A stretch of DNA of 64,000 bases from Weissella diestrammenae (GTDB lineage: Bacteria > Bacillota > Bacilli > Lactobacillales > Lactobacillaceae), in assembly GCF_014397255.1 (NCBI RefSeq), contig NZ_CP060724.1:1-64000 (forward strand), in the 5' to 3' direction. Of the stretch, positions 1 through 64,000 are shown piece after piece; within the stretch, counting starts at the first letter, position 1; each line of letters starts with the position of its first letter. A model generated the notes under the pieces. It searched no databases. It was not told the origin of the DNA and saw only the letters and a list, made by a program, of their open reading frames with translations. Position numbers and translations under genes: made by a program.

Positions 1-345
1 AATGGGTACCGTATCTAACTGATACGCACGTGCAAAATCATTACCTGACCCAGCAGGAAGATATGCTAATGGCACCATTTTTGATGTCATTGTGTCACGA
101 ATACCATTTAGGGCTTCGTTTAAAGTGCCATCGCCCCCAACAACCACCAAATGATCTTGGTTATTAGTTGGTTGGCGTTGTACAAAATGCTGTGCATATT
201 TAGTGATATCGCCAGGTGCCTGGCTTTCAAATTTTTCAAAAATAATTTTTTCATCATCAAGGTATGTTTCAAGTTCTTGCCAGACATCAGCTGCGTGTCC
301 TGATTTAGCAGCCGGGTTGATTAAAAAGGTATATCGGTGCGTCAT
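1..345 (-). CDS. Diacylglycerol kinase family lipid kinase (N-terminal part, cut by window edge)
   Basis: The reading frame starts at an ATG at 345 behind an AGAGAG-type ribosome site and runs off the left edge, leaving about 115 N-terminal residues. They contain the nucleotide-binding signature of the diacylglycerol kinase catalytic domain, GGDGTLNE near residue 70, followed by PAGSGNDFAR near residue 100. Proteins of this YegS/DgkB family phosphorylate diacylglycerol or related lipids at the inner face of the membrane and recycle lipid from lipoteichoic acid synthesis. The gene starts 22 bp after msrA and could share its transcript. The exact lipid substrate cannot be told without the C-terminal half. 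Confidence 0.85.
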   Translation of the reverse strand, partial: MTHRYTFLINPAAKSGHAADVWQELETYLDDEKIIFEKFESQAPGDITKYAQHFVQRQPTNNQDHLVVVGGDGTLNEALNGIRDTMTSKMVPLAYLPAGSGNDFARAYQLDTVPI

Positions 346-366
346 TGTTACAAAATCTCTCTCTAC

Positions 367-888
367 TTATTTATGCCAATGTGCATCAATGAAACGTTGA
401 CGCTGCGCATGCTCCATTTCATAGCGCACGGGATCCTTTTGATAGAAGTTTTGGTGATATTCCTCTGCTTCATAAAAGGGACCCGCTGTCTCAATTTCAG
501 TTACAATCGGGGCACCATCAAATATACCACTATCCACCAACGCATGCTTAGATTTTGTAGCAATTGCAAACTGTTCTTTAGAATTAATAAAAATTACCGG
601 CCGATAATTATCACCTCGATCTTGAAATTGTCCCATCGCATCTGTTGGATCAGTCACTTGCCAATAAATTTCAATTAACTCAGCATACGAAATAATTGTT
701 GGATCAAACCAGATTTTAACAGCTTCAGTATGACCTGTTTCATGCGCTGATACTGCTTCGTAAGTCGGGTTAGGAACCGTCCCGCCTGTATATCCTGAAC
801 GAATGTGCCTGATTCCCGGTTGTTGATCAAATGGTATTACCATACACCAAAAACAACCACCTGCAAAAATTGCTGTTTCTTCTGCCAT
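367..888 (-). CDS. msrA: Peptide-methionine (S)-S-oxide reductase MsrA
   Basis: This 173-residue protein has the MsrA catalytic signature GCFWC at residues 11-15; the first cysteine is the nucleophile that reduces the S epimer of methionine sulfoxide. The downstream YTGG and the GHTEAV segment are typical of the MsrA fold, and the length matches the short form of the family. It is cytoplasmic, with no signal peptide. A GAAGGGAAATA ribosome site precedes the ATG. It lies 29 bp downstream of the methionine-type MetQ gene, so methionine uptake and methionine repair may be co-transcribed under the T-box leader; that link is inference. Confidence 0.95.
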
Positions 889-917
889 TTATTATTTCCC
901 TTCCTCTGACTTAAATT

Positions 918-1748
918 TCAATTGCCAAGCAGGTAACGCAGCCGTGCCGTATATTTTCTTGAGTTCTTTTTTGTTGATTCGGTCTGATAAGCCTTGACAA
1001 CTGCTTGATAACTTGCATTCTTTTCCATTCCTTTATGCGCCACAATCAAATTCACGTAACCTTTCGTATTTTTGTTCACAGGTTCTGTAAATAGCACTGT
1101 TTTATCTGCCAACTTCGCGTCATGTGCATAATTTGTATTGACTATTGCCGCATCGACGCTATGTAATGCGCCAACGATTTGATCCGATTGTAATTCTTTA
1201 ATTTTGAATTGATGTGGATTACTTGTCACATCTTTAGCTGTTGGTAGTTTAACCGCATGATTATATTGAATCAACTTAGCGGCTTCGAGTACATCAAGTG
1301 CCCGTTGTTCATTCGATGGATCATTTGGAATTGCAATTTCAGCACCATCAGGTAATTGACTCAGTTGTTGATGTTGCAACGAATATAGTCGAATTGGCGT
1401 AATGTATGTTTTCCCAACTGCAACCAACTGATGACCTAACTTTTGATTTTGAACGTTAAAGTAATTGATTGTTTGAAAAGCATTCAAATCAATTGAACGA
1501 TCAACCAATGCTTGGTTTGGCTTTAAATAATCAGTAAATAAATTCAATTTAATAGTGACACCATACTTTTGTTTAGCTGTCCGTTTAATTGATTGCCATA
1601 ATGCTTGATCTGATGCGCCAACAATGCCTACTTTAACTGTCTTATTTGCGGCAAATCCAACCATATTAATGCCCAATGTAATGATTACCCCAACTAATCC
1701 CAATCGACTGGATACAAATCGTAAATCATGCTTTGAATAATTGCTCAT
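918..1748 (-). CDS. metQ: MetQ/NlpA-family substrate-binding protein, no lipobox cysteine
   Basis: The frame continues upstream, but the ATG at 1748 is chosen because it follows a strong GAAGGAGAT site; the upstream part would overlap the T-box terminator. The 276-residue product has a hydrophobic N-terminal segment (about residues 16-34) ending GFAAN, then the NlpA/MetQ fold: KVGIVGA, LNAFQ, AIPNDPSN and AAIVNTNYA. MetQ proteins bind methionine for the MetNI ABC importer. Oddly, there is no cysteine in the whole protein, so it cannot be a lipoprotein; it would be a signal-anchored or secreted binding protein. No metN or metI gene is beside it. The leader is a T-box whose UGGU motif fits a methionine tRNA. 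Confidence 0.85.
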   Translation of the reverse strand: MSNYSKHDLRFVSSRLGLVGVIITLGINMVGFAANKTVKVGIVGASDQALWQSIKRTAKQKYGVTIKLNLFTDYLKPNQALVDRSIDLNAFQTINYFNVQNQKLGHQLVAVGKTYITPIRLYSLQHQQLSQLPDGAEIAIPNDPSNEQRALDVLEAAKLIQYNHAVKLPTAKDVTSNPHQFKIKELQSDQIVGALHSVDAAIVNTNYAHDAKLADKTVLFTEPVNKNTKGYVNLIVAHKGMEKNASYQAVVKAYQTESTKKNSRKYTARLRYLLGN

Positions 1749-1773
1749 TTCCCTATCTCCTTCTCTAAAACAA

Positions 1774-2060
1774 ATAAAAACTCGTCCCCAATGTTTTCCA
1801 TCAGAAACGAGCAAGTCGTGAACCATTCTTAATTCAGCTGAAAGTCACCAATTCAGCCCTCAAAATGTTGATTATCTAAACGAATTAAAACCAATTAATC
1901 AACATGTGTCATGATAACGGAGACCAATCCGTCCACCGCTCACAAAAATGTTCGCTAGCAGCCAATCACAAGCCATCTTCGCCCTGTATTTACCATTGCC
2001 TTCCACCATCACAGCAATTCTCTTGAGATTCACACTGGACTACTCTCTTGTTCAATTTGT
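1774..2060 (-). promoter_or_regulatory. T-box riboswitch leader (probably methionine) of metQ
   Basis: The transcript runs from about 2070 towards the metQ ATG at 1748. It has a stem-I base (ACAAG pairing with CUUGU), the AGAGAGUAG start, a GGUGGAA distal loop, and a possible AUG specifier at 1976-1974. The T-box bulge reads UGGU at 1825-1822, complementary to an ACCA tRNA end as in tRNA-Met. It ends in an intrinsic terminator: CUCGUUUC at 1812-1805 pairs with GGGGACGAG at 1789-1781, followed by a U tract. Uncharged tRNA binding would favour the antiterminator. Seen: hairpin, UGGU and loop motif. Inferred: methionine specificity, from UGGU, the specifier and the gene. Confidence 0.75.
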
Positions 2061-2079
2061 TTATTATTTATTTTTTAAA

Positions 2080-2108
2080 ATACTAATCTTTTTCTCATGA
2101 AAAGTCAA
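2080..2108 (-). promoter_or_regulatory. Promoter of the T-box/metQ unit
   Basis: A -35 element TTGACT (2108-2103) and a -10 element TAGTAT (2085-2080) are separated by exactly 17 bp. They lie just upstream of the first bases of the T-box structure. The match to the housekeeping sigma consensus is good. Confidence 0.7.
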
Positions 2109-2490
2109 CGATACTATGTAAATTAACTGTGTCGGATTTTTGGTAAAATTTCATTAGCCCTATTATAAATAGATTTTCTGACAAAAAATAGAAAAATCTG
2201 AATTATATTTCAGCTTCTATATTTCCATATTTCAGCTTCTATATTTCCCATTGTGCCCGCACGATTTATTTTGCTTCGCTAATTTTTCCCAGACTACAAT
2301 TCAGCAATTGCCAATTTTTTCAGTTAATTTCAAGGATTTAGCATGGGGGAAAACTATCTTTGCATCGCTAATGACCGTTTTTAAGCCTATAATTATGACC
2401 ACATTTTTCATTATCAACCATGTACTCACATAACTCATCAGAATAAATAAATCTCAATTCTAACTATACATACCCGTCACGTTCAAGCGC
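2109..2490. other. AT-rich intergenic stretch with a 22-bp tandem duplication
   Basis: No convincing gene is seen. A small open frame of 60 codons on the plus strand has no ribosome site or recognisable protein character. The only structure is a perfect head-to-tail duplication of a 22-bp unit at 2205-2226 and 2227-2248. Confidence 0.6.
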
Positions 2491-2528
2491 AAATAAAAAA
2501 CGTCCAGCATCATTCAATGCTGAACGTT
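2491..2528 (-). terminator. Intrinsic terminator after ppaC
   Basis: A perfect 12-bp stem (2528-2517 with 2510-2499, loop of 6) is followed on the minus strand by a run of T. It sits 24 bp past the ppaC stop. Confidence 0.85.
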
Positions 2529-2551
2529 ATAAATTCAAGAGGGTAACTTAC

Positions 2552-3460
2552 TTAGAAAGCTGCAGTCAACGGTGGCACAACTTGCTTTTTACGTGACACA
2601 ACACCTGGCAAGTCAATCACGTGATTAACTAATTTACCATTAAATGCCTTTTCAACGGCATCAGAATTGTCACCTAAATAGATGGCCTTTGAATTTGAAT
2701 TTAAAATATCAGTAATCACGAAGAGGAAATTATCAAAGTCTTCCGCTTTCATTGCCTCCTCAATCTCACTTTGGCGTGTTAATGCATCTTCAATATCAAC
2801 AGTGTTCACTTGCCCAATGCGGAACACATTACCGGCAAAATCAAATGACTTGGCGTCACCATCAATTAGTTCTTTTGCTGAACGCTTTGATAAATCAGTT
2901 CCTGCCTTCAACATCGCTAAACCATATGCTTCATAATCTTCAATCCCAGCAATATCAGCCAACGCTTCCAATGCAGGTTGATCAAATGACGTAGTGGTTG
3001 GGCTCTTTAACAACAAAGTATCAGAAACAATAGCAGACGTCATCATACCAGCAATTTCTTCTGGAATCTCAATATCATGTGACTTAAATTCGTAATACAA
3101 AATCGTTGCGACTGATCCTAATGGTTGATTATTAAACCAAATTGGTGCATTTGAAGTAAAGTTAATTTTGTGGTGATCATAGACGCCAGCAATTTCAACG
3201 TCAGCTAGGTTTGCAACGGATTGCGCAGCTTCATTATGGTCCACCAAAACAACTTGCTTGGTATCAGCTTCGGTTATAACACGCAAAGGTTCAAACTTGA
3301 AATAATCTAATGCATATTGTGTTTCTGCATTAGGTGTTCCAAGTGCGACCGCTTCCGTTTCGTCGCCAAATGCTTTATGCACAAGATATGCAGCAGCGAT
3401 TGCTGATGCAATTGTATCTGTATCTGGATTTTGATGTCCGAAAACCAACTTTTTAGTCAT
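2552..3460 (-). CDS. ppaC: Manganese-dependent inorganic pyrophosphatase (family II)
   Basis: The frame is open further upstream, but the family-consistent start is the ATG at 3460, giving 302 residues that begin MTKKLVFGH. Family II pyrophosphatases hydrolyse pyrophosphate to phosphate in the cytoplasm using two Mn ions, pulling biosynthetic reactions forward. Visible signatures are the N-terminal GHQNPDTD metal site, the DHNE site, the DHH motif (YDHHK) near residue 95, and the C-terminal SRKKQ substrate-binding motif. All metal ligands appear present. It is monocistronic, between its own terminator and the parC terminator, with a possible promoter (TTGCAT, 18 bp, TATACT) some 110 bp upstream. 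Confidence 0.95.
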   Translation of the reverse strand: MTKKLVFGHQNPDTDTIASAIAAAYLVHKAFGDETEAVALGTPNAETQYALDYFKFEPLRVITEADTKQVVLVDHNEAAQSVANLADVEIAGVYDHHKINFTSNAPIWFNNQPLGSVATILYYEFKSHDIEIPEEIAGMMTSAIVSDTLLLKSPTTTSFDQPALEALADIAGIEDYEAYGLAMLKAGTDLSKRSAKELIDGDAKSFDFAGNVFRIGQVNTVDIEDALTRQSEIEEAMKAEDFDNFLFVITDILNSNSKAIYLGDNSDAVEKAFNGKLVNHVIDLPGVVSRKKQVVPPLTAAF

Positions 3461-3654
3461 TAAATCATACTCTACTTTCTTTGAATCAACATTTATTAAT
3501 ACATTCATTTTACTACAAAAATCAGTCATTGTGGTTATTAGGATTGTTGAATTTTTTAGTATAACTTTTTGCACAAAATTAATGCAATTTTGCTCCATCA
3601 AAACGATTCATTTTTATCAACATGTTCACTCCTCATTTTGAACAATTCAAATCA

Positions 3655-3718
3655 TAATAAAAACCACAAATGATGTCTCAAAATTCGTTGCGAGCGAATT
3701 GACGTCATTTGTGGTTTA
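3655..3718 (-). terminator. Intrinsic terminator after parC
   Basis: A long stem pairs 3718-3706 with 3673-3661 (13 bp, around a 32-base loop that can pair further). The minus strand then continues with T-rich sequence. It ends the parE-parC transcript 54 bp past the stop. Confidence 0.85.
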
Positions 3719-3771
3719 AACCGCATAATTTCATACATGTTTTTTCGTACTAATACATGAACACTTACAAA

Positions 3772-6246
3772 CTAGTTTAATACCAATGGTTGTTGTAAAC
3801 GGGTCATTGTTTCTGGCACACCCATTGTATCAACATCAATTACAAAACTACCATTACTGTAACGCTGCCCAAGCGGATGTTCACTCGGAATAATGTCAGC
3901 AGTTTTACCGGTATCGGTCACAATATGCAGTGGCACACTTTGTTCATGGTCAATTACTTGTATGGCTATAATCTGGTGTGTATCTTTTTTTAATTCACGC
4001 ATAATGGCCACACCTTTTTTAGCCCGGGTAGTAACTGGGATTTCGTCAACTGGCATCCACTTAAATGCACCACGATTAGAAATCAACGCAATTGCACACT
4101 TATTTTCATCAGAAATGACATCACCACCGACCAAATAGTCATCACTAGCTAAGTTCATAGCCTTTACACCAGCCGTTCGACCACCCTGAATTGGTACTTC
4201 GTCTAGACTGTAACGTAAGCCTTGTGCAGCATGAGAAGCCAAAACAACTTGTTGATTTGTTCCAGGCTGTGCCATCAACCGAGTTAGGCCGACAATCTGC
4301 GCTGATTCACTCTTCAAATTAATCAAAGGCATGGCACGCTTCTTATAATTACTGCGTGGCGTAAATTCTGTCATTGCAACACGTTTGATATACCCATCAT
4401 TGGTCACAGCCAACCATTCACCAGTCAATGCATTCACATCATCTACCACAATCACTTGAATGACAATTTCATTATTTGCCATACCTGTAATTGATTGTGA
4501 TAAATGTTCACCAGCATCTTTCCACTTAAATTCAGGGATTTCATGAATTGGCCGATAAATCACATTGCCTAGATTCGTTAAAATGAACACATGTTGCAAA
4601 GTATTCACCTTCTCGAGATACACAACTGAATCATCATCTCGCAACCCATTTTCGACCCCTGAAGCAGAAAATGATCGTAATGACGCCCGCTTCACATAAC
4701 CTGATTGTGAAACTAACATCACGACGTCTTCATCAACGACTGTCACGGTCTTATCAATCTTAATTTCTTGCACTTCAGCTTGAATTTCCGTTAAACGTGG
4801 TGTTGCATACTCTTTTTTTATCGCTAATAACTCTTTTTTCAATACTTTAATTAATTCATTATTATCACTCAAAATTAATTCAAACTGTGCAATCTTGGCT
4901 GCCAATTCTTCAAACTCAGCTTGTAATTGCGTCACGTCAGTATTTGTTAACCGATACAATTGCAAAGTAACAATTGCTTCAGCCTGTGGTGATGTAAATT
5001 CAAATTGATTAATTAAACTTTGTTTCGCATCTTTTCGGTCTTTTGAAGCACGAATTGCCTTAATCACTTCATCTAGGATGGAGAGGGCTTTAATTAAACC
5101 AGTCACAATATGTTGTCGGTCTTTAGCCTTTTTCAAATCAAAAACTGTGCGCTTAGTAATGATTTCTTTTTGGTGGTCAATAAATGCCTGCAAGGCCGTT
5201 TGTAAACTAAACAAAACTGGCCGTTGCTCATGAATCGCAACCATATTGAAATTATATGTCACTTGAAGTTCAGTCTTTTTAAATAAATACTGTAGAATAC
5301 CATCGGCATTGCCATCTTTAGCAATTTCAACGACGATGGTCAATCCATCACGGTCGGATTCGTCGCGGACTTCAGTGATGCCGGCAACGTCTTTATTTGC
5401 ACGAATTTCGTCCATTTTATGAACTAAAGCCGCTTTATTGACCTCATACGGGATTTCTGTAATTTCAATGACATGCTTACCACCTTTTAAAGGCTTAATT
5501 TCAGTCTTTGATCGAACAACAACTTTACCTTTACCTGTTTTATAAGCAGATTTAATACCCTCAGCGCCTTGAATAATGGCACCTGTGGGAAAATCAGGTC
5601 CTTTAACAAAGGTCATCAAATCATCTAATGTGACTTTCTTATGCGTCAACATATAGATAATGGCATCAATCACTTCACCCAAGTTATGGGGTGGAATATC
5701 GGTTGCATAACCAGCTGAAATACCAGTAGCCCCATTCACCAAAAGATTAGGAAAATGGCCAGGCAATACCGTCGGTTCATACTCAGTGTCATCGAAATTT
5801 AGAACCATTTCGACTGTATCTTTATCAAGATCACGCAGCATTTCACCTGCTAATTTTGAAAGACGAGCCTCGGTATATCGCATCGCAGCTGCAGGATCGT
5901 TGTCAATCGATCCATTATTACCATGCATCTCAATCAAAGGTGCTCGTAACTTCCAATCTTGAGACATGCGCACCATTGCTTCATAAATTGACGAATCACC
6001 ATGCGGGTGAAAATTTCCCATTACATTTCCAACAGATTTAGCAGACTTACGGAACTGCTTATCATACGTATTACCATCTTTGCTCATCGCAAATAAAATA
6101 CGGCGTTGGACTGGCTTTAACCCATCACGAATATCAGGCAAAGCCCGTTCTTGAATGATATATTTTGAATACCGACCAAAACGGTCGCTCATCACTGATT
6201 CAAGTGATAGTTCTTGAATCGTACCACTCTGTTTTTGTTCTACCAT
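3772..6246 (-). CDS. parC: DNA topoisomerase IV subunit A
   Basis: This 824-residue protein is the breakage-reunion subunit of topoisomerase IV, which with ParE decatenates daughter chromosomes. The N-terminal winged-helix/tower domain carries the catalytic tyrosine in AMRYTEARLS (Tyr124). The quinolone-resistance region GNFHPHGDSSIYEAMV keeps Ser85 and Glu89, equivalent to the Ser80/Glu84 pair, so no resistance substitution is seen at these positions. The C-terminal part (about 500-824) is the beta-pinwheel of repeated blades. A GGAGACC-type ribosome site precedes the ATG. It follows parE by 44 bp, and the pair is very probably an operon. Confidence 0.97.
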   Translation of the reverse strand: MVEQKQSGTIQELSLESVMSDRFGRYSKYIIQERALPDIRDGLKPVQRRILFAMSKDGNTYDKQFRKSAKSVGNVMGNFHPHGDSSIYEAMVRMSQDWKLRAPLIEMHGNNGSIDNDPAAAMRYTEARLSKLAGEMLRDLDKDTVEMVLNFDDTEYEPTVLPGHFPNLLVNGATGISAGYATDIPPHNLGEVIDAIIYMLTHKKVTLDDLMTFVKGPDFPTGAIIQGAEGIKSAYKTGKGKVVVRSKTEIKPLKGGKHVIEITEIPYEVNKAALVHKMDEIRANKDVAGITEVRDESDRDGLTIVVEIAKDGNADGILQYLFKKTELQVTYNFNMVAIHEQRPVLFSLQTALQAFIDHQKEIITKRTVFDLKKAKDRQHIVTGLIKALSILDEVIKAIRASKDRKDAKQSLINQFEFTSPQAEAIVTLQLYRLTNTDVTQLQAEFEELAAKIAQFELILSDNNELIKVLKKELLAIKKEYATPRLTEIQAEVQEIKIDKTVTVVDEDVVMLVSQSGYVKRASLRSFSASGVENGLRDDDSVVYLEKVNTLQHVFILTNLGNVIYRPIHEIPEFKWKDAGEHLSQSITGMANNEIVIQVIVVDDVNALTGEWLAVTNDGYIKRVAMTEFTPRSNYKKRAMPLINLKSESAQIVGLTRLMAQPGTNQQVVLASHAAQGLRYSLDEVPIQGGRTAGVKAMNLASDDYLVGGDVISDENKCAIALISNRGAFKWMPVDEIPVTTRAKKGVAIMRELKKDTHQIIAIQVIDHEQSVPLHIVTDTGKTADIIPSEHPLGQRYSNGSFVIDVDTMGVPETMTRLQQPLVLN

Positions 6247-6290
6247 TAGTGGTCTCCTTTACATCATTGTCGTATAGTATGCAGAAAAGA

Positions 6291-8417
6291 TCAGTCTTCC
6301 CACGTTTCAATCACTGGCGCAACGAAAAAGTCATCTAAGTCTGAATCACTTTCAATAGCTGCCGTCATATCACCGGTTGCACCGACTTGACTTGTAGAAT
6401 CATCACTTTCAGAAATATCCTTCTGCTCGACCGGTTCAATCTCAGGTGATTGATCTGATACTAATTCTTGTGCGTCCTGCTTATCTAGGATTGACGCCTC
6501 GTCGGCCAAAGTAAAGGCCACGTGATTTTCAATCCACTTACGCCGCGGTTCAACTTTATCACCCATCAAAGTGGTCACTCGCTTTTCAGCGGTCATTGCA
6601 TCATCAATCGTAATTCGAATTAATGTTCTTGTCTCTGGGTTCATGGTTGTATCCCACAATTGTTCAGCGTTCATTTCACCCAAACCCTTAAAGCGTTGTA
6701 ACGTATAGCCTTGACCAATTTCTTGTTCTTTTTGCGCTAATTGATCATTCGTCCAAGCATAAGTAATGGTCTGTTTCTTGGTTCCCTTACGCAGCATATA
6801 CAACGGTGGTAATGCGATATAGACTTTTCCAGCCTCAATCAATGGCCGCATATACTTATAGAAAAACGTCAACAATAACGTTTGAATATGCGCACCATCG
6901 TCATCGGCGTCGGTCATAATAATGATTTTATCGTAATTCGCGTCACTGACATCAAATTCGCTACCAACGCCTGCACCAATGGTATAAATCATTGTTGCAA
7001 TTTCTTCGTTTTTCATAATGTCAGCTAGTTTGGCTTTTTCCGTATTCAAGACTTTCCCACGTAATGGCAAAATTGCTTGAAACTTTCGATCGCGGCCTTG
7101 TTTAGCTGAACCACCAGCAGAATCTCCCTCAACGAGGAATAATTCATTTTGTTTAGCATTCTTTGACTGAGCAGGTGTTAATTTTCCAGATAGAATTCGA
7201 TCTTTGCTACCCTTTTTCTTACCTGTTCGCGCATCTTCACGCGCTTTACGGGCAGCCTCTCGGGCTTCTCGGGCTCGTAACGATTTGCGAATTAGTTCTT
7301 GTGAAAACTCCCCGTTCTCCATCAAATAAAAGCCGAGCTGCTCAGCAATGATACTATCTACAATTGAACGTGCTTCTGGCGTGCCAAGCTTTTCTTTCGT
7401 TTGTCCTTCAAATTGAAGCAAGTCTTCTGGAATTCTCAATGAAATCACAGCTGACAATCCTTCACGAACGTCTGAACCTTCTAAATTTTTATCTTTTTCT
7501 TTCAGCAGGTTTACCTTACGAGCATAATCATTAAATGCTTTTGTCCAAGCTGAACGTAATCCAGCCTCATGCGTTCCGCCCCCTGGCGTTCGAACATTGT
7601 TGACAAATGACATCATTGTTTCAGAGTAACCGTCATTATATTGGGCAGCAACTTCTACTTCAATTCCTTTTTCAGTGCCATCAAAGTACATAATGCCACC
7701 CATGGTCGTTTTGTCTTCATTTAAATATTGCGCAAACGCCTTCAAGCCATCTGAATAATGATAGACTTCTTCGCGCTCTTGACCCGCCCGTTCATCAGTC
7801 AATGTGATTTTGACATCCTTCAACAGAAAAGCTGATTCTCGTAAGCGTTCAGCTAAAATATCAAAATTATATATTGTTGTTGAAAAAATGCTGCTATCTG
7901 GTTTAAAGGTCACTGTTGTTCCATTACCAGCTTTTGTTTTTCCCAGCTTTTCTAATGTACCATCTGGATGACCACCGTTAATGAAGTGCTCTTGATATTT
8001 TTCACCGTCTCGCACAATTGTGACTGTCAAACGAGATGATAAGGCGTTGACAACTGATGAACCAACACCATGTAACCCACCAGACGTCTTATATCCACCT
8101 TGGCCAAACTTTCCACCAGCATGTAACACTGTGAGAATGACTTCTGGCGTTGGTTTACCGGATGCATGCATTCCCACAGGCATACCACGGCCATGATCCA
8201 CCACAGTAATGGCGTTATCTTGGTGAATTGTAACATTAATTTCATCTCCAAAGCCGGCCAATGCCTCATCAACCGCATTATCGAATATTTCATAAACTAA
8301 GTGATGCAACCCTTTGCTGTCAGTTGAACCAATATACATTCCTGGCCGTTTACGAACGGCTTCCAATCCTTCTAGGACTGTAATATCACCTTCATCGTAG
8401 GTATTTTGCTTTGCCAT
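6291..8417 (-). CDS. parE: DNA topoisomerase IV subunit B with acidic C-terminal extension
   Basis: The start at 8417 (MAKQNTYDEG) fits ParE homologues; earlier codons add an atypical leader without a ribosome site. The 708-residue product has the GHKL ATPase domain (IFDNAVDEAL near residue 45, DHGRGMP near 75, GGLHGVG near 117), a transducer domain and the TOPRIM domain (LVEGDSAGGSA, then MTDADDDGAHI). It supplies ATP hydrolysis to topoisomerase IV. After the usual ParE end (WIENHVAF) there is an extra acidic, Ser/Asp/Glu-rich tail of about 60 residues ending ETWED, whose role is unknown. Upstream is an intergenic promoter region shared with no other gene. Confidence 0.96.
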   Translation of the reverse strand: MAKQNTYDEGDITVLEGLEAVRKRPGMYIGSTDSKGLHHLVYEIFDNAVDEALAGFGDEINVTIHQDNAITVVDHGRGMPVGMHASGKPTPEVILTVLHAGGKFGQGGYKTSGGLHGVGSSVVNALSSRLTVTIVRDGEKYQEHFINGGHPDGTLEKLGKTKAGNGTTVTFKPDSSIFSTTIYNFDILAERLRESAFLLKDVKITLTDERAGQEREEVYHYSDGLKAFAQYLNEDKTTMGGIMYFDGTEKGIEVEVAAQYNDGYSETMMSFVNNVRTPGGGTHEAGLRSAWTKAFNDYARKVNLLKEKDKNLEGSDVREGLSAVISLRIPEDLLQFEGQTKEKLGTPEARSIVDSIIAEQLGFYLMENGEFSQELIRKSLRAREAREAARKAREDARTGKKKGSKDRILSGKLTPAQSKNAKQNELFLVEGDSAGGSAKQGRDRKFQAILPLRGKVLNTEKAKLADIMKNEEIATMIYTIGAGVGSEFDVSDANYDKIIIMTDADDDGAHIQTLLLTFFYKYMRPLIEAGKVYIALPPLYMLRKGTKKQTITYAWTNDQLAQKEQEIGQGYTLQRFKGLGEMNAEQLWDTTMNPETRTLIRITIDDAMTAEKRVTTLMGDKVEPRRKWIENHVAFTLADEASILDKQDAQELVSDQSPEIEPVEQKDISESDDSTSQVGATGDMTAAIESDSDLDDFFVAPVIETWED

Positions 8418-8604
8418 GATTTGCTTGCCTACTTTCATTTTGTTTCTAGTGTTATTAAAAAGCATTCTTTTAAAAAATACCACTAATTAGAATATAAATG
8501 CAACCAGTTTCTTAATATATTTGTTTTTCACCTTCAAAAAGGCTCAAAATTGTCCGAAAAATGTCATGTCATCGGCTTTTCCAGCCCATGTTGATTATTT
8601 CTCG

Positions 8605-8662
8605 AAATGAAAAAATGAATCATGTATTTTCACTCACTTAAAAGAAAACATATGATTCATTC
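8605..8662 (-). terminator. Intrinsic terminator after the IMPACT-family gene
   Basis: ATGAATCAT (8660-8652) pairs with ATGATTCAT (8623-8615) across a loop of about 28 bases, and the minus strand continues with TTTTTT. It directly follows the stop at 8666. Confidence 0.7.
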
Positions 8663-8665
8663 TAT

Positions 8666-9337
8666 TTATTGCCTAGTTGGCGTTTGTGCTGAAATGGTTT
8701 TATTGAAGGGCACGTCGGCATAGGTTGCTGCCCCCAACTGAATTTGTCCAATACCATTAGTTTGTGTTTGAATCAGACTTTTAAATTGGTCAGTATCCTG
8801 TTGTGCAACCAAAACAAGCATCTCAACGGCTTCAGTAAATTTAGTTTCCTGAATAACATACTCATTTTGCGTCAACCAATATTGCAATACTTCAAATTGT
8901 GCGTATGGTACTATTACACTGACTTGTGTCAATTGAATCCGTTTCACTAAACCAACAGCCACAATCGCATCCGCCAGGGTTCCTGCATACGCCCGGATGA
9001 GACCACCTGCTCCTAGCTTAATACCACCAAAATAACGTGTTTGAATCGCAATCACATCATGTAACCCATTATTTTTTAAGACTTCTAACATAGGCACCCC
9101 AGCTGTGCCACTGGGTTCACCATCATCAGAATAACGTTGAACCTGATCACTCGCTCCTAATACATAGGCCCAAACGTTATGATTGGCCTTTCGATGCGTT
9201 TGATTTAACTCATCGATTAATTGCTTTGCCTGTACTTCCGACGTAATTCGGAATAATGACACAATGAATTTTGACTTCTTTATTTCTTTGGTAAAAGAAA
9301 AAGCAGGTTCTGCAATGGTCAAATATAATTCTGCCAT
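8666..9337 (-). CDS. IMPACT/YigZ family protein
   Basis: The ATG at 9337 is chosen because AGGAGG lies 7 bp before it; a TTG two codons earlier overlaps that site. The 223-residue protein has the N-terminal UPF0029/IMPACT domain with the signature RYSDDGEPSGTAG near residue 75 and RYFGGIKLGAGGL near residue 105. A smaller C-terminal domain of the DUF1949 type follows. The family is widespread, and eukaryotic IMPACT links to translation control under starvation; the bacterial role is not settled. It lies 31 bp downstream of obgE on the same strand and is probably co-transcribed with it. Confidence 0.92.
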   Translation of the reverse strand: MAELYLTIAEPAFSFTKEIKKSKFIVSLFRITSEVQAKQLIDELNQTHRKANHNVWAYVLGASDQVQRYSDDGEPSGTAGVPMLEVLKNNGLHDVIAIQTRYFGGIKLGAGGLIRAYAGTLADAIVAVGLVKRIQLTQVSVIVPYAQFEVLQYWLTQNEYVIQETKFTEAVEMLVLVAQQDTDQFKSLIQTQTNGIGQIQLGAATYADVPFNKTISAQTPTRQ

Positions 9338-9368
9338 CCTCAAACCTCCTTTTCATTACATCTTTATT

Positions 9369-10679
9369 TTAATCTTCAAATTCAAATTGGAAATCCAAAA
9401 TCTGAACCGTATCACCATTGACCGCACCGGCATCTCGCAAGGCTTCATCAACCCCCATAGTCCGTAACTGTCTAGCAAATCGCATCAATGATTCTGTGAA
9501 ATTCGTATTTGTGCGCTTGAACAAAGTTTCCAGCTTATCCCCAGTCAAAATCCAGTAATTATCATCTTCATGAATAATTTCAAATGGTTTCTCATCAGCC
9601 TTGAATTCGTACATGGCACTTGCTTCAGGTTCAGCTGCCATCTCTTTTGCAATGAAAGCATCTGTCTCAGCAAGCACATCGGCCGTCTTTGCCATTAAAG
9701 GTTCCAAGCCTTCTTTTGTTAATGATGAAATTGGCATAATCACTGTTTCAGAATCATAATCTGGGTCAGCCATTAGCTTGGTTTTAAACGTAGTCAAAGT
9801 TTCTGCAGCGTCTGGCATATCCATCTTGGTTGGCACAATAATTTGTGGCCGATCTAATAAGGCTGGATCATACTCAGCCAATTCAGCATTGATTTTTAAA
9901 TAATCCGCATATGGATCACTATCAGGATCAATTCCACTCATATCAATCAAATGTAAAATAACCCGTGTCCGTTCAACGTGTCGCAAGAATTGAATTCCCA
10001 ATCCCACACCTTCAGACGCACCTTCAATCAATCCAGGCAAATCCGCCATGACAAAATCACGTCCATCAGGTAAACGAACCATGCCTAAATTAGGCACTAA
10101 CGTTGTGAAATGGTAAGCGGCAATTTTTGGTTTTGCAGCAGTCACAACGGACAGCAGAGTTGATTTTCCAACCGATGGGAAACCGACCAATCCCACATCA
10201 GCTAGGACTTTTAATTCAAGCTGAATATCAAGCTCAGCGCCTGGCTCACCATTTTCAGCGATTTCAGGTGCTGGATTCTTTGATGAGGCAAAGCGGATAT
10301 TGCCACGGCCACCACGACCACCGGCGGCGACAACCAACCGATCATCTTTGTCTACCAGATCACCAATAATTTCACCGGTTTCCGCATTAGTCACTGTTGT
10401 CCCTTGTGGCACACGAATAATCGTATCATCAGCTGAGGCCCCAGTCATACCTTTCGTCGCACCATTGCCACCTGGTGTGGCTTTAAAATGACGCTTATAC
10501 CGAAAATCCATTAACGTCCTAAGGCCCTCATCAACGACCATCACAACATCACCGCCATGACCCCCGTCACCACCAAAAGGCCCCCCCATATTGATGTACT
10601 TCTCATGTCGGAAAGAAACAGCGCCATCGCCACCTTTTCCACCTTTAACAAATATTTTTACTTGATCAACGAACGCCAT
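9369..10679 (-). CDS. obgE: GTPase ObgE/CgtA
   Basis: The 436-residue protein has the full Obg layout. The glycine-rich Obg fold comes first (residues 1-158, with [15 protein letters not shown]). The G domain follows, with the P-loop GFPSVGKST near residue 165, [10 protein letters not shown] as the G3 region, and a TKMD-type G4. The C-terminal OCT domain is about residues 350-430. Obg binds the 50S subunit, assists ribosome assembly and links GTP/ppGpp levels to growth. An AAGGTGG site precedes the ATG. The acidic end (FQFEFED) is usual for the family. A possible promoter with -10 TACAAT is seen upstream (TTAGCA, 18 bp, TACAAT). Confidence 0.97.
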
Positions 10680-11303
10680 CGTGATACCACCTTTCTGATG
10701 TTCATGCTAATTTTATTTTGTTAGCAAATCGATTTCATTCCAAACGCGTCGTCTGAAACTTAAGCCGACCGAATGACATAAACAATGAAATTTTAACGCA
10801 TGCTTAACGCCACGCAACTGCTGTTCATATGTCTCACCATTGTACCGTATTTATGGGGATAATGCTAATTGTTATTCCGTTAGACTGTGATTTTAACCCA
10901 TCATTCCGTTGCACTTATATCGACAATCTTAACTGATGACATTGATTTAATTTAATCCATTGTGTCTTGTCCCATGCTCTTTAGTGCCTAAATTAGCAAT
11001 TGCACATTGTTCAATTCGTTTGTAATAAAAAATGTGAGCCAGATTTGCTCACATTTTATAGCAATACTACTGATAGACATCAGCGTCTTGAGTGGCACGT
11101 CATCCGTGAACTAACTCATTTTATGTGTCGAGTATGGTCACCCATCCATGCCTAAAATAGCGCAACCTGTCTAAAAAATAAAATGTTTAAACGCATCTCG
11201 CATGAATCAACGACACCATCACCTAACACAAGTCAACTAGGTTGGCTAAAAATGAACGTTCACGCTTTTAGGGTTCTGTAGCGTTCGTCTCACCTAAAGT
11301 AAC
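10680..11303. other. 624-bp intergenic region between uvrC and obgE, no gene seen
   Basis: No protein-coding frame with a ribosome site was found on either strand. The minus strand contains one clear terminator hairpin (11058-11029) about 250 bp after uvrC and, nearer obgE, a possible promoter with -10 TACAAT. The 240 bp between the uvrC stop and that terminator hold short dyads (for example around 11238-11255) and could be a 3' UTR or a small RNA; nothing recognisable was identified. Confidence 0.5.
11025..11058 (-). terminator. Intrinsic terminator between uvrC and obgE
   Basis: An 11-bp perfect stem (11057-11047 with 11039-11029, loop of 7) is followed on the minus strand by TTTTTTATT. 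It could end the uvrC transcript or a separate small transcript. Confidence 0.8.
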
Positions 11304-13093
11304 TTAGTTATCCTGTAGTGCATTTAGTGATATTTTAATAGCCCGCACCACTTTCATTGAAATACCTAATTCATGTAATTCTTCATCAGGCGCTTGTGCA
11401 ATTTTATTCAATGATCCGTACTTAACTAATAATTTTTGTCTAATCTTTGGACCAACCCCAGCAATTTCATCTAATTTTGAGCCTAGAGACGATTTTGAGC
11501 GTAGACTTCGATGGAACGTGATTGCAAATCGATGCACTTCGTCTTGAATTCGCTGTAATAAGAAAAAACCTTGTGATTTTGGATCAAGCATTGTGTGCGG
11601 TTCATCAGCTGATTTTAACAAGTCCGCTGTTTTGTGATGATCATTTTTAACCATGGCTGCCACTGGTAACTGGTCCAAACCTAATTCGTCCTCAAGCACT
11701 TCTCGTGCTGCATTTAACTGAATAATCCCCCATCCATGAGAACCAAATCTGGTAACTCCGCATGTTCTTTTAATAAACGTGTGTATCGTCGTCTAATGAC
11801 TTCCATCGTTTCCGCCCGTTCATCGGCATGCGTCACTGATTTGATTTTATATTTACGATATTTTTGCTTATTGGGGACACCATCTTCAAAAACGACCATT
11901 GCTGAAACGATTTCTTCACCCTGCGTATGTGAATGATCAAAAGCTTCAATCTGATGAATTTTTTCAATCCCCAATGCATCAGCGATTTCCTGCATGGCGC
12001 CATTTGTTTTCTGTTCATTCATCACCATGAGCCGGAATTTTTCATCTAAGACAATTTTGGCATTTTTTTCTGCCAACACCATCAGTTCTTTTTTCTCACC
12101 ACGCTGTGGCACACGAACCGGAACATTCAAAACCGCACTGATCGTCTCAGCATCAACCCCACGAGGGACTAATATTTCTTTTGGTAAAACGGCATTCCGT
12201 CGATTATAAAATTGAAGAATAAAAGTTGTCAGCTCTTCGAGCGCATCATCAACAACCGCAAATACGCGTTTTTCTCGCTTTAAGAGACGCGCTTGTCGAA
12301 TAAAAAACACTTGCACTGAGAGCCAACCTTTATCCATATAAAAATTAAACAGATCACGTGGTGTGCCATCTTTTGAGATAATTTTTTGTTTCTCAACTGT
12401 TTCCGTTATAAATTTCAATTGATCACGGATATCTGCTGCACGTTCAAATTCCAAATTTTCCGCAGCCTGCGACATTTTTTGATTTAAAATCTTAGCGACT
12501 TCTTTCGTATCACCGTCTAAGAAGCGTTGAATGCGTTTAATTTGGGCTTGATATTCAGCAACTGGGACCTCATGCCAGCAGGGACCCAAACATTGTCCCA
12601 TATTGGCATACAAACATGGTCGCCCCTGCCAGCCATTACAACGACGTAATGGATAATTCTTTTGCAGAAAATGCAACGTTTCTTGTGCTGCATAAACGTT
12701 AGGATAGGGACCAAAATACTGAGCACCGTCTTTTTTGACGTCACTTGCTAATTCAATTTTCGGGTCGCGATCATTTGTAATTTTAATATACGGATAGCCT
12801 GTTCCCCGTTTCAGCCGAATATTATAATAGGGCTGATATTTTTGAATCAGTGTAATTTCAAGTAACAATGATTCCTTTTCAGAACTCGTCACGATAAAAT
12901 CAAAATCGGCGATATTACGAACCAGTTCTGCGGTTTTCCCATCATGTTCACTTTTAAAGTATGAACGGACACGATTCTTTAAGTTTTTTGCCTTTCCAAC
13001 ATAAATAATCTTACCGTTTAAATCTTTCATTTGATATGATCCCGGTAATGCAGGTAATAAAGCCAATTTTTGTTCAATATGTTCCGATGCCAT
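11304..13093 (-). pseudogene. uvrC: Excinuclease ABC subunit C, split by a frameshift in a G run
   Basis: UvrC makes both incisions in nucleotide excision repair. The first frame (13093-11714) has the GIY-YIG nuclease domain (GSYQMKD, IIYVGKAKNLKNR), the cysteine-containing LRRCNGWQGRPC region, a UVR segment and the start of the RNase H-like domain. It breaks at LVLMDGG. The second frame begins LEDELGLDQLP and carries the rest plus the helix-hairpin-helix tail (IAGVGPKIRQKLL). Together they give about 596 residues, the normal UvrC length. The break is at a run of five C on the plus strand (11727-11731); six would restore DGGIIQLNAAREVLED. No other damage is seen, so sequencing or consensus error is likelier than true loss. 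Confidence 0.9.
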
Positions 13094-13127
13094 GTTACTC
13101 GCCTATCCCCTCCATACTATAAATATT

Positions 13128-13364
13128 TCATTTCGCTAGACTATCATTTTTTTGAATTAATTCAAATCTTTTGACACCAGAAGCATGAAAATCAAGAAAT
13201 TCAGTCTGGCGTCGCACCCAAATGCGGTCATCAACCATTTGATCAATGTTCTGATAAACCACGAGGGGTGTTAAATTCGCGGTATCCACAGCTAAATGTA
13301 AAACAATGTACTCATGACCTTTAAAATGCCGATAGATTTGACCTTTTTCAACACTATTTGTCAT
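13128..13364 (-). CDS. DUF1653 domain protein
   Basis: This 78-residue cytoplasmic protein shows the DUF1653 pattern: YRHFKGHEYIVLHLA, then LVVYQN, then WVRRQTEFLD. Function is unknown; the family is small, single-domain and widespread. A GTGAGGAAAA site precedes the ATG, and its start overlaps the end of the VanZ-family gene by 11 bp. It is followed 34 bp later by uvrC, so vanZ-like, DUF1653 and uvrC form a compact unit. Confidence 0.85.
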   Translation of the reverse strand: MTNSVEKGQIYRHFKGHEYIVLHLAVDTANLTPLVVYQNIDQMVDDRIWVRRQTEFLDFHASGVKRFELIQKNDSLAK

Positions 13365-13869
13365 TTTTCCTCACCTTTTTTAATTGATTAATTGTTTGCC
13401 ATACCGTAACAGTGATAATAGCAGTCAGTGCCCCATAGCTATCCAACATGACATCTTGAAATAGCGGAGTCCGACCGCCGGTTTGCATCTGATGATATTC
13501 ATCAAGGGCCGCATAGCCAGTTGCCACAAAATAACAAATCACACTCGCTAGTAACCAATGGTTAAGTCGCCGCTTTAAGCCATTAAATAGTCCTAATCCC
13601 ATAATGAAATAACTTAGAAAATGCGCTGATTTACGGATTAAAAACTCAACATAATGAAAATAGTCGCGCGAGGCATCATGCATTTGGCCAGCATAATTTA
13701 ATCGAAAATGCGTTAAAAAATGTTTACCGGGTTGTGCTTTGAGCACTGCATGCAAGAAACTTTGCTGATTCTGTTGCTCATAAGTTTGACTACTTGAAAT
13801 AAACAAGATGACCATCATTAAAAAAGCCACACCTAACCAAAGATTTTCCTGCTTTTCTTGTCTGTTCAC
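13354..13869 (-). CDS. VanZ family membrane protein
   Basis: The product has about four membrane segments and the VanZ signatures: RKSAHFLSYFIMG around residue 85, ALDEYHQMQTGGR around residue 125, and FQDVMLDSYGA after it. VanZ confers low-level teicoplanin resistance in glycopeptide clusters, but most chromosomal members have unknown roles at the cell envelope. The GTG at 13869 is preferred because GAGG lies 8 bp upstream; an ATG two codons earlier is only 2 bp from that site. The 11-bp overlap with the DUF1653 gene suggests translational coupling. Confidence 0.88.
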   Translation of the reverse strand: MNRQEKQENLWLGVAFLMMVILFISSSQTYEQQNQQSFLHAVLKAQPGKHFLTHFRLNYAGQMHDASRDYFHYVEFLIRKSAHFLSYFIMGLGLFNGLKRRLNHWLLASVICYFVATGYAALDEYHQMQTGGRTPLFQDVMLDSYGALTAIITVTVWQTINQLKKVRKNDK

Positions 13870-13927
13870 AACCATGACCTCAATTTTTTACTTGTCCTTC
13901 TCAACAAGGCTTTGATTCTATTGTATC

Positions 13928-13963
13928 AAAAAATGCAACCATCTATATTCACAGATAGTTGCA
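13928..13963 (-). terminator. Intrinsic terminator after the glnQ-like gene
   Basis: TGCAAC.ATCT pairs with AGAT.GTTGCA (13963-13953 with 13944-13934), with one mismatch and a loop of 8. A T run follows on the minus strand. Confidence 0.85.
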
Positions 13964-13990
13964 CTGGCTTCAAACGTTAAACTCGTTTGA

Positions 13991-14728
13991 TTATAACAAG
14001 ATTTTTGCTAAGAAATTTTTAGCTCGGTCAGTTTTGGTCTGTTCAAAAAATGCAGTTGGTGTTCCCTCTTCTTGAATGTATCCACCATCCATAAACCAAA
14101 TCTTAGAGGCAACTTCTTTTGCAAACCCCATTTCATGCGTTACCACCAACATCGTCATACCATCTTCTGCTAATGATTGCATGACCTGCAAGACTTCACC
14201 AACCATTTCAGGATCAAGGGCAGAGGTTGGTTCATCAAATAATAACATCTTAGGTTGCATTGTCAATGCCCGTGCTATTGCAACACGTTGTTTCTGTCCC
14301 CCAGATAGCGATGACGGATAAACATCTGCCTTATCTGATAGACCTACCTTATCGAGCAATGAAAGGGCCAACTTTTTTGCTTCCTGACGACCAACTCCTT
14401 TAACTTTCGTGGGTGCTAATAGCAAATTCTCTAACACAGTTATATTAGGGAATAAATTAAAGCTTTGAAAGACCATACACAAATCTTCACGAACTTCATC
14501 CAGTTTGCTTTCACTGAGGGTTGTTAAATCATAACCATCAAAATGAATAGATCCCGTTGATGGCGCCTCTAACATATTTAACGCTCGTAAAAACGTTGAT
14601 TTTCCAGAACCTGATGGTCCAAGAATTGCAATCACTTCACCCTCTTGTACCTCATTTGAAATGCCTTTCAAAACTTCATTTGTACCGTAAGTCTTTGTTA
14701 TTTTATCAATCGTCATTAATACCGACAT
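13991..14728 (-). CDS. Polar amino-acid ABC transporter ATP-binding protein (GlnQ type)
   Basis: The 245-residue protein is an ABC ATPase of the amino-acid importer subfamily. It has Walker [10 protein letters not shown] near residue 36, the Q-loop in [10 protein letters not shown], the signature SLSGGQKQR, Walker [15 protein letters not shown] and the switch histidine in VVTHEMGF. It would power uptake of a polar amino acid. No permease or binding-protein gene is adjacent: it has its own terminator downstream and a divergent small gene upstream, so it must serve a partner encoded elsewhere. GAGGAATAACA precedes the ATG at 14728; a second in-frame ATG four codons later is possible. Confidence 0.92.
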
Positions 14729-14847
14729 TGTTATTCCTCACTCAATTATTATTCATTTCATTGTACACCTTATGTAAATTTATGCAACAAAACGATTATT
14801 TATTCTTCCAGATAATACTACTTAATGCCCATTTTTAAGCAAGATCA

Positions 14848-14856
14848 TGGTATACT
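14848..14856 (+). promoter_or_regulatory. Extended -10 promoter of the small plus-strand gene
   Basis: TGG immediately before TATACT (14851-14856) makes an extended -10 element. The transcript would start about 16 bp before the ATG. No good -35 is seen, which is acceptable for an extended -10 promoter. Confidence 0.65.
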
Positions 14857-14879
14857 AATCGCAATTAAGGAGGTGTCCC

Positions 14880-15020
14880 ATGGCATTACATACAAAAAAA
14901 CAAGATACAATCGAAAAGACACTTGAAGATTTTATTGAACTACCAAAGAGTGATAATACCGAGAAAGACACGTTTTTAGGCAAAAAAGAAAATCCGGTCA
15001 AAGTATCTGAAGAACACTAA
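14880..15020 (+). CDS. Small charged protein of 46 residues
   Basis: The frame ATG (14880) to TAA (15018-15020) is preceded by AAGGAGGTG at ideal spacing and by an extended -10 promoter, so translation is well supported. The product is highly charged, with KKQDTIEKTLEDF near the N-terminus and no membrane segment or signal. It resembles the short SPJ_0845-type proteins of streptococci as I remember them, but that is unverified. It is one of only three plus-strand genes here and diverges from the glnQ-like gene. Function unknown. Confidence 0.7.
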   Translation: MALHTKKQDTIEKTLEDFIELPKSDNTEKDTFLGKKENPVKVSEEH

Positions 15021-15180
15021 CCACTTTAAATCATCTAGATTAACTTGATCAATAGTTCCCTTATTAATTTTTTTTCCAAGATTCATTATGTGCGTTTGCA
15101 ATACCTACAATATTATTTATATTAGTCTGTCTGATAATCATAGTGATATTATAACTTTATTCACTTATTTTTGACAAATT

Positions 15181-15228
15181 AAATAACCCCACTCGATAGA
15201 ATTAACTACCGAGTGGGGCTATTTTAAT
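15181..15228. terminator. Bidirectional terminator
   Basis: CCCCACTCG (15187-15195) pairs perfectly with CGAGTGGGG (15210-15218) around a 14-base loop. The flanks are A/T-rich on both strands, so it can end the small plus-strand gene and the minus-strand gene ending at 15254. Confidence 0.85.
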
Positions 15229-15253
15229 ATATCGATGTCTATCGCTATTTTGT

Positions 15254-16312
15254 TTAGTAATCACTACCCATGAACTTCTTACTCAATGACTTGTATGCAT
15301 CAGTAGTCGTATCAATTTTCCATTTTCCATCGACATTAGTGAGTTTGATTTTCTCAGGATATGAATCTTTCTTCATCTTCACTTCTTTCAAAACATCATC
15401 AAACTTATCAACGAATAGATTCATCGCACCGGTCTCGATTTGATCATATGACATATCAGAAGTTGAATCTGAATCAATAGCTGCATCAATGATGTCATAA
15501 ATCATATCTGAACTATCTTGCAAAGAAGCCGTCGTTGGTGTGACCTCAATTTCAGCCGTCGTTGGTGTTGCTTCAATCACCTTATACTCAACCTTTGCTT
15601 CTTTATCATTCTTTGCTTGTAACTTTTGAACGAGTTTATTACCAGCGTCAGCCTCTAATGATCGGTTAGAGAACATGTTTGACTCCATCCAAGCTATTGC
15701 GTCCTTATTAAATTCTTTTTGATCATCACTCTTGTCATTGGCCACAAACTTATCATACATTAGTGCTTCTTTTCCTTCAAAAATTGTAGAAATATATGCA
15801 CCTAATGCTTTTGCTGGTTTATCAGTTGTATCTTTCAATTTAACATCTGACAATTTTACTTCAACTTGCTTTTGATCTTTATAGTTACTGTCACGTGAAT
15901 CAATCAACAACTCATAATTTTTCAATGATGATTGTTTTCCTAAATCGAATACAACAATTTCTTTTGCACTTGATTTTGGTGAAACGCTTGCCCCATAACT
16001 CATTACCTTAATGGAATCTGAAACAATTGAAGATTCCATATCAGTTGTTTCATTTGTTTTAGTATTTTTTAATTTGAAAGCTTTTGAATCAAACTTAATT
16101 GATTGACTCGTCTTATTATTAACTTTGACATCTAGTTCAACGTAACGCTTGCTTTCGTCAATATCATTAATAATAACCGCATTTGCGGCAGTTACTTTTG
16201 CATCGAGGGGACCACCCACCGATCCACCTGTTAAGCTCGCAATGCCAAACCCACCTAAGACAACAACGGCGATTCCACCAATTATTCCACCATACAAATA
16301 TGATTTTTTCAT
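15254..16312 (-). CDS. Membrane-anchored extracellular protein (DUF4352/DUF5105-like)
   Basis: This 352-residue protein starts with MKKS and a single hydrophobic segment (about residues 6-28) without a lipobox cysteine, so it should be anchored with its bulk outside. Residues about 40-165 look like an immunoglobulin-like DUF4352 domain (conserved pattern of strands, IKFDSKAFKLKNTKT). Residues about 170-350 resemble the DUF5105 type (KALGAYISTIFEGK...) with a final VDGKWKI strand. Both domains occur together in Firmicute surface lipoproteins; function is unknown. AGGGGTAG precedes the ATG. The domain names are from memory and carry moderate certainty. Confidence 0.75.
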   Translation of the reverse strand: MKKSYLYGGIIGGIAVVVLGGFGIASLTGGSVGGPLDAKVTAANAVIINDIDESKRYVELDVKVNNKTSQSIKFDSKAFKLKNTKTNETTDMESSIVSDSIKVMSYGASVSPKSSAKEIVVFDLGKQSSLKNYELLIDSRDSNYKDQKQVEVKLSDVKLKDTTDKPAKALGAYISTIFEGKEALMYDKFVANDKSDDQKEFNKDAIAWMESNMFSNRSLEADAGNKLVQKLQAKNDKEAKVEYKVIEATPTTAEIEVTPTTASLQDSSDMIYDIIDAAIDSDSTSDMSYDQIETGAMNLFVDKFDDVLKEVKMKKDSYPEKIKLTNVDGKWKIDTTTDAYKSLSKKFMGSDY

Positions 16313-16619
16313 AACAAACTACCCCTAATATATTTTAAAACATTTTAAATGTTATCATATTTAATAATGAATGTATACTTATTTATAATGAATTTTTATA
16401 ATTTTTTTTAGTTAACATTCGTTATATTTGAACTGCTTTATCATGCACAATTAACATTTTTATTAGTTATATGACATATTAGTTCGTAATCATTTATCAA
16501 CAAATTTTTTGAGTATTTAAAAAGTATTTTATATATATTTATGTGTAAGAACAGCTATCTAAGTTGTTCTTATATTTCTATACTACTAATAATGAATTAG
16601 CATCATTCCAAAGTGTCAA
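16313..16619. other. Very AT-rich intergenic stretch, nothing recognised
   Basis: The stretch between the membrane-anchored protein and the decayed gene is strongly AT-rich. It should hold the promoter of the gene starting at 16312, but no clear -35/-10 pair was singled out and no frame is supported. Confidence 0.5.
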
Positions 16620-17883
16620 CACACAGTGCCTGTAACATTAGATTCATAATCATAATTATCAATCGTTGTAGCTTTCGTAGGTTGGTCGAAACGTACTACT
16701 GCCTCGACATTCGTGTGCCAATTATCACCACCGTCTACATGGGTAACTAATGACCGGGGATGGGAATGTCATGCTTAATTTAGTCAAAATCAGAACCATC
16801 TGACTTTGCACAAGTTAACGAATAGTTAGTCATCTGCCAAACACCATTCACAAATTTTACAACATAAACTCGAATATTGGCATGAGTAGTAAACTTATTA
16901 CCAACACTTTTGAAGTGTTAGATTGTTGTGTTATTGGGGACTGATGGCTCAGGCGTACCACTAACGTCTTGACTTTTAAGAAAGAGAGTATTGTTGTCTT
17001 ATCACTTGCTGCACTAGTCGTCGCAAAGGCAATATCAGCAAAGGCAATATCATCAGACACAATCGCACTCGACGCAGTATCATACAGCGAATTATTTTTG
17101 GCAATTTCCACTGCATTTTCGACTGCTATTGAGGCAGATTCAAAATTTGGAGTGAATGCTCCTAAAACATATCATTCAAGTAATTCAAAACATTCGTATC
17201 GATGTTGATAAGTATTATCATCAAGTCGTTACATGAACGCCAATTCAATCTGTTAAGACATCGTCATTTACGTCACGAGCATCTTGTGTTTTTATAACAA
17301 TTTTTAGATCATCTGCAAGTTCAATCTACAGTCGGTGCTGTCCCCATTGCCCAAGTTAATACTCCATTATTCATGTCTAAATCTGAAATATTTGAATTTA
17401 ATTCTTGACCATCGACGATAACAAATGTAATCGCGCCTGGTGTATTGTCATCAGCAATAATTCATCATTGCTATTCACTGATGTTGTTCTAACATAATCA
17501 ACCTCCTTGCCACCGCCATATTTTACGATCACATCACCATTTGTATTCGCTAATGAGCTGGCAACTACATCATCCGCTGCAACAGAGCCTAGTACTACTA
17601 TGGCAGTATTATCTGTCCTATAAGTGTGTTTCCTGCCAATAATTTCTTTGTTGCCACCGTACTAATTTGAACAGCCGTGAAACTAGCAGCACTTGATAAA
17701 ATAAAGAGCTCGTGCGCAAAACTATCGCTCTCTCCTCTCTAACAAACGTCGTGCCATTTTTTTGTTTGACAGCATCACCTTGCGCATTTTAGCTAGTGTC
17801 GCATCAAGTGCTAACATAGCTGTAGCAACTCCGACCTCCAATTTCTTACTATCTGTATATATTTTGTATCGTAATTTACTCAT
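16620..17883 (-). pseudogene. Decayed secreted or surface protein gene
   Basis: An intact start is visible: GAAGGAATTTTT followed by an ATG at 17883 and a leader MSKLRYKIYTDSKK with a following hydrophobic stretch, reminiscent of KxYKxGKxW-type signal peptides. The frame is then broken many times. Pieces that look like extracellular protein appear in different frames, for example KQKNGTTFVREE, YGGGKEVDYVRTT, GAITFVIVDGQELNS, NGVLTWAMGTAPTVD and an Ala/Ser-rich segment near 17100-16980. Several stops and frame changes separate them, so this is a real remnant rather than a single sequencing error. The parent family could not be named; the mixture suggests a repeat-containing adhesin-like protein. 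Confidence 0.65.
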
Positions 17884-17942
17884 AAAAATTCCTTCTATAA
17901 ATGCATTTAGAATAGATTTATTTTTAGTAAATAAAAATTTTT

Positions 17943-17969
17943 AATAAAAAAGGCATTAATCTCAATGCC
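17943..17969 (-). terminator. Intrinsic terminator after the TMEM175-like gene
   Basis: GGCATT (17969-17964) pairs with AATGCC (17957-17952) with a 6-base loop, followed by a run of six T on the minus strand. Confidence 0.75.
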
Positions 17970-17987
17970 GTGGACCTCTATATTAAC

Positions 17988-18542
17988 CTAATCAATAAAA
18001 AACAATTGAATGGTCATACTAATCGTAATGATTGCAATGATTAACATCGATAAAATTGGTAACATAAATGCTACAATCAATGCACTCAAATAGCCACCAT
18101 ACAAAATACACCGATAACCGAACGTATTTGTCGCATCTCGACGTGCACTATAATTATCCTTAATAACTTGTCGGTCTAGTATTTGAAATAGAATACTCCA
18201 TAATAACAAGACAAAAGCGAAAACAAACTCTGCTATAGTATCATTTGATGATTTTCCAACCCAATTCGAGGCGAACGGTACTAATGTGAGTACAAACAAC
18301 CATATACCATTTAAAAAATATGTTCGCCGTGATAACTGAGTGATCTTTTCAAATAAGTTGTGGTGATTATACCAGACCGTATAAATTAATGTAAAGCTAA
18401 TCAAGTAGGCTAGAAAAATTGGACATTCTTCCAATAAACCATGAAGACTATTTACCTCAGGAATTCGTAGTTCCAAAACCATAATTGTTGCAGCAATTGC
18501 AATAATCGCATCTGTGAACGCTTCCAATCTGTTTTTATTCAT
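17988..18542 (-). CDS. TMEM175-family putative potassium channel
   Basis: The 184-residue protein begins MNKNRLEAFTDAIIAIAATIMVLEL, the first-helix signature of prokaryotic TMEM175 proteins (R-x-E-A-F-x-D in place of RxxxFSD). About five more hydrophobic segments follow. Characterised bacterial members form tetrameric, leak-like potassium channels of two sets of six helices per dimer pair; this one has the single six-helix form. AAAGGAAGTG precedes the ATG. It has its own terminator and sits alone in an accessory region, so nothing in the neighbourhood sharpens its role. Confidence 0.88.
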   Translation of the reverse strand: MNKNRLEAFTDAIIAIAATIMVLELRIPEVNSLHGLLEECPIFLAYLISFTLIYTVWYNHHNLFEKITQLSRRTYFLNGIWLFVLTLVPFASNWVGKSSNDTIAEFVFAFVLLLWSILFQILDRQVIKDNYSARRDATNTFGYRCILYGGYLSALIVAFMLPILSMLIIAIITISMTIQLFFID

Positions 18543-18609
18543 ACTAATGAGACACTTCCTTTTTATTTATATTATAACATTATGGATACAGTTAATATTT
18601 ATTATATAA

Positions 18610-18639
18610 ATAAAAAACAGACTCTTAATTGAGTCTGTT
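18610..18639 (-). terminator. Intrinsic terminator after the TraX-family gene
   Basis: AACAGACTC (18639-18631) pairs perfectly with GAGTCTGTT (18625-18617) around a 5-base loop, then TTTTTTATTT on the minus strand. Confidence 0.88.
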
Positions 18640-18657
18640 GATATTTCTCTTTTGAGC

Positions 18658-19446
18658 TTAATGCAAATAATAGGCCAATACTGCTAATACAATAATATGG
18701 GCTGGATAAAAAATGTAAAAGAAATTACGCATGTTCTTACCCTTTTCACCGTTGTACCAGAGAATTGGTAAAGCGGCGAGTATCATCATCCATTGGTAAT
18801 TGTTGCCAAATAACTGTCCAAAGTCTTTTCCTATTAATGAAAATGCAGCCACAACAAATAATGAAGCAATTTGCGCCATTTTATTTCCATGAAAGATATA
18901 AAACAATACTGCCAAAGCAACTAATAAAAATCCGCCTTCGACTAGCAATATATTAGGTACCAAAATATTCCAGCCTAAGACCAATTGCAGAAAAATTTCA
19001 TTGCTTCCAACAATATTAATCAGATCTAGTGATCCAATACCTAATAATATCGGTACCATAAACCACGCTATTCCACGAACGATTGATCGTTGGACACGGT
19101 CCCCCTTGAAGTAGCTAATAGCAGTCATGTATACGGTACCTAGAAACAGGGTTCCAAAAATGTTGTTGACAACAATCGTATCACCAATGGAAAAATATCG
19201 ACTTAAGACGAAATCAATAATTCCCATTAACCAAAATCCATAAAGTAAACGTAACATATATTTTTTACGATTTCTTGTATGAATAAATCCCTCCGAACTT
19301 TCAAACAAAAAGATTGGGGCTGCCAGTCGTCCGATCCAATGAAAAATAATTGGAAAACTAAAAAATTCACCAATATGGTCGAAAACCATTGAAATTAGAC
19401 CCGTAATCTTAATTTGAAACCCATTCATTCCTTGCTTATTTTGCAT
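18658..19446 (-). CDS. TraX family membrane protein
   Basis: This 262-residue polytopic protein has about eight hydrophobic segments and the TraX features: MNGFQIKITGLISMVFDHIG at the start (conserved K-x-x-x-x-x-x-M-x-x-D-H), IGRLAAPIFLF, and a C-terminal YPAHIIVL. TraX N-acetylates F pilin in conjugative plasmids. Chromosomal relatives in Lactobacillales are common, and their substrate is unknown. There is no conjugation gene nearby, so a pilin role is not implied. AGAAAGGAGTG precedes the ATG. Confidence 0.9.
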   Translation of the reverse strand: MQNKQGMNGFQIKITGLISMVFDHIGEFFSFPIIFHWIGRLAAPIFLFESSEGFIHTRNRKKYMLRLLYGFWLMGIIDFVLSRYFSIGDTIVVNNIFGTLFLGTVYMTAISYFKGDRVQRSIVRGIAWFMVPILLGIGSLDLINIVGSNEIFLQLVLGWNILVPNILLVEGGFLLVALAVLFYIFHGNKMAQIASLFVVAAFSLIGKDFGQLFGNNYQWMMILAALPILWYNGEKGKNMRNFFYIFYPAHIIVLAVLAYYLH

Positions 19447-19622
19447 GGGCAGTCACTCCTTTCTATCATTCCTTGCATATAATATGTTCTACTCAATAAC
19501 TAGATTACAAGTTTACTATTCAAAATTAATAGTACATATCTCATGTTTATATTATACATTGTTTCATATTATTTTATGAGATAAAGTCCGATATTTTATA
19601 CCGAACCAAGAGTTAAATCCAA

Positions 19623-19650
19623 GAAAAAAACAGTATTCGAATACTGTTTT
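19623..19650 (-). terminator. Intrinsic terminator after the DHA2 exporter gene
   Basis: A 24-bp perfect palindrome (19627-19650) centred on TTCGAA is followed on the minus strand by additional T residues. Confidence 0.85.
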
Positions 19651-19659
19651 CATTAAAAT

Positions 19660-20997
19660 TTATAATTTTATTCTTTTTACAACCGAAATGAATGTTACCA
19701 ATGAAATGATAAACAGTATCAACAACATAATGAGCCCATAGCGACTACCAATCATTACGCCATTTGGTTTAATGTGTTGTGTACTCGCAAACAAGCTCGC
19801 TACAATTGCTGTAGCTGCAGCACCAGAAAATTGCTGCAATGTATTTAAAATGCTATTCCCGTCTGCGGTCACTTTTTGATCGAGTTGCGTTAATGTTGCT
19901 GTCATTAAATTATTAACGGCCATACCAGAACCAACCATCATCATCATGTGCCATATTAATAACTGCCATATTGACGCATGTTCAAAGCTAAGTGTCATAC
20001 CAATGACAGCGAGCGTCGAAACAATTAGTCCAAATGAAATTGGTTTAACAGCACCGAGCTCATCAAGTAAACGTCCAGAAATTGGACCCAAAAATGATCC
20101 AATCACCGCACCAGGAAACATGAATAAGCCTGCCGTTGTTGAGCTTTGATGCAATCCTAACTGTAGATAGTTAGGTAAGATAAATGACAGGCCCAAGAAC
20201 ATTGCTTGATAAACTAGCACGCTCAGTAATAATCGCGAAAACGCACTATTTCTGAAAATTGATATATTTAAGAGAACATTTTTCCGATTCACAAAATAAA
20301 AGACACCTAATGCCAATAAACTCATTCCCAACCAAAGGCCAGACATCTTTTCAACTGCAATTAGCAAACTGGCTAACCCAATTGATAGTGAAATGAACGC
20401 CAGAAAATTGAACTTGTCATTTTTATTTGTCACTTCGTTCGGAATTGATTTTAAGCCCAAAATTAACGATGAAATGACTAGTGGTATTAAGAACCAAAAA
20501 ATTGCTCGCCATCCAAGTACGGTTAAAACAACCCCTCCGTACGTTGGACCGATTGCTGGTGCGATAGAAGTTGTCATCGTTCCAATTCCCATCATAGCAC
20601 CACGTTTTTCAAATGGGGATTTAGTCAAAATAATGTGAAACATTAATGGCAAAGCGATTCCAGTTCCAATTCCTTGTAACACACGTCCAAATAATAAAAT
20701 TAACAAATTAGGTGCGAAGCTATCAGTCAGGACACCCCCAAAAAAAAATATGTTTGAAATCACAAATAAACGGCGTGCTGAAAAATTTCTAATGAAGTAT
20801 GCCGACAATGGTACGATGACGGCAATCGCAAGAAGATAAGCTGTGGTAACCCATTGAACACCATTGGCAGTCGTTTTAAACTCATTCATTAATGTTGGAA
20901 AAGTGACATTCATCGACGTTTCGATTAGGACACCACTAAAACTCATAATTCCTGTTGCAATTATGGCTCGCAATACTTGCCATTCTTTTATTTCCAT
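19660..20997 (-). CDS. MFS multidrug exporter, DHA2 family
   Basis: The ATG at 20997 is chosen because GGAGGGGAAATA precedes it; the longer frame reads through the leader hairpin. The 445-residue protein has many membrane segments (12-14), motif A-like and motif C-like sequences (FGRVLQGIGTGIALPL; APAIGPTYGGVVL), as in LmrB/EmrB-type proton-driven drug exporters. Substrate is unknown. The transcript appears to start at a strong promoter (21139-21112) and passes through a terminator-like hairpin before the ribosome site, so expression may be controlled by attenuation. It is the first gene after the accessory Sec operon, without a recognisable terminator between them. Confidence 0.9.
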   Translation of the reverse strand: MEIKEWQVLRAIIATGIMSFSGVLIETSMNVTFPTLMNEFKTTANGVQWVTTAYLLAIAVIVPLSAYFIRNFSARRLFVISNIFFFGGVLTDSFAPNLLILLFGRVLQGIGTGIALPLMFHIILTKSPFEKRGAMMGIGTMTTSIAPAIGPTYGGVVLTVLGWRAIFWFLIPLVISSLILGLKSIPNEVTNKNDKFNFLAFISLSIGLASLLIAVEKMSGLWLGMSLLALGVFYFVNRKNVLLNISIFRNSAFSRLLLSVLVYQAMFLGLSFILPNYLQLGLHQSSTTAGLFMFPGAVIGSFLGPISGRLLDELGAVKPISFGLIVSTLAVIGMTLSFEHASIWQLLIWHMMMMVGSGMAVNNLMTATLTQLDQKVTADGNSILNTLQQFSGAAATAIVASLFASTQHIKPNGVMIGSRYGLIMLLILFIISLVTFISVVKRIKL

Positions 20998-21020
20998 TAT
21001 TTCCCCTCCATTACTTTGTA

Positions 21021-21059
21021 CAACAAAAAAGGCAGGCACGGCCATAGGTCACGCTCGCC
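21021..21059 (-). promoter_or_regulatory. Attenuator-like hairpin in the DHA2 exporter leader
   Basis: Between the promoter and the exporter start the RNA can fold GGCG-GCGUG-CC with GG-CGUGC-UGCC (21059-21031, two single mismatches, 3-base loop), directly followed by UUUUUU (21030-21025). That is a terminator placed inside the 5' UTR. A second small hairpin, GUAUGU/ACAUAC, lies just upstream near 21086-21070. The pattern suggests premature termination relieved by some signal; the signal is unknown. Confidence 0.55.
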
Positions 21060-21111
21060 TCTTTGTCTCGGTATGTTTATTACATACTATCTGTACGAAT
21101 CACTTTAATCA

Positions 21112-21139
21112 ATAATACCAGAAAAAATTGCACTGTCAA
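21112..21139 (-). promoter_or_regulatory. Promoter of the DHA2 exporter
   Basis: TTGACA (21139-21134) and TATTAT (21117-21112) are separated by 16 bp, with TGG before the -10. This is the best consensus promoter seen in the window. Confidence 0.75.
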
Positions 21140-21181
21140 CACAGGATATATTGATTTTTCATATTTTTGGAAATAGAGAGA

Positions 21182-22138
21182 TTATCTTATTCTAAAAATC
21201 ATGTAAATACATACAAAAACACTAATTATTAAAATGATACCAATACAGATAATTTCAATTAGATTGAATCGGCCGTTTTTAGGATTTAAGCCGATACTTT
21301 CACGATAGTTTACCACTAATTTTTTATGATAAGTTCTTGTTTTACCATCTATTTTAACCAAAACATCGACATTATATTTTCCGTGTTTTAACTTTGATAA
21401 TTTTTGATTATACAAGAGAGCGAAATTTGATCGACCAACAATGGCATCTATTGACTTTTTCTTGGTCAGAATTGTCCGTTCGTTTTTATCACGCACAATC
21501 AAAGTGAGTTTTACATCTTTTCGATAAAAATCACTTTGATTCTGTACAGGTAACTTCACTGACAAGCCATAGTTTTTATCATACGATAATTCTGGGTTTT
21601 CAATTTTCATTCTAAAATCATCATTCAATTTATCATTATGAATAACGATTTTGTATGTTGACGATGTGTTTGTTTTTTTATTCGTGAATGTCAATAATTC
21701 AACATATTGTCCTTTTATTTGTTTTGGTAAATTTTTAAACTTAATTTTTATTTTCTTTTGTTCATCTCTTTTCAATTTTACCTTATTTGGAATTTTAACA
21801 TTTTTATCGATGATATTATTATCGTCATCATCATTCGTTAATATACCATCCAGCCCGTTCGTTGCTTTTGACTTCTCAATATGAATTGTTTCCGTTTTAT
21901 TGGTAACATTGTACAGAATAAATTCAACAGTTTCATGATCTTGCACACGAACAATTTCCATGAAGTTTCCATCATCGAGACTCATATTAGTTTGTTGAAC
22001 AATTCCTAAAACCTTGAAATCACCATCATTTTTTGATGCCCCATAAATTGTTTGGTTAAGATTTATAAGGATAACTGTTGTCATTAACACAAAAATACTA
22101 ATGATAATGACTTTTACATTTCTTTGTATTAATATCAA
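21182..22138 (-). CDS. WxLIP-like (DUF916/DUF3324-type) membrane-anchored protein ending the accessory Sec operon
   Basis: The frame extends upstream into secY2, but a TTG at 22138, 8 bp after GAGG and just past the secY2 stop, is the likely start (318 residues). It has an N-terminal hydrophobic segment (about residues 8-30). Next comes an immunoglobulin-like domain with the DUF916 pattern (F-x-V-x-x-x-x-Q..., V-x-F-x-L-x-N, KATNGLDG, GQYVELLTF), a second beta domain of the DUF3324 pattern (VKLPVQNQSDFYRKDV; LKHGKYNVDV), then a C-terminal transmembrane helix and FRIR tail. WxLIP proteins bind peptidoglycan and hold WxL surface proteins. No WxL gene is present here; association with the exported adhesin is inference. 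Family match is by pattern, moderately sure. Confidence 0.65.
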   Translation of the reverse strand: MILIQRNVKVIIISIFVLMTTVILINLNQTIYGASKNDGDFKVLGIVQQTNMSLDDGNFMEIVRVQDHETVEFILYNVTNKTETIHIEKSKATNGLDGILTNDDDDNNIIDKNVKIPNKVKLKRDEQKKIKIKFKNLPKQIKGQYVELLTFTNKKTNTSSTYKIVIHNDKLNDDFRMKIENPELSYDKNYGLSVKLPVQNQSDFYRKDVKLTLIVRDKNERTILTKKKSIDAIVGRSNFALLYNQKLSKLKHGKYNVDVLVKIDGKTRTYHKKLVVNYRESIGLNPKNGRFNLIEIICIGIILIISVFVCIYMIFRIR

Positions 22139-22160
22139 TTTTTTTTCCTCATGAAAACAC

Positions 22161-23345
22161 CTAAAGTGTAAACGTTCCCTCGTGTTTAAGATGTCCGGCG
22201 ACTTCATCCATTATCATAAATGCAATACCAACCATTACAATCACAACTTGTATCTGTGTGGCAATGGATTTAAGTGCTGGAATAAATTGATTAATGAATA
22301 ACGGTGTCAAGGCCAATATTAAATTATAGGCAACACTCACAGTTGACACAATGAAAGTCATATACATAATGTGTTTTTGGGTATTTTTACCATATTTTGT
22401 TCCAATAATATAGTCACCGCTAACTTCAAAATTATGTGAAATTTTTTTAGCGTCAATATTATAATACGCAAATAGGTAAGACAAAAGAACAACGATCACA
22501 ATGGGGAAAAAAACAGCATATGTTGAAGAACTCATAAATTCACTAATATTCAAAAGAAATTTCGAATTTGTTTTGAATGTCATGTTAATAAATGATACTA
22601 AATAGTTTGGCAATAAGCTTAACGTCGCACTATACATAAACGGCATACCACTAGACGGATTAATGGGTATTGGCAAATAACTATCTTTACCGGATACCAT
22701 TAATCTTACCATCGGTAGTTTCAAATATGCCCGTTGAATCATCACCGCGAAAAAAATAGATGATACCATGATTGAAACTATAATGAGTATGTTCAATACT
22801 GATATTTTTGAAATAAACTCCCAATTTGTTTTTATTGAAGTCATAATACCAAATATGATTGTAAATAATACAATAGTGGTTTGTCCACCAACTCCGTATA
22901 ATATATTCATATTGGAAAGCCAAACTAATACTAATGTACCTGTCACTAGCAAAACAACACCTACGAAGAAGTCTTTTGCTGTTCTACTACTAAGTTCGGC
23001 TTGTTGCCCTAAAATAACATAAGACTGCAACGCACCTAACATAATGGTCGCTAAAATTTTATAAACATATGTTTTTTCAGTAGATGTAGCCGTGGGTCTA
23101 TCCGTTTTTCCGGCATCTAGCGCTCGCTTTATAATTGATACTGACATCCATGGACTCAACCCCATAGAAAATAAACTTAACGTACTTGTATTTATTCCTA
23201 CCATTGCAGTCAACGAACTAAGTGAACTACTCCCACTACTTACAATGCTAATAGGTAGTGTAATACGCATGCCCAAAACATAAATAAGTACCAACAATAA
23301 ACTAAAACATATTTTTCTTACAATTCTACTTACTGTCATTCTCAA
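22161..23345 (-). CDS. secY2: Accessory Sec translocase channel SecY2
   Basis: The 394-residue protein has about ten membrane helices and is shorter than housekeeping SecY, as is usual for SecY2. Residues 1-30 form the first helix; SPWMSVSIIKRAL near residue 65 matches the SecY loop after helix 2. It would form the dedicated channel for the glycosylated serine-rich adhesin. The ATG overlaps the stop of the upstream 80-residue gene by 4 bp (ATGA), and it is followed closely by the WxLIP-like gene. Assignment rests on topology plus context in a full asp-secA2-gtf operon. Confidence 0.88.
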   Translation of the reverse strand: MRMTVSRIVRKICFSLLLVLIYVLGMRITLPISIVSSGSSSLSSLTAMVGINTSTLSLFSMGLSPWMSVSIIKRALDAGKTDRPTATSTEKTYVYKILATIMLGALQSYVILGQQAELSSRTAKDFFVGVVLLVTGTLVLVWLSNMNILYGVGGQTTIVLFTIIFGIMTSIKTNWEFISKISVLNILIIVSIMVSSIFFAVMIQRAYLKLPMVRLMVSGKDSYLPIPINPSSGMPFMYSATLSLLPNYLVSFINMTFKTNSKFLLNISEFMSSSTYAVFFPIVIVVLLSYLFAYYNIDAKKISHNFEVSGDYIIGTKYGKNTQKHIMYMTFIVSTVSVAYNLILALTPLFINQFIPALKSIATQIQVVIVMVGIAFMIMDEVAGHLKHEGTFTL

Positions 23346-23584
23346 TGTAGTAATATTGAATTCATTATACTCAATATTACTCTCCCTAATACTAATAATC
23401 CAAGTAGTGACCCAAAAACAAGTCCAAAACCTAGGTGTCTACGCTCAGTCTCTTTATATTTCTTGTCTTCGATTAATATTTTCATATCATCGTTAATTTG
23501 CTCATTTAAAAAATTATTAACGCCATTTTCATTCTCAGAATTAATGGGAAATTCATCATTATTTTTTTTGGTAACTTGATTCAT
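23342..23584 (-). CDS. Small tail-anchored protein, possible Asp4/SecE-like subunit
   Basis: The 80-residue product has a hydrophilic, Asn/Glu-rich N-terminal half, a charged segment DKKYKETERRH and one C-terminal membrane helix (about residues 53-77). In streptococcal accessory Sec loci small single-span proteins Asp4 and Asp5 act as SecE- and SecG-like partners of SecY2. This gene is in the right place, between gtfB and secY2, overlapping secY2 by 4 bp. The sequence alone does not prove homology; a SecE role is inference from size, topology and position. Confidence 0.55.
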   Translation of the reverse strand: MNQVTKKNNDEFPINSENENGVNNFLNEQINDDMKILIEDKKYKETERRHLGFGLVFGSLLGLLVLGRVILSIMNSILLH

Positions 23585-23585
23585 A

Positions 23586-24935
23586 TTAATGTAATCCCAT
23601 CACTGCTCGATAATCATCAAGCGTTGCCATATCGACATTTACTATTTGTTGATCCACTAAATTGCGCCATTCATCAGAATTATCAGCAATCATGTTTAGA
23701 TCTCTAATCATTTCTGATTCGTTAGTCTCGAGGTATTGACCTTTTTTATGCACAAATTTTTGATTGTGAATTGTGCTGGTAAATCCTATTATTGGTATTT
23801 GTCGGATAAATGCAGTTTTTAAAACATTATCCATCTCTGATCCTCTGTTAATATCCAAATAAATGTCTGTTTTATCCCAAATATTGTCAATCACAATTGT
23901 ATTCGCCGACTGATACAAGGTCACATTATCCTCAGATTCGAACTGCTTTAGTTTATCAGACATTTGCGTAAAGGCCGCAATGTGAAAATGGATACTTGGT
24001 GCATTCTTAATTAAGGCTCCAAGATTAACAACATCATCTGTATTTGTCAAAACAAAGGCGTTATTATGTTCCAATCGGTTAGAACGTGGTTCAAGTGTGT
24101 AATTATAATTTAAATAATGAACTTTATCACGGTCATTTCCTTCATAGATTTGGTCAAAATTTTCATAACTCGTTTTGTCCTGAATAATAACTTTTCTTGA
24201 TAACTCCTCATTACTAAGAAAAGTTAGCATATTTCCTGGTATGGCAGTTCCAATCTTTTCATGCCACATCAATACGCTCTCCTTGGCTGATGTTATTCGA
24301 TTTGCAACCATAAAGTCGACACTAAGTGAATTGAAAAATAGCTTGTCAATATTTACAAATTTCGCTTCAATATATGCTTTAGTTAAATCAATCACATTGT
24401 TGTATGCTTTCATATCTCCATTTGCTTGAAAAATGGTATATAGTCCTGATTTTAACGAATGTTGAATTCGAATTTGTCCCTGTGGATTCAAATAAAATTC
24501 TGTAACGGGTTGATTATCAACATATTGTACTTCTTTATAAATCGTCCCATATTGATCATAATAATCTTTTTTGTAGATTTTACCACTTGTTTCAAACCAT
24601 TCGACACTGGCGACAATTCTGTTTCGCAATCGAGAAGAACTATAAATAATACGTCCTCTCAACTGATTACCGTCCAAAATCTGAGCGTCATTACCAAATC
24701 CAATAATTTCCCAGTACTTTGGTACTAGCACTTCATTGTAGTATCGCCCACGTTTAGCATACTTTTTTTCCATATTTTCTCGCTCTGAAAAATAATCAGT
24801 TGGAGAATACGTCCCTGTTGTCAAAAAACCATCATTTTCAATACTTACAGTTACAAATTCTTTAAATATTTTTTTTAACGTATTATTGACTAAATTTGTT
24901 TCTTCATTATATTGATTAATTAAATTAATATTCAT
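23586..24935 (-). CDS. gtfB: Accessory Sec glycosyltransferase stabilising subunit GtfB
   Basis: This 449-residue protein is the GtfB partner of the O-GlcNAc transferase complex that primes serine-rich repeat adhesins. Family traits visible are the N-terminal beta-meander domain (YYNEVLVPKYWEI, FETSGKIYKKDYYDQYG, VTEFYLNPQGQ, about residues 60-180) and a C-terminal GT-B-like fold without a complete catalytic motif (LTNTDDVVNLG, IDNIWDKTDIYLDINRGSEM). It overlaps the gtfA end by 4 bp, fitting obligate complex formation. GtfB recognises the Ser-rich substrate while GtfA carries out catalysis. Confidence 0.92.
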   Translation of the reverse strand: MNINLINQYNEETNLVNNTLKKIFKEFVTVSIENDGFLTTGTYSPTDYFSERENMEKKYAKRGRYYNEVLVPKYWEIIGFGNDAQILDGNQLRGRIIYSSSRLRNRIVASVEWFETSGKIYKKDYYDQYGTIYKEVQYVDNQPVTEFYLNPQGQIRIQHSLKSGLYTIFQANGDMKAYNNVIDLTKAYIEAKFVNIDKLFFNSLSVDFMVANRITSAKESVLMWHEKIGTAIPGNMLTFLSNEELSRKVIIQDKTSYENFDQIYEGNDRDKVHYLNYNYTLEPRSNRLEHNNAFVLTNTDDVVNLGALIKNAPSIHFHIAAFTQMSDKLKQFESEDNVTLYQSANTIVIDNIWDKTDIYLDINRGSEMDNVLKTAFIRQIPIIGFTSTIHNQKFVHKKGQYLETNESEMIRDLNMIADNSDEWRNLVDQQIVNVDMATLDDYRAVMGLH

Positions 24936-26413
24936 TCTGTTACCTTCTTTACTAGATCAATCCATTGTTTTGTTACATTCTTCTCTAAATATTTATCTGC
25001 AATTTTGTATGACATACGACGTGATCGAACCAATTGATTTGCACTATAATTATCTAATTCAACAATCATGTTCGTTAAATTCACAATATTTTTAGTTGCA
25101 TTATTTCTGGTAAATGGAACAGTGATACCATTATTTTTAATAAAATTCGTATTACCATAATTAACATCAAAGCCACCAAAAACAAGTCCAGATCCAATAG
25201 CCTCCATCAATGTTAGTCCAAAACCTTCACTCGTGGATGCCGTAAGATAATATGAATAATTTGTGTATAAATCACTTAAATCATGATGACCACACAATTT
25301 AATATATTCATCAGCCTCAGCATCTTTAATTAATTTCTCTAATTGTTTCTTTTCACCACCAGCTCCATAAATATCTAATTTGATTTCTGCATTTGTTTCA
25401 TGCGCTTTAATAAAAGCTTCCACCAACCAATTTAAATTCTTCTCAGGTGCTAATCTTGATGCCGTTACAAAAGTGTGCGGTTCACGATTCGTATTTTTTT
25501 TCAATTTATCAATTGAACCAACTGGAATGTCAAAAATTTTAACGGTCTTATTATTTTGATATTTATCAAAATGTTTCGACAATAAATTTTTCTGCGTTTC
25601 TGTAGCCGTAACAAAAAAATCAATATATTCTGCATTTGTAAACGGATAATCATAATGATTATTCCACAAAATGTAATCATCATCGGTTGAATTCTCATTA
25701 AAATGTTCGGCATGAATAATAATTCCCACCTTAGCATTACCATTATTGCCTTTTAATATACTTGACCCTGCCCCTAGCGAACGATCAATCAGGATAATGT
25801 CTTTTCGCTTTAATCGAAGTTGTTGAATAAAAAACATCATAAATTCATCTTTTGATAAGAAAATATTTTTATCAATTTGAAAAATATTTTCTTTGTCATC
25901 AATTCGTTCAACTAATGCAACACTACCATCTTGATTTAAAATTTCGCGACGAGCAACGGTTCCATTACTGTTAAAATATTGGATTGCATTTCGTGCAGTA
26001 GTGAAGTGTTCACGTCGGATAAGTGCACCGTTACTATACACATCAGCATAGTCAACCGTCGCTGTTGCCTTCTGATTATTATGCAATATAACTTTTATAT
26101 TATCTATGTCATTTACTAAATTCGACTCGTCTTTTGCTGTGAAGCTACCGAAATATTCTTTTTGTACTTTCTCGAAACTTAGTTTCGGTTCGCTAAATTT
26201 AATGTTTGAAAAATAATAATATACAGAAACAATTTCGTCTGTCATAAAGCCCATATTTTGCGACATACTGATTAAATTATTCAAGGTGAACTCTGAAAAA
26301 ATAAATTTACTATCATAATCCGTTTTTCTTAATGACTGCGCACGATATAATTGTGCATATTCAACACCACTGCTGGCCCATCCCATACCTTTATTAATAT
26401 TATATATTTTCAT
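24932..26413 (-). CDS. gtfA: Accessory Sec glycosyltransferase GtfA
   Basis: The start MKIYNINKGMGWASSGVEYAQ at 26413 is the GtfA N-terminus and follows GGAGACG; the longer frame is discarded. The 493-residue enzyme is a GT4-type GT-B transferase that adds GlcNAc to serines of the adhesin repeats in the cytoplasm. It shows the beta-meander insertion (DVYSNGALIRREHF; GSVALVERID), the RLAPEKNLNWLVEAF donor-site region near residue 340, and the ASTSEGFGLTLMEAIGSG motif near residue 410 with the conserved E-x7-E pattern. It overlaps the upstream gtf3 gene by 14 bp and gtfB by 4 bp. Confidence 0.95.
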   Translation of the reverse strand: MKIYNINKGMGWASSGVEYAQLYRAQSLRKTDYDSKFIFSEFTLNNLISMSQNMGFMTDEIVSVYYYFSNIKFSEPKLSFEKVQKEYFGSFTAKDESNLVNDIDNIKVILHNNQKATATVDYADVYSNGALIRREHFTTARNAIQYFNSNGTVARREILNQDGSVALVERIDDKENIFQIDKNIFLSKDEFMMFFIQQLRLKRKDIILIDRSLGAGSSILKGNNGNAKVGIIIHAEHFNENSTDDDYILWNNHYDYPFTNAEYIDFFVTATETQKNLLSKHFDKYQNNKTVKIFDIPVGSIDKLKKNTNREPHTFVTASRLAPEKNLNWLVEAFIKAHETNAEIKLDIYGAGGEKKQLEKLIKDAEADEYIKLCGHHDLSDLYTNYSYYLTASTSEGFGLTLMEAIGSGLVFGGFDVNYGNTNFIKNNGITVPFTRNNATKNIVNLTNMIVELDNYSANQLVRSRRMSYKIADKYLEKNVTKQWIDLVKKVTE

Positions 26414-27428
26414 TTTTTTCGTCTCCAATCGCTTTAAAAATACTATCAACTAAAACTTTTCTTGTGAATTCTCCATGTCGTATCAAGAATCCTAATTTTT
26501 TAGCATGTTCCCTCATTTGGTTAATATCTTCCTGACTCATTTCATTTAATTTATTTTTTAAATCATCTAATTCATTTACAATCAATCCCGCTCCATATCG
26601 CGAAACGATCTCTGCTTTTGCATTTTCTTCTCGTAGAATAACTGGAATTCCAGCTGCAAGGTACGTACTTAATTTGTAGGATGCATTAATTTTCGAGTAT
26701 TCTCTTTCTGGTCGATCAGTAAAATTTTCGCTCCAAACTAGCCCCATCGCGCCAGAATTAGCTAGTTCATGTATTAGAATAGCATCAGGTTGCCACCCTT
26801 TTATATGAATTGAGCTATTATCTCTACCTTGATCATTTGAGAATACATCTACATCTAATTGTCCGTCTAAATCCCAAATAAATGGAAATCTTGTTAAACT
26901 CCCTGCAAATACAACTTTGTTTTTGTTGAATTCTTGATTTACTTTAACAGGTATGTTCACGTGATGATCCCAGAGCTCTTGTATAACAAATTTTTTCTTT
27001 AAACCAGCCTCCGTCATCATATCGCCCATTTTCTGTGACGGTAAAATTAATAATTCTGTCTGATTATAAGCATTTAGATATCGATCCAATAAATAGTAAT
27101 TCTTTGCGAACATGTACGGTACAAAGTCGTGCACAAATGCAATCATTTTTGCTTGCCTTTTTTTAATTGATTCGATAAGAATTTCATCGAATGCAATCCC
27201 GTTCCATGTTGGTAATTGTAAAATAATTACGTCATCTCTTGATAAGTTATTTGCAATCTCAGCCGCGCGCTCAGCCATCTGTTCAAGACTAAGTGAGTTA
27301 ATTGGGAAATATGAAATTGGCAATTCATTCATCCACATACCTTTTGCAATGTCTGTTACTGTATTTTGAGCAATCATGGCAGTACTCGAATCAGATTGTC
27401 CATGTAAATTAGAAATAAATATTTTCAT
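26400..27428 (-). CDS. gtf3: Gtf3-type glycosyltransferase extending the adhesin glycan
   Basis: The 342-residue protein matches the Gtf3/Nss family: ISNLHGQSDSSTAMIAQN at the start, LQLPTWNGIAFDE near residue 75, FVHDFVPYMFAKNYYLLDRY near residue 100 and YKLSTYLAAGIPVI near residue 260. In streptococci Gtf3 adds glucose to the first GlcNAc on the adhesin repeats. Its place between secA2 and gtfA supports that role; the sugar added here is not known. AGGATAAACAAAA precedes the ATG and the stop overlaps the gtfA start. Confidence 0.9.
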   Translation of the reverse strand: MKIFISNLHGQSDSSTAMIAQNTVTDIAKGMWMNELPISYFPINSLSLEQMAERAAEIANNLSRDDVIILQLPTWNGIAFDEILIESIKKRQAKMIAFVHDFVPYMFAKNYYLLDRYLNAYNQTELLILPSQKMGDMMTEAGLKKKFVIQELWDHHVNIPVKVNQEFNKNKVVFAGSLTRFPFIWDLDGQLDVDVFSNDQGRDNSSIHIKGWQPDAILIHELANSGAMGLVWSENFTDRPEREYSKINASYKLSTYLAAGIPVILREENAKAEIVSRYGAGLIVNELDDLKNKLNEMSQEDINQMREHAKKLGFLIRHGEFTRKVLVDSIFKAIGDEKNENI

Positions 27429-27434
27429 TTTTGT

Positions 27435-29636
27435 TTATCCTATTTTCAGATTGATTTTTCCTAAATCATCAAGATCAATTTCACTATTTTTGAGATTAAT
27501 AGTGAAATTACGCTGAATATTTTCTAGCATACCGTCATATTTTTCTATACTGAGCTTATTGTATTCAAACAATACATTTCGATTAATCAATGCTTGGTCA
27601 CTAACTACTGATTTTAATTCTTGTAGTATTTCTACCTGTTCCATCCAACTTTCGTCAAGTGAACGTAATAGAATCACTCGATACATATTAATGATATTTT
27701 TTTGTGAATCCTCTAACGATTCTAGAAAAGACTCTAACATGTTAATTTGTTTTTGTTCTTCTGTAGTGCTACTACTCTTAAAACTAGTGATTAAATTTTT
27801 TACGAATGTCTCACTTGTCAAAATATTATATCTGACTTCATAAATCAATGTTCTTTGTCGTCTCATTACTTCATCATATTGAAGCGTGGAGAATCGTGCT
27901 GACTTACTACTATCTTCATTAAGAAGTTGTCTTTTTCTGTACGCACGAATTGCTCTTAATTTTGCATATCCAGTTATGGGCACCATTTTTTTATGCTTCT
28001 TTTTTTCTTGATATCGTTGTAAATATTTATCTGGATTTTCAATAAGAAGCGTATCTTGCAATGATGAATAAATATATGTTTCTCCTGGATCACCTTGTCG
28101 AGCAGAACGTCCAATAACTTGTCGTTCAATTCGTACATTTTCCATTTTTTCACTTAATATTACAGCTAAGCCACCTATTTGACGAGCTTCATCTGATAAT
28201 TTAATATCCGTTCCACGTCCTGCCAATGATGTTGCAATTGTTATGGAATTTAATTGACCTGCTCTAGCAATAATTTCAGCTTCATATTGCAAGCCTTGTG
28301 CATGCAATAAATTATGTTGAATATTATTTGCTAGTAATATTTTAGAAATTAATTCTGCAGTTTTCATTGTTTCTGCAATCAATAATATTGGTTGTCCTAT
28401 CTTATGCTTTGTCATCACAAGCTCAATCATAGCAGATATCTTTTCACTGAATGTTGTAAAAACTATTGTTTGATGATCGACTCGACTACTCTTAATATGT
28501 CGCGGAATAACAGACACTGACATATTGTATGTCTCTATAAATTCATCCTTTGCATTTTTACCAGTTCCGCTCATTCCCGATAAAACTGTGAACATCCTAA
28601 ATAAATTCTGGTACGTTACTGAAGCCATAGCGGCAGTTTCATTTGTGATTTCCACATTTTCTTTCATTTCAATTGCCTGATGCAATCCATTTTGTAATTT
28701 TGTCCCAAGCATTGTACGTCCAGTTTTTTGATCTAGAAGGACAATTTTCCCATCGTCTACAATATATTCGTAATCTCTTCGATATATTACGTTTGCGTCC
28801 AATGCTAATTTTAAATGTTTTAATAATTCTTTATATTCGTTTGAAAAAACATTATCGACACTGAAAAACTGTTCGATTTTACGAATACCTTCATCAACAA
28901 ACCAAACTTTCTTTTTATCCATCGAAATTTCGTAGTGAACGTTCTCAACTAAAAACGAAATAAATATTTGTGCTACCCTATACAAACTAGATGTCACTTT
29001 AGGATTCCCTGAAATCACCAGTGGACTTTGTGCCATGTCGAGTAAAATGGAATCTATTTCATCCAATAATGCAAAATTGAAGTACTGAGGTAACTCAGCT
29101 TTTTTTTCACTTATTAAATTATTCTGAAGATAATCAAAACCTAGTGCAGAATTAGTGATATACACAATGTTGTTTTGATAAATAACTTGAGCATCCTCAA
29201 ACTCTTCATCTCCTGTTCTAATACCTACCGATAATCCCAACCACTTAAACACTTCACCCATTTCAGTTCCGTCTCGACTGGCTAAATAAGCATTTGGTGT
29301 AATTAAGAATACCCCGGTTTTAAATTTTAATGCTTCAAAATACAAGGCTAGCGTTGCTGTTAACGTCTTACCTTCCCCAGTATCCATTTCAACAACATCA
29401 CCATTTATAATTGCTAATCCACCTAGTACTTGAACATCGTATGCGAATTTTCCTAAAATTCTATAATTTGCTTCACGAATCGTTGCAACAATGTCAACGA
29501 TTTCTGACTCTAGATTTTCTGAATTCCAAAAACGCACTGTCTGTTTTCTTAACTGATCATCGGATAAATCTCGATAATATTGCATTTTGGCATTTATTTT
29601 TTTTAATAATTTTTCATTTTTTTTGTTTTTGAACAT
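27435..29636 (-). CDS. secA2: Accessory Sec ATPase SecA2
   Basis: The 733-residue protein is a SecA-type DEAD motor lacking the long C-terminal linker and zinc domain of housekeeping SecA, as SecA2 proteins do. Visible motifs are Walker A MDTGEGKTLTATL near residue 83, LLDEIDSILLD (Walker B), the preprotein cross-linking region, GTDIKLSDEA and the VIGRSARQGDPG motif VI near residue 500. With Asp1-3 it drives export of the glycosylated adhesin through SecY2. The ribosome site is weak; it begins 22 bp after asp3. Confidence 0.96.
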   Translation of the reverse strand: MFKNKKNEKLLKKINAKMQYYRDLSDDQLRKQTVRFWNSENLESEIVDIVATIREANYRILGKFAYDVQVLGGLAIINGDVVEMDTGEGKTLTATLALYFEALKFKTGVFLITPNAYLASRDGTEMGEVFKWLGLSVGIRTGDEEFEDAQVIYQNNIVYITNSALGFDYLQNNLISEKKAELPQYFNFALLDEIDSILLDMAQSPLVISGNPKVTSSLYRVAQIFISFLVENVHYEISMDKKKVWFVDEGIRKIEQFFSVDNVFSNEYKELLKHLKLALDANVIYRRDYEYIVDDGKIVLLDQKTGRTMLGTKLQNGLHQAIEMKENVEITNETAAMASVTYQNLFRMFTVLSGMSGTGKNAKDEFIETYNMSVSVIPRHIKSSRVDHQTIVFTTFSEKISAMIELVMTKHKIGQPILLIAETMKTAELISKILLANNIQHNLLHAQGLQYEAEIIARAGQLNSITIATSLAGRGTDIKLSDEARQIGGLAVILSEKMENVRIERQVIGRSARQGDPGETYIYSSLQDTLLIENPDKYLQRYQEKKKHKKMVPITGYAKLRAIRAYRKRQLLNEDSSKSARFSTLQYDEVMRRQRTLIYEVRYNILTSETFVKNLITSFKSSSTTEEQKQINMLESFLESLEDSQKNIINMYRVILLRSLDESWMEQVEILQELKSVVSDQALINRNVLFEYNKLSIEKYDGMLENIQRNFTINLKNSEIDLDDLGKINLKIG

Positions 29637-29658
29637 TTTTTCAGATATTAAATGATTT

Positions 29659-30174
29659 CTAGCTAATTTCAGATATGTGATTTATTTGATTCACCAAATT
29701 AGCATAAGCACTTAGATTATTCCCTTCCTTCAGATTATCTGCAATAAGAATATAATCAAAAACAAATTCTCTTACACCCGCGCCTATCAACGTCATCTCA
29801 TAATAACTAAATTTTTGTGGGGTTTCAATTGTAAATTCATTTTCTATATTACTTTGCGTTGCTACTATCTCATTATGTTGATTGAAAAAATCAATCTTTA
29901 GCCATACACTGTTTAGTGGATTCGATATAGAAACCATGGAAACATTATATTTCATATTTCTACCCAATTGTGGTAGATCATTATTCATTCGCAGAGCTGA
30001 AAATCCATCGCGTGAATTCCATTTGTGAATTCTAATACCTGGGGCAGTATTCTCAGAATATTCGATTTTTTTCTTGTAGGATCCCAATTCTGTTAAGATC
30101 GCTCCGTATAAATTATCTTGTCCGACAGGTGGCGTAGCTAGATTATTCCAATAAATTTTCACAGAATTTTTCAT
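29659..30174 (-). CDS. asp3: Accessory Sec protein Asp3
   Basis: This 171-residue protein has the Asp3 pattern: YWNNL near the start, YGAILTELGS, the PGIRIHKWNSRDGFSALR segment near residue 45, LPQLGRNMKYNVSM and a closing beta-rich FVFDYILIAD. Asp3 is a carbohydrate-binding-module-like scaffold that holds Asp1 and Asp2 and contacts SecA2. GGAGATAG precedes the ATG. It lies between asp2 and secA2, the standard order. Confidence 0.88.
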   Translation of the reverse strand: MKNSVKIYWNNLATPPVGQDNLYGAILTELGSYKKKIEYSENTAPGIRIHKWNSRDGFSALRMNNDLPQLGRNMKYNVSMVSISNPLNSVWLKIDFFNQHNEIVATQSNIENEFTIETPQKFSYYEMTLIGAGVREFVFDYILIADNLKEGNNLSAYANLVNQINHISEIS

Positions 30175-30220
30175 GATTATCTATCTCCATGGAAGTCAAT
30201 GAATTTCAGTTTGTCTTCTT

Positions 30221-31669
30221 TCAAGAAGCCTCTAATCTTTTGAACAATGGCCCAGAATTGTCATTGTGTTTCCCCTGGTACCCAAATTTCTTAATATTTT
30301 TGAATTTCATCTTTGTTGCATCAATGAATTTTTCGAAATTACTGTCATAATCATCGTTCTTCATGTACGCAACCCTAAACTCCATATCTTCAAATATGTT
30401 ATTCCGTATATAATTCGGTAAATCAGCTGCAAAATCAGAAAAATCTCTTCTCAAATATGTTGCCATATCCATAATGATACCGAAGTCATCTGGTCTAACT
30501 AATTTCGAGTTTTTTATCACAACATTTAAGTCAATAATTGGTTTCCCTAAAATCACTTTACCAGCGGATAAATGTGCTGCATTATAGAGGGCTGCATACG
30601 ACCCCATTGAAATTCCAATACACGTTAATTCGCTTTTCTTAAATTGCAGATCTTTTAATTTTCCATTTATAATGTCAAAAACCTGGGTTTCTAAATTTTC
30701 TGTGCCGCGATAAAAGACACCGCCATCAAGCCTGGGATCAGTAATCAAGATAAAAGGATTACCTTGTTTTAGCATCATATAATATCCTTCAAACCCCTCA
30801 GCGGTTTGATATCCTGAAAAATAAACATTCAATGGTGGTTTTAAATTACCTGGTGAATAGTAATAAAATAATTCCTGTCTGGTAGTATTATCAACCAAAC
30901 GCGCATCACCTGGTAAAAATGTACCATATTTTCCTCTTCGACGACGATAGTGCATATGACCTAATTCAACTGCGCCATCGCCACTAACTTTAACTGTCAT
31001 ATGGACAGTTAAGCTTCGATTTGTATCAAAAAAATTTATTGGTTCATTAAAATCACTCGCATTGAGTGTGATGACTTCTTTAACATCTGTTGAACTATCA
31101 TACAGAACATAGAATTTATATTCTAATTCAGCATTACCAAATAATTTAAATTCTGGCCAAAAGCTATATTCTCTTGCTTTTTGAATAGGAAATCCATATT
31201 TCCATGTACCAATTATTTCTTTTGAATTACGATTGTCGCTTAAATCAATATATACGTTTGCATTCCCATTATATGTTAAATTTTCATTATCATTGAATAT
31301 AACATTGGTTATTCGTTGTTTTCCACCACCATGTTGTCCACCATAAAAAAAACTGTTGATTTCACTAATCATATGACTTAATTCATCGGAGTTAAATGAA
31401 AATAATGTTGTTCCTTCAAATCGCTCTAATTCAGGAAAAATCTTTAAATCAATTTGATCACTCGCATACATAATTTTCGTTTGCATTAATAAGTTTTCGA
31501 ATAAATCCAACTCGGTTACTATTTCAGGTAATGGACATAAAATAAGTATCAAGCCATATTGCCATAATTCATCATCCTCAAAGTTCAATTGATCAACATA
31601 TTCTAGCTCATACTCTGAATCTAATTCATCTTCGTTTATTTTACTGCCGCCTACTTGTAGTATTTTCAT
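30221..31669 (-). CDS. asp2: Accessory Sec protein Asp2 (putative O-acetyltransferase)
   Basis: The 482-residue protein has an N-terminal region of beta strands and a C-terminal alpha/beta-hydrolase-like domain with the nucleophile motif GISMGSYAALYNA near residue 375 (GxSxG). In streptococci Asp2 acetylates GlcNAc on the adhesin and is needed for export in complex with Asp1 and Asp3. The VYFSGYQTAEGFEGYYM segment matches the family. GGAAGGAGAAGG lies before the ATG and the gene starts 18 bp after asp1. Confidence 0.92.
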   Translation of the reverse strand: MKILQVGGSKINEDELDSEYELEYVDQLNFEDDELWQYGLILILCPLPEIVTELDLFENLLMQTKIMYASDQIDLKIFPELERFEGTTLFSFNSDELSHMISEINSFFYGGQHGGGKQRITNVIFNDNENLTYNGNANVYIDLSDNRNSKEIIGTWKYGFPIQKAREYSFWPEFKLFGNAELEYKFYVLYDSSTDVKEVITLNASDFNEPINFFDTNRSLTVHMTVKVSGDGAVELGHMHYRRRRGKYGTFLPGDARLVDNTTRQELFYYYSPGNLKPPLNVYFSGYQTAEGFEGYYMMLKQGNPFILITDPRLDGGVFYRGTENLETQVFDIINGKLKDLQFKKSELTCIGISMGSYAALYNAAHLSAGKVILGKPIIDLNVVIKNSKLVRPDDFGIIMDMATYLRRDFSDFAADLPNYIRNNIFEDMEFRVAYMKNDDYDSNFEKFIDATKMKFKNIKKFGYQGKHNDNSGPLFKRLEAS

Positions 31670-31687
31670 ACATCCTTCTCCTTCCGA

Positions 31688-33049
31688 TTATTTTAGCTTC
31701 ATCTTGATCTTTTCTTTAACCATTTCATCTTCGAAATCGTTTACCCACTTCAAATTATTCATTGAAACTTCATTCCACAATTCAATGTTCTTTAAATAAT
31801 CACCTAACGCATTAGTGAATTGTTTCACGTTCTCGAAAATTTTTTCATTTATATCTACTTGTAAATACTTCTGATTTCTGTCTGATATCATCGGTATACC
31901 AAATATCATTGCTTGAATATTATAAAAATCAACTCTTTGACTACTCCCAAAAGTAATAAACACACGTGCATTTTTTAGATCACTTGCAAATTCAACTGCA
32001 TCAAATCTTTTAATTTCAATTCGATCTACGTCTTTATCAAATACTTGAGTATTGTTAGCATTCAGTGTATACACAATGACCTCAACACTATCATCCAAGT
32101 CTTCAAACGTTTCTGGTGCAATGATAACATCCGACAAACTTGTATTCTCATCAATATAGACTACTATTTTTGTTTTTGAGTATTTTTTGCTATTTCCAAG
32201 TGATAAATCTAATCCTTCTGGCAAAAATTCAATAATGCTATACTTTTGGACTTCTTTCGGAGTACATAGTCCTAATTCTGCCATCCTGGTTATTCTTTTA
32301 GTGTAAATCGTGTCGTTGCGTTCGACATTTATAACCTTTCTACTACTGATTATATCAATAATATTTATATTTTCATCAATATTGATTACATCTTCTTCTA
32401 TATTACTATCCATAGAACTTATATAAACATTGTCATAGGGTTTGAGCTGTTGCGACAAATATCTTTGTAATAACTCACGAGACAATTCGTTTAAGCTGAC
32501 ATAGCTGTTTTTCAATTCATTCTTATCGGCAATTGATTTCTTCACTACGACTTCCCGAGTTTTTAAATTCTCAAAGAATATTTCACTACCATCATAATCG
32601 AAATAATACTTCATCATTTTTTCGTCATACACTGTTCTAGACCGAATAAATCCTCTTACATCAATTTCTATTTCTGATGTCTCTTTATTATTTTTAAAAT
32701 AAATAATTCGTTCAACAATTGCATGATTTGCATATTTAATTTCTGCATACTTTTCCTCTTTTACCATTACCATTACCGACGAACCTTGATAAATAAATTC
32801 AGAATTTTCAGGCCAATCAAGATCTCGAATGTCAATTTTTATAATTGGCGTATTTTGAGGTATTGCTTGCAATGTACCAAAGATATTAATGCATACTGCA
32901 TTACTGAAATTTTCAAGCCAAAAATGCAATCCATTACCTGGACTTGCGACGATAATACGTTGCTCTGACTCATTTAAAATCTGTACCATTCGACGCAGAT
33001 ATTTCATATTGATTGAATCAATTTTTTCTTGAAAAATTAAATAGTTCAT
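31688..33049 (-). CDS. asp1: Accessory Sec protein Asp1
   Basis: The ATG at 33049 (MNYLIFQEK) follows AAGAGGCTTACAG and is preferred over the longer frame. The 453-residue product has the GT-B-like Asp1 architecture with a beta-meander insertion (SRTVYDEKMMKYYFDYDGSEIFFENL near residues 130-155) and the Rossmann half ending in AMIFGIPMISDRNQKYLQ. Asp1 has no catalytic glycosyltransferase activity; it binds the Asp2-Asp3 scaffold in adhesin export. It is the first gene after the adhesin, 65 bp downstream. Confidence 0.9.
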   Translation of the reverse strand: MNYLIFQEKIDSINMKYLRRMVQILNESEQRIIVASPGNGLHFWLENFSNAVCINIFGTLQAIPQNTPIIKIDIRDLDWPENSEFIYQGSSVMVMVKEEKYAEIKYANHAIVERIIYFKNNKETSEIEIDVRGFIRSRTVYDEKMMKYYFDYDGSEIFFENLKTREVVVKKSIADKNELKNSYVSLNELSRELLQRYLSQQLKPYDNVYISSMDSNIEEDVINIDENINIIDIISSRKVINVERNDTIYTKRITRMAELGLCTPKEVQKYSIIEFLPEGLDLSLGNSKKYSKTKIVVYIDENTSLSDVIIAPETFEDLDDSVEVIVYTLNANNTQVFDKDVDRIEIKRFDAVEFASDLKNARVFITFGSSQRVDFYNIQAMIFGIPMISDRNQKYLQVDINEKIFENVKQFTNALGDYLKNIELWNEVSMNNLKWVNDFEDEMVKEKIKMKLK

Positions 33050-33114
33050 CTGTAAGCCTCTTTCATTTATATGTATCCAGAGAGAAAACTCTCTGGAAAT
33101 AAGCATATTACTAC

Positions 33115-36100
33115 TTATTTTTTGCGACGAATACTCATCAATGCCAAAGTAGAAATAATAAAGCCAGCAAAGGCTATATCAACTCCACCAAGAATTCCAG
33201 TATTTGGTAACATTCCTGCTTCCTTTACTTCTGAATTCTCAATATAGTGAGCCTCGCTTTGCGCTACGGACTCTGATTCCACTACTGAATCAGTCAATGA
33301 CTCAGATATTGAGTCAATTAATGATTCTGATGTTGATTGAATCATTGAATTGCTCAACGAATCTGAAGTTGAAACTGATTCTGATGCTGATTCAGATGGG
33401 TATTGCGAGATAGATACTGACTCAGACTCTGATACTGATTCTGATCCTGATACTGATTCAGATCCTGATTCTGATACTGACAATGAGTCAGATGTTGAAT
33501 CCACCATTGAATCGATTGTTGATTCAGTTTCTGAAACAACGATTGATTCTGATGTTGATGCTGATGCTGATTCAGATGCTGATACTGATTCAGATGCTGA
33601 TTCAGAAGGATGTTGTGAAGCTGATTCACTTACTGATTCTGATGCTGATACTGATTCAGATCCTGATGTTGATACAGATTCTGATGCTGATGCTGATTCA
33701 GATGCTGAGTCAGAAGGGTTTTGTGAAGCTGATTCACTTACTGATTCTGATGCTGATACTGATTCAGATCCTGATGTTGATACAGATTCTGATGCTGATG
33801 CTGATTCAGATGCTGATTCAGATGGGTGTTGTGAAGCTGATTCACTTACAGACTCTGATGCTGATACTGATTCAGATTGTGAATCAATTGTTGAATCCAC
33901 TGCTGACTCAATTTCTGAGACAACGATTGATTCGCTTGTTGATTCTGATCCTGATACTGATTCAGATCCTGATTCTGATACTGACAATGAGTCAGATGTT
34001 GAATCCACCATTGAATCGATTGTTGATTCAGTTTCTGAAACAACGATTGATTCTGATGTTGATGCTGATGCTGATTCAGATGCTGATACTGATTCAGATG
34101 CTGATTCAGAAGGATGTTGTGAAGCTGATTCACTTACTGATTCTGATGCTGATACTGATTCAGATCCTGATGTTGATACAGATTCTGATGCTGATGCTGA
34201 TTCAGATGCTGAGTCAGAAGGGTTTTGTGAAGCTGATTCACTTACTGATTCTGATGCTGATACTGATTCAGATCCTGATGTTGATACAGATTCTGATGCT
34301 GATGCTGATTCAGATGCTGATTCAGATGGGTGTTGTGAAGCTGATTCACTTACAGACTCTGATGCTGATACTGATTCAGATTGTGAATCAATTGTTGAAT
34401 CCACTGCTGACTCAATTTCTGAGACAACGATTGATTCGCTTGTTGATTCTGATCCTGATACTGATTCAGATCCTGATTCTGATACTGACAATGAGTCAGA
34501 TGTTGAATCCACCATTGAATCGATTGTTGATTCAGTTTCTGAAACAACGATTGATTCTGATGTTGATGCTGATGCTGATTCAGATGCTGATACTGATTCA
34601 GATGCTGATTCAGAAGGATGTTGTGAAGCTGATTCACTTACTGATTCTGATGCTGATACTGATTCAGATCCTGATGTTGATACAGATTCTGATGCTGATG
34701 CTGATTCAGATGCTGAGTCAGAAGGGTTTTGTGAAGCTGATTCACTTACTGATTCTGATGCTGATACTGATTCAGATCCTGATGTTGATACAGATTCTGA
34801 TGCTGATGCTGATTCAGATGCTGATTCAGATGGGTGTTGTGAAGCTGATTCACTTACAGACTCTGATGCTGATACTGATTCAGATTGTGAATCAATTGTT
34901 GAATCCACTGCTGACTCAATTTCTGAGACAACGATTGATTCGCTTGTTGATTCTGATCCTGATACTGATTCAGATCCTGATTCTGATACTGACAATGAGT
35001 CAGATGTTGAATCCACCATTGAATCGATTGTTGATTCAGTTTCTGAAACAACGATTGATTCTGATGTTGATGCTGATGCTGATTCAGATGCTGATACTGA
35101 TTCAGATGCTGATTCAGAAGGATGTTGTGAAGCTGATTCACTTACTGATTCTGATGCTGATACTGATTCAGATCCTGATGTTGATACAGATTCTGATGCT
35201 GATGCTGATTCAGATGCTGAGTCAGAAGGGTTTTGTGAAGCTGATTCACTTACTGATTCTGATGCTGATACTGATTCAGATCCTGATGTTGATACAGATT
35301 CTGATGCTGATGCTGATTCAGATGCTGATTCAGATGGGTGTTGTGAAGCTGATTCACTTACAGACTCTGATGCTGATACTGATTCAGATTGTGAATCAAT
35401 TGTTGAATCCACTGCTGACTCAATTTCTGAGACAACGATTGATTCGCTTGTTGATTCTGATCCTGATACTGATTCAGATCCTGATTCTGATACTGACAAT
35501 GAGTCAGATGTTGAATCCACCATTGAATCGATTGTTGATTCAGTTTCTGAAACAACGATTGATTCTGATGTTGATGCTGATGCTGATTCAGATGCTGATA
35601 CTGATTCAGATGCTGATTCAGAAGGATGTTGTGAAGCTGATTCACTTACTGATTCTGATGCTGATACTGATTCAGATCCTGATGTTGATACAGATTCTGA
35701 TGCTGATGCTGATTCAGATGCTGAGTCAGAAGGGTTTTGTGAAGCTGATTCACTTACTGATTCTGATGCTGATACTGATTCAGATCCTGATGTTGATACA
35801 GATTCTGATGCTGATGCTGATTCAGATGCTGATTCAGATGGGTGTTGTGAAGCTGATTCACTTACAGACTCTGATGCTGATACTGATTCAGATTGTGAAT
35901 CAATTGTTGAATCCACTGCTGACTCAATTTCTGAGACAACGATTGATTCGCTTGTTGATTCTGATCCTGATACTGATTCAGATCCTGATTCTGATACTGA
36001 CAATGAGTCAGATGTTGAATCCACCATTGAATCGATTGTTGATTCAGTTTCTGAAACAACGATTGATTCTGATGTTGATGCTGATGCTGATTCAGATGCT

Positions 36101-39063
36101 GATACTGATTCAGATGCTGATTCAGAAGGATGTTGTGAAGCTGATTCACTTACTGATTCTGATGCTGATACTGATTCAGATCCTGATGTTGATACAGATT
36201 CTGATGCTGATGCTGATTCAGATGCTGAGTCAGAAGGGTTTTGTGAAGCTGATTCACTTACTGATTCTGATGCTGATACTGATTCAGATCCTGATGTTGA
36301 TACAGATTCTGATGCTGATGCTGATTCAGATGCTGATTCAGATGGGTGTTGTGAAGCTGATTCACTTACAGACTCTGATGCTGATACTGATTCAGATTGT
36401 GAATCAATTGTTGAATCCACTGCTGACTCAATTTCTGAGACAACGATTGATTCGCTTGTTGATTCTGATCCTGATACTGATTCAGATCCTGATTCTGATA
36501 CTGACAATGAGTCAGATGTTGAATCCACCATTGAATCGATTGTTGATTCAGTTTCTGAAACAACGATTGATTCTGATGTTGATGCTGATGCTGATTCAGA
36601 TGCTGATACTGATTCAGATGCTGATTCAGAAGGATGTTGTGAAGCTGATTCACTTACTGATTCTGATGCTGATACTGATTCAGATCCTGATGTTGATACA
36701 GATTCTGATGCTGATGCTGATTCAGATGCTGAGTCAGAAGGGTTTTGTGAAGCTGATTCACTTACTGATTCTGATGCTGATACTGATTCAGATCCTGATG
36801 TTGATACAGATTCTGATGCTGATGCTGATTCAGATGCTGATTCAGATGGGTGTTGTGAAGCTGATTCACTTACAGACTCTGATGCTGATACTGATTCAGA
36901 TTGTGAATCAATTGTTGAATCCACTGCTGAATCAATTTCTGAGACAACGATTGATTCGCTTGTTGATTCTGATCCTGATACTGATTCAGATCCTGATGTT
37001 GATACTGATTCTGATCCTGATCCTGATACTGATTCTGATGTTGATACTGATTCAGATCCTGATGTTGATACAGATTCAGATCCTGATACTGATTCTGATT
37101 CTGACGGATTTTGTGATGCTGATTCACTTACTGATACTGATTCAGATCCTGATGTTGATACTGATACTGATTCTGATCCTGATTCTGATACTGACAATGA
37201 GTCAGATGTTGAATCCACCATTGAATCGATTGTTGATTCAGTTTCTGAAACAACGATTGATTCTGATGTTGATGCTGATGCTGATTCAGATGCTGATACT
37301 GATTCAGATGCTGATTCAGAAGGATGTTGTGAAGCTGATTCACTTACTGATTCTGATGCTGATACTGATTCAGATCCTGATGTTGATACAGATTCTGATG
37401 CTGATGCTGATTCAGATGCTGAGTCAGAAGGGTTTTGTGAAACTGATTCACTTACTGATTCTGATGCTGATACTGATTCAGATCCTGATGTTGATACAGA
37501 TTCTGATGCTGATGCTGATTCAGATGCTGATTCAGATGGGTGTTGTGAAGCTGATTCACTTACAGACTCTGATGCTGATACTGATTCAGATTGTGAATCA
37601 ATTGTTGAATCCACTGCTGAATCAATTTCTGAGACAACGATTGATTCTGATTCACTTACTGATTCTGATGCTGATGCTGACTCTGATGCTGATTCTGACA
37701 TTGAATCAGATGTCGAAACGAACTCTGATTCCAACTCTGATTCAACAATCGATAACGAAGTCGATTCAGATGCTGAGTCAGAAGGGTTTTGTGATGCTGA
37801 TTCACTTACTGATACAGATTCAGATTCAGATCCTGATGTTGATTCTGATTCTGAGACTGATTCCGATTCCAAAACTGAATCAACTATTGATTCTGACAAT
37901 GATAATGAAAGCGATTCAGACAGTGATTCAGATGGATGTTGTGATGCTGATTCACTTACTGATGCTGATTCACTGACTGATTCAGACCCTGATACTGATT
38001 CAGACTCTGATGCTGATGCTGATTCAGAGAGTGATTCAGACGGATGTTGTGATGCTGATTCACTTACTGACACTGACTCAGATTCTGATGTTGATTCTGA
38101 CATTGAATCAGATGTTGACTCTGCAATTGAATCAACGGTAGATTGAATTTTTGATTCAACAACCGACTCATCGTGCGAGTCTCGCTCAGATTCACCTACG
38201 GATAGGGAATCACTCATTGATTCTTGAACAGATTGACTTTCTGAAATTGAATCAGAATTAGATTCAACAGCCGATTGGACGCGTGAAGTAACCTCAGATT
38301 CAAATGTTGAATCAACGAGTGACTCTTCTTCTGATTTATAAGTTGACTCTGACGTTGATTCTTGTGCTGATTCTGATTTTGATTCTGATGCTCCATCAAC
38401 AATTGACTCAATTGTTGAGTCTGTGACTGATTCTGCGAAAGATACTGATTCTGATTTTGATTCTGATACTGATTCTGATACTGATTCTGCATTAGATTCA
38501 TCTGGGTTTTGTGAAGCTGATTCACTTACTGATTCTGATGCTGATACTGATTCAGATCCTGATGTTGATACAGATTCTGATGCTGATGCTGATTCTGATG
38601 CTGATTCAGATGGGTGTAACGATGCTGATTCACTAACCGAAACAGATTCACTATTTGACTCCCTCATTGAAAGAGATTCTGATCTTGATTCTGATCTTGA
38701 TTCTGACATTGATACTGAGAGAGATGCTGATTCTGATTCTGATTTCATTTCAGATTCAAATTCAGACCTCACTTCGGAATCGCGACTTGACTCTGATTTT
38801 GAAGTTGATTCTGATGCTGATTCAGATCTCGATTCTGACATTGATGCTGATTCACTGACTGACACTGATTCTGATTCTGATGTTGATTCTGATGGATATT
38901 GTGAACCAGATTCACTAGCTGATTCTGATTCTTTAACAGAGTCATACTCTGATTCCACTTGTGAATCAATCTGTGATTGTTCCAATGATCCAAGACTCTG
39001 ATGTTGATTCAACTTGCGATTCTGATTGTGACTGACTTGTTGATTCACTAGTTGACGCATCAT
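33115..39063 (-). CDS. Serine-rich repeat adhesin, C-terminal part (SRR2 and LPXTG anchor)
   Basis: This frame is the continuation of the adhesin started at 40609; real coding probably begins near 38995, where Ser-rich sequence starts ([15 protein letters not shown]). It encodes about 1,950 residues dominated by S-x-S dipeptides (SESAS, SASESVS, QHPSES, QNPSDS), the substrate of GtfA/GtfB. It ends with the sortase motif LPNTG, a hydrophobic helix and an RRKK tail, so it is wall-anchored. Seven 168-residue blocks encoded by near-identical 504-bp DNA units occupy the centre. It is separated from its signal peptide by a frame change. Confidence 0.9.
33441..36990 (-). repeat. Seven head-to-tail 504-bp repeats in the adhesin gene
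   Basis: A 504-bp unit (168 codons) recurs at a fixed spacing; for example, the same landmark starts at 33480, 33984, 34488, 34992, 35496, 36000 and 36504. Lines 2,520 bp apart (five units) read identically in all nine 60-bp lines compared. The seventh unit begins to differ near 36930, and an eighth copy follows at about 37165-37640 after an inserted segment. Identity this high implies recent expansion or gene conversion, and makes the copy number in the assembly uncertain. Confidence 0.95.
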
Positions 39064-40609
39064 TAGTTACATGCAATGTTGCAATGTTAGAAGTGTGCGA
39101 TTGCCCATTAACTTCAGTCACAACATAATACTGGCTGCCGTCAACACCAGTTAAGTCTGTCGCCTTACTGTTTTGAGTTACTGATCCTGTGACCGTTAAC
39201 GTCGAATCGTTAGACAACACCTTTGACCTATCGTTGACACTATACCACTTATACGTAACATCTGCTTCATCATCTGAAATAAGTCCAGGAGTAATTGAGA
39301 ATGTAGCTTGATCTCCTACCGCAACAGTTTGATCATCGACCTCATCAGCAATTCTAACTTCCTTTGATGCAGTAACTTGTGACCCATCACCATTGACGAA
39401 TACCACTGTAACCGTTACAGTTCCAGTAACTCCCTTTGATGTAAGAACTCCATACTGATTGATTTCAGCCAGATTTTTATCATCGACACTCCACAAAACA
39501 GTTCCATACGCATCCACAGGATCAGTAAGGTAACTCATATTTGTATTGGTGTTATACAACATCACGTCTGCGCCAGAAATTGAAATAGATTGAGCATTAG
39601 CGATAGATGATGAAACTTGAATGGTTATAATTGCACTATAACTATACCAGTCACCTATTCCAAGAAGTCCTTTTTTCCCATGAGCTCGTACTTGAAAGTC
39701 ATAAAGGCCATCTGTCAACTTCATATCTTTGACGTTTAATGTGATATCGCCCCATCGACTCTCACCTACAAATCTGAAGGTTGACTCACCATGAATGGCC
39801 ACATAAAAGCGAAAATCTAATGGATCGCGTTCATCATTATTATCTCCACGTTTCCATGGCGCATGAATATCAACTGAGCCATCCGGACGCACAACGTTCG
39901 CAGATGCAGCCGGTGCTCCATCAAAACCATTGTTTGCTCCCCAACCAAACCATCCACCTGGATTGTATTCGTCTGGTTTCTTATGGTCAGTATATCCATC
40001 GTCACTAGAATTTCTTTGTTCATTTGATTCGTTATTTGCCAGATTTTCACTTGCAGTTAACGAATCAGTCATAGATTGATTCATTGAATCCGATTCTGAA
40101 ACCGACTCACTTGTTGATTCTGATTCTGAAACCGACTCACTTGTTGATTCTGATTCTGAAACCGACTCACTTGTTGATTCTGATTCTGAAACCGACTCAC
40201 TTGTTGATTCTGATTCTGAAACCGACTCACTTATTGATTCTGATTCTGATACTGACTCACTTGTTGAATTCTCATTCGTTGCGGTGTTTGAAACTTGTCC
40301 AATTTCAAATGTGTCAGTATTTAGTGTTGTCTTTGTTGAAACGTTCTTTTCGTGTGCCGTTGTATTTTGTTCAACAGTATTGGCTGATGCGTCAATATTA
40401 TTCAGTAATGTTCCACCGGCCAAGGCACCCAGTCCTAACGTTGCAACCTTCAAAAACGAATTTTCTCCCGTAGATACTTCACGTTCTGTAAAAGGTATCC
40501 ATCCCTTCATTTTTGTAAGACAGGATGTTACGAGTTGCTTACCAGATTTATACAATTTGAAACTCTGCTTAGCTGATGTTTCAATGTATTTATTAGTATT
40601 CTTTCCCAC
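38966..40609 (-). CDS. Serine-rich repeat adhesin, N-terminal part (signal peptide, SRR1, binding region)
   Basis: The GTG at 40609 is chosen because GGAGGA lies 8 bp upstream; the TTG five codons earlier is inside that site. The long signal peptide (about 76 residues) has a KLYKSGK motif at residues 18-24, a hydrophobic core ([12 protein letters not shown]) and DASA before probable cleavage, typical of SecA2/SecY2 substrates. Residues about 115-176 are a short Ser-rich region of SESVSES repeats. Residues about 205-525 are the non-repetitive binding region, with a W/G-rich start ([11 protein letters not shown]), a bacterial Ig (BIG2-like) domain and a second Ig-like domain. The frame ends at [11 protein letters not shown]; one base fewer in the TCTTGG context at about 38990 would join it to SRR2. 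Confidence 0.88.
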
Positions 40610-40651
40610 CGAAAGTTCCTCCAAAATGTTTTGTGAGTTATTTAATTATGA

Positions 40652-40680
40652 ATAGCACATAATATTTATTCACAAATCAA
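40652..40680 (-). promoter_or_regulatory. Candidate promoter of the adhesin operon
   Basis: TTGATT (40680-40675) and TGCTAT (40657-40652) are separated by exactly 17 bp, about 36 bp upstream of the GTG start after allowing for the start site. It is a plausible sigma-A promoter in the 285-bp divergent region. Confidence 0.5.
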
Positions 40681-40786
40681 TCCTAATGCAGCTCCTCCAA
40701 AGCTCCATTTATAGACCATACCCACATATTAAATATACTAATGTTTTTTGAATATAAACACAATAGCATTATTGTTACCCTATCAT

Positions 40787-40804
40787 TTGTAAAATAGTAT
40801 ACAA
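40787..40804. promoter_or_regulatory. Dyad between the adhesin and the MocR-type regulator (candidate operator)
   Basis: TTGTA (40787-40791) and TACAA (40800-40804) form an inverted repeat with an 8-bp centre, near a TATACA/TATAAT-like -10 for the plus-strand regulator. GntR/MocR proteins bind such AT-rich dyads in divergent promoters. Binding is inference. Confidence 0.4.
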
Positions 40805-40894
40805 TATAATTACATTTAGTATATATTTTGAACTCTCAGACGAAATATTAATACAATAATTTTAGTTTTCACACACTTATTTAAGGATACAGTT

Positions 40895-42309
40895 ATGAAT
40901 TATTTAGAACAATACGAACTCTCTTGGAAACCAAAACTCAGTGAAAATACGTCTGCAATTCTAACGCAACTGAAAATCACTTTAAAAAAAGATATCAGTG
41001 AGGGAAAATTAACTCCCGGAACTCGCCTACCATCTCAGCGAGAATTAGCTTACTATTTAGATGTTCACTACTCAACCATTGGAAAATTGTATCGTTGGGG
41101 AGTTGAGAACGGCATATTAAATACAAGTATTGGCAGTGGAACTTTCATCTCACTTTGGTCTGATGCCTCCAAAACAGTTTCCAAACGCTCAAAAAACTCA
41201 GATATCTACGATTTAGGTCTTGTTAGTTCGTTTGATGAATGTAATTCATTCGTGATTGATGCAATTTCAAAGACTTACAAGAACGTTGCTACAATGCCCA
41301 TCTCTTAAGTTACGATAATCCTCTTGGAACAGATAAACAGCGAATTGTTGGTATTAATTGGTTGAAAACACAAGGTGTTCATGCTGATGTTGACTCAATG
41401 TCAATTGTCTCTGGTGCTCAAAATGCATTAGCGATTATTCTATCAACTCTATTCAATCCTGGTGATCGCATTGTTGTCGATGACTTCACCTATGTGAACT
41501 TCATTGAACTTGCGCGCTTAAATAAAATCGAATTGGTTCCTATTAAATCAGATTCAGAGGGTATGCTCCCCGACAAGCTTCTTCTTGAACAAACAAAAAA
41601 ACAAATTTCAGGAGCTTTTTTAATGCCATCATGCAATAACCCTCTTGGATTTCAGATTAGTGAAACTCGTCGTAAAGAGCTTGCAAAAATTTTCGAGCAG
41701 TACGAAACCATTATTATTGAGGATGATATTCATTCATTTTTAACAACATATTCTCAAAAAAATGTTCTTAGTCCATTTCAACAACTACTACCAAATCAAA
41801 CAGTTTATATTGCAAGTATGTCAAAATTTATTTCTCCTGGAATCAGAATTGCATTTTTGGTATATCCCAAGAACTTCAAAAAATCAATTGAAGATGGTAT
41901 TTTTAATATCAATGTTCAAAGTTCATCATTAGATGCCGAAATCATTTCTAATATTTTGACTTCCGATATATCACAACAAATTCTAGAAAAAAAATTCACT
42001 CTCACAAAACAGGCGAATGAGATATTCGATAAATATTTCAATGTTCCACGCCCAAGTAATCTTTTTCCTTTTTATCGAATAATACCATTGAAATTTTCTC
42101 CTTCAATGCAGGAGGTCGAGAATTATTTTTATCAAAATGGTATACAAGTGATTCATTCTAATCGTTTTAGTATTAAAAAAGAAGGTTCAAACTTTATTCG
42201 AGTTTCTTTATCATCTCTAAATAGTCTCGAAGAATTAAATTGTGCTTTAAGCCTGCTGGCAAAATGTGACAAATTTTTCTCCCCCGACGTTCTCAACAAA
42301 ATTAAATAA
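40895..42309 (+). pseudogene. MocR-type (GntR plus aminotransferase) transcriptional regulator, one frameshift
   Basis: The first frame (40895-41308) has a GntR winged helix-turn-helix (LTPGTRLPSQRELAYYLDVHY at about residues 40-60, then GSGTFIS). The second (41362-42309) is the fold-type I aminotransferase-like domain: SGAQNAL, DDFTYVNF, SCNNPLGFQ, and the PLP lysine in ASMSKFISPGIRIA. MocR proteins sense PLP-linked ligands and regulate the neighbouring divergent gene. A single missing base near 41290 (ACAATGCCC; one more C gives ATMPHLLSYDNPLG) separates the frames. It diverges from the adhesin operon, so it is the obvious candidate regulator of it. Either a recent knock-out or a sequence error. 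Confidence 0.85.
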
Positions 42310-42332
42310 CATTCAGCTTTTCTATGTACAAG

Positions 42333-42376
42333 AAAACACCTATATATAGCTTATCACTATTATATAGGTGTTTTTA
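42333..42376. terminator. Bidirectional terminator between the MocR-type gene and the gtf gene
   Basis: AAAACACCTATATA (42333-42346) pairs with TATATAGGTGTTTT (42361-42374) around a 14-base loop, with T-rich sequence after it on the plus strand and after it on the minus strand too. It separates convergent genes. Confidence 0.85.
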
Positions 42377-42419
42377 TTACAAATAAGGTGACACAAATCG
42401 ACAGATTTATAAAATGTCA

Positions 42420-43715
42420 TTAAATCTTATTTAATTTTTGTAGAATTTCGCGCGCATTTTGGTACAGACTGTCGTTCAGACGATTACTACGATAATTTTC
42501 TAAAACCTCTTCTGTGAAATTATACCGTCGAATTCCATCTGGATTAAACTGATACATATCCACAAGCCATTGATCGAGCCCAACTTCTGATCCATTAATG
42601 TTCTTGATCTCTTCCTTATATGAAGAAACTTCGCGAACACTAAGAACAGATTCAAATACTGATTGTTTGAATTGCATGCCCGATCGAATTAAAGAACCAA
42701 TTTTTTTCAGACTTTCAATTTTACTCTGGTAATCTTCTATTGAGATGCCATTGATCAATTCTTGAAGTTGACTCAAATCGTCTATAACCCATCCAATATT
42801 GTTTTCAACTACATACTGTGCTAATGACATTTTAGACCAAGTAATAATTGGTAATTCTGCTGCAAGATACATTGAAAACTTATGTGGCGTGTTCAATTGT
42901 TCATACAAACCCTTACCCCCTCTTACATGTGGGTAGCTCAAAGAATCCCAAACCAGGCCGAAGGAACCATCTAACATTGTAATGAGTGCATCCGGATCGA
43001 ACTTTCCTTTATACTCAGAATTTTTATGTTCGGCAAGAAATACACTAACTCCATATTCACCACTTGATGCTCCATAAATATTGAATGAAATTTCAGGTGC
43101 GCCTTCCAAAAGTTCATCAATATATCTTGCCTTCTCAAAACTTCCCGCGAAGACAACAACATTGCTTTTTTTTCTAGTCTCTGGAATCATTGGCGTTTTA
43201 AATCCATGTGGTCCTGAAACAATGATCGGTTTCTGAAAATTTATATCTCGACGAATTCGACTTGCCATAGCTTCAGTAGGAGCAATCAATGCATCATAAT
43301 TTTGCAACCCTTTGATTGCCGTATGATAATGAAAAGGTACGTTGACTTCCCCATTCTCAGAATCCTCAAAATTACCCCGAAATAATTCAAGATCGTGAAT
43401 ATATCCTACCACCTTGGCTCCAAATATATGTGCTTTTCTAAAAAAATATTCAACATGTTTTGGTGAATTCGTACCATTAGGAAATAACTGAATGATAACA
43501 TCTCCAACTTTTACACCTCCCAATAGTCCATCCATTCGCCCGTTCAAAACATTATCTGGTTCATCATCCCAGCGATATGCAAATTCATTTAATTCTTTCG
43601 CTCCAATTTCGCTTAAAAAATCATACGCGTCTTGCCTTGCCTTGCCAGCAGCACCGTTTAAGCGAAATGGCACATTTCGACTCGCTGTTCCAACTTTCAT
43701 ATACCAAATTGTCAT
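42420..43715 (-). CDS. Gtf3-like glycosyltransferase outside the main operon
   Basis: The 431-residue protein shows the same GT-B family as Gtf3 (galactofuranosyltransferase-like): IIQLFPNGTNSPKHVEYFF, GYIHDLELFRG near residue 110, VVFAGSFEKARYID near residue 192 and GGKGLYEQLNTPHKFSMYLAAELPIITW near residue 275. There is an additional C-terminal helical part of about 60 residues. It could add a later sugar to the adhesin glycan, or act on an unrelated surface glycan. GAGGGAATAAAAT precedes the ATG. It lies 110 bp past the MocR-type gene, with a terminator between. Confidence 0.82.
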   Translation of the reverse strand: MTIWYMKVGTASRNVPFRLNGAAGKARQDAYDFLSEIGAKELNEFAYRWDDEPDNVLNGRMDGLLGGVKVGDVIIQLFPNGTNSPKHVEYFFRKAHIFGAKVVGYIHDLELFRGNFEDSENGEVNVPFHYHTAIKGLQNYDALIAPTEAMASRIRRDINFQKPIIVSGPHGFKTPMIPETRKKSNVVVFAGSFEKARYIDELLEGAPEISFNIYGASSGEYGVSVFLAEHKNSEYKGKFDPDALITMLDGSFGLVWDSLSYPHVRGGKGLYEQLNTPHKFSMYLAAELPIITWSKMSLAQYVVENNIGWVIDDLSQLQELINGISIEDYQSKIESLKKIGSLIRSGMQFKQSVFESVLSVREVSSYKEEIKNINGSEVGLDQWLVDMYQFNPDGIRRYNFTEEVLENYRSNRLNDSLYQNAREILQKLNKI

Positions 43716-43798
43716 ATTTTATTCCCTCATATATATTCCATCATGTCCGATAATTATTGATTTATCCATTCTATCAATATTTGTCCCAAATTATTCGA

Positions 43799-44425
43799 CT
43801 ACTCAGTTGAATAAAAATATACCGGTCTTTTATTAAGCGATTGGGTCTGTCGGTGATTATTTGGGAACAATTGATGAATCGCTTGTTTGTCTTGATTTGA
43901 TATCACAACTGGTGTTGATAACACAACAGTTTGAATATCTCGCATCAACGGAGGTGTTGTCAGTGTACCAACATATTCGAAATAATCAAAATTTTTAGGT
44001 AAAAAAATTCCCAAATTTAATATCTTTGTATTTTTGCAAATAACGTCTGATATATCATGTTTTTGAAATTTACTGGTAGCTTCTAAAAAAATGGCAAATA
44101 CCAAAGTGTCTTCCTCACATCGGAAAACAAAATGCACCTCAGCTGAAAAGAATTCACTATCAATACAATGTTCACTTCCATCATGAAAATGAAATCTTAC
44201 TAGGTTATAAGTTTTATCTTTATATAATAGTTTTCCGTCAGCAAAATATTGTCTTCCAATTTCCCATTCTTCAAATGCGAATGCCTGTTCAGTCGGAAAT
44301 GTTAATGAAATTTGGCTTTTCGATAATTTTTGAATAACGTTATCGACCTTTGATAATGCAATCGGTGACTGCCAATCAGTATCCGCATACCAATCATCCT
44401 GTTTTTCGTAATTAATATGACGCAT
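43799..44425 (-). CDS. Alpha-class carbonic anhydrase, no signal peptide
   Basis: The ATG at 44425 (MRHINYEK) follows AAAGGAAAT at good spacing; the ATG six codons earlier does not. The 208-residue enzyme shows the alpha-class signatures WQSPIAL, FHFHDGSEH (the first two zinc histidines plus the conserved E and H), AEVHFVF (the third zinc histidine) and YVGTLTTPPL (gatekeeper threonine). It interconverts CO2 and bicarbonate. Most bacterial alpha enzymes are secreted, but here no signal peptide is seen, so it should act in the cytoplasm, probably supplying bicarbonate. It is separated from lepA by a 200-bp divergent promoter region. Confidence 0.93.
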   Translation of the reverse strand: MRHINYEKQDDWYADTDWQSPIALSKVDNVIQKLSKSQISLTFPTEQAFAFEEWEIGRQYFADGKLLYKDKTYNLVRFHFHDGSEHCIDSEFFSAEVHFVFRCEEDTLVFAIFLEATSKFQKHDISDVICKNTKILNLGIFLPKNFDYFEYVGTLTTPPLMRDIQTVVLSTPVVISNQDKQAIHQLFPNNHRQTQSLNKRPVYFYSTE

Positions 44426-44598
44426 TCGATTTCCTTTCAACATTGCTCAAATCGCAACTTTTTTTATGCAAATAATTATTCAAAGAAAATTCGACAAATA
44501 ATTACATTCATATTATCAGATTATTAATAAAAAATAAATATTTCACGCAATATTCTTATTAAATTTAATAGTCACTAATGTTTGTTATTATCACATCA

Positions 44599-44607
44599 TG
44601 GTATGCT
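44599..44607 (+). promoter_or_regulatory. Extended -10 promoter of the lepA paralogue
   Basis: TGG directly precedes TATGCT (44602-44607), giving an extended -10 about 35 bp before the ATG at 44642. This rules out the upstream in-frame start at 44582. Confidence 0.5.
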
Positions 44608-44641
44608 AGAATTATTATTTCACACAAACGGGGTATTTATT

Positions 44642-46422
44642 ATGAATGAGATTTCAACACAGTATATTCGCAATTTTGCAATAATCGCCCACATTGATCA
44701 CGGAAAATCAACACTGGCTGATCGTATTATGGAGATGACTAGCACTGTGAGTAATCGTGAAAGTTCGGCTCAACAGCTTGATGACTTAGCAGTAGAAAAA
44801 GCCCATGGTGTCACCATCAAATCACGCGCTGTTCGAAATTATTATAAAGATGATAAAGACCAAGAATATCAATATAACCTTATTGATACACCTGGCCATG
44901 TCGATTTCAACTATGAAGTCTCACGCTCACTATCAGCTACTGATGGTGTGTTACTCGTGGTCGATGCAACTAAAGGGGTTCAGGCCCAAACTGTTGCTAA
45001 TTTTCGACTCGCTAAAGAAGCAAATCTAACTATCATCCCCATTATTAATAAAATTGATAATCAGATGGCTGATGTTGAAAAAACATCTGAAGAAATTTTA
45101 GCTTTAGATTCGAATTTTGAGGCATCTGAGATTCTGAAAATTTCAGCAAAAAGTGGGCTTGGCGTTGATGATGTATTACTCGCCATCCGTGATCGTATAC
45201 CAGCCCCAATTGGTGACCCAAATGCATCACTAAAAGCCCTTGTCTTTGATTCAAAATTCGATCCATACAAAGGTGTAATCGTTCAAGTTCGAATTTTCGA
45301 CGGTACACTTAACGCCCAATCCGAGCTTTTATTTATGGCCAACCAAGTGACAACTACGAATAAAGAAATTGGTATCTTCACGCCCCAAATGACTAACTTA
45401 AAAGCACTCTCAGCTGGTGATGTAGGTTATATCGTGACTGGGATTAAAGATGCGAATACGGTTCGAATTGGCGATACTGTTACTTTGGCTAAGGTGCCGA
45501 TTCAAGACACATTGCCTGGTTATCAACAAGTGGAACCAATGGTATATGCTGGTCTATTTCCAAAGAATACAGAATACAAAGATCTTAAAAATGCAATTGA
45601 AAAGCTGGCTTTAAACGATGCCGCTTTTCAATATGAACCTGAGCAATCCGAAGCCCTTGGTATGGGCTTTCGTGGTGGATTCCTAGGCATTTTTCACCTA
45701 CAGATCATCCGTGAACGCTTATTGGAAGAATTTGCTTTAGAAGTACTCACAACGATGCCAAACTCAACTTTTCGTATTTCACTCAAAAATCATGCCAACC
45801 CAATTTATGTTGAAAATCCCATTCGATTTCCATACTGGGCTGATATTGAACGAGTCGAGGAACCATTCGTTCATGCGAAAATGACATTGCCCAATGACAT
45901 GTTAAACGATATTATGCGGCTGGCAGAAGGTCGTCGAGGTACTTTAGAAGATTTGGATACCCTTGGTTCAATGCTCGTTGTCACATACCGGATGCCAATT
46001 TCAGAAATTGCCTATGATTTTTTCAATGAACTTAAATCAGCCTCACACGGCTTTGCTACCCTATCAACAGAGATAGCCGGTTATGATGACTCTGACCTCG
46101 TGAAAATGGAAATTGCCATTGATTACGGCAATGTCGATGCTTTAACTATGATCATTCATCGACATAAAGTCGACCGCATTGCGCAAGATACAGTGAATAA
46201 ATTACGTGATCTTGTACCACGGAAATTACAAGCGATGCCGGTTCAGGCGATTGTTGAAGGCCGTGTCGTTGCACGTGAAAATATCCCCCCCTCCGAAAAG
46301 TCGCTGCCAAAGGCACCACCGTTTCAAAAAAGCAACAACAATTACGCCGATCAGGACAGGCGAAATCAAATATTGAGTTGCCTCAGGCCGTGTTCGACGC
46401 AATTTTGGATATGAATAACTAA
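44642..46422 (+). pseudogene. lepA: Elongation factor 4 (LepA) paralogue, frameshifted near the 3' end
   Basis: The start MNEISTQYIRNFAIIAHIDHGKST carries the LepA P-loop; G3 is DTPGHVDF, G4 NKID, and the LepA-specific GFRGGFLGIFHLQIIRERL is near residue 355. LepA back-translocates stalled ribosomes. The frame reaches RENIPPSEK and then runs in the wrong frame to 46414. Removing the shift at a seven-C run (46285-46291; e.g. one extra base there) restores LRKVAAKG...LPQAVFDAILDMNN with a stop at 46420-46422, the expected LepA tail. The switch-I region (VEKAHGVTIK) differs from the usual ERERGITIK, so this may be the second, divergent copy known from lactobacilli (lepA2). Confidence 0.85.
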
Positions 46423-46424
46423 AT

Positions 46425-46495
46425 AAAACACCATTAACACTGGATGCAGACTACCTCTTGTTTGAGATTTTCTACCACGTTAATGGTGTTTTTAT
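46425..46495. terminator. Bidirectional terminator between lepA and fba
   Basis: AAACACCATTAAC (46426-46438) pairs with GTTAATGGTGTTT (46479-46491) over a 40-base loop with further internal pairing. T tracts occur on both strands, ending the two convergent genes. Confidence 0.85.
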
Positions 46496-46504
46496 ATATT
46501 TTTA

Positions 46505-47386
46505 TTATGCTTGATGTCCTGAACCAAATACTTTGATGCGTTCATCTAGAGCAGATTCAATCGCTGCTACGCCCGGTGCAAGGAATTTACGTGGGTCATA
46601 ATTTTTACCAATTAAGTCTTGATCAGATAAGACATAATCCCTAATCGCTTGATGAAAGGCTAATTGCGCCTCTGTATTCACATTAACCTTAGCGACACCA
46701 AGTTTAATCGCTGCATTAATATGATCATCAGGGATTCCCGAACCACCGTGAAGTACAATCGGCATCTCATGACCTGCGACTTCGTTGGCAGCAACTGCAA
46801 TGTCTTTAAGATGCTCAAGGTTAAGTCCTTGCCAGTTATCAGGGTAAGCACCGTGAATATTACCAATGCCAGCCGCTAAAAAGTCAATACCAGTCGCAAC
46901 CATTGCACGAACGTCTTCAATTGGTGCAATTTCTCCAGCACCAATGACGCCATCTTCTTCACCACCAATTGAACCCACTTCTGCTTCAACTGATACACCT
47001 TTTTCATGGGCTAGCGCTACAATTTCACGTGTTTTTGTTAAATTCTCTTCGACCGGTAAATCTGACCCATCAAACATCACTGATGTGAAACCGGCCTCAA
47101 TTGCGGCTTTTGCCCCCTCAAAAGTACCATGGTCTAAATGAATTGCAATCGGTACCGTAATTGACATTGCATCGTGTAAATTACGGATCAAATTGGCGAC
47201 AACTTTAAAACCACCCATATACTTAACTGCACCCATGGATACAGCAACCAGCGTTGGTGCCTGTTCAGCCTGGGCAGTCCGTAAAATAGCTTGTGTCCAC
47301 TCCAAATTATTCGTATTAAATGCCCCAATTGCGTACTGTTTTTGACGCGCATTTTGAATCATTTTTGTTCCTGCTTCAATTGTCAT
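46505..47386 (-). CDS. fba: Class II fructose-bisphosphate aldolase
   Basis: This 293-residue zinc aldolase splits fructose-1,6-bisphosphate into triose phosphates. Family motifs are GAFNTNNLEW, the catalytic aspartate with zinc-ligand histidine in AIHLDHG near residue 82, the EAEVGSIGG loop, AAGIGNIHG and VLHGGSGIPDD. It follows a nucleotidase gene with only 13 bp between them, so they are probably co-transcribed. If the host is obligately heterofermentative, as many relatives are, a full aldolase is noteworthy; the host physiology is not shown here. Confidence 0.95.
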   Translation of the reverse strand: MTIEAGTKMIQNARQKQYAIGAFNTNNLEWTQAILRTAQAEQAPTLVAVSMGAVKYMGGFKVVANLIRNLHDAMSITVPIAIHLDHGTFEGAKAAIEAGFTSVMFDGSDLPVEENLTKTREIVALAHEKGVSVEAEVGSIGGEEDGVIGAGEIAPIEDVRAMVATGIDFLAAGIGNIHGAYPDNWQGLNLEHLKDIAVAANEVAGHEMPIVLHGGSGIPDDHINAAIKLGVAKVNVNTEAQLAFHQAIRDYVLSDQDLIGKNYDPRKFLAPGVAAIESALDERIKVFGSGHQA

Positions 47387-47399
47387 TATCTTCTCCTTG

Positions 47400-48029
47400 T
47401 TACTTTAATTTTGGTTTATCTTCCCATGTCGATGTTTCAAACATGTCAACTGGCCCGTGTAAATCTAACTGAAAAGATGCGTTCGCTTTTTCTAATGCCT
47501 CTCGCTCCGACATTTTTTCCTGTTCAAAAATTTTTGCGGTGGCTAGTAATAATGAAACTAATTGACCCTCCGCCTGCCATGTCATTTTTTCATCATGTGC
47601 ATATTGAATCCAAGCAGTGCCACTATTCATATCATCCCATTCAGCAGCACCATGATAAGGCCGATCATCAATTAAGATGCCGCCATTTGCACGAGCAACA
47701 CCTTTTTGATGGGTCATCACAACACGTTTATAAAATGGACTGTGTTCATCATTTCCAAAATATTCGGTCAACCAGTCAATTTTGTCCGTCCATGCACTTG
47801 GATTTTCCCATGGTGCAGTCGATAAAATATACATTTCAAAAACCTGCGATAGTTGATTAACTCCTTGAACTGCACCTTCAATTGGTACTAAATGTTTAAA
47901 AATCCCTGGAATTTGATCTGGTTTTTTTACACCATAATCTGCGATCCGATCAACTACCCGATTCAAAACGGGTAACGTATCAACAAGCATATTATCCATA
48001 TCTAAAAATAGTTTAGGTTTATTTCCCAT
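47400..48029 (-). CDS. 5' nucleotidase, NT5C-type HAD phosphatase
   Basis: The ATG at 48029 follows AAGGAGGAAAA. The 209-residue product is a HAD phosphatase: motif I DMDNMLVDTL at residues about 9-18 (DxDxxxxDT), motif II in ILSTAPW, the HAD lysine before ILIDDRPYHG (motif IV DD). It matches the 5'(3')-deoxyribonucleotidase family PF06941, which dephosphorylates nucleoside monophosphates. Substrate range is not known for this one. It is upstream of fba with a 13-bp gap. Confidence 0.8.
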   Translation of the reverse strand: MGNKPKLFLDMDNMLVDTLPVLNRVVDRIADYGVKKPDQIPGIFKHLVPIEGAVQGVNQLSQVFEMYILSTAPWENPSAWTDKIDWLTEYFGNDEHSPFYKRVVMTHQKGVARANGGILIDDRPYHGAAEWDDMNSGTAWIQYAHDEKMTWQAEGQLVSLLLATAKIFEQEKMSEREALEKANASFQLDLHGPVDMFETSTWEDKPKLK

Positions 48030-48214
48030 TTTTCCTCCTTGAGACGTCATCAACTTCAAACAACGTTATTGATATTATACAATCATCATCCAATTAAATT
48101 ATTATTTAGGTCGGACGTTATCATTACTTTAAACTATTAGAAAAACGCTTACCATTACTGTCAATTCAACCCGAATGTTGATTTTAATCACATTGAAATC
48201 TAATTATTAAAACA

Positions 48215-48247
48215 TAAAAAAAACAAACCTACGTTAATAGGTTTGTT
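48215..48247 (-). terminator. Intrinsic terminator after rpsN
   Basis: AACAAACCT (48247-48239) pairs perfectly with AGGTTTGTT (48230-48222) around an 8-base loop, followed by a T run on the minus strand. Confidence 0.88.
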
Positions 48248-48272
48248 CTCATACTTAATGATAAACAATTGT

Positions 48273-48542
48273 TTACCAAGAAGCTTTTTTAACACCAGGA
48301 ATCAATCCCTTGTGTGCCAATTGACGGAAGTTCAAACGTGACATACCAAACTCACGCATGTAAGCGTGTGGACGTCCATCAAGTTGATCACGATTGTGCA
48401 TACGTACAGGTGATGCATTACGAGGAAGTTTTGAAAGACCTACGTAGTCTCCTGCTTCCTTTAATGCGGCACGCTTTGCAGCATACTTAGCAACTGTTGC
48501 TTCAATTTTCTTAGCCTTAGCGATCTTTGACTTCTTAGCCAT
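48273..48542 (-). CDS. rpsN: 30S ribosomal protein S14, zinc-independent form
   Basis: The 89-residue protein is the long S14 type without any cysteine, lacking the CxxC zinc ribbon of the short form, but with the conserved [23 protein letters not shown] and [17 protein letters not shown] parts. It starts just after the rpmG stop and shares its transcript. The pairing of cysteine-free L33 and S14 is typical of zinc-sparing paralogues induced in zinc limitation, although in some lactobacilli the long S14 may be the only copy. Confidence 0.97.
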
Positions 48543-48544
48543 GG

Positions 48545-48694
48545 TTACTTAACCTCCTTGAATGTTGTAACTTTGCGCAACTTTGGAGAATATTTCTTTA
48601 ACTCCAAACGGTCAGGCGTGTTACGACGATTCTTAGAAGTTAGGTAGATACGCTCACCTGTTTCGGCGGCTTCTAACAAAATGTTAATGCGCAT
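48545..48694 (-). CDS. rpmG: 50S ribosomal protein L33, zinc-independent form
   Basis: AAGGAGTATGTTA before the ATG at 48694 sets the start, giving 49 residues beginning [21 protein letters not shown]. It is a full-length L33 ([21 protein letters not shown]) in which both zinc-binding cysteine pairs are replaced, so it does not need zinc. It heads a two-gene unit with rpsN. Upstream are a good promoter, a dyad overlapping the -35, and leader hairpins, suggesting regulation. Confidence 0.95.
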
Positions 48695-48723
48695 TAACAT
48701 ACTCCTTGAATTAATGAGAATTT

Positions 48724-48780
48724 GGGTGGCTGCCACCACCCACTAATGTAAACGACAGATTTAGCTGCATGGGCTAAATC
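48724..48780 (-). promoter_or_regulatory. Two leader hairpins upstream of rpmG
   Basis: GATTTAGC/GCTAAATC (48780-48773 with 48765-48758) and GGGTGG/CCACCC (48741-48736 with 48729-48724) are perfect stems in the rpmG 5' UTR. They could bind a ribosomal protein or protect the RNA; no T tract follows, so they are not terminators. Confidence 0.45.
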
Positions 48781-48825
48781 CCAAGCTTGCGTCGTGTCAC
48801 AATAGCTAGTAAATTACAAATACTA

Positions 48826-48854
48826 ATACTACACGGTTTATTGATGAATTGCAA
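48826..48854 (-). promoter_or_regulatory. Promoter of rpmG-rpsN
   Basis: TTGCAA (48854-48849) and TAGTAT (48831-48826) are separated by 17 bp; the start site would be about 125 bp before rpmG. Confidence 0.65.
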
Positions 48855-48892
48855 GTGATTTCAACTAATTGTGTAAAGTGATTTCACTTTAC
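48852..48892. promoter_or_regulatory. Dyad operator candidate overlapping the rpmG -35
   Basis: GTAAAGTGA TT TCACTTTAC (48873-48892) is a perfect 9-2-9 inverted repeat with no T tract. A second, degenerate copy (AAGTGATTTCAAC, 48853-48865) touches the -35 element. The layout fits a repressor such as a Zur- or AdcR-type zinc regulator; the regulator is not identified from the sequence. Confidence 0.5.
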
Positions 48893-48931
48893 AGTGTCAC
48901 ACCCATTCGATTAATACAATAATTGCTATTT

Positions 48932-49573
48932 CTACTTCTGATATAAACGCATAAAACGCCAACTTGTATAAATAAACGGCATATACATAGCATCCGTACT
49001 TAATTGATCAAATGCCCCCGCGAATGGCCAATCTAATGCCCTAACAATGAATAAAGCGAGCATAAATACCAAACTCATCGCCCCAGATAAGCGCCAAACC
49101 AGCGTTAATGTGGGTTGGTTAGCTGTTTGCCAAAGAAAACTAATTTTCACCATTAGAATCGCGATAAATCCGCTCACAAACATCAGCAGTAAATCATGTC
49201 CCGTGAGCATATATGGCTCTTTAACAACCTCTGCAATAGTCATTGTTGGTACTATCCAAATTATAACCTGTAGCGCGACATATCCGACTAGTAAATCACG
49301 CAATCGATGTTGGAGGTCACTCTGTTTATCGTGTACAGCATACTGCATCAATGCAACTAAGAAAAAAATAATCAGCACGGAACGTAACAAGTCTAAATTC
49401 ACAAACACTTGTCGATATGGACTGTCACTTGCAGTTAAGACTGATGTCATATATTGAATGGGCCGATATAGTGGCCAGACTAGTACGCCAAATAAAGGTT
49501 GCAAAATAGCTAACACACCGCCAAACAAACTCAGCCCCCACAAATATTGATTTTGCCACCATTGTTGTTTCAT
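48932..49573 (-). CDS. Six-span membrane protein (DUF998-like)
   Basis: The 213-residue protein has six predicted hydrophobic segments, a short N-terminus and a C-terminal SWRFMRLYQK. It looks like the DUF998 kind of small membrane proteins, but no diagnostic motif is seen. AAAGGATTAAACAA precedes the ATG, which lies 4 bp past the restored pepT stop, so it is probably co-transcribed with pepT. Function unknown. Confidence 0.75.
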   Translation of the reverse strand: MKQQWWQNQYLWGLSLFGGVLAILQPLFGVLVWPLYRPIQYMTSVLTASDSPYRQVFVNLDLLRSVLIIFFLVALMQYAVHDKQSDLQHRLRDLLVGYVALQVIIWIVPTMTIAEVVKEPYMLTGHDLLLMFVSGFIAILMVKISFLWQTANQPTLTLVWRLSGAMSLVFMLALFIVRALDWPFAGAFDQLSTDAMYMPFIYTSWRFMRLYQK

Positions 49574-49577
49574 TTGT

Positions 49578-50812
49578 TTAATCCTTTAAGTTGAGCTCAG
49601 AGATTTTCAAAATTGTTGCAACAGCTTGTTGCATAACAGTAGTGGACACATACTCAAAGCGACCATGCATATTTTCACCACCTGCAAAAATATTTGGTGT
49701 TGGTAAGCCCATGAACGTGATTTTAGAACCATCTGTCCCCCACGCACTGGCTCGATAATTGGTTCAATATCTAACGCAATCATTGCAGCTTTAGCTAAAT
49801 TAACAGACGTCATATCATCTTTTAAAATTTCGCCCATATTATAATACTGATCCTTCAATTCAACGGTAATGCGTTGAACATCAAACGCCTGATTCATCTG
49901 ATCAGCGATAGTTTCTAATCGGGACTTACGTTGATTAAATCGCTCACGATCATGATCACGAACAATATAGCGCAATTCTGCGGATTCTGGAGTGCCAGTA
50001 ATTCCCATTAGATGCCAAAACCCCTCACGACCAGTAGTGTGTTCTGGTCGATCATGAACAGGTAGCGCCGCATGGAAATCGATCGCAACTTGGATTGCAT
50101 TAATCATGGTATCCTTGGCTGAACCTGGATGCACGTTTAATCCTTGAATCTTAACCCGCGCATCAGCTGCAGAAAAAGTTTCCCATTCTAATTCGCCCAA
50201 AGGACCACCATCCATCGTATATGCAAAATCCGCTCCAAATTCAGAAACGTGAAAGTGATCCGCACCAATCCCAATTTCTTCATCCGGTCCAAAAGCAAAG
50301 ACTAACTTACCATGCGGAATTTCTGGATGGGCAATTAAATATTCTGCAGCGGTCACAATTTCAGCAACCCCAGCTTTATCATCTGCTCCCAATAAAGTTG
50401 TCCCATCGGTAGTAATCAAAGTATGTCCTTGATATTTCTTTAGGCTTGGAAACTGCTTTGCTGTTAGTGCATACTCATCATTTAATCGAATATCCGAATG
50501 ACCATCATAATTTTCAACGATTTGTGGCTGAATATTCTCAGAATTAAAATCAGCTGTATCAACGTGAGCAATAAAGCCAATTGTTGGTACCGACTGCTCA
50601 ATGTTTGCTGGTAACTCAGCAAATACATAACCATCACTCGTAGTACGCACATTAGTCAACCCAATCGTTGATAATTCTTGACTCAAATCCGCCAAGAATG
50701 CGACCTCTTTTTCATCTGATGGCACCGTCGTTGACATCTCATTTGAACGTGTATTCACTTTCACGTATTTAATAAATCGGTCCGTTAAGTGCGGATATAA
50801 ATCGTTTGTCAT
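49578..50812 (-). pseudogene. pepT: Tripeptide aminopeptidase PepT, frameshifted near the 3' end
   Basis: The ATG at 50812 follows AAGAGGTTGG. PepT is a dizinc M20 peptidase that removes the N-terminal residue of tripeptides in the cytoplasm. Visible are the zinc motifs GFIAHVDTAD near residue 80, TLLGADDKAGVAEI near 140, and FAFGPDEEIGIGADHF near 173. At VRGG (near residue 357) the frame shifts. One extra G at the five-C plus-strand run (49737-49741) restores [20 protein letters not shown] and [11 protein letters not shown], ending in NLKD at 49578. All else is intact, so a homopolymer error is the likeliest cause. Confidence 0.9.
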
Positions 50813-50852
50813 TTCCAACCTCTTTTCAAAAAATTATTTCTAGTACGACGTT

Positions 50853-51653
50853 TTAAAAAACATACGTATACGGGTCAGTGTTAATTGTGGATGCAAACAC
50901 CTTATCTAGCTGCCATTGCATTGCACGATTCCATTCTTGAATTAAGTTAACCATCTTCGCCTTAGCGACCGCTTCCATGTGGTGATCAGGATCGATGACA
51001 ACAAAGTCGTCGGCTAACACATCATGTGCCGTATGGTAATACAAATCAGCCGTTACAAATGCGTCTGCTCCAGCAGCTAATGCCACAGGGTATTCACGAC
51101 CACCATCGCCACCAAGGACAGCAATGGTCTTTATTGAACGCTGTAAATCGTTTGCGATCACACGAACGGCAACCACACCAAACTTTTCTTTAATGAATTG
51201 CGCGTATTCCTCAACTGTCAGTGCTGTATCAAGCTGACCAATACGGCCAATTCCTGTCACGCCATCATCATTTGGCAACAATGGTTTAGTTGCATGGATT
51301 TGTAACGTCTCAGCTAACCAATCATTCATCCCGCCTTTGGTCGCATCTAAATTCGTATGAGCGCTATATACGACAATCTGGTGTTTTAGTAAATCAGCGT
51401 ACATTTTATTTTGTGGTGACGATAAATCCAAATCGCGTGCAGGTTTAAAAATTAACGGATGGTGCGAAAAAATAAAATCAACGTGTTTCTCAATCGCCTC
51501 TTGAACAACCTCAGGTCGAACATCCAACGCTGTCATTACTGTATGAATTTCTTGCCCTGGATCTCCCAATTGCAAGCCAATGGGATCAGCCTCCCATGCC
51601 AACTCACGAGGCGCATAGGCTTCGATTTTAGCAATCAAGTCACTTGCTTTCAT
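50853..51653 (-). CDS. Nif3-like dinuclear metal centre protein
   Basis: The ATG at 51653 follows AGGAGGCTTTACAGT. The 266-residue protein is of the Nif3/YqfO family: DPIGLQLGD near the start, FIFSHHPLIFKPA (metal histidines) near residue 65, YSAHTNLDATKGGMND, AVLGGDGGREYPVAL and DADAFVTADLYYH-type C-terminal motifs. It is the short form without the inserted PII-like domain. Function is unsettled (metal-binding hexamer, GTP cyclohydrolase I type 2 annotation). It overlaps the trmK end by 14 bp, the usual neighbour in Firmicutes. Confidence 0.92.
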   Translation of the reverse strand: MKASDLIAKIEAYAPRELAWEADPIGLQLGDPGQEIHTVMTALDVRPEVVQEAIEKHVDFIFSHHPLIFKPARDLDLSSPQNKMYADLLKHQIVVYSAHTNLDATKGGMNDWLAETLQIHATKPLLPNDDGVTGIGRIGQLDTALTVEEYAQFIKEKFGVVAVRVIANDLQRSIKTIAVLGGDGGREYPVALAAGADAFVTADLYYHTAHDVLADDFVVIDPDHHMEAVAKAKMVNLIQEWNRAMQWQLDKVFASTINTDPYTYVF

Positions 51654-52341
51654 ACTGTAAAGCCTCCTGAATCTGTCTGGATTGTGTTGCGTAGGCTTGA
51701 TATGCCGCGCTTTCAGCTTTTTTTGCAGCTTGCAATCGCACAAGAATATGTTGAATTCGCTCTAATTCATCGTGCCAATGCTGTTGCCATACAGAATTTT
51801 GCCGTTTCAGATGATAAGGGCCAAAGTGCAATTCAATGTCTGAAAAATGCGACTCACCTGGTTCTGCCACCAAAACTTCATAATAATGATGATCTTCATA
51901 AACAATTGCCTCATCAATCAACGCATAGCCATTCGCCTGTAACCAAGCTCTCACTACTAATACATCTGTATTAGGTTGTAAAATGAGGCGTTGATAATTT
52001 TGTTCTTGTTCATGACCAGAAGCTAAAATATCTGCAATTAAACGGCCTCCCATCCCGGCAATAACCACCGTGTCGATTGCATCATCCGGTTGAATCGCTG
52101 CAAACCCATCACCCAGGCGTGCAATCAACTTTGACTCTAAATGAGCCTTATGCACTTCGTGTTCGACATTTGCCAACGGCCCCGGTGCAACCTCCCCGGC
52201 GATACCAAACGCAATGCGCTGATTAAGTAATAAATTAGCTGGCAAATAAGCGTGATCCGACCCAATATCTGCTAATCGCGCATTATCGGGAACAAAGCTG
52301 GCAACCAGTGCCAAACGTTTGGATAAATTCAATGCATCCAT
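51640..52341 (-). CDS. trmK: tRNA (adenine(22)-N(1))-methyltransferase TrmK
   Basis: The start MDALNLSKRL at 52341 has GGAGG 7 bp upstream. The 233-residue enzyme has a Rossmann S-adenosylmethionine fold with ADIGSDHAYLP near residue 25 and VVIAGMGGRLI near residue 92, both diagnostic of TrmK, plus a C-terminal coiled-coil (LERIQHILVRLQAAKKAE). It methylates A22 of tRNA. It forms a two-gene unit with the Nif3-like gene; the usual rpoD neighbour is not here. Confidence 0.93.
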   Translation of the reverse strand: MDALNLSKRLALVASFVPDNARLADIGSDHAYLPANLLLNQRIAFGIAGEVAPGPLANVEHEVHKAHLESKLIARLGDGFAAIQPDDAIDTVVIAGMGGRLIADILASGHEQEQNYQRLILQPNTDVLVVRAWLQANGYALIDEAIVYEDHHYYEVLVAEPGESHFSDIELHFGPYHLKRQNSVWQQHWHDELERIQHILVRLQAAKKAESAAYQAYATQSRQIQEALQYESK

Positions 52342-52570
52342 CGCCATTCCTCCATTTTATAATATTGTTCTCATTTTATCACAAATGACTATTGCTTTTC
52401 AGTAACTCCAAAAGGACTTTACGAAGTCACAAAAAAAGACCTCTTAACTAACATATCCTGCATCTACTTTTAATCGTAGTACCATATACATATTAATCAC
52501 AAGATCTAATTGAGCTATTCAGTCAATCATTTAATTAGGTAGCCTGAATATGTCGACAAGCCGTCAACGA

Positions 52571-52996
52571 TTATCGTGTTAATTCTGGGAACCATAGTGA
52601 AATTTCACGTAAAGCATTATCAGGTGAATCAGACCCGTGAACAACATTGCGTACCTCATCACCTGGCCAATCACGTCCGAAATCACCTCGAATTGTCCCA
52701 GGCGCAGCTTCTGTAGGATTCGTTGTCCCCATTAAAGTACGCCAACCTTTAACAACATTATCGCCCTCAACAACCATCGCCACCACAGGGTGTTCCATCA
52801 TATAATGCATCAGACCTGGGAAAAACGGACGATCAACTAATTCAGCATAATGTGCACGCAACAGCGTTTCATCTGCTTTGATCATTTTCATATCGATGAT
52901 ATCATAGCCCTTACGTTCAATTCGGCGAACAATTTCACCTACCTTTTTTTGCATCACACCATCTGGCTTAACAATTGCTAATGTTCGTTCAGTCAT
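52571..52996 (-). CDS. ndk: Nucleoside diphosphate kinase
   Basis: The 141-residue enzyme transfers phosphate between nucleoside tri- and diphosphates. The catalytic histidine is in RNVVHGSDSPDNA (His117 region); ERTLAIVKPDGV opens the fold and PGTIRGDFG is the conserved loop. Length is standard for the family. GAGAGGGAATAAAA precedes the ATG. It appears monocistronic; no clear intrinsic terminator was recognised downstream. Confidence 0.97.
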   Translation of the reverse strand: MTERTLAIVKPDGVMQKKVGEIVRRIERKGYDIIDMKMIKADETLLRAHYAELVDRPFFPGLMHYMMEHPVVAMVVEGDNVVKGWRTLMGTTNPTEAAPGTIRGDFGRDWPGDEVRNVVHGSDSPDNALREISLWFPELTR

Positions 52997-53144
52997 TTTT
53001 ATTCCCTCTCAATTCATTGATTACAAATCTATTATACCGAAAAATGTAATCGTTTTCATGTTTAATTTAATATTATTACATACGTCTTGAGAGACTATGC
53101 CTATGTTTATCATAATAAATTCTAAACATTGCACGACTTTAAAA

Positions 53145-53798
53145 TCATCCTAATTGACGCCGATTAAAAATCTTTTGATGTCGTTTCTCTAGCCCATGCA
53201 GAATTATTGATTCATGTGGTGGTTGATTCATTTCAGTCGTTTTCTGTCGACGCTGTTTTTCACCCCGCCGGCCATCACGATCACCTTTTTGCTTATCTAA
53301 ACTCTTCAACCGATGTTCGGGTCCGGTGCCATTATGTGGCTGATGTTTTTTTGTATCCTGATGTGCTTGTTTGCTATTTTTCTGCTGTCTGATTTGATGC
53401 GACAAATTGGATTTATCTGTCGCATGTTCTTTGTGTGGTATCATTTTTTTCTCAGGTGATGGCGTATTTTCGACAACTTTTTGCGTCATTGTCTGAGTCA
53501 CCGCTTGCGGATCTTCCGTCGTAACAGATTTTACAATGATATACAAATAAGACGTCACCTCGCGCCACTGCCATTTCCCTTTAAATTGTTGCAAAGCCTT
53601 ACGCCATGTCACTTGATATGCGACTACCTGATGATGCGCATAAGCTGGTGGTAATTGATCACTTTTTTTAAGAACATATCGATTTAAAATTTTTAATTCC
53701 TGATTTTGACTCACCCATGTGTTAGCCAACGACAATGTGTCATCCGCTAGATTCGAGACACTGCCTATATTGATCCAATTGATTGCCGATTCTTTCAT
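53145..53798 (-). CDS. Protein with a basic, Gln/Lys-rich tail, unknown function
   Basis: The start at 53798 (MKESAINWIN) has GAGG 9 bp before; a GTG at 53813 is an alternative. The 217-residue product has an N-terminal globular part of about 100 residues (ATYP-poor, with WQWREVTSYLYIIVK) and a strongly basic, low-complexity C-terminal half rich in K, Q, R and H. No known family is recognised. It starts 16 bp after the TPR gene stop and is likely in the same operon. The tail might bind RNA or DNA; that is only a guess from charge. Confidence 0.7.
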   Translation of the reverse strand: MKESAINWINIGSVSNLADDTLSLANTWVSQNQELKILNRYVLKKSDQLPPAYAHHQVVAYQVTWRKALQQFKGKWQWREVTSYLYIIVKSVTTEDPQAVTQTMTQKVVENTPSPEKKMIPHKEHATDKSNLSHQIRQQKNSKQAHQDTKKHQPHNGTGPEHRLKSLDKQKGDRDGRRGEKQRRQKTTEMNQPPHESIILHGLEKRHQKIFNRRQLG

Positions 53799-53813
53799 TT
53801 CAAATGGCCTCAC

Positions 53814-55085
53814 TTATTCTTCTTCAGTTTCATACAAAGCAACCATCTCGTAGTCCTCTGGATTTAGTTGAACATATTGTTTCAACGCTTCCTTCGCCAG
53901 TATCTGTTCCCCTTCATCGCGGAAATAGAAATAAGCTGACTTTAAGAACTGATCATTATCAATAAAGAAAGGCATCGCAGCATGCCAATACTTGGTAGCC
54001 ATTTCATATGATTCAATACCAGTATATGCACGAGCTAAATCCCAATACCACTGCGGATCAATATCAATTTCATCATCTTCAAGATAATCATTTAACAAAT
54101 TAATCATCTCAACAAATCGTTCATGATCTAGCAATAATTGAGTATAGTCATTGACTAAAATTAGGTTATCCGACGTGTTCGCCAAACCAGTTGTATAAAG
54201 TCGTTCTGCTTGTGTATCGTCGCCTAATCGGCGGGCAACACGCGCTGCATTTTCATAACTTTTGACATTAAATTGATCAACAGCTAAGCCTGCTTGATAC
54301 GTACTTAGCGCTTGCTCCAATTTCTCTCGTTGTTCATATAACCGACCAAGTGGATTATAAACGGCTGCATACGATGCGTCCAAATCAATCAATTTTTCAA
54401 ACTCAGCAACAGCTTGATCTTGCGTCTCTTCATTACCAGCATAAATCATACCTAGCTGGAATCGAACATCCGACGTCATTTCTGCCGCTTTAATTTGTTC
54501 TAAATAAGCTAATGCTTTTTCGTTATCTCCAATTAAGGCATAGGCAACGCCAATCCGAGAAACAATGTCGACACCTGAAAAATAACGTTCCCCAGTAGCT
54601 AATAAGCCACGATAAAACGGAATTGCTTCTGAATATTTGGCCGACCCATTATAAAATTCTGCTAGCGCAAATTGAATAACAGGTTCATCAGGCGCTAGAC
54701 GATAGGCTTCCATTAGCTTTAATTCAGCAGCTTCAGGCAAACCGTCCGACTGATATAAATCAGCAAAAACTAGTAACGCCTCCAAGTACGCGTCTGAATC
54801 GGCAGAAATATTTGATAAATACATCAATGCTTCATCGGTTTGATCCTCAGAAATCGCAATTTCTGCTAATTCTGTCCGTAACAAGTCTTCATCCGGATAT
54901 TTATCTAATAACTTTAAATAGGCGCGTTTCGCATTATTTGAAAACCCTAATGCGTACAACTCCTCAGCTAGCGAATGAACAGTTTCATCATCATCGTGAC
55001 GTAGAGCGAGTGCAAAAGATTTCTTCGCTTCATCCATTTGGCCCGCATCAAGTTCATCCAACATACGCTGTGAATAACTAGTCAT
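53814..55085 (-). CDS. Tetratricopeptide repeat protein
   Basis: The 423-residue protein is built of about ten TPR-like helix pairs (for example AVYNPLGRLYEQREKLEQALSTY; PVIQFALAEFYNGSAKYSEA). It is acidic and cytoplasmic. Such COG0457-type proteins are common in lactobacilli and act as protein-protein scaffolds; the partner is unknown. AAAGGAGATAGACA precedes the ATG, and its start overlaps the end of the preceding 52-residue gene by 8 bp. Confidence 0.9.
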   Translation of the reverse strand: MTSYSQRMLDELDAGQMDEAKKSFALALRHDDDETVHSLAEELYALGFSNNAKRAYLKLLDKYPDEDLLRTELAEIAISEDQTDEALMYLSNISADSDAYLEALLVFADLYQSDGLPEAAELKLMEAYRLAPDEPVIQFALAEFYNGSAKYSEAIPFYRGLLATGERYFSGVDIVSRIGVAYALIGDNEKALAYLEQIKAAEMTSDVRFQLGMIYAGNEETQDQAVAEFEKLIDLDASYAAVYNPLGRLYEQREKLEQALSTYQAGLAVDQFNVKSYENAARVARRLGDDTQAERLYTTGLANTSDNLILVNDYTQLLLDHERFVEMINLLNDYLEDDEIDIDPQWYWDLARAYTGIESYEMATKYWHAAMPFFIDNDQFLKSAYFYFRDEGEQILAKEALKQYVQLNPEDYEMVALYETEEE

Positions 55086-55236
55086 TGTCTATCTCCTTTT
55101 TTACAGCCCGCGCTTGCTCCTTCATTTTAGCCAAAAAAGCCTGTCGCATAGCATTTTTATCTGAACGAGACGTGGTTCCCTTTTTCCCCACACCTTGCGC
55201 AAAATCATTATTCTTGATTGATCCTTTTGCAGTCAT
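55078..55236 (-). CDS. Small basic protein of 52 residues
   Basis: The start MTAKGSIKNNDFAQG at 55236 follows AAAGGATGGC. The product is basic with a helical C-terminal half (KNAMRQAFLAKMKEQARAVKKEI) and contains no recognised domain. It overlaps the TPR gene by 8 bp, so the two are translationally coupled. Function unknown. Confidence 0.7.
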   Translation of the reverse strand: MTAKGSIKNNDFAQGVGKKGTTSRSDKNAMRQAFLAKMKEQARAVKKEIDND

Positions 55237-55317
55237 TAGTAGCCATCCTTTGTTCCTGCTCAATTTTGAAATCGCATATTTTCTGATTATGCATGATTGC
55301 ACAATTACATTTAAAAT

Positions 55318-56525
55318 TTAGGTCTCAAACTTTTTGGTGTTCGCAACAAACCAGCCCATAATTGTTATCATCAAGATGACACCAACATAAATTACATTTT
55401 GTAAAACACCAGTAGGTTTCGCAGCAAAAGCCATACCATACAAAACTGGACCAAGCGCACCAATCAAATAACCACCTGTCTGTGCCATACCGGCTAGACT
55501 AGCCGATGCCATAGGATCATTGGTTTTTAGTGCGAATAAAGTCATCAATGACATAAAGAAAAAGCCTGTCACAATACCAATAATGATCGACTCAATACTC
55601 CAAAAGACGATTGAAGACGTATTTTGGAAAAAAAGCATCACAGCGCCGATTAATCCAACACCACCAGTACCTAAGATGAGATATGAAATCCCACGATTAC
55701 TCAATTGTACTAGCAAATTAGGAATAATGGTTGAAATAAACATCCCAACGAATGCATTCAATGACATAGCAAAACCAACTTGACTTGGTGTCAAATGATG
55801 AAAACTCATTAAAGTTGGCATCCAGGCCACAAATGTATAGTTAAGCAACGCTTGCCCCCAAATACAACCAAAAATGGCCATGCTCGTAATTGACGCCACG
55901 CATTCAACTGCTTCTTTTGTGGCATTTTTGGTTGTGGCTGGTGTCCCACTTCTCCAACTGCTTGCGCGCGATTCATAGAAATTAACCAAACCAAAAGCGC
56001 AAGGCCAGACACAACAAGTAACACTAACATAACCGCGGTTACGCCCGCAAAATGCACAATTGGTGCCGTCACTAAATTAAATACAGCCACACCAAACATC
56101 ATCACTAATGAATAAGCTGTCGTGTACAACGCAATCTTATTTGGCACATATGCCATCAAAAAAGCAGGCATGAGAACATTTAAATGAGCAATTCCCAAAC
56201 CGATTAAAATCGTGCCTAAAACGACTAATTCGAACTGATTAACCACTCGAATACCTCCACCAACAAAAATCATTGCTAATGCCATTGTTAACGTTCGTTT
56301 TAGGCCAAGCCAAGCCACCGTTTTCGCTGCAAAATTTGAAACAACCATAAAAATGACTAGCGGAATTGTCGTCAAAATCCCTAAATTGGCTGGATTAACA
56401 TGTAGCCGTTGGGCTAGGTTTTCTAGAATCATTGGTAACGTTGTGATTGGGCTTCGCATAACGAAACCAGCCAAGGCAATTGCTAACACAAAACCAAGGC
56501 TTATTTTTTTTGTTTTATTTTCCAT
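55318..56525 (-). pseudogene. CynX/NimT-type MFS transporter, split by a frameshift in a G run
   Basis: The first frame (56525-55809) gives six membrane segments beginning ISLGFVLAIALAGFVMRSPITTLPMIL, a hallmark of the CynX/NimT branch of major facilitator proteins (cyanate, nitroimidazole or amino-acid-like substrates). It breaks after AWPFLVVFGG. The second frame (to 55318) gives the rest from QALLNYTFVAWMPTLM on. A sixth G at the five-C plus-strand run (55855-55859) joins them into one 402-residue 12-span protein. No other defect is seen. It is just upstream of the small/TPR genes. Confidence 0.85.
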
Positions 56526-56549
56526 ATATCCTACTTTAATTATATTTAA

Positions 56550-57074
56550 TTACTTTGTTATGCGGTTCATAAACCGACAAAATGGTTGATAGATTAGTCG
56601 AGCAACAATGCCACCGGCAATGACCTGGATGATATTACCTGGAATTTCAGTTAGTGTGCTTAAAAACGCAGTCTGCACGACAGCGTGATTTAAAAATTGC
56701 AAACATAAACCTGCCAACAAGTAACCGCTAACCATCACTATCCCTCCAAGTAACGCACTGATGAGCCATTGAAATCGACCAGCAATTTTTTTCAAATTCA
56801 AGCCAAATAAGTAACCTTCACAACCATGAATGAGCAATGAAAAAAACATCCATTGTGGGTACCCGACCAACAGGTCAATTAAAAAACCTGTTAATCCACC
56901 AACAATCATCCCTGCGTGCGGTCCAAGATACCACGCACTCAAAAAGATACCCACTTCAACTAAACTGATAAAGCCAGTCGGCGTTGGTAGACGAAGAAAA
57001 AAATTCAAGATTAAGTTGATGGCAACTAATAAAGCCAACAATGCTATTGTTCGTGATGACAATTTCTTATTCAT
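56550..57074 (-). CDS. ECF transporter S component, probably for a vitamin B6-type substrate
   Basis: The start MNKKLSSRTIALLALLVAINLIL at 57074 overlaps the pyridoxine kinase end by 8 bp. The 174-residue protein has five to six membrane helices and the S-component pattern in helix 1 (A-x-x-x-A) and the loop GFISLVEVGIFLSAWYLGPHAGM. It would bind substrate and use a shared EcfAA'T module elsewhere. The tight coupling with pyridoxine kinase suggests uptake of pyridoxine or a related pyrimidine; this is inferred only from context. Confidence 0.82.
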   Translation of the reverse strand: MNKKLSSRTIALLALLVAINLILNFFLRLPTPTGFISLVEVGIFLSAWYLGPHAGMIVGGLTGFLIDLLVGYPQWMFFSLLIHGCEGYLFGLNLKKIAGRFQWLISALLGGIVMVSGYLLAGLCLQFLNHAVVQTAFLSTLTEIPGNIIQVIAGGIVARLIYQPFCRFMNRITK

Positions 57075-57879
57075 TGCGATTTGCCCCTTGCCAAACATTC
57101 CCGAATTCACCAGCGACATGAATCCCATTTTCAATCGCAGTTTGTACAAATTGTTTTGCTGTCGTTACGGCTTTCACCACATCATCACCCAAGGCTAATT
57201 GACTAGCAATTGCTGATGAATACGTACAACCTGCACCAGTATTGGTCTGGTTTTCCAATTTTGGTGACTGTAAAATTTCTCGTTTTGTTTGATTCTTTTG
57301 TACAAGGACATCAATTGCTTGGCTGGACTCCAACCGATTTCCACCTTTAACGACTACTGCTTGTGAACCATAAATCATGATTTGCTCTGCTAATCTCTCT
57401 AGATCAGCGGTTGTTGTCGCCACCTTTTCCCCGGTTAAGAGCAATGCTTCAGGAAGATTCGGTGTCGTCACTGTTGCCAATGGTAACAGCCATTTTTGGT
57501 ACGCAACTTTCACAGCTTCAACGGATATTTTGTCATCTTCTTTAAAAATCATAACTGGATCAATCACGATTGGCACTTCAGTATTCAATGTCTCTAAGAA
57601 TTTGGCGATCAATTGAACCATGTCCACATTCGGAATCAGCCCCACTTTGACTGCAGCTATTGCTGACACATCATGTATCGCATCTAGTTGTGCTTTCACC
57701 ACGTCTAACGCCATTGGATGAATTGCTAATTTCTCATCGTCAATCGTGACAATGCTTGTAATGACACTTAATCCATACAGACCAAGCGTATTAAATGTAG
57801 CTAAGTCAGCTTGCACGCCACCACCTGAAAAAATGTCTGCCCCGGCAATCGTCAAGATAATTTTGGGTTTTTTCTTCAC
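57067..57879 (-). CDS. pdxK: Pyridoxine/HMP kinase of the ThiD-PdxK family
   Basis: The GTG at 57879 follows GGGGGGA and starts 12 bp after the polA stop. The 270-residue ribokinase-fold enzyme shows ILTIAGADIFSGGGVQADLATF, with the SGGG type of substrate loop, PNLPEA near residue 140, VVKGGN near 175, and the anion-hole motif NTGAGCTYSSAIAS near residue 213. The FSGGG variant is typical of Firmicute pyridoxine kinases rather than of thiamine ThiD, so B6 salvage is favoured; dual activity is possible. Confidence 0.85.
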   Translation of the reverse strand: MKKKPKIILTIAGADIFSGGGVQADLATFNTLGLYGLSVITSIVTIDDEKLAIHPMALDVVKAQLDAIHDVSAIAAVKVGLIPNVDMVQLIAKFLETLNTEVPIVIDPVMIFKEDDKISVEAVKVAYQKWLLPLATVTTPNLPEALLLTGEKVATTTADLERLAEQIMIYGSQAVVVKGGNRLESSQAIDVLVQKNQTKREILQSPKLENQTNTGAGCTYSSAIASQLALGDDVVKAVTTAKQFVQTAIENGIHVAGEFGNVWQGANRNE

Positions 57880-57891
57880 TATAATCCCCCC

Positions 57892-60570
57892 TTATTTTGC
57901 ATCATACCAAGTCTTTCCTTCGTGCGTCTCTACCTTCAAAGGGACACTTAATTTAACTGCTGAATCCATGATTTTTACAATCAATTCATGCATGATATCT
58001 AATTCTTCTGCAGGCACTTCAAAAATCAATTCGTCATGGACTTGTAATAACATTTTTGATTTCAATTGCTTGGCTTGCAGCGTTTGTTGCATTTTAATCA
58101 TAGCAATCTTGATAATATCGGCCGCAGACCCTTGAATTGGCGAATTCATGGCTGTGCGTTCGGCAAAACTACGCAAATTAAAATTCTTAGCTTTAATATC
58201 TGCTAAATATCGGCGTCGATGGGCAATGGTTTCCACATAGCCATGTTCACGCGCAAATTCGATAATCTCAGTTGTCCAAGTTTTGACACCGGCATATTCG
58301 TTGAGATACGTATCAATAATTTGTTTAGCTGTCGCGCGATCGGTCCCAATATTCTTAGCTAAACCGAAATCTGAAATACCGTATACAATCCCAAAATTAA
58401 CTGCTTTGGCCTGACGTCGCATGTTACCATCAACTGGGACTTCAGCTGGAATATTAAAGATACGTCGAGCCGTTGCTGCGTGGATATCTTCATCGTTAAT
58501 AAACGCATCCTTCATATGTGGATCACCAGTAATATCGGCTAAAACTCGCAATTCAATTTGTGAGTAATCGGCACTTAAGATTGACCAGCCTGCATGACTC
58601 GGCACAAATGCGGTCCGAATTTGGCGCCCCTCTTCAAGTCGCACGGGAATATTTTGTAGATTAGGATCAACCGATGACAACCGGCCAGTTTGCGTTAGGG
58701 TTTGCAAATAGCGCGTGTGCACTTTTGAATCACTCCCATGAATGACTCGTAGCAAGCCTTCAACGTAGGTCGACTGAATTTTTGCTAATTGGCGATACTG
58801 TAAGATTGATTCAACCATTGGCACATCTGTCATTTGCTCCAAGACTTCGACTGAGGTTGAATAGCCAGTCTTAGTTTTCTTTAATGGTTTAAGTCCCATT
58901 TCTTCAAACAAAATCACACCAAGTTGTTTTGGCGATTGGATATTGAATTCATGACCAGCTTGCTGATAAATTGTTTGCTCCAGCTCAGAAAGGCGTTCAA
59001 TGAGCTTTGATTGCATACTTAATAAACGGTCAGCATTAACTGTTATCCCTGTAATTTCCATCTCAGCTAAAACAAAAGTTAATGGTAATTCAATATCGGT
59101 GTATAGCGCCATTTGTTCATGTGCTTTAAGCTGTTCAAACATGTCATTTTTTAGGCACCCAATCGCTTGGGCTTTTCGTCCCAGATGTTCAAAAAAGTCT
59201 TGATTATTTTCTGGAACTGCAAACTTCGCACCCTTGCCGTATACTTCTTCATCGGTTGCTACATCAAAATAATTGTTTTCATGTGCCAAAGCACCAAGAT
59301 CGTTATTATTGTCGTTAACATCGAGTAAATATGCGACTAAGAGTAAATCAAAATCGACACCGTCTAACGGTACATTCAATCGATGCAAGGCGACATAAGT
59401 TGCCTTGGCATTAAAAACATTCTTTTTAACGTCTGAATTAACTAGGCAACGATAAACTGGTGTGTCTTGATATAACAATTCTAAATCTCTGGAAGCAAAA
59501 TAACCATGCTCTGCATTACCGATTACAAACCCAACTGCAGCCGCACGATGATAGTTTTCACCATCCATTTCAAGATAAAAATCAACCTCATTTCCCAGAT
59601 TTTCAATATGGGCGAGATTATTTGCTGTTAATTCACGGACTTCAATTGGCTGTTGTGCCGACGCTTTTTCACCTGAGATGGTATAACCTTGATTAGCCAT
59701 TTTGACCAATTGCTGCTTAAAATCAAGGTGTTGATAAAATGGAATCAAGGCTTCATATTGAATACCTTGGTAGTCTAAATCACTCAAGCTAATTTGTAAT
59801 GGTGCATCCGTTCTAATACGTGCTAAATCACGCGACAAAAAAGCATCATGTTTATAAGCAATCAGATTTTCCTTGCGTTTTGATTTCTTCATTGCATCAA
59901 TATTTTCATACAATTCAGGAATTGTATTGTACGCTTGAATCAGTGCAATGGCAGTTTTTTCACCAATTCCGGGTACACCTGGATAATTATCTGATGGGTC
60001 ACCTTGCAAACCTTTAACCTCTACAACCTGTTCTGGCGTCAACCCACCATAAACTTCAGCAACCAATTCGGGCGTATACTTGTCGATTTCGGTTATCCCT
60101 TTTTTCGTTAACCATACGGTAATGTTATCACTAACAAGTTGTCGCATATCACGATCACCAGTCACAATTGTGACCGCAAAGCCATCCAGCTCTCCTTGTT
60201 TAGCAATCGTGCCGATGATATCATCTGCTTCATAATCAACCAGTTGATAATTCTTTATACCATGCAATTCAACCATTTTTCTTAATGGTTCAAATTGCTC
60301 CACTAACTCACTTGGTGTTTTATCTCGATTACCTTTGTAATCATCATAAGTGTTGGTACGAAATGTTGTTTTACCTGCATCCCAAGCGACCAATGCCTTG
60401 TCTGGTTTAAACGGATCAACAATACCATCTAATAAATTATTAAAACCAACTAGTGCATTTGTATGAAGGCCCTCGTGGTTCACAAAACGGTCAACCTGAT
60501 TTATCAACGCGTAAAATGCGCGAAAGGCCAACGAGTTGCCATCGATTAAAAGTAATTTTGGTTTAGCCAT
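57892..60570 (-). CDS. polA: DNA polymerase I
   Basis: The 892-residue protein has the 5' nuclease domain (LLLIDGNSLAFRAFYAL at residue 5; YEADDIIGT; TGDRDMRQLV; GIGEKTAI). It then has a 3'-5' exonuclease-like middle domain in which the catalytic DxE motif is not evident, suggesting inactive proofreading as in many Firmicutes. The polymerase domain follows with motifs A (LSADYSQIELRVLA), B (RRQAKAVNFGIVYGISDFG) and C (QVHDELIFEVP). It functions in repair and Okazaki fragment maturation. AAGAGG precedes the ATG. It is followed by pdxK and the ECF S gene. Confidence 0.97.
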   Translation of the reverse strand: MAKPKLLLIDGNSLAFRAFYALINQVDRFVNHEGLHTNALVGFNNLLDGIVDPFKPDKALVAWDAGKTTFRTNTYDDYKGNRDKTPSELVEQFEPLRKMVELHGIKNYQLVDYEADDIIGTIAKQGELDGFAVTIVTGDRDMRQLVSDNITVWLTKKGITEIDKYTPELVAEVYGGLTPEQVVEVKGLQGDPSDNYPGVPGIGEKTAIALIQAYNTIPELYENIDAMKKSKRKENLIAYKHDAFLSRDLARIRTDAPLQISLSDLDYQGIQYEALIPFYQHLDFKQQLVKMANQGYTISGEKASAQQPIEVRELTANNLAHIENLGNEVDFYLEMDGENYHRAAAVGFVIGNAEHGYFASRDLELLYQDTPVYRCLVNSDVKKNVFNAKATYVALHRLNVPLDGVDFDLLLVAYLLDVNDNNNDLGALAHENNYFDVATDEEVYGKGAKFAVPENNQDFFEHLGRKAQAIGCLKNDMFEQLKAHEQMALYTDIELPLTFVLAEMEITGITVNADRLLSMQSKLIERLSELEQTIYQQAGHEFNIQSPKQLGVILFEEMGLKPLKKTKTGYSTSVEVLEQMTDVPMVESILQYRQLAKIQSTYVEGLLRVIHGSDSKVHTRYLQTLTQTGRLSSVDPNLQNIPVRLEEGRQIRTAFVPSHAGWSILSADYSQIELRVLADITGDPHMKDAFINDEDIHAATARRIFNIPAEVPVDGNMRRQAKAVNFGIVYGISDFGLAKNIGTDRATAKQIIDTYLNEYAGVKTWTTEIIEFAREHGYVETIAHRRRYLADIKAKNFNLRSFAERTAMNSPIQGSAADIIKIAMIKMQQTLQAKQLKSKMLLQVHDELIFEVPAEELDIMHELIVKIMDSAVKLSVPLKVETHEGKTWYDAK

Positions 60571-60611
60571 TAAAAACCTCTTTCTAACTTGTTTCTGCTC
60601 CTCTCATTGTA

Positions 60612-60634
60612 ACAAAAAAAAGACATGCCATGTC
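60612..60634 (-). terminator. Short terminator after the flp operon
   Basis: GACAT/ATGTC (60634-60622) forms a short hairpin followed by eight T on the minus strand, about 95 bp past the flp stop and ahead of polA. Confidence 0.55.
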
Positions 60635-60728
60635 AAAATGGTCATCTCTTTCAAAGATTATTCCCTAGCATACCGATTGTCGACGAGAATCATATTTCCC
60701 CTCTTACCTGTTCTGTTAACACGTGTCA

Positions 60729-61400
60729 TTAATTGATGCGCTTTAATGCACTACTATCAATAATTTCAATCATCTGTCGGCCCTCTAAACGAATAAGACC
60801 TTGATTGCTAAATTCCTTTAACGTTCGACTAATTGACTCTGGTGTCGTATTCAAAAAGGATGCTAAATCTTTTTTCAATAATGGCAAACGAAAGCAATCT
60901 GTTCCCTTTTGCATTTGCATTTCATATAGGTAATTTGCCACGCGTTCACGCACACTGCTTAGCATTTGCACTCGCTGCTTTTCAAGCACTAACAAACGCT
61001 GTCCCAATTGATTAATGACATTAAGCATTAACTGATTATCACTCATTAATAATCTGTGAAAATCATGTTTACTAATTTGGCAAATCTGACTGTCCAAATT
61101 CGCAATTGCATTATTCGAATAACGACCATCGGTGAATAACACCGTTTCACCTTCAAAATCACCTGGTTGCATCATTCTGATTAGTTGTTCATGCCCATCT
61201 GGTGTAGTTTGACTAATTTTTACCTCACCAGAGGCTAAAATTGTCAGCTTTTCTCCTGACCACCCTTCGTGATTAATATAATCACCAGCTGTCAGTCGTG
61301 ACTCATGGACTAAAGTTGCAATTTTTTGTTGGTTTTCATTGGTTAATCCTTTAAAAATTGGCACCATCCCTACACAGTGAATTGCATCATGTTTTGCCAT
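60729..61400 (-). CDS. flp: FNR-like transcription regulator Flp
   Basis: The 223-residue Crp/Fnr protein has an N-terminal cyclic-nucleotide-binding-like beta roll (about residues 15-120), a long dimer helix (LLVLEKQRVQML) and a C-terminal winged helix (160-215). The recognition helix TTPESISRTLKEF has E188, S191 and R192, the E..SR contacts of FNR that read TTGAT half-sites. It lacks the FNR iron-sulfur cysteine cluster; instead Cys9 and Cys107 match the positions of the redox disulfide in lactobacillus FLP proteins. It is the last gene of the HMA-Dps-flp unit, whose promoter has a perfect FNR box, so self-regulation is likely. Confidence 0.9.
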   Translation of the reverse strand: MAKHDAIHCVGMVPIFKGLTNENQQKIATLVHESRLTAGDYINHEGWSGEKLTILASGEVKISQTTPDGHEQLIRMMQPGDFEGETVLFTDGRYSNNAIANLDSQICQISKHDFHRLLMSDNQLMLNVINQLGQRLLVLEKQRVQMLSSVRERVANYLYEMQMQKGTDCFRLPLLKKDLASFLNTTPESISRTLKEFSNQGLIRLEGRQMIEIIDSSALKRIN

Positions 61401-61409
61401 TTCAAGCCC

Positions 61410-61949
61410 CTATTCATCATCCGTTTTCATATCTTGCCATGCAGCTTGTCGTAAAAAAGCTTCTAAATATCGGATTGCGTCATTATTGTACCCCAACATT
61501 TGTGTCAGCACTAGCCCCAGCATCGGTCGATCCTCTCGCTGTGCTAATTTAATTGCGCGTGTCATGAATAAATTAGCAATGTTTAAGTCATTTACGGTTG
61601 CAGTAACCATTTCTGTCGCCGTCATATATTTTAAACGACCATCCTCGTTAATTTGCGCATATTCAGTGATTTCAGCAATCGTACTTGGAACAATCTCTCG
61701 TTCACTCAATAACAACTCACCCAATTGATCAATTTGTTCTCGATTGTGGCTAATCATTTTTTGATAACGCGCTGATAGCGCTGGCATATCTGTGCCCTCT
61801 AAATACCACTTTATTTGATGATATTTAACATCAAGATACCATAAATTCGCCATAATATGGCTACTCATTGCACCTGCAGTTGGTTGATGATGACTTTTTT
61901 CTGTCAATTCTAATTCATGTTGATATTTTTCTTCAATGCTATCATTCAT
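61410..61949 (-). CDS. Dps-like ferritin-fold protein
   Basis: The 179-residue all-helical protein has the Dps-type four-helix pattern, with SSHIMANLWYLDVKYHQIKWYLEG (residues about 29-52, holding the inter-subunit ferroxidase-type histidines) and a C-terminal helix ending RQAAWQDM. Dps proteins oxidise and store iron and protect DNA from peroxide. Homology is inferred by fold pattern, and the exact ferroxidase residues are not all confirmed. It overlaps the HMA gene by 4 bp and is followed 9 bp later by flp, so metal handling and the redox regulator are one transcript. Confidence 0.72.
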   Translation of the reverse strand: MNDSIEEKYQHELELTEKSHHQPTAGAMSSHIMANLWYLDVKYHQIKWYLEGTDMPALSARYQKMISHNREQIDQLGELLLSEREIVPSTIAEITEYAQINEDGRLKYMTATEMVTATVNDLNIANLFMTRAIKLAQREDRPMLGLVLTQMLGYNNDAIRYLEAFLRQAAWQDMKTDDE

Positions 61950-62182
61950 TTAACCAACTCCTTTATTTTTACTGATTTAACCGTATATCCCAGAGCAGTC
62001 ATACGATCTACAATTTGGGTAATTGTAATGATGTCTGGCAGGTACCCAACCTTAATTCGACTGGCATTAAATAATACTTGAACTTGACTGACACCATCTA
62101 ATTTAGAAAGTGCCCGTTCAATTTTTATCAAGCATGATGGACAACTTAATTCCTCCAGTTGTAACGTTGCACTATTTTTCAT
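61946..62182 (-). CDS. HMA-domain metallochaperone (CopZ-like)
   Basis: The 78-residue protein is a single heavy-metal-associated domain with the metal motif SCPSC at residues 14-18 (CxxC) and the following beta-alpha-beta pattern. It would carry copper, zinc or cadmium-type ions in the cytoplasm. GAGGTTTTGAA precedes the ATG. It is the first gene after the FNR-type promoter and lies 68 bp downstream of the P1B ATPase, an obvious partner. Confidence 0.88.
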   Translation of the reverse strand: MKNSATLQLEELSCPSCLIKIERALSKLDGVSQVQVLFNASRIKVGYLPDIITITQIVDRMTALGYTVKSVKIKELVK

Positions 62183-62207
62183 TTCAAAACCTCAACTTTC
62201 AATCTTG

Positions 62208-62249
62208 ATTGTACCTTTGTCATTGCGATTTGTACTTGATTTAAATCAA
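62208..62249 (-). promoter_or_regulatory. FNR-type class II promoter of the HMA-Dps-flp operon
   Basis: A perfect TTGAT-TTAA-ATCAA site (62249-62236) lies upstream of a -10 TACAAT (62213-62208). Counting back from the -10 puts the site centre at -41.5, the exact geometry at which FNR-type regulators activate class II promoters. No good -35 is present, as expected for an activator-dependent promoter. The box begins only 1 bp past the ATPase stop codon region. Confidence 0.8.
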
Positions 62250-62250
62250 G

Positions 62251-64000
62251 TCACTTCGAGTGCACCAGTCGTAAGGCATTAAAGATAACAACAAGAATAC
62301 TCAGCTCATGGACAAACATGCCAGTAGTCATTGTAATTAATTGATTAAACAAGCCGATAAATAAAAAAAGTACCACCATAATCGCGATAAAAATATTCTC
62401 ATACATATTTTTTGTCGTTTGTTTAGCTATTAAATATGCATCGTTTAAATGTTTGAGATTAGCATTAGGTAAAATAATATCAGCAGTTTCAATTGCCACA
62501 TCGGTCCCGCTCCCCAAGGCGATGCCAACAAATGCATTTGCAATAGCCGGCCCATCATTAATACCATCACCAATAAACGCAGTCCGCTGACCGTTCAGTT
62601 CAAGTTGCCTTAAATAGGCTACTTTATCATCAGGCAATAAGTGTGCTTGAACATCTGAAATGTCGAGTTGTTTAGCCACTAATTGTGCACTCGTCATACG
62701 GTCACCAGTTAACATTGCCACGTGTTTAATGCCAGCTTGTCGTAACTCCTTAATGACATTTTTAGCTTCTGGACGCACATCATCTTCGACACCAAAAACC
62801 GCAGTCAATCGGTTTGAAATTGCCACATAGACCAGTGACACAGATTGGCTTTGCATTTTTAAAATTTGATGCCTAATAGCACCTGTCATTTTGACCTGAT
62901 TTTTCGTCATTAGTGCTTGATTACCAATTAAGATTGTATCTTTTCCTATTTCTGCCTGCACACCTAACCCAGATTGAATTGCCAAATGATTGACATCTAA
63001 CATTGATTCTGACGAGGATTGCTGATCAAGATATCGAACCAAGGCTTTCGCAATTGGGTGACCAACCTGCATCTCTATACTTTTAATCATGGTATTAATC
63101 ATCACATGTGATTCATTAGCAACGGTGTAAACGCTATCTGTCACATTCATATTGCCGGTTGTCAATGTGCCCGTTTTATCAAAAACAACCGCCTCAGTCG
63201 ATGGTAATTTTGTCATAATATCACCACCTTTAATCACAATGCCCTGTCGTGCTGCACGTCCAATACCAACAACATTCGACACTGGTGCACCAACGACTAA
63301 AGCCCCTGGACACCCCAACACAAGCACGGTAATCGCAAGCCGAATATTATGTGTGGCAATAAATGTTACCACCGCAATCAGCAAGACAATTGGTGTGTAA
63401 CGTGCTGCAAATCGATTAATAAACCGTTCAGCTGGCGACTTTGTATCTTGAGCCGTTTCGATCAATGCTACAATTTTAGCAAATTGTGTATCATCACCGA
63501 TCTGCGTTACCTGAATTGTCAATGCACCGTCAACCAACATTGTGCCTGAATAAACACCATCTGCTTGGATTTTTTCAACTGGTTGCGCTTCACCAGTCAA
63601 ACTAGATTCGTCAACTGACCCCGTACCAGCAATAATTTCCCCATCAACTGCGATAACTTCACCGGCCTTTGTTTTGACTTGATCACCAACATCCACTTGC
63701 GCCACCGGTACATCTTGCCAAGCTTGATTGGGCATTAATTTATGCACAAATTTTGGCGTCAAATCAGTCAATGCCTTAATCGAAGCGCGTGCACGGTGAA
63801 TGGCTCGCTGTTCCAATAAATTACCCAAAGCAAATAAAAATGTCACAATTGCGGCTTCTGAAAACTCACCAATGGCAAAGGCCCCGACCACTGCAATGCT
63901 AACTAGCAACTCAATACTAATTATATGAAAGCGTATGGATTGTAAGGCTTGAAAAATTATTGGCAATCCAGTTAGCAATGTCGCCACGACGAATCCTAAC
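62251..64000 (-). CDS. P1B-type heavy-metal ATPase (N-terminus beyond the window)
   Basis: The frame is open to the right edge, so the first residues are outside. It has the P-type motifs SLTGEAQPVEK, the membrane-site motif GCPGALVVG (CPG instead of the usual CPC/CPx), DKTGTLTTG (phosphorylated aspartate), an HP motif in EMQVGHPIAKAL and GDGINDGPAIANA. It pumps a heavy-metal cation. The CPG site and the lack of a Cys-His-rich C-terminus leave the metal open (zinc, cadmium, manganese or copper); family members in lactobacilli are linked with Cd/Zn/Mn. It lies immediately upstream of the HMA chaperone gene. Confidence 0.9.
   Translation of the reverse strand, partial: LGFVVATLLTGLPIIFQALQSIRFHIISIELLVSIAVVGAFAIGEFSEAAIVTFLFALGNLLEQRAIHRARASIKALTDLTPKFVHKLMPNQAWQDVPVAQVDVGDQVKTKAGEVIAVDGEIIAGTGSVDESSLTGEAQPVEKIQADGVYSGTMLVDGALTIQVTQIGDDTQFAKIVALIETAQDTKSPAERFINRFAARYTPIVLLIAVVTFIATHNIRLAITVLVLGCPGALVVGAPVSNVVGIGRAARQGIVIKGGDIMTKLPSTEAVVFDKTGTLTTGNMNVTDSVYTVANESHVMINTMIKSIEMQVGHPIAKALVRYLDQQSSSESMLDVNHLAIQSGLGVQAEIGKDTILIGNQALMTKNQVKMTGAIRHQILKMQSQSVSLVYVAISNRLTAVFGVEDDVRPEAKNVIKELRQAGIKHVAMLTGDRMTSAQLVAKQLDISDVQAHLLPDDKVAYLRQLELNGQRTAFIGDGINDGPAIANAFVGIALGSGTDVAIETADIILPNANLKHLNDAYLIAKQTTKNMYENIFIAIMVVLFLFIGLFNQLITMTTGMFVHELSILVVIFNALRLVHSK

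Follow-up and report, generated by a model that had tools for sequence, protein, structure and literature searches.

What does a perfect FNR box achieve in front of an operon that encodes its own FNR-like regulator, and to what would such a regulator respond? Flp proteins entered the literature in the 1990s, and their natural signal and purpose are, to our knowledge, still open. Here we discuss such an operon from Weissella diestrammenae, located near the end of the analysed window, the whole stretch of 64,000 nucleotides covering positions 1 to 64,000 of contig NZ_CP060724.1. The reading that we consider likely, with considerable confidence, is that Flp acts as a two-cysteine FNR-type activator of two promoters, those of the hma-dps-flp operon and of the adjoining P1B ATPase gene, and receives its signal through Cys9 and Cys107.

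Promoter geometry at the two transcription units

The four proteins of the locus were identified with Pfam and NCBIfam models. The features are listed below in window coordinates; those beyond the window are given as genome positions.

60614-60634, minus strand: candidate weak terminator downstream of flp, GACATGGCATGTC and then eight T, read directly
60729-61400, minus strand: flp, 223-aa Crp/Fnr regulator with Cys9, Cys107 and E188..S191-R192 (PF00027, PF13545; conservation)
61410-61949, minus strand: dps-like gene, 179 aa, relative of Lactococcus lactis DpsA/DpsB (PF00210; structures 1ZS3 and 1ZUJ; alignment)
61946-62182, minus strand: hma, 78-aa HMA metallochaperone-like protein with a CPSC site (PF00403, E 1e-10)
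62201, minus strand: predicted transcription start, 7 nt after the -10 from which it is deduced
62213-62208, minus strand: -10 hexamer TACAAT, 22 nt downstream of the box, read directly
62236-62249, minus strand: FNR/Flp box TTGATTTAAATCAA, exact match, centre 62242.5
62251-64000 (whole gene 62251-64116), minus strand: P1B ATPase with a CPG motif (TIGR01525; full ORF)
64143-64138, genome: TATCCT, -10 of the P1B promoter, 22 nt from the second box
64166-64179, genome: second box TTGATGGTTATCAA, before the P1B gene and just outside the window; site and -10 together span 64138-64179

Read along the minus strand, the first box (62249-62236) is followed by 22 nt, the TACAAT hexamer, a GAGG ribosome site and the ATG at 62182. 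It is the core of an 18-bp perfect palindrome (62234-62251) sharing one base with the stop codon of the P1B gene, which extends beyond the window end. Given the start deduced from TACAAT, the box would be centred at -41.5. The best -35 candidate of the hma promoter with a spacer of 16-18 nt, AGTACA, agrees with TTGACA at only 3/6 positions and, across relatives, TTGACA matches at the expected place are no better than in shuffled sequences. Direct reading therefore agrees with the first-pass annotation, which had described a perfect TTGAT-N4-ATCAA box at -41.5 from TACAAT without a -35; the class II FNR geometry that it had proposed gains support from the 22-nt spacing kept across relatives and from the missing -35. 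It had also named the HMA metallochaperone and the Dps-like protein correctly, as the PF00403 and PF00210 matches confirm. The module contains no Rfam element, and the hairpin after flp was not called by the terminator scan, which requires three G-C pairs.

The P1B ATPase had been mentioned as lying next to the operon. It is indeed a neighbour, but it is more than that, since a further box, spaced alike and belonging to the pump gene, had been overlooked. The predicted regulon therefore consists of the pump, the chaperone and the Dps-like protein.

Could such boxes be functionless chance palindromes? Their frequencies equal random expectation: the window holds 12 boxes with at most one mismatch vs 11.2 in shuffles, and the 1.66-Mb genome has two copies of the composite site (box, 22 nt, TAnnnT), where a Markov model of that genome predicts 1.3. 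Genome-wide counts of either pattern, not being above chance, were dropped as evidence. The features that escape chance are the location of the two sites and their conservation. The only two composite sites of the genome stand before hma-dps-flp and before the P1B gene next to it, and in Lactobacillales and other Bacilli the sites keep their position, spacing and gene context; these comparative data already refute the chance reading, whose probability we regard as negligible.

Two further sites were recorded. One with the same core at 1109577 was discarded because it sits within a coding gene, and another perfect FNR box, TTGATATTTATCAA (window 25556-25569), has no -10 at 22 nt.

Conservation of the module and the case for activation

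Homologous loci numbered about 135 in the comparison and came almost entirely from Lactobacillaceae; 80 of them have organism names, and some belong to both sets. The P1B-hma-dps arrangement is kept in the approximately 135 loci, often together with flp, although in some relatives no flp lies within 6 kb of the pump and hma genes. The comparison of the box across related genomes, which had been suggested as a check on the first-pass annotation, gave a clear outcome: a TAnnnT hexamer at exactly 22 nt from the box was seen in 97/100 unique box-bearing promoters of hma and in 92/93 of P1B, and none had it at 21 or 23 nt. A stricter composite pattern searched in 121 genomes of the family returned 0-6 sites per genome, commonly two, with a reversed control near zero. 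The same arrangement was encountered in 20 loci from other families of Lactobacillales. The closest pumps across Bacilli provided 24 further loci, 22 of them outside Lactobacillales, where flp accompanies the pump in 21/24, an HMA gene is present in 23/24 and the spaced box in 21/24.

This conservation bears on the direction of control. Flp could be a repressor of its own operon and of the pump, as the box overlaps the expected -35 position and many metal regulators repress their own genes. However, with no -35 left the unaided promoter should be weak, and a 22-nt distance held constant at two distinct promoters from family to family is typical of activation, as it would reflect a need for contact with RNA polymerase that repression does not impose. 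We therefore favour activation and consider repression unlikely. The earlier suggestion that the operon is controlled by its own FNR-like protein, which has the E..SR recognition residues, is supported too. In the proposed mechanism, TTGAY-N4-RTCAA, with its centre at -41.5, would be the palindrome bound by an Flp dimer, which would recruit RNA polymerase to promoters devoid of a -35. Two promoters would respond, one for the P1B metal pump and the other for hma-dps-flp, flp itself included. It is thus very probable that Flp activates both its own operon and the adjoining pump gene through identically spaced predicted sites, and there is good support for a putative class II loop of positive feedback.

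Several side observations concern the organization of related loci. A single palindrome (L290:4593-4606) serves divergent flp and hma-P1B promoters, with a -10 at 22 nt each way. The first transcribed bases (about +1) are biased toward an ACATCA-like sequence in hma and P1B promoters alike. A mobile module of the order dps-flp-(lgt or other)-hma-P1B is carried by plasmids L258, L259 and L294 of Leuconostoc, Carnobacterium and Listeria, where most genes have an identically spaced box of their own ahead of them, and near-identical Dps copies reside on plasmids of many genera, including Enterococcus. A FetAB-type iron exporter lies near the module in four instances (L294:4164-6084, L072:8143-9545, L073:9741-10496 and L248:1670-3107); in the few loci having FetAB genes, no box precedes them, and the exporter was rejected as a regulon member.

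The regulator and its cysteine pair

The third gene of the operon had been described as encoding a Crp/Fnr protein with the E..SR residues, and this proved correct: both PF00027 and PF13545 score above cut-off, a fold search returns Crp/Fnr proteins and E188..S191-R192 is present. An AlphaFold model of the monomer, of modest pTM (0.61) and used for the fold only, has the Crp/Fnr fold. No protein of the genome other than Flp was found to have E..SR. A first contig scan with Flp as sole query found nothing. A second Crp-like protein of 185 aa was rejected as the regulator, its recognition helix being TPVSLSR and its gene unlinked; that gene (genome 1590414-1590662, L125:1279-1836) adjoins one resembling NAD(P)H quinone reductases, a name given by inspection.

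Cys9 and Cys107 had been proposed to stand in place of the FNR cluster cysteines. This holds, and the pair turns out to be all-or-none: among 81 Flp sequences, 79 possess both cysteines, none possesses a single one and the two sequences lacking both are unlinked paralogues. Both residues are likewise present in 21/21 Flps from the 24 Bacilli loci. A third cysteine, Cys169, is found in 1/81 homologues, the window Flp alone.

An oxygen sensor with an FNR-like iron-sulfur cluster would account for the FNR-type box and recognition helix and for the alignment of Cys107 with FNR Cys122. Yet only this last cysteine is kept: the columns of the FNR N-terminal cysteines are not Cys in Flp, a single N-terminal cysteine is left, and a cluster would need sharing across the dimer or other ligands. 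We find a cluster-based sensor improbable. The pattern observed, one cysteine near the N terminus and one at the position of FNR Cys122, is that of the FLP/FlpA type.

The signal would accordingly be perceived by the cysteine pair, either as a disulfide formed under oxidative or thiol stress or through binding of a soft metal. Because all conserved targets look metal-handling, the most likely trigger is a metal, or else thiol damage by which a metal is set free or imitated. Bound metal would explain the conservation of Cys9 and Cys107 equally well as a disulfide switch. In the variant where Flp senses metal directly, a soft metal such as Zn, Cd or Cu(I) would be held by Cys9 and Cys107, possibly together with nearby His residues, and it is this binding, not a disulfide, that would turn on the pump and the chaperone. 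Every conserved target handles metal, many homologues carry His-rich N termini ahead of Cys9, and a P1B gene annotated zosA, perhaps of the CPG type, was the most cadmium-induced gene of an Enterococcus faecium strain (PMC8554106). Against this variant, no further cysteine and no His column is invariant among the homologues, and publications on FLP and FlpA reportedly present a redox switch. We hold the direct metal sensor as a tentative possibility, which we would sooner doubt than accept. For the two-cysteine activator in general, sequence and comparison establish the geometry of both promoters, its conservation, the cysteine pair and the gene set, from which we infer that Flp binds directly and activates, as well as the signal, the metal and the transport direction; the output would be a metal-handling set made of the HMA carrier, the CPG-type P1B pump and the DpsA-type protein.

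Targets, wider meaning and known systems

The pump is of the P1B type, with E1-E2 ATPase and HAD domains, a DKTGT motif and a match to the heavy-metal subfamily model. Its best solved relative over the whole chain is the ZntA-type P1B ATPase 4UMV. In contrast to the ZntA type, which has CPC in M4 together with an M8 Asp, the window-type pump has CPG and an M8 His-Glu, invariant in 44/44 homologues, and is thereby set apart from P1B-2 (ZntA/CadA). In a quick tree of 101 sequences that includes several long branches, the CPG pumps are set apart by a branch with an SH-aLRT of 96. By sequence, the window pump belongs to a separate clade; this, and the company of flp beside the pump in most of the Bacilli loci, are new here. 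A literature search on the CPG motif found nothing. Pumps annotated zosA, a name taken from a zinc transporter of Bacillus that is connected with oxidative stress, have been described on Listeria plasmids (PMC6985202, PMC7054086). One Listeria plasmid carries a CPG pump next to dps and flp, and the pump of that module is probably one annotated zosA.

The CPSC site of the HMA protein is invariant (47/47). The Dps-like protein has the ferritin-like domain (PF00210), with DpsA and DpsB as best solved relatives, and the two His of the usual inter-subunit ferroxidase site are replaced in it and in most relatives; one relative (L070) retains the pair. The invariant residues E12, H20, H31, N35, K42, K107, Y108, D121 and E139 cluster away from the usual site, and another metal site in this family is possible. 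The gene is missing from most loci outside Lactobacillales and is therefore an accessory. The earlier proposal that the operon governs metal sequestration is weak, because the Dps-like protein lacks the usual ferroxidase His pair and the most widely conserved partner is the pump.

The strict promoter conservation, the two-site regulon and the recurring unusual pump narrow the question to one metal or thiol stress, and testing is easy in a small genome that has just two sites. The same module also occurs on plasmids of food bacteria, including Listeria. As a broader conjecture, which we rate somewhat short of probable, CPG-type P1B ATPases may constitute a separate class of transporters throughout Bacilli, whose expression is linked to Flp activators with two cysteines, these sensing the metal or its thiol damage via Cys9/Cys107; the hma-P1B-flp trio would then be an ancient core, joined in Lactobacillales by the DpsA-type protein.

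Among known systems, Escherichia coli FNR shares with the window locus the box type and the class II position, and its E209..S212-R213 and Cys122 align with E188..S191-R192 and Cys107 of Flp. Unlike FNR, Flp lacks the four-cysteine set, and thus an FNR-type [4Fe-4S] site. Lactobacillus casei FLP is likewise an FNR-like regulator, called a novel regulatory switch in the title of its report, and is said to operate as a two-cysteine switch. A RegPrecise survey (PMC3616900) lists FlpA among the metal-homeostasis regulons of lactic acid bacteria. The closest likeness, with the lactococcal flp operons, had been noted in the first-pass annotation and was compared directly in three genomes assigned by inference to Streptococcaceae (the family of G316), whose loci were identified via Dps fragments only; over 76-77 residues, their Dps are up to 93.5% identical to 1ZS3 (DpsA) or 96% to 1ZUJ (DpsB). 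These loci share with the window the order P1B, box, hma, dps, flp of the L. lactis flpA/flpB operons (orfX-orfY-flp, where orfX corresponds to hma and orfY to dps, preceded by an FNR box) and carry boxes before both hma and P1B at the spacing seen in the window. The window proteins are divergent from those of the lactococcal operons and, judged on sequence and gene order, the window locus is related to these operons at some distance, in an arrangement that recurs across the class Bacilli.
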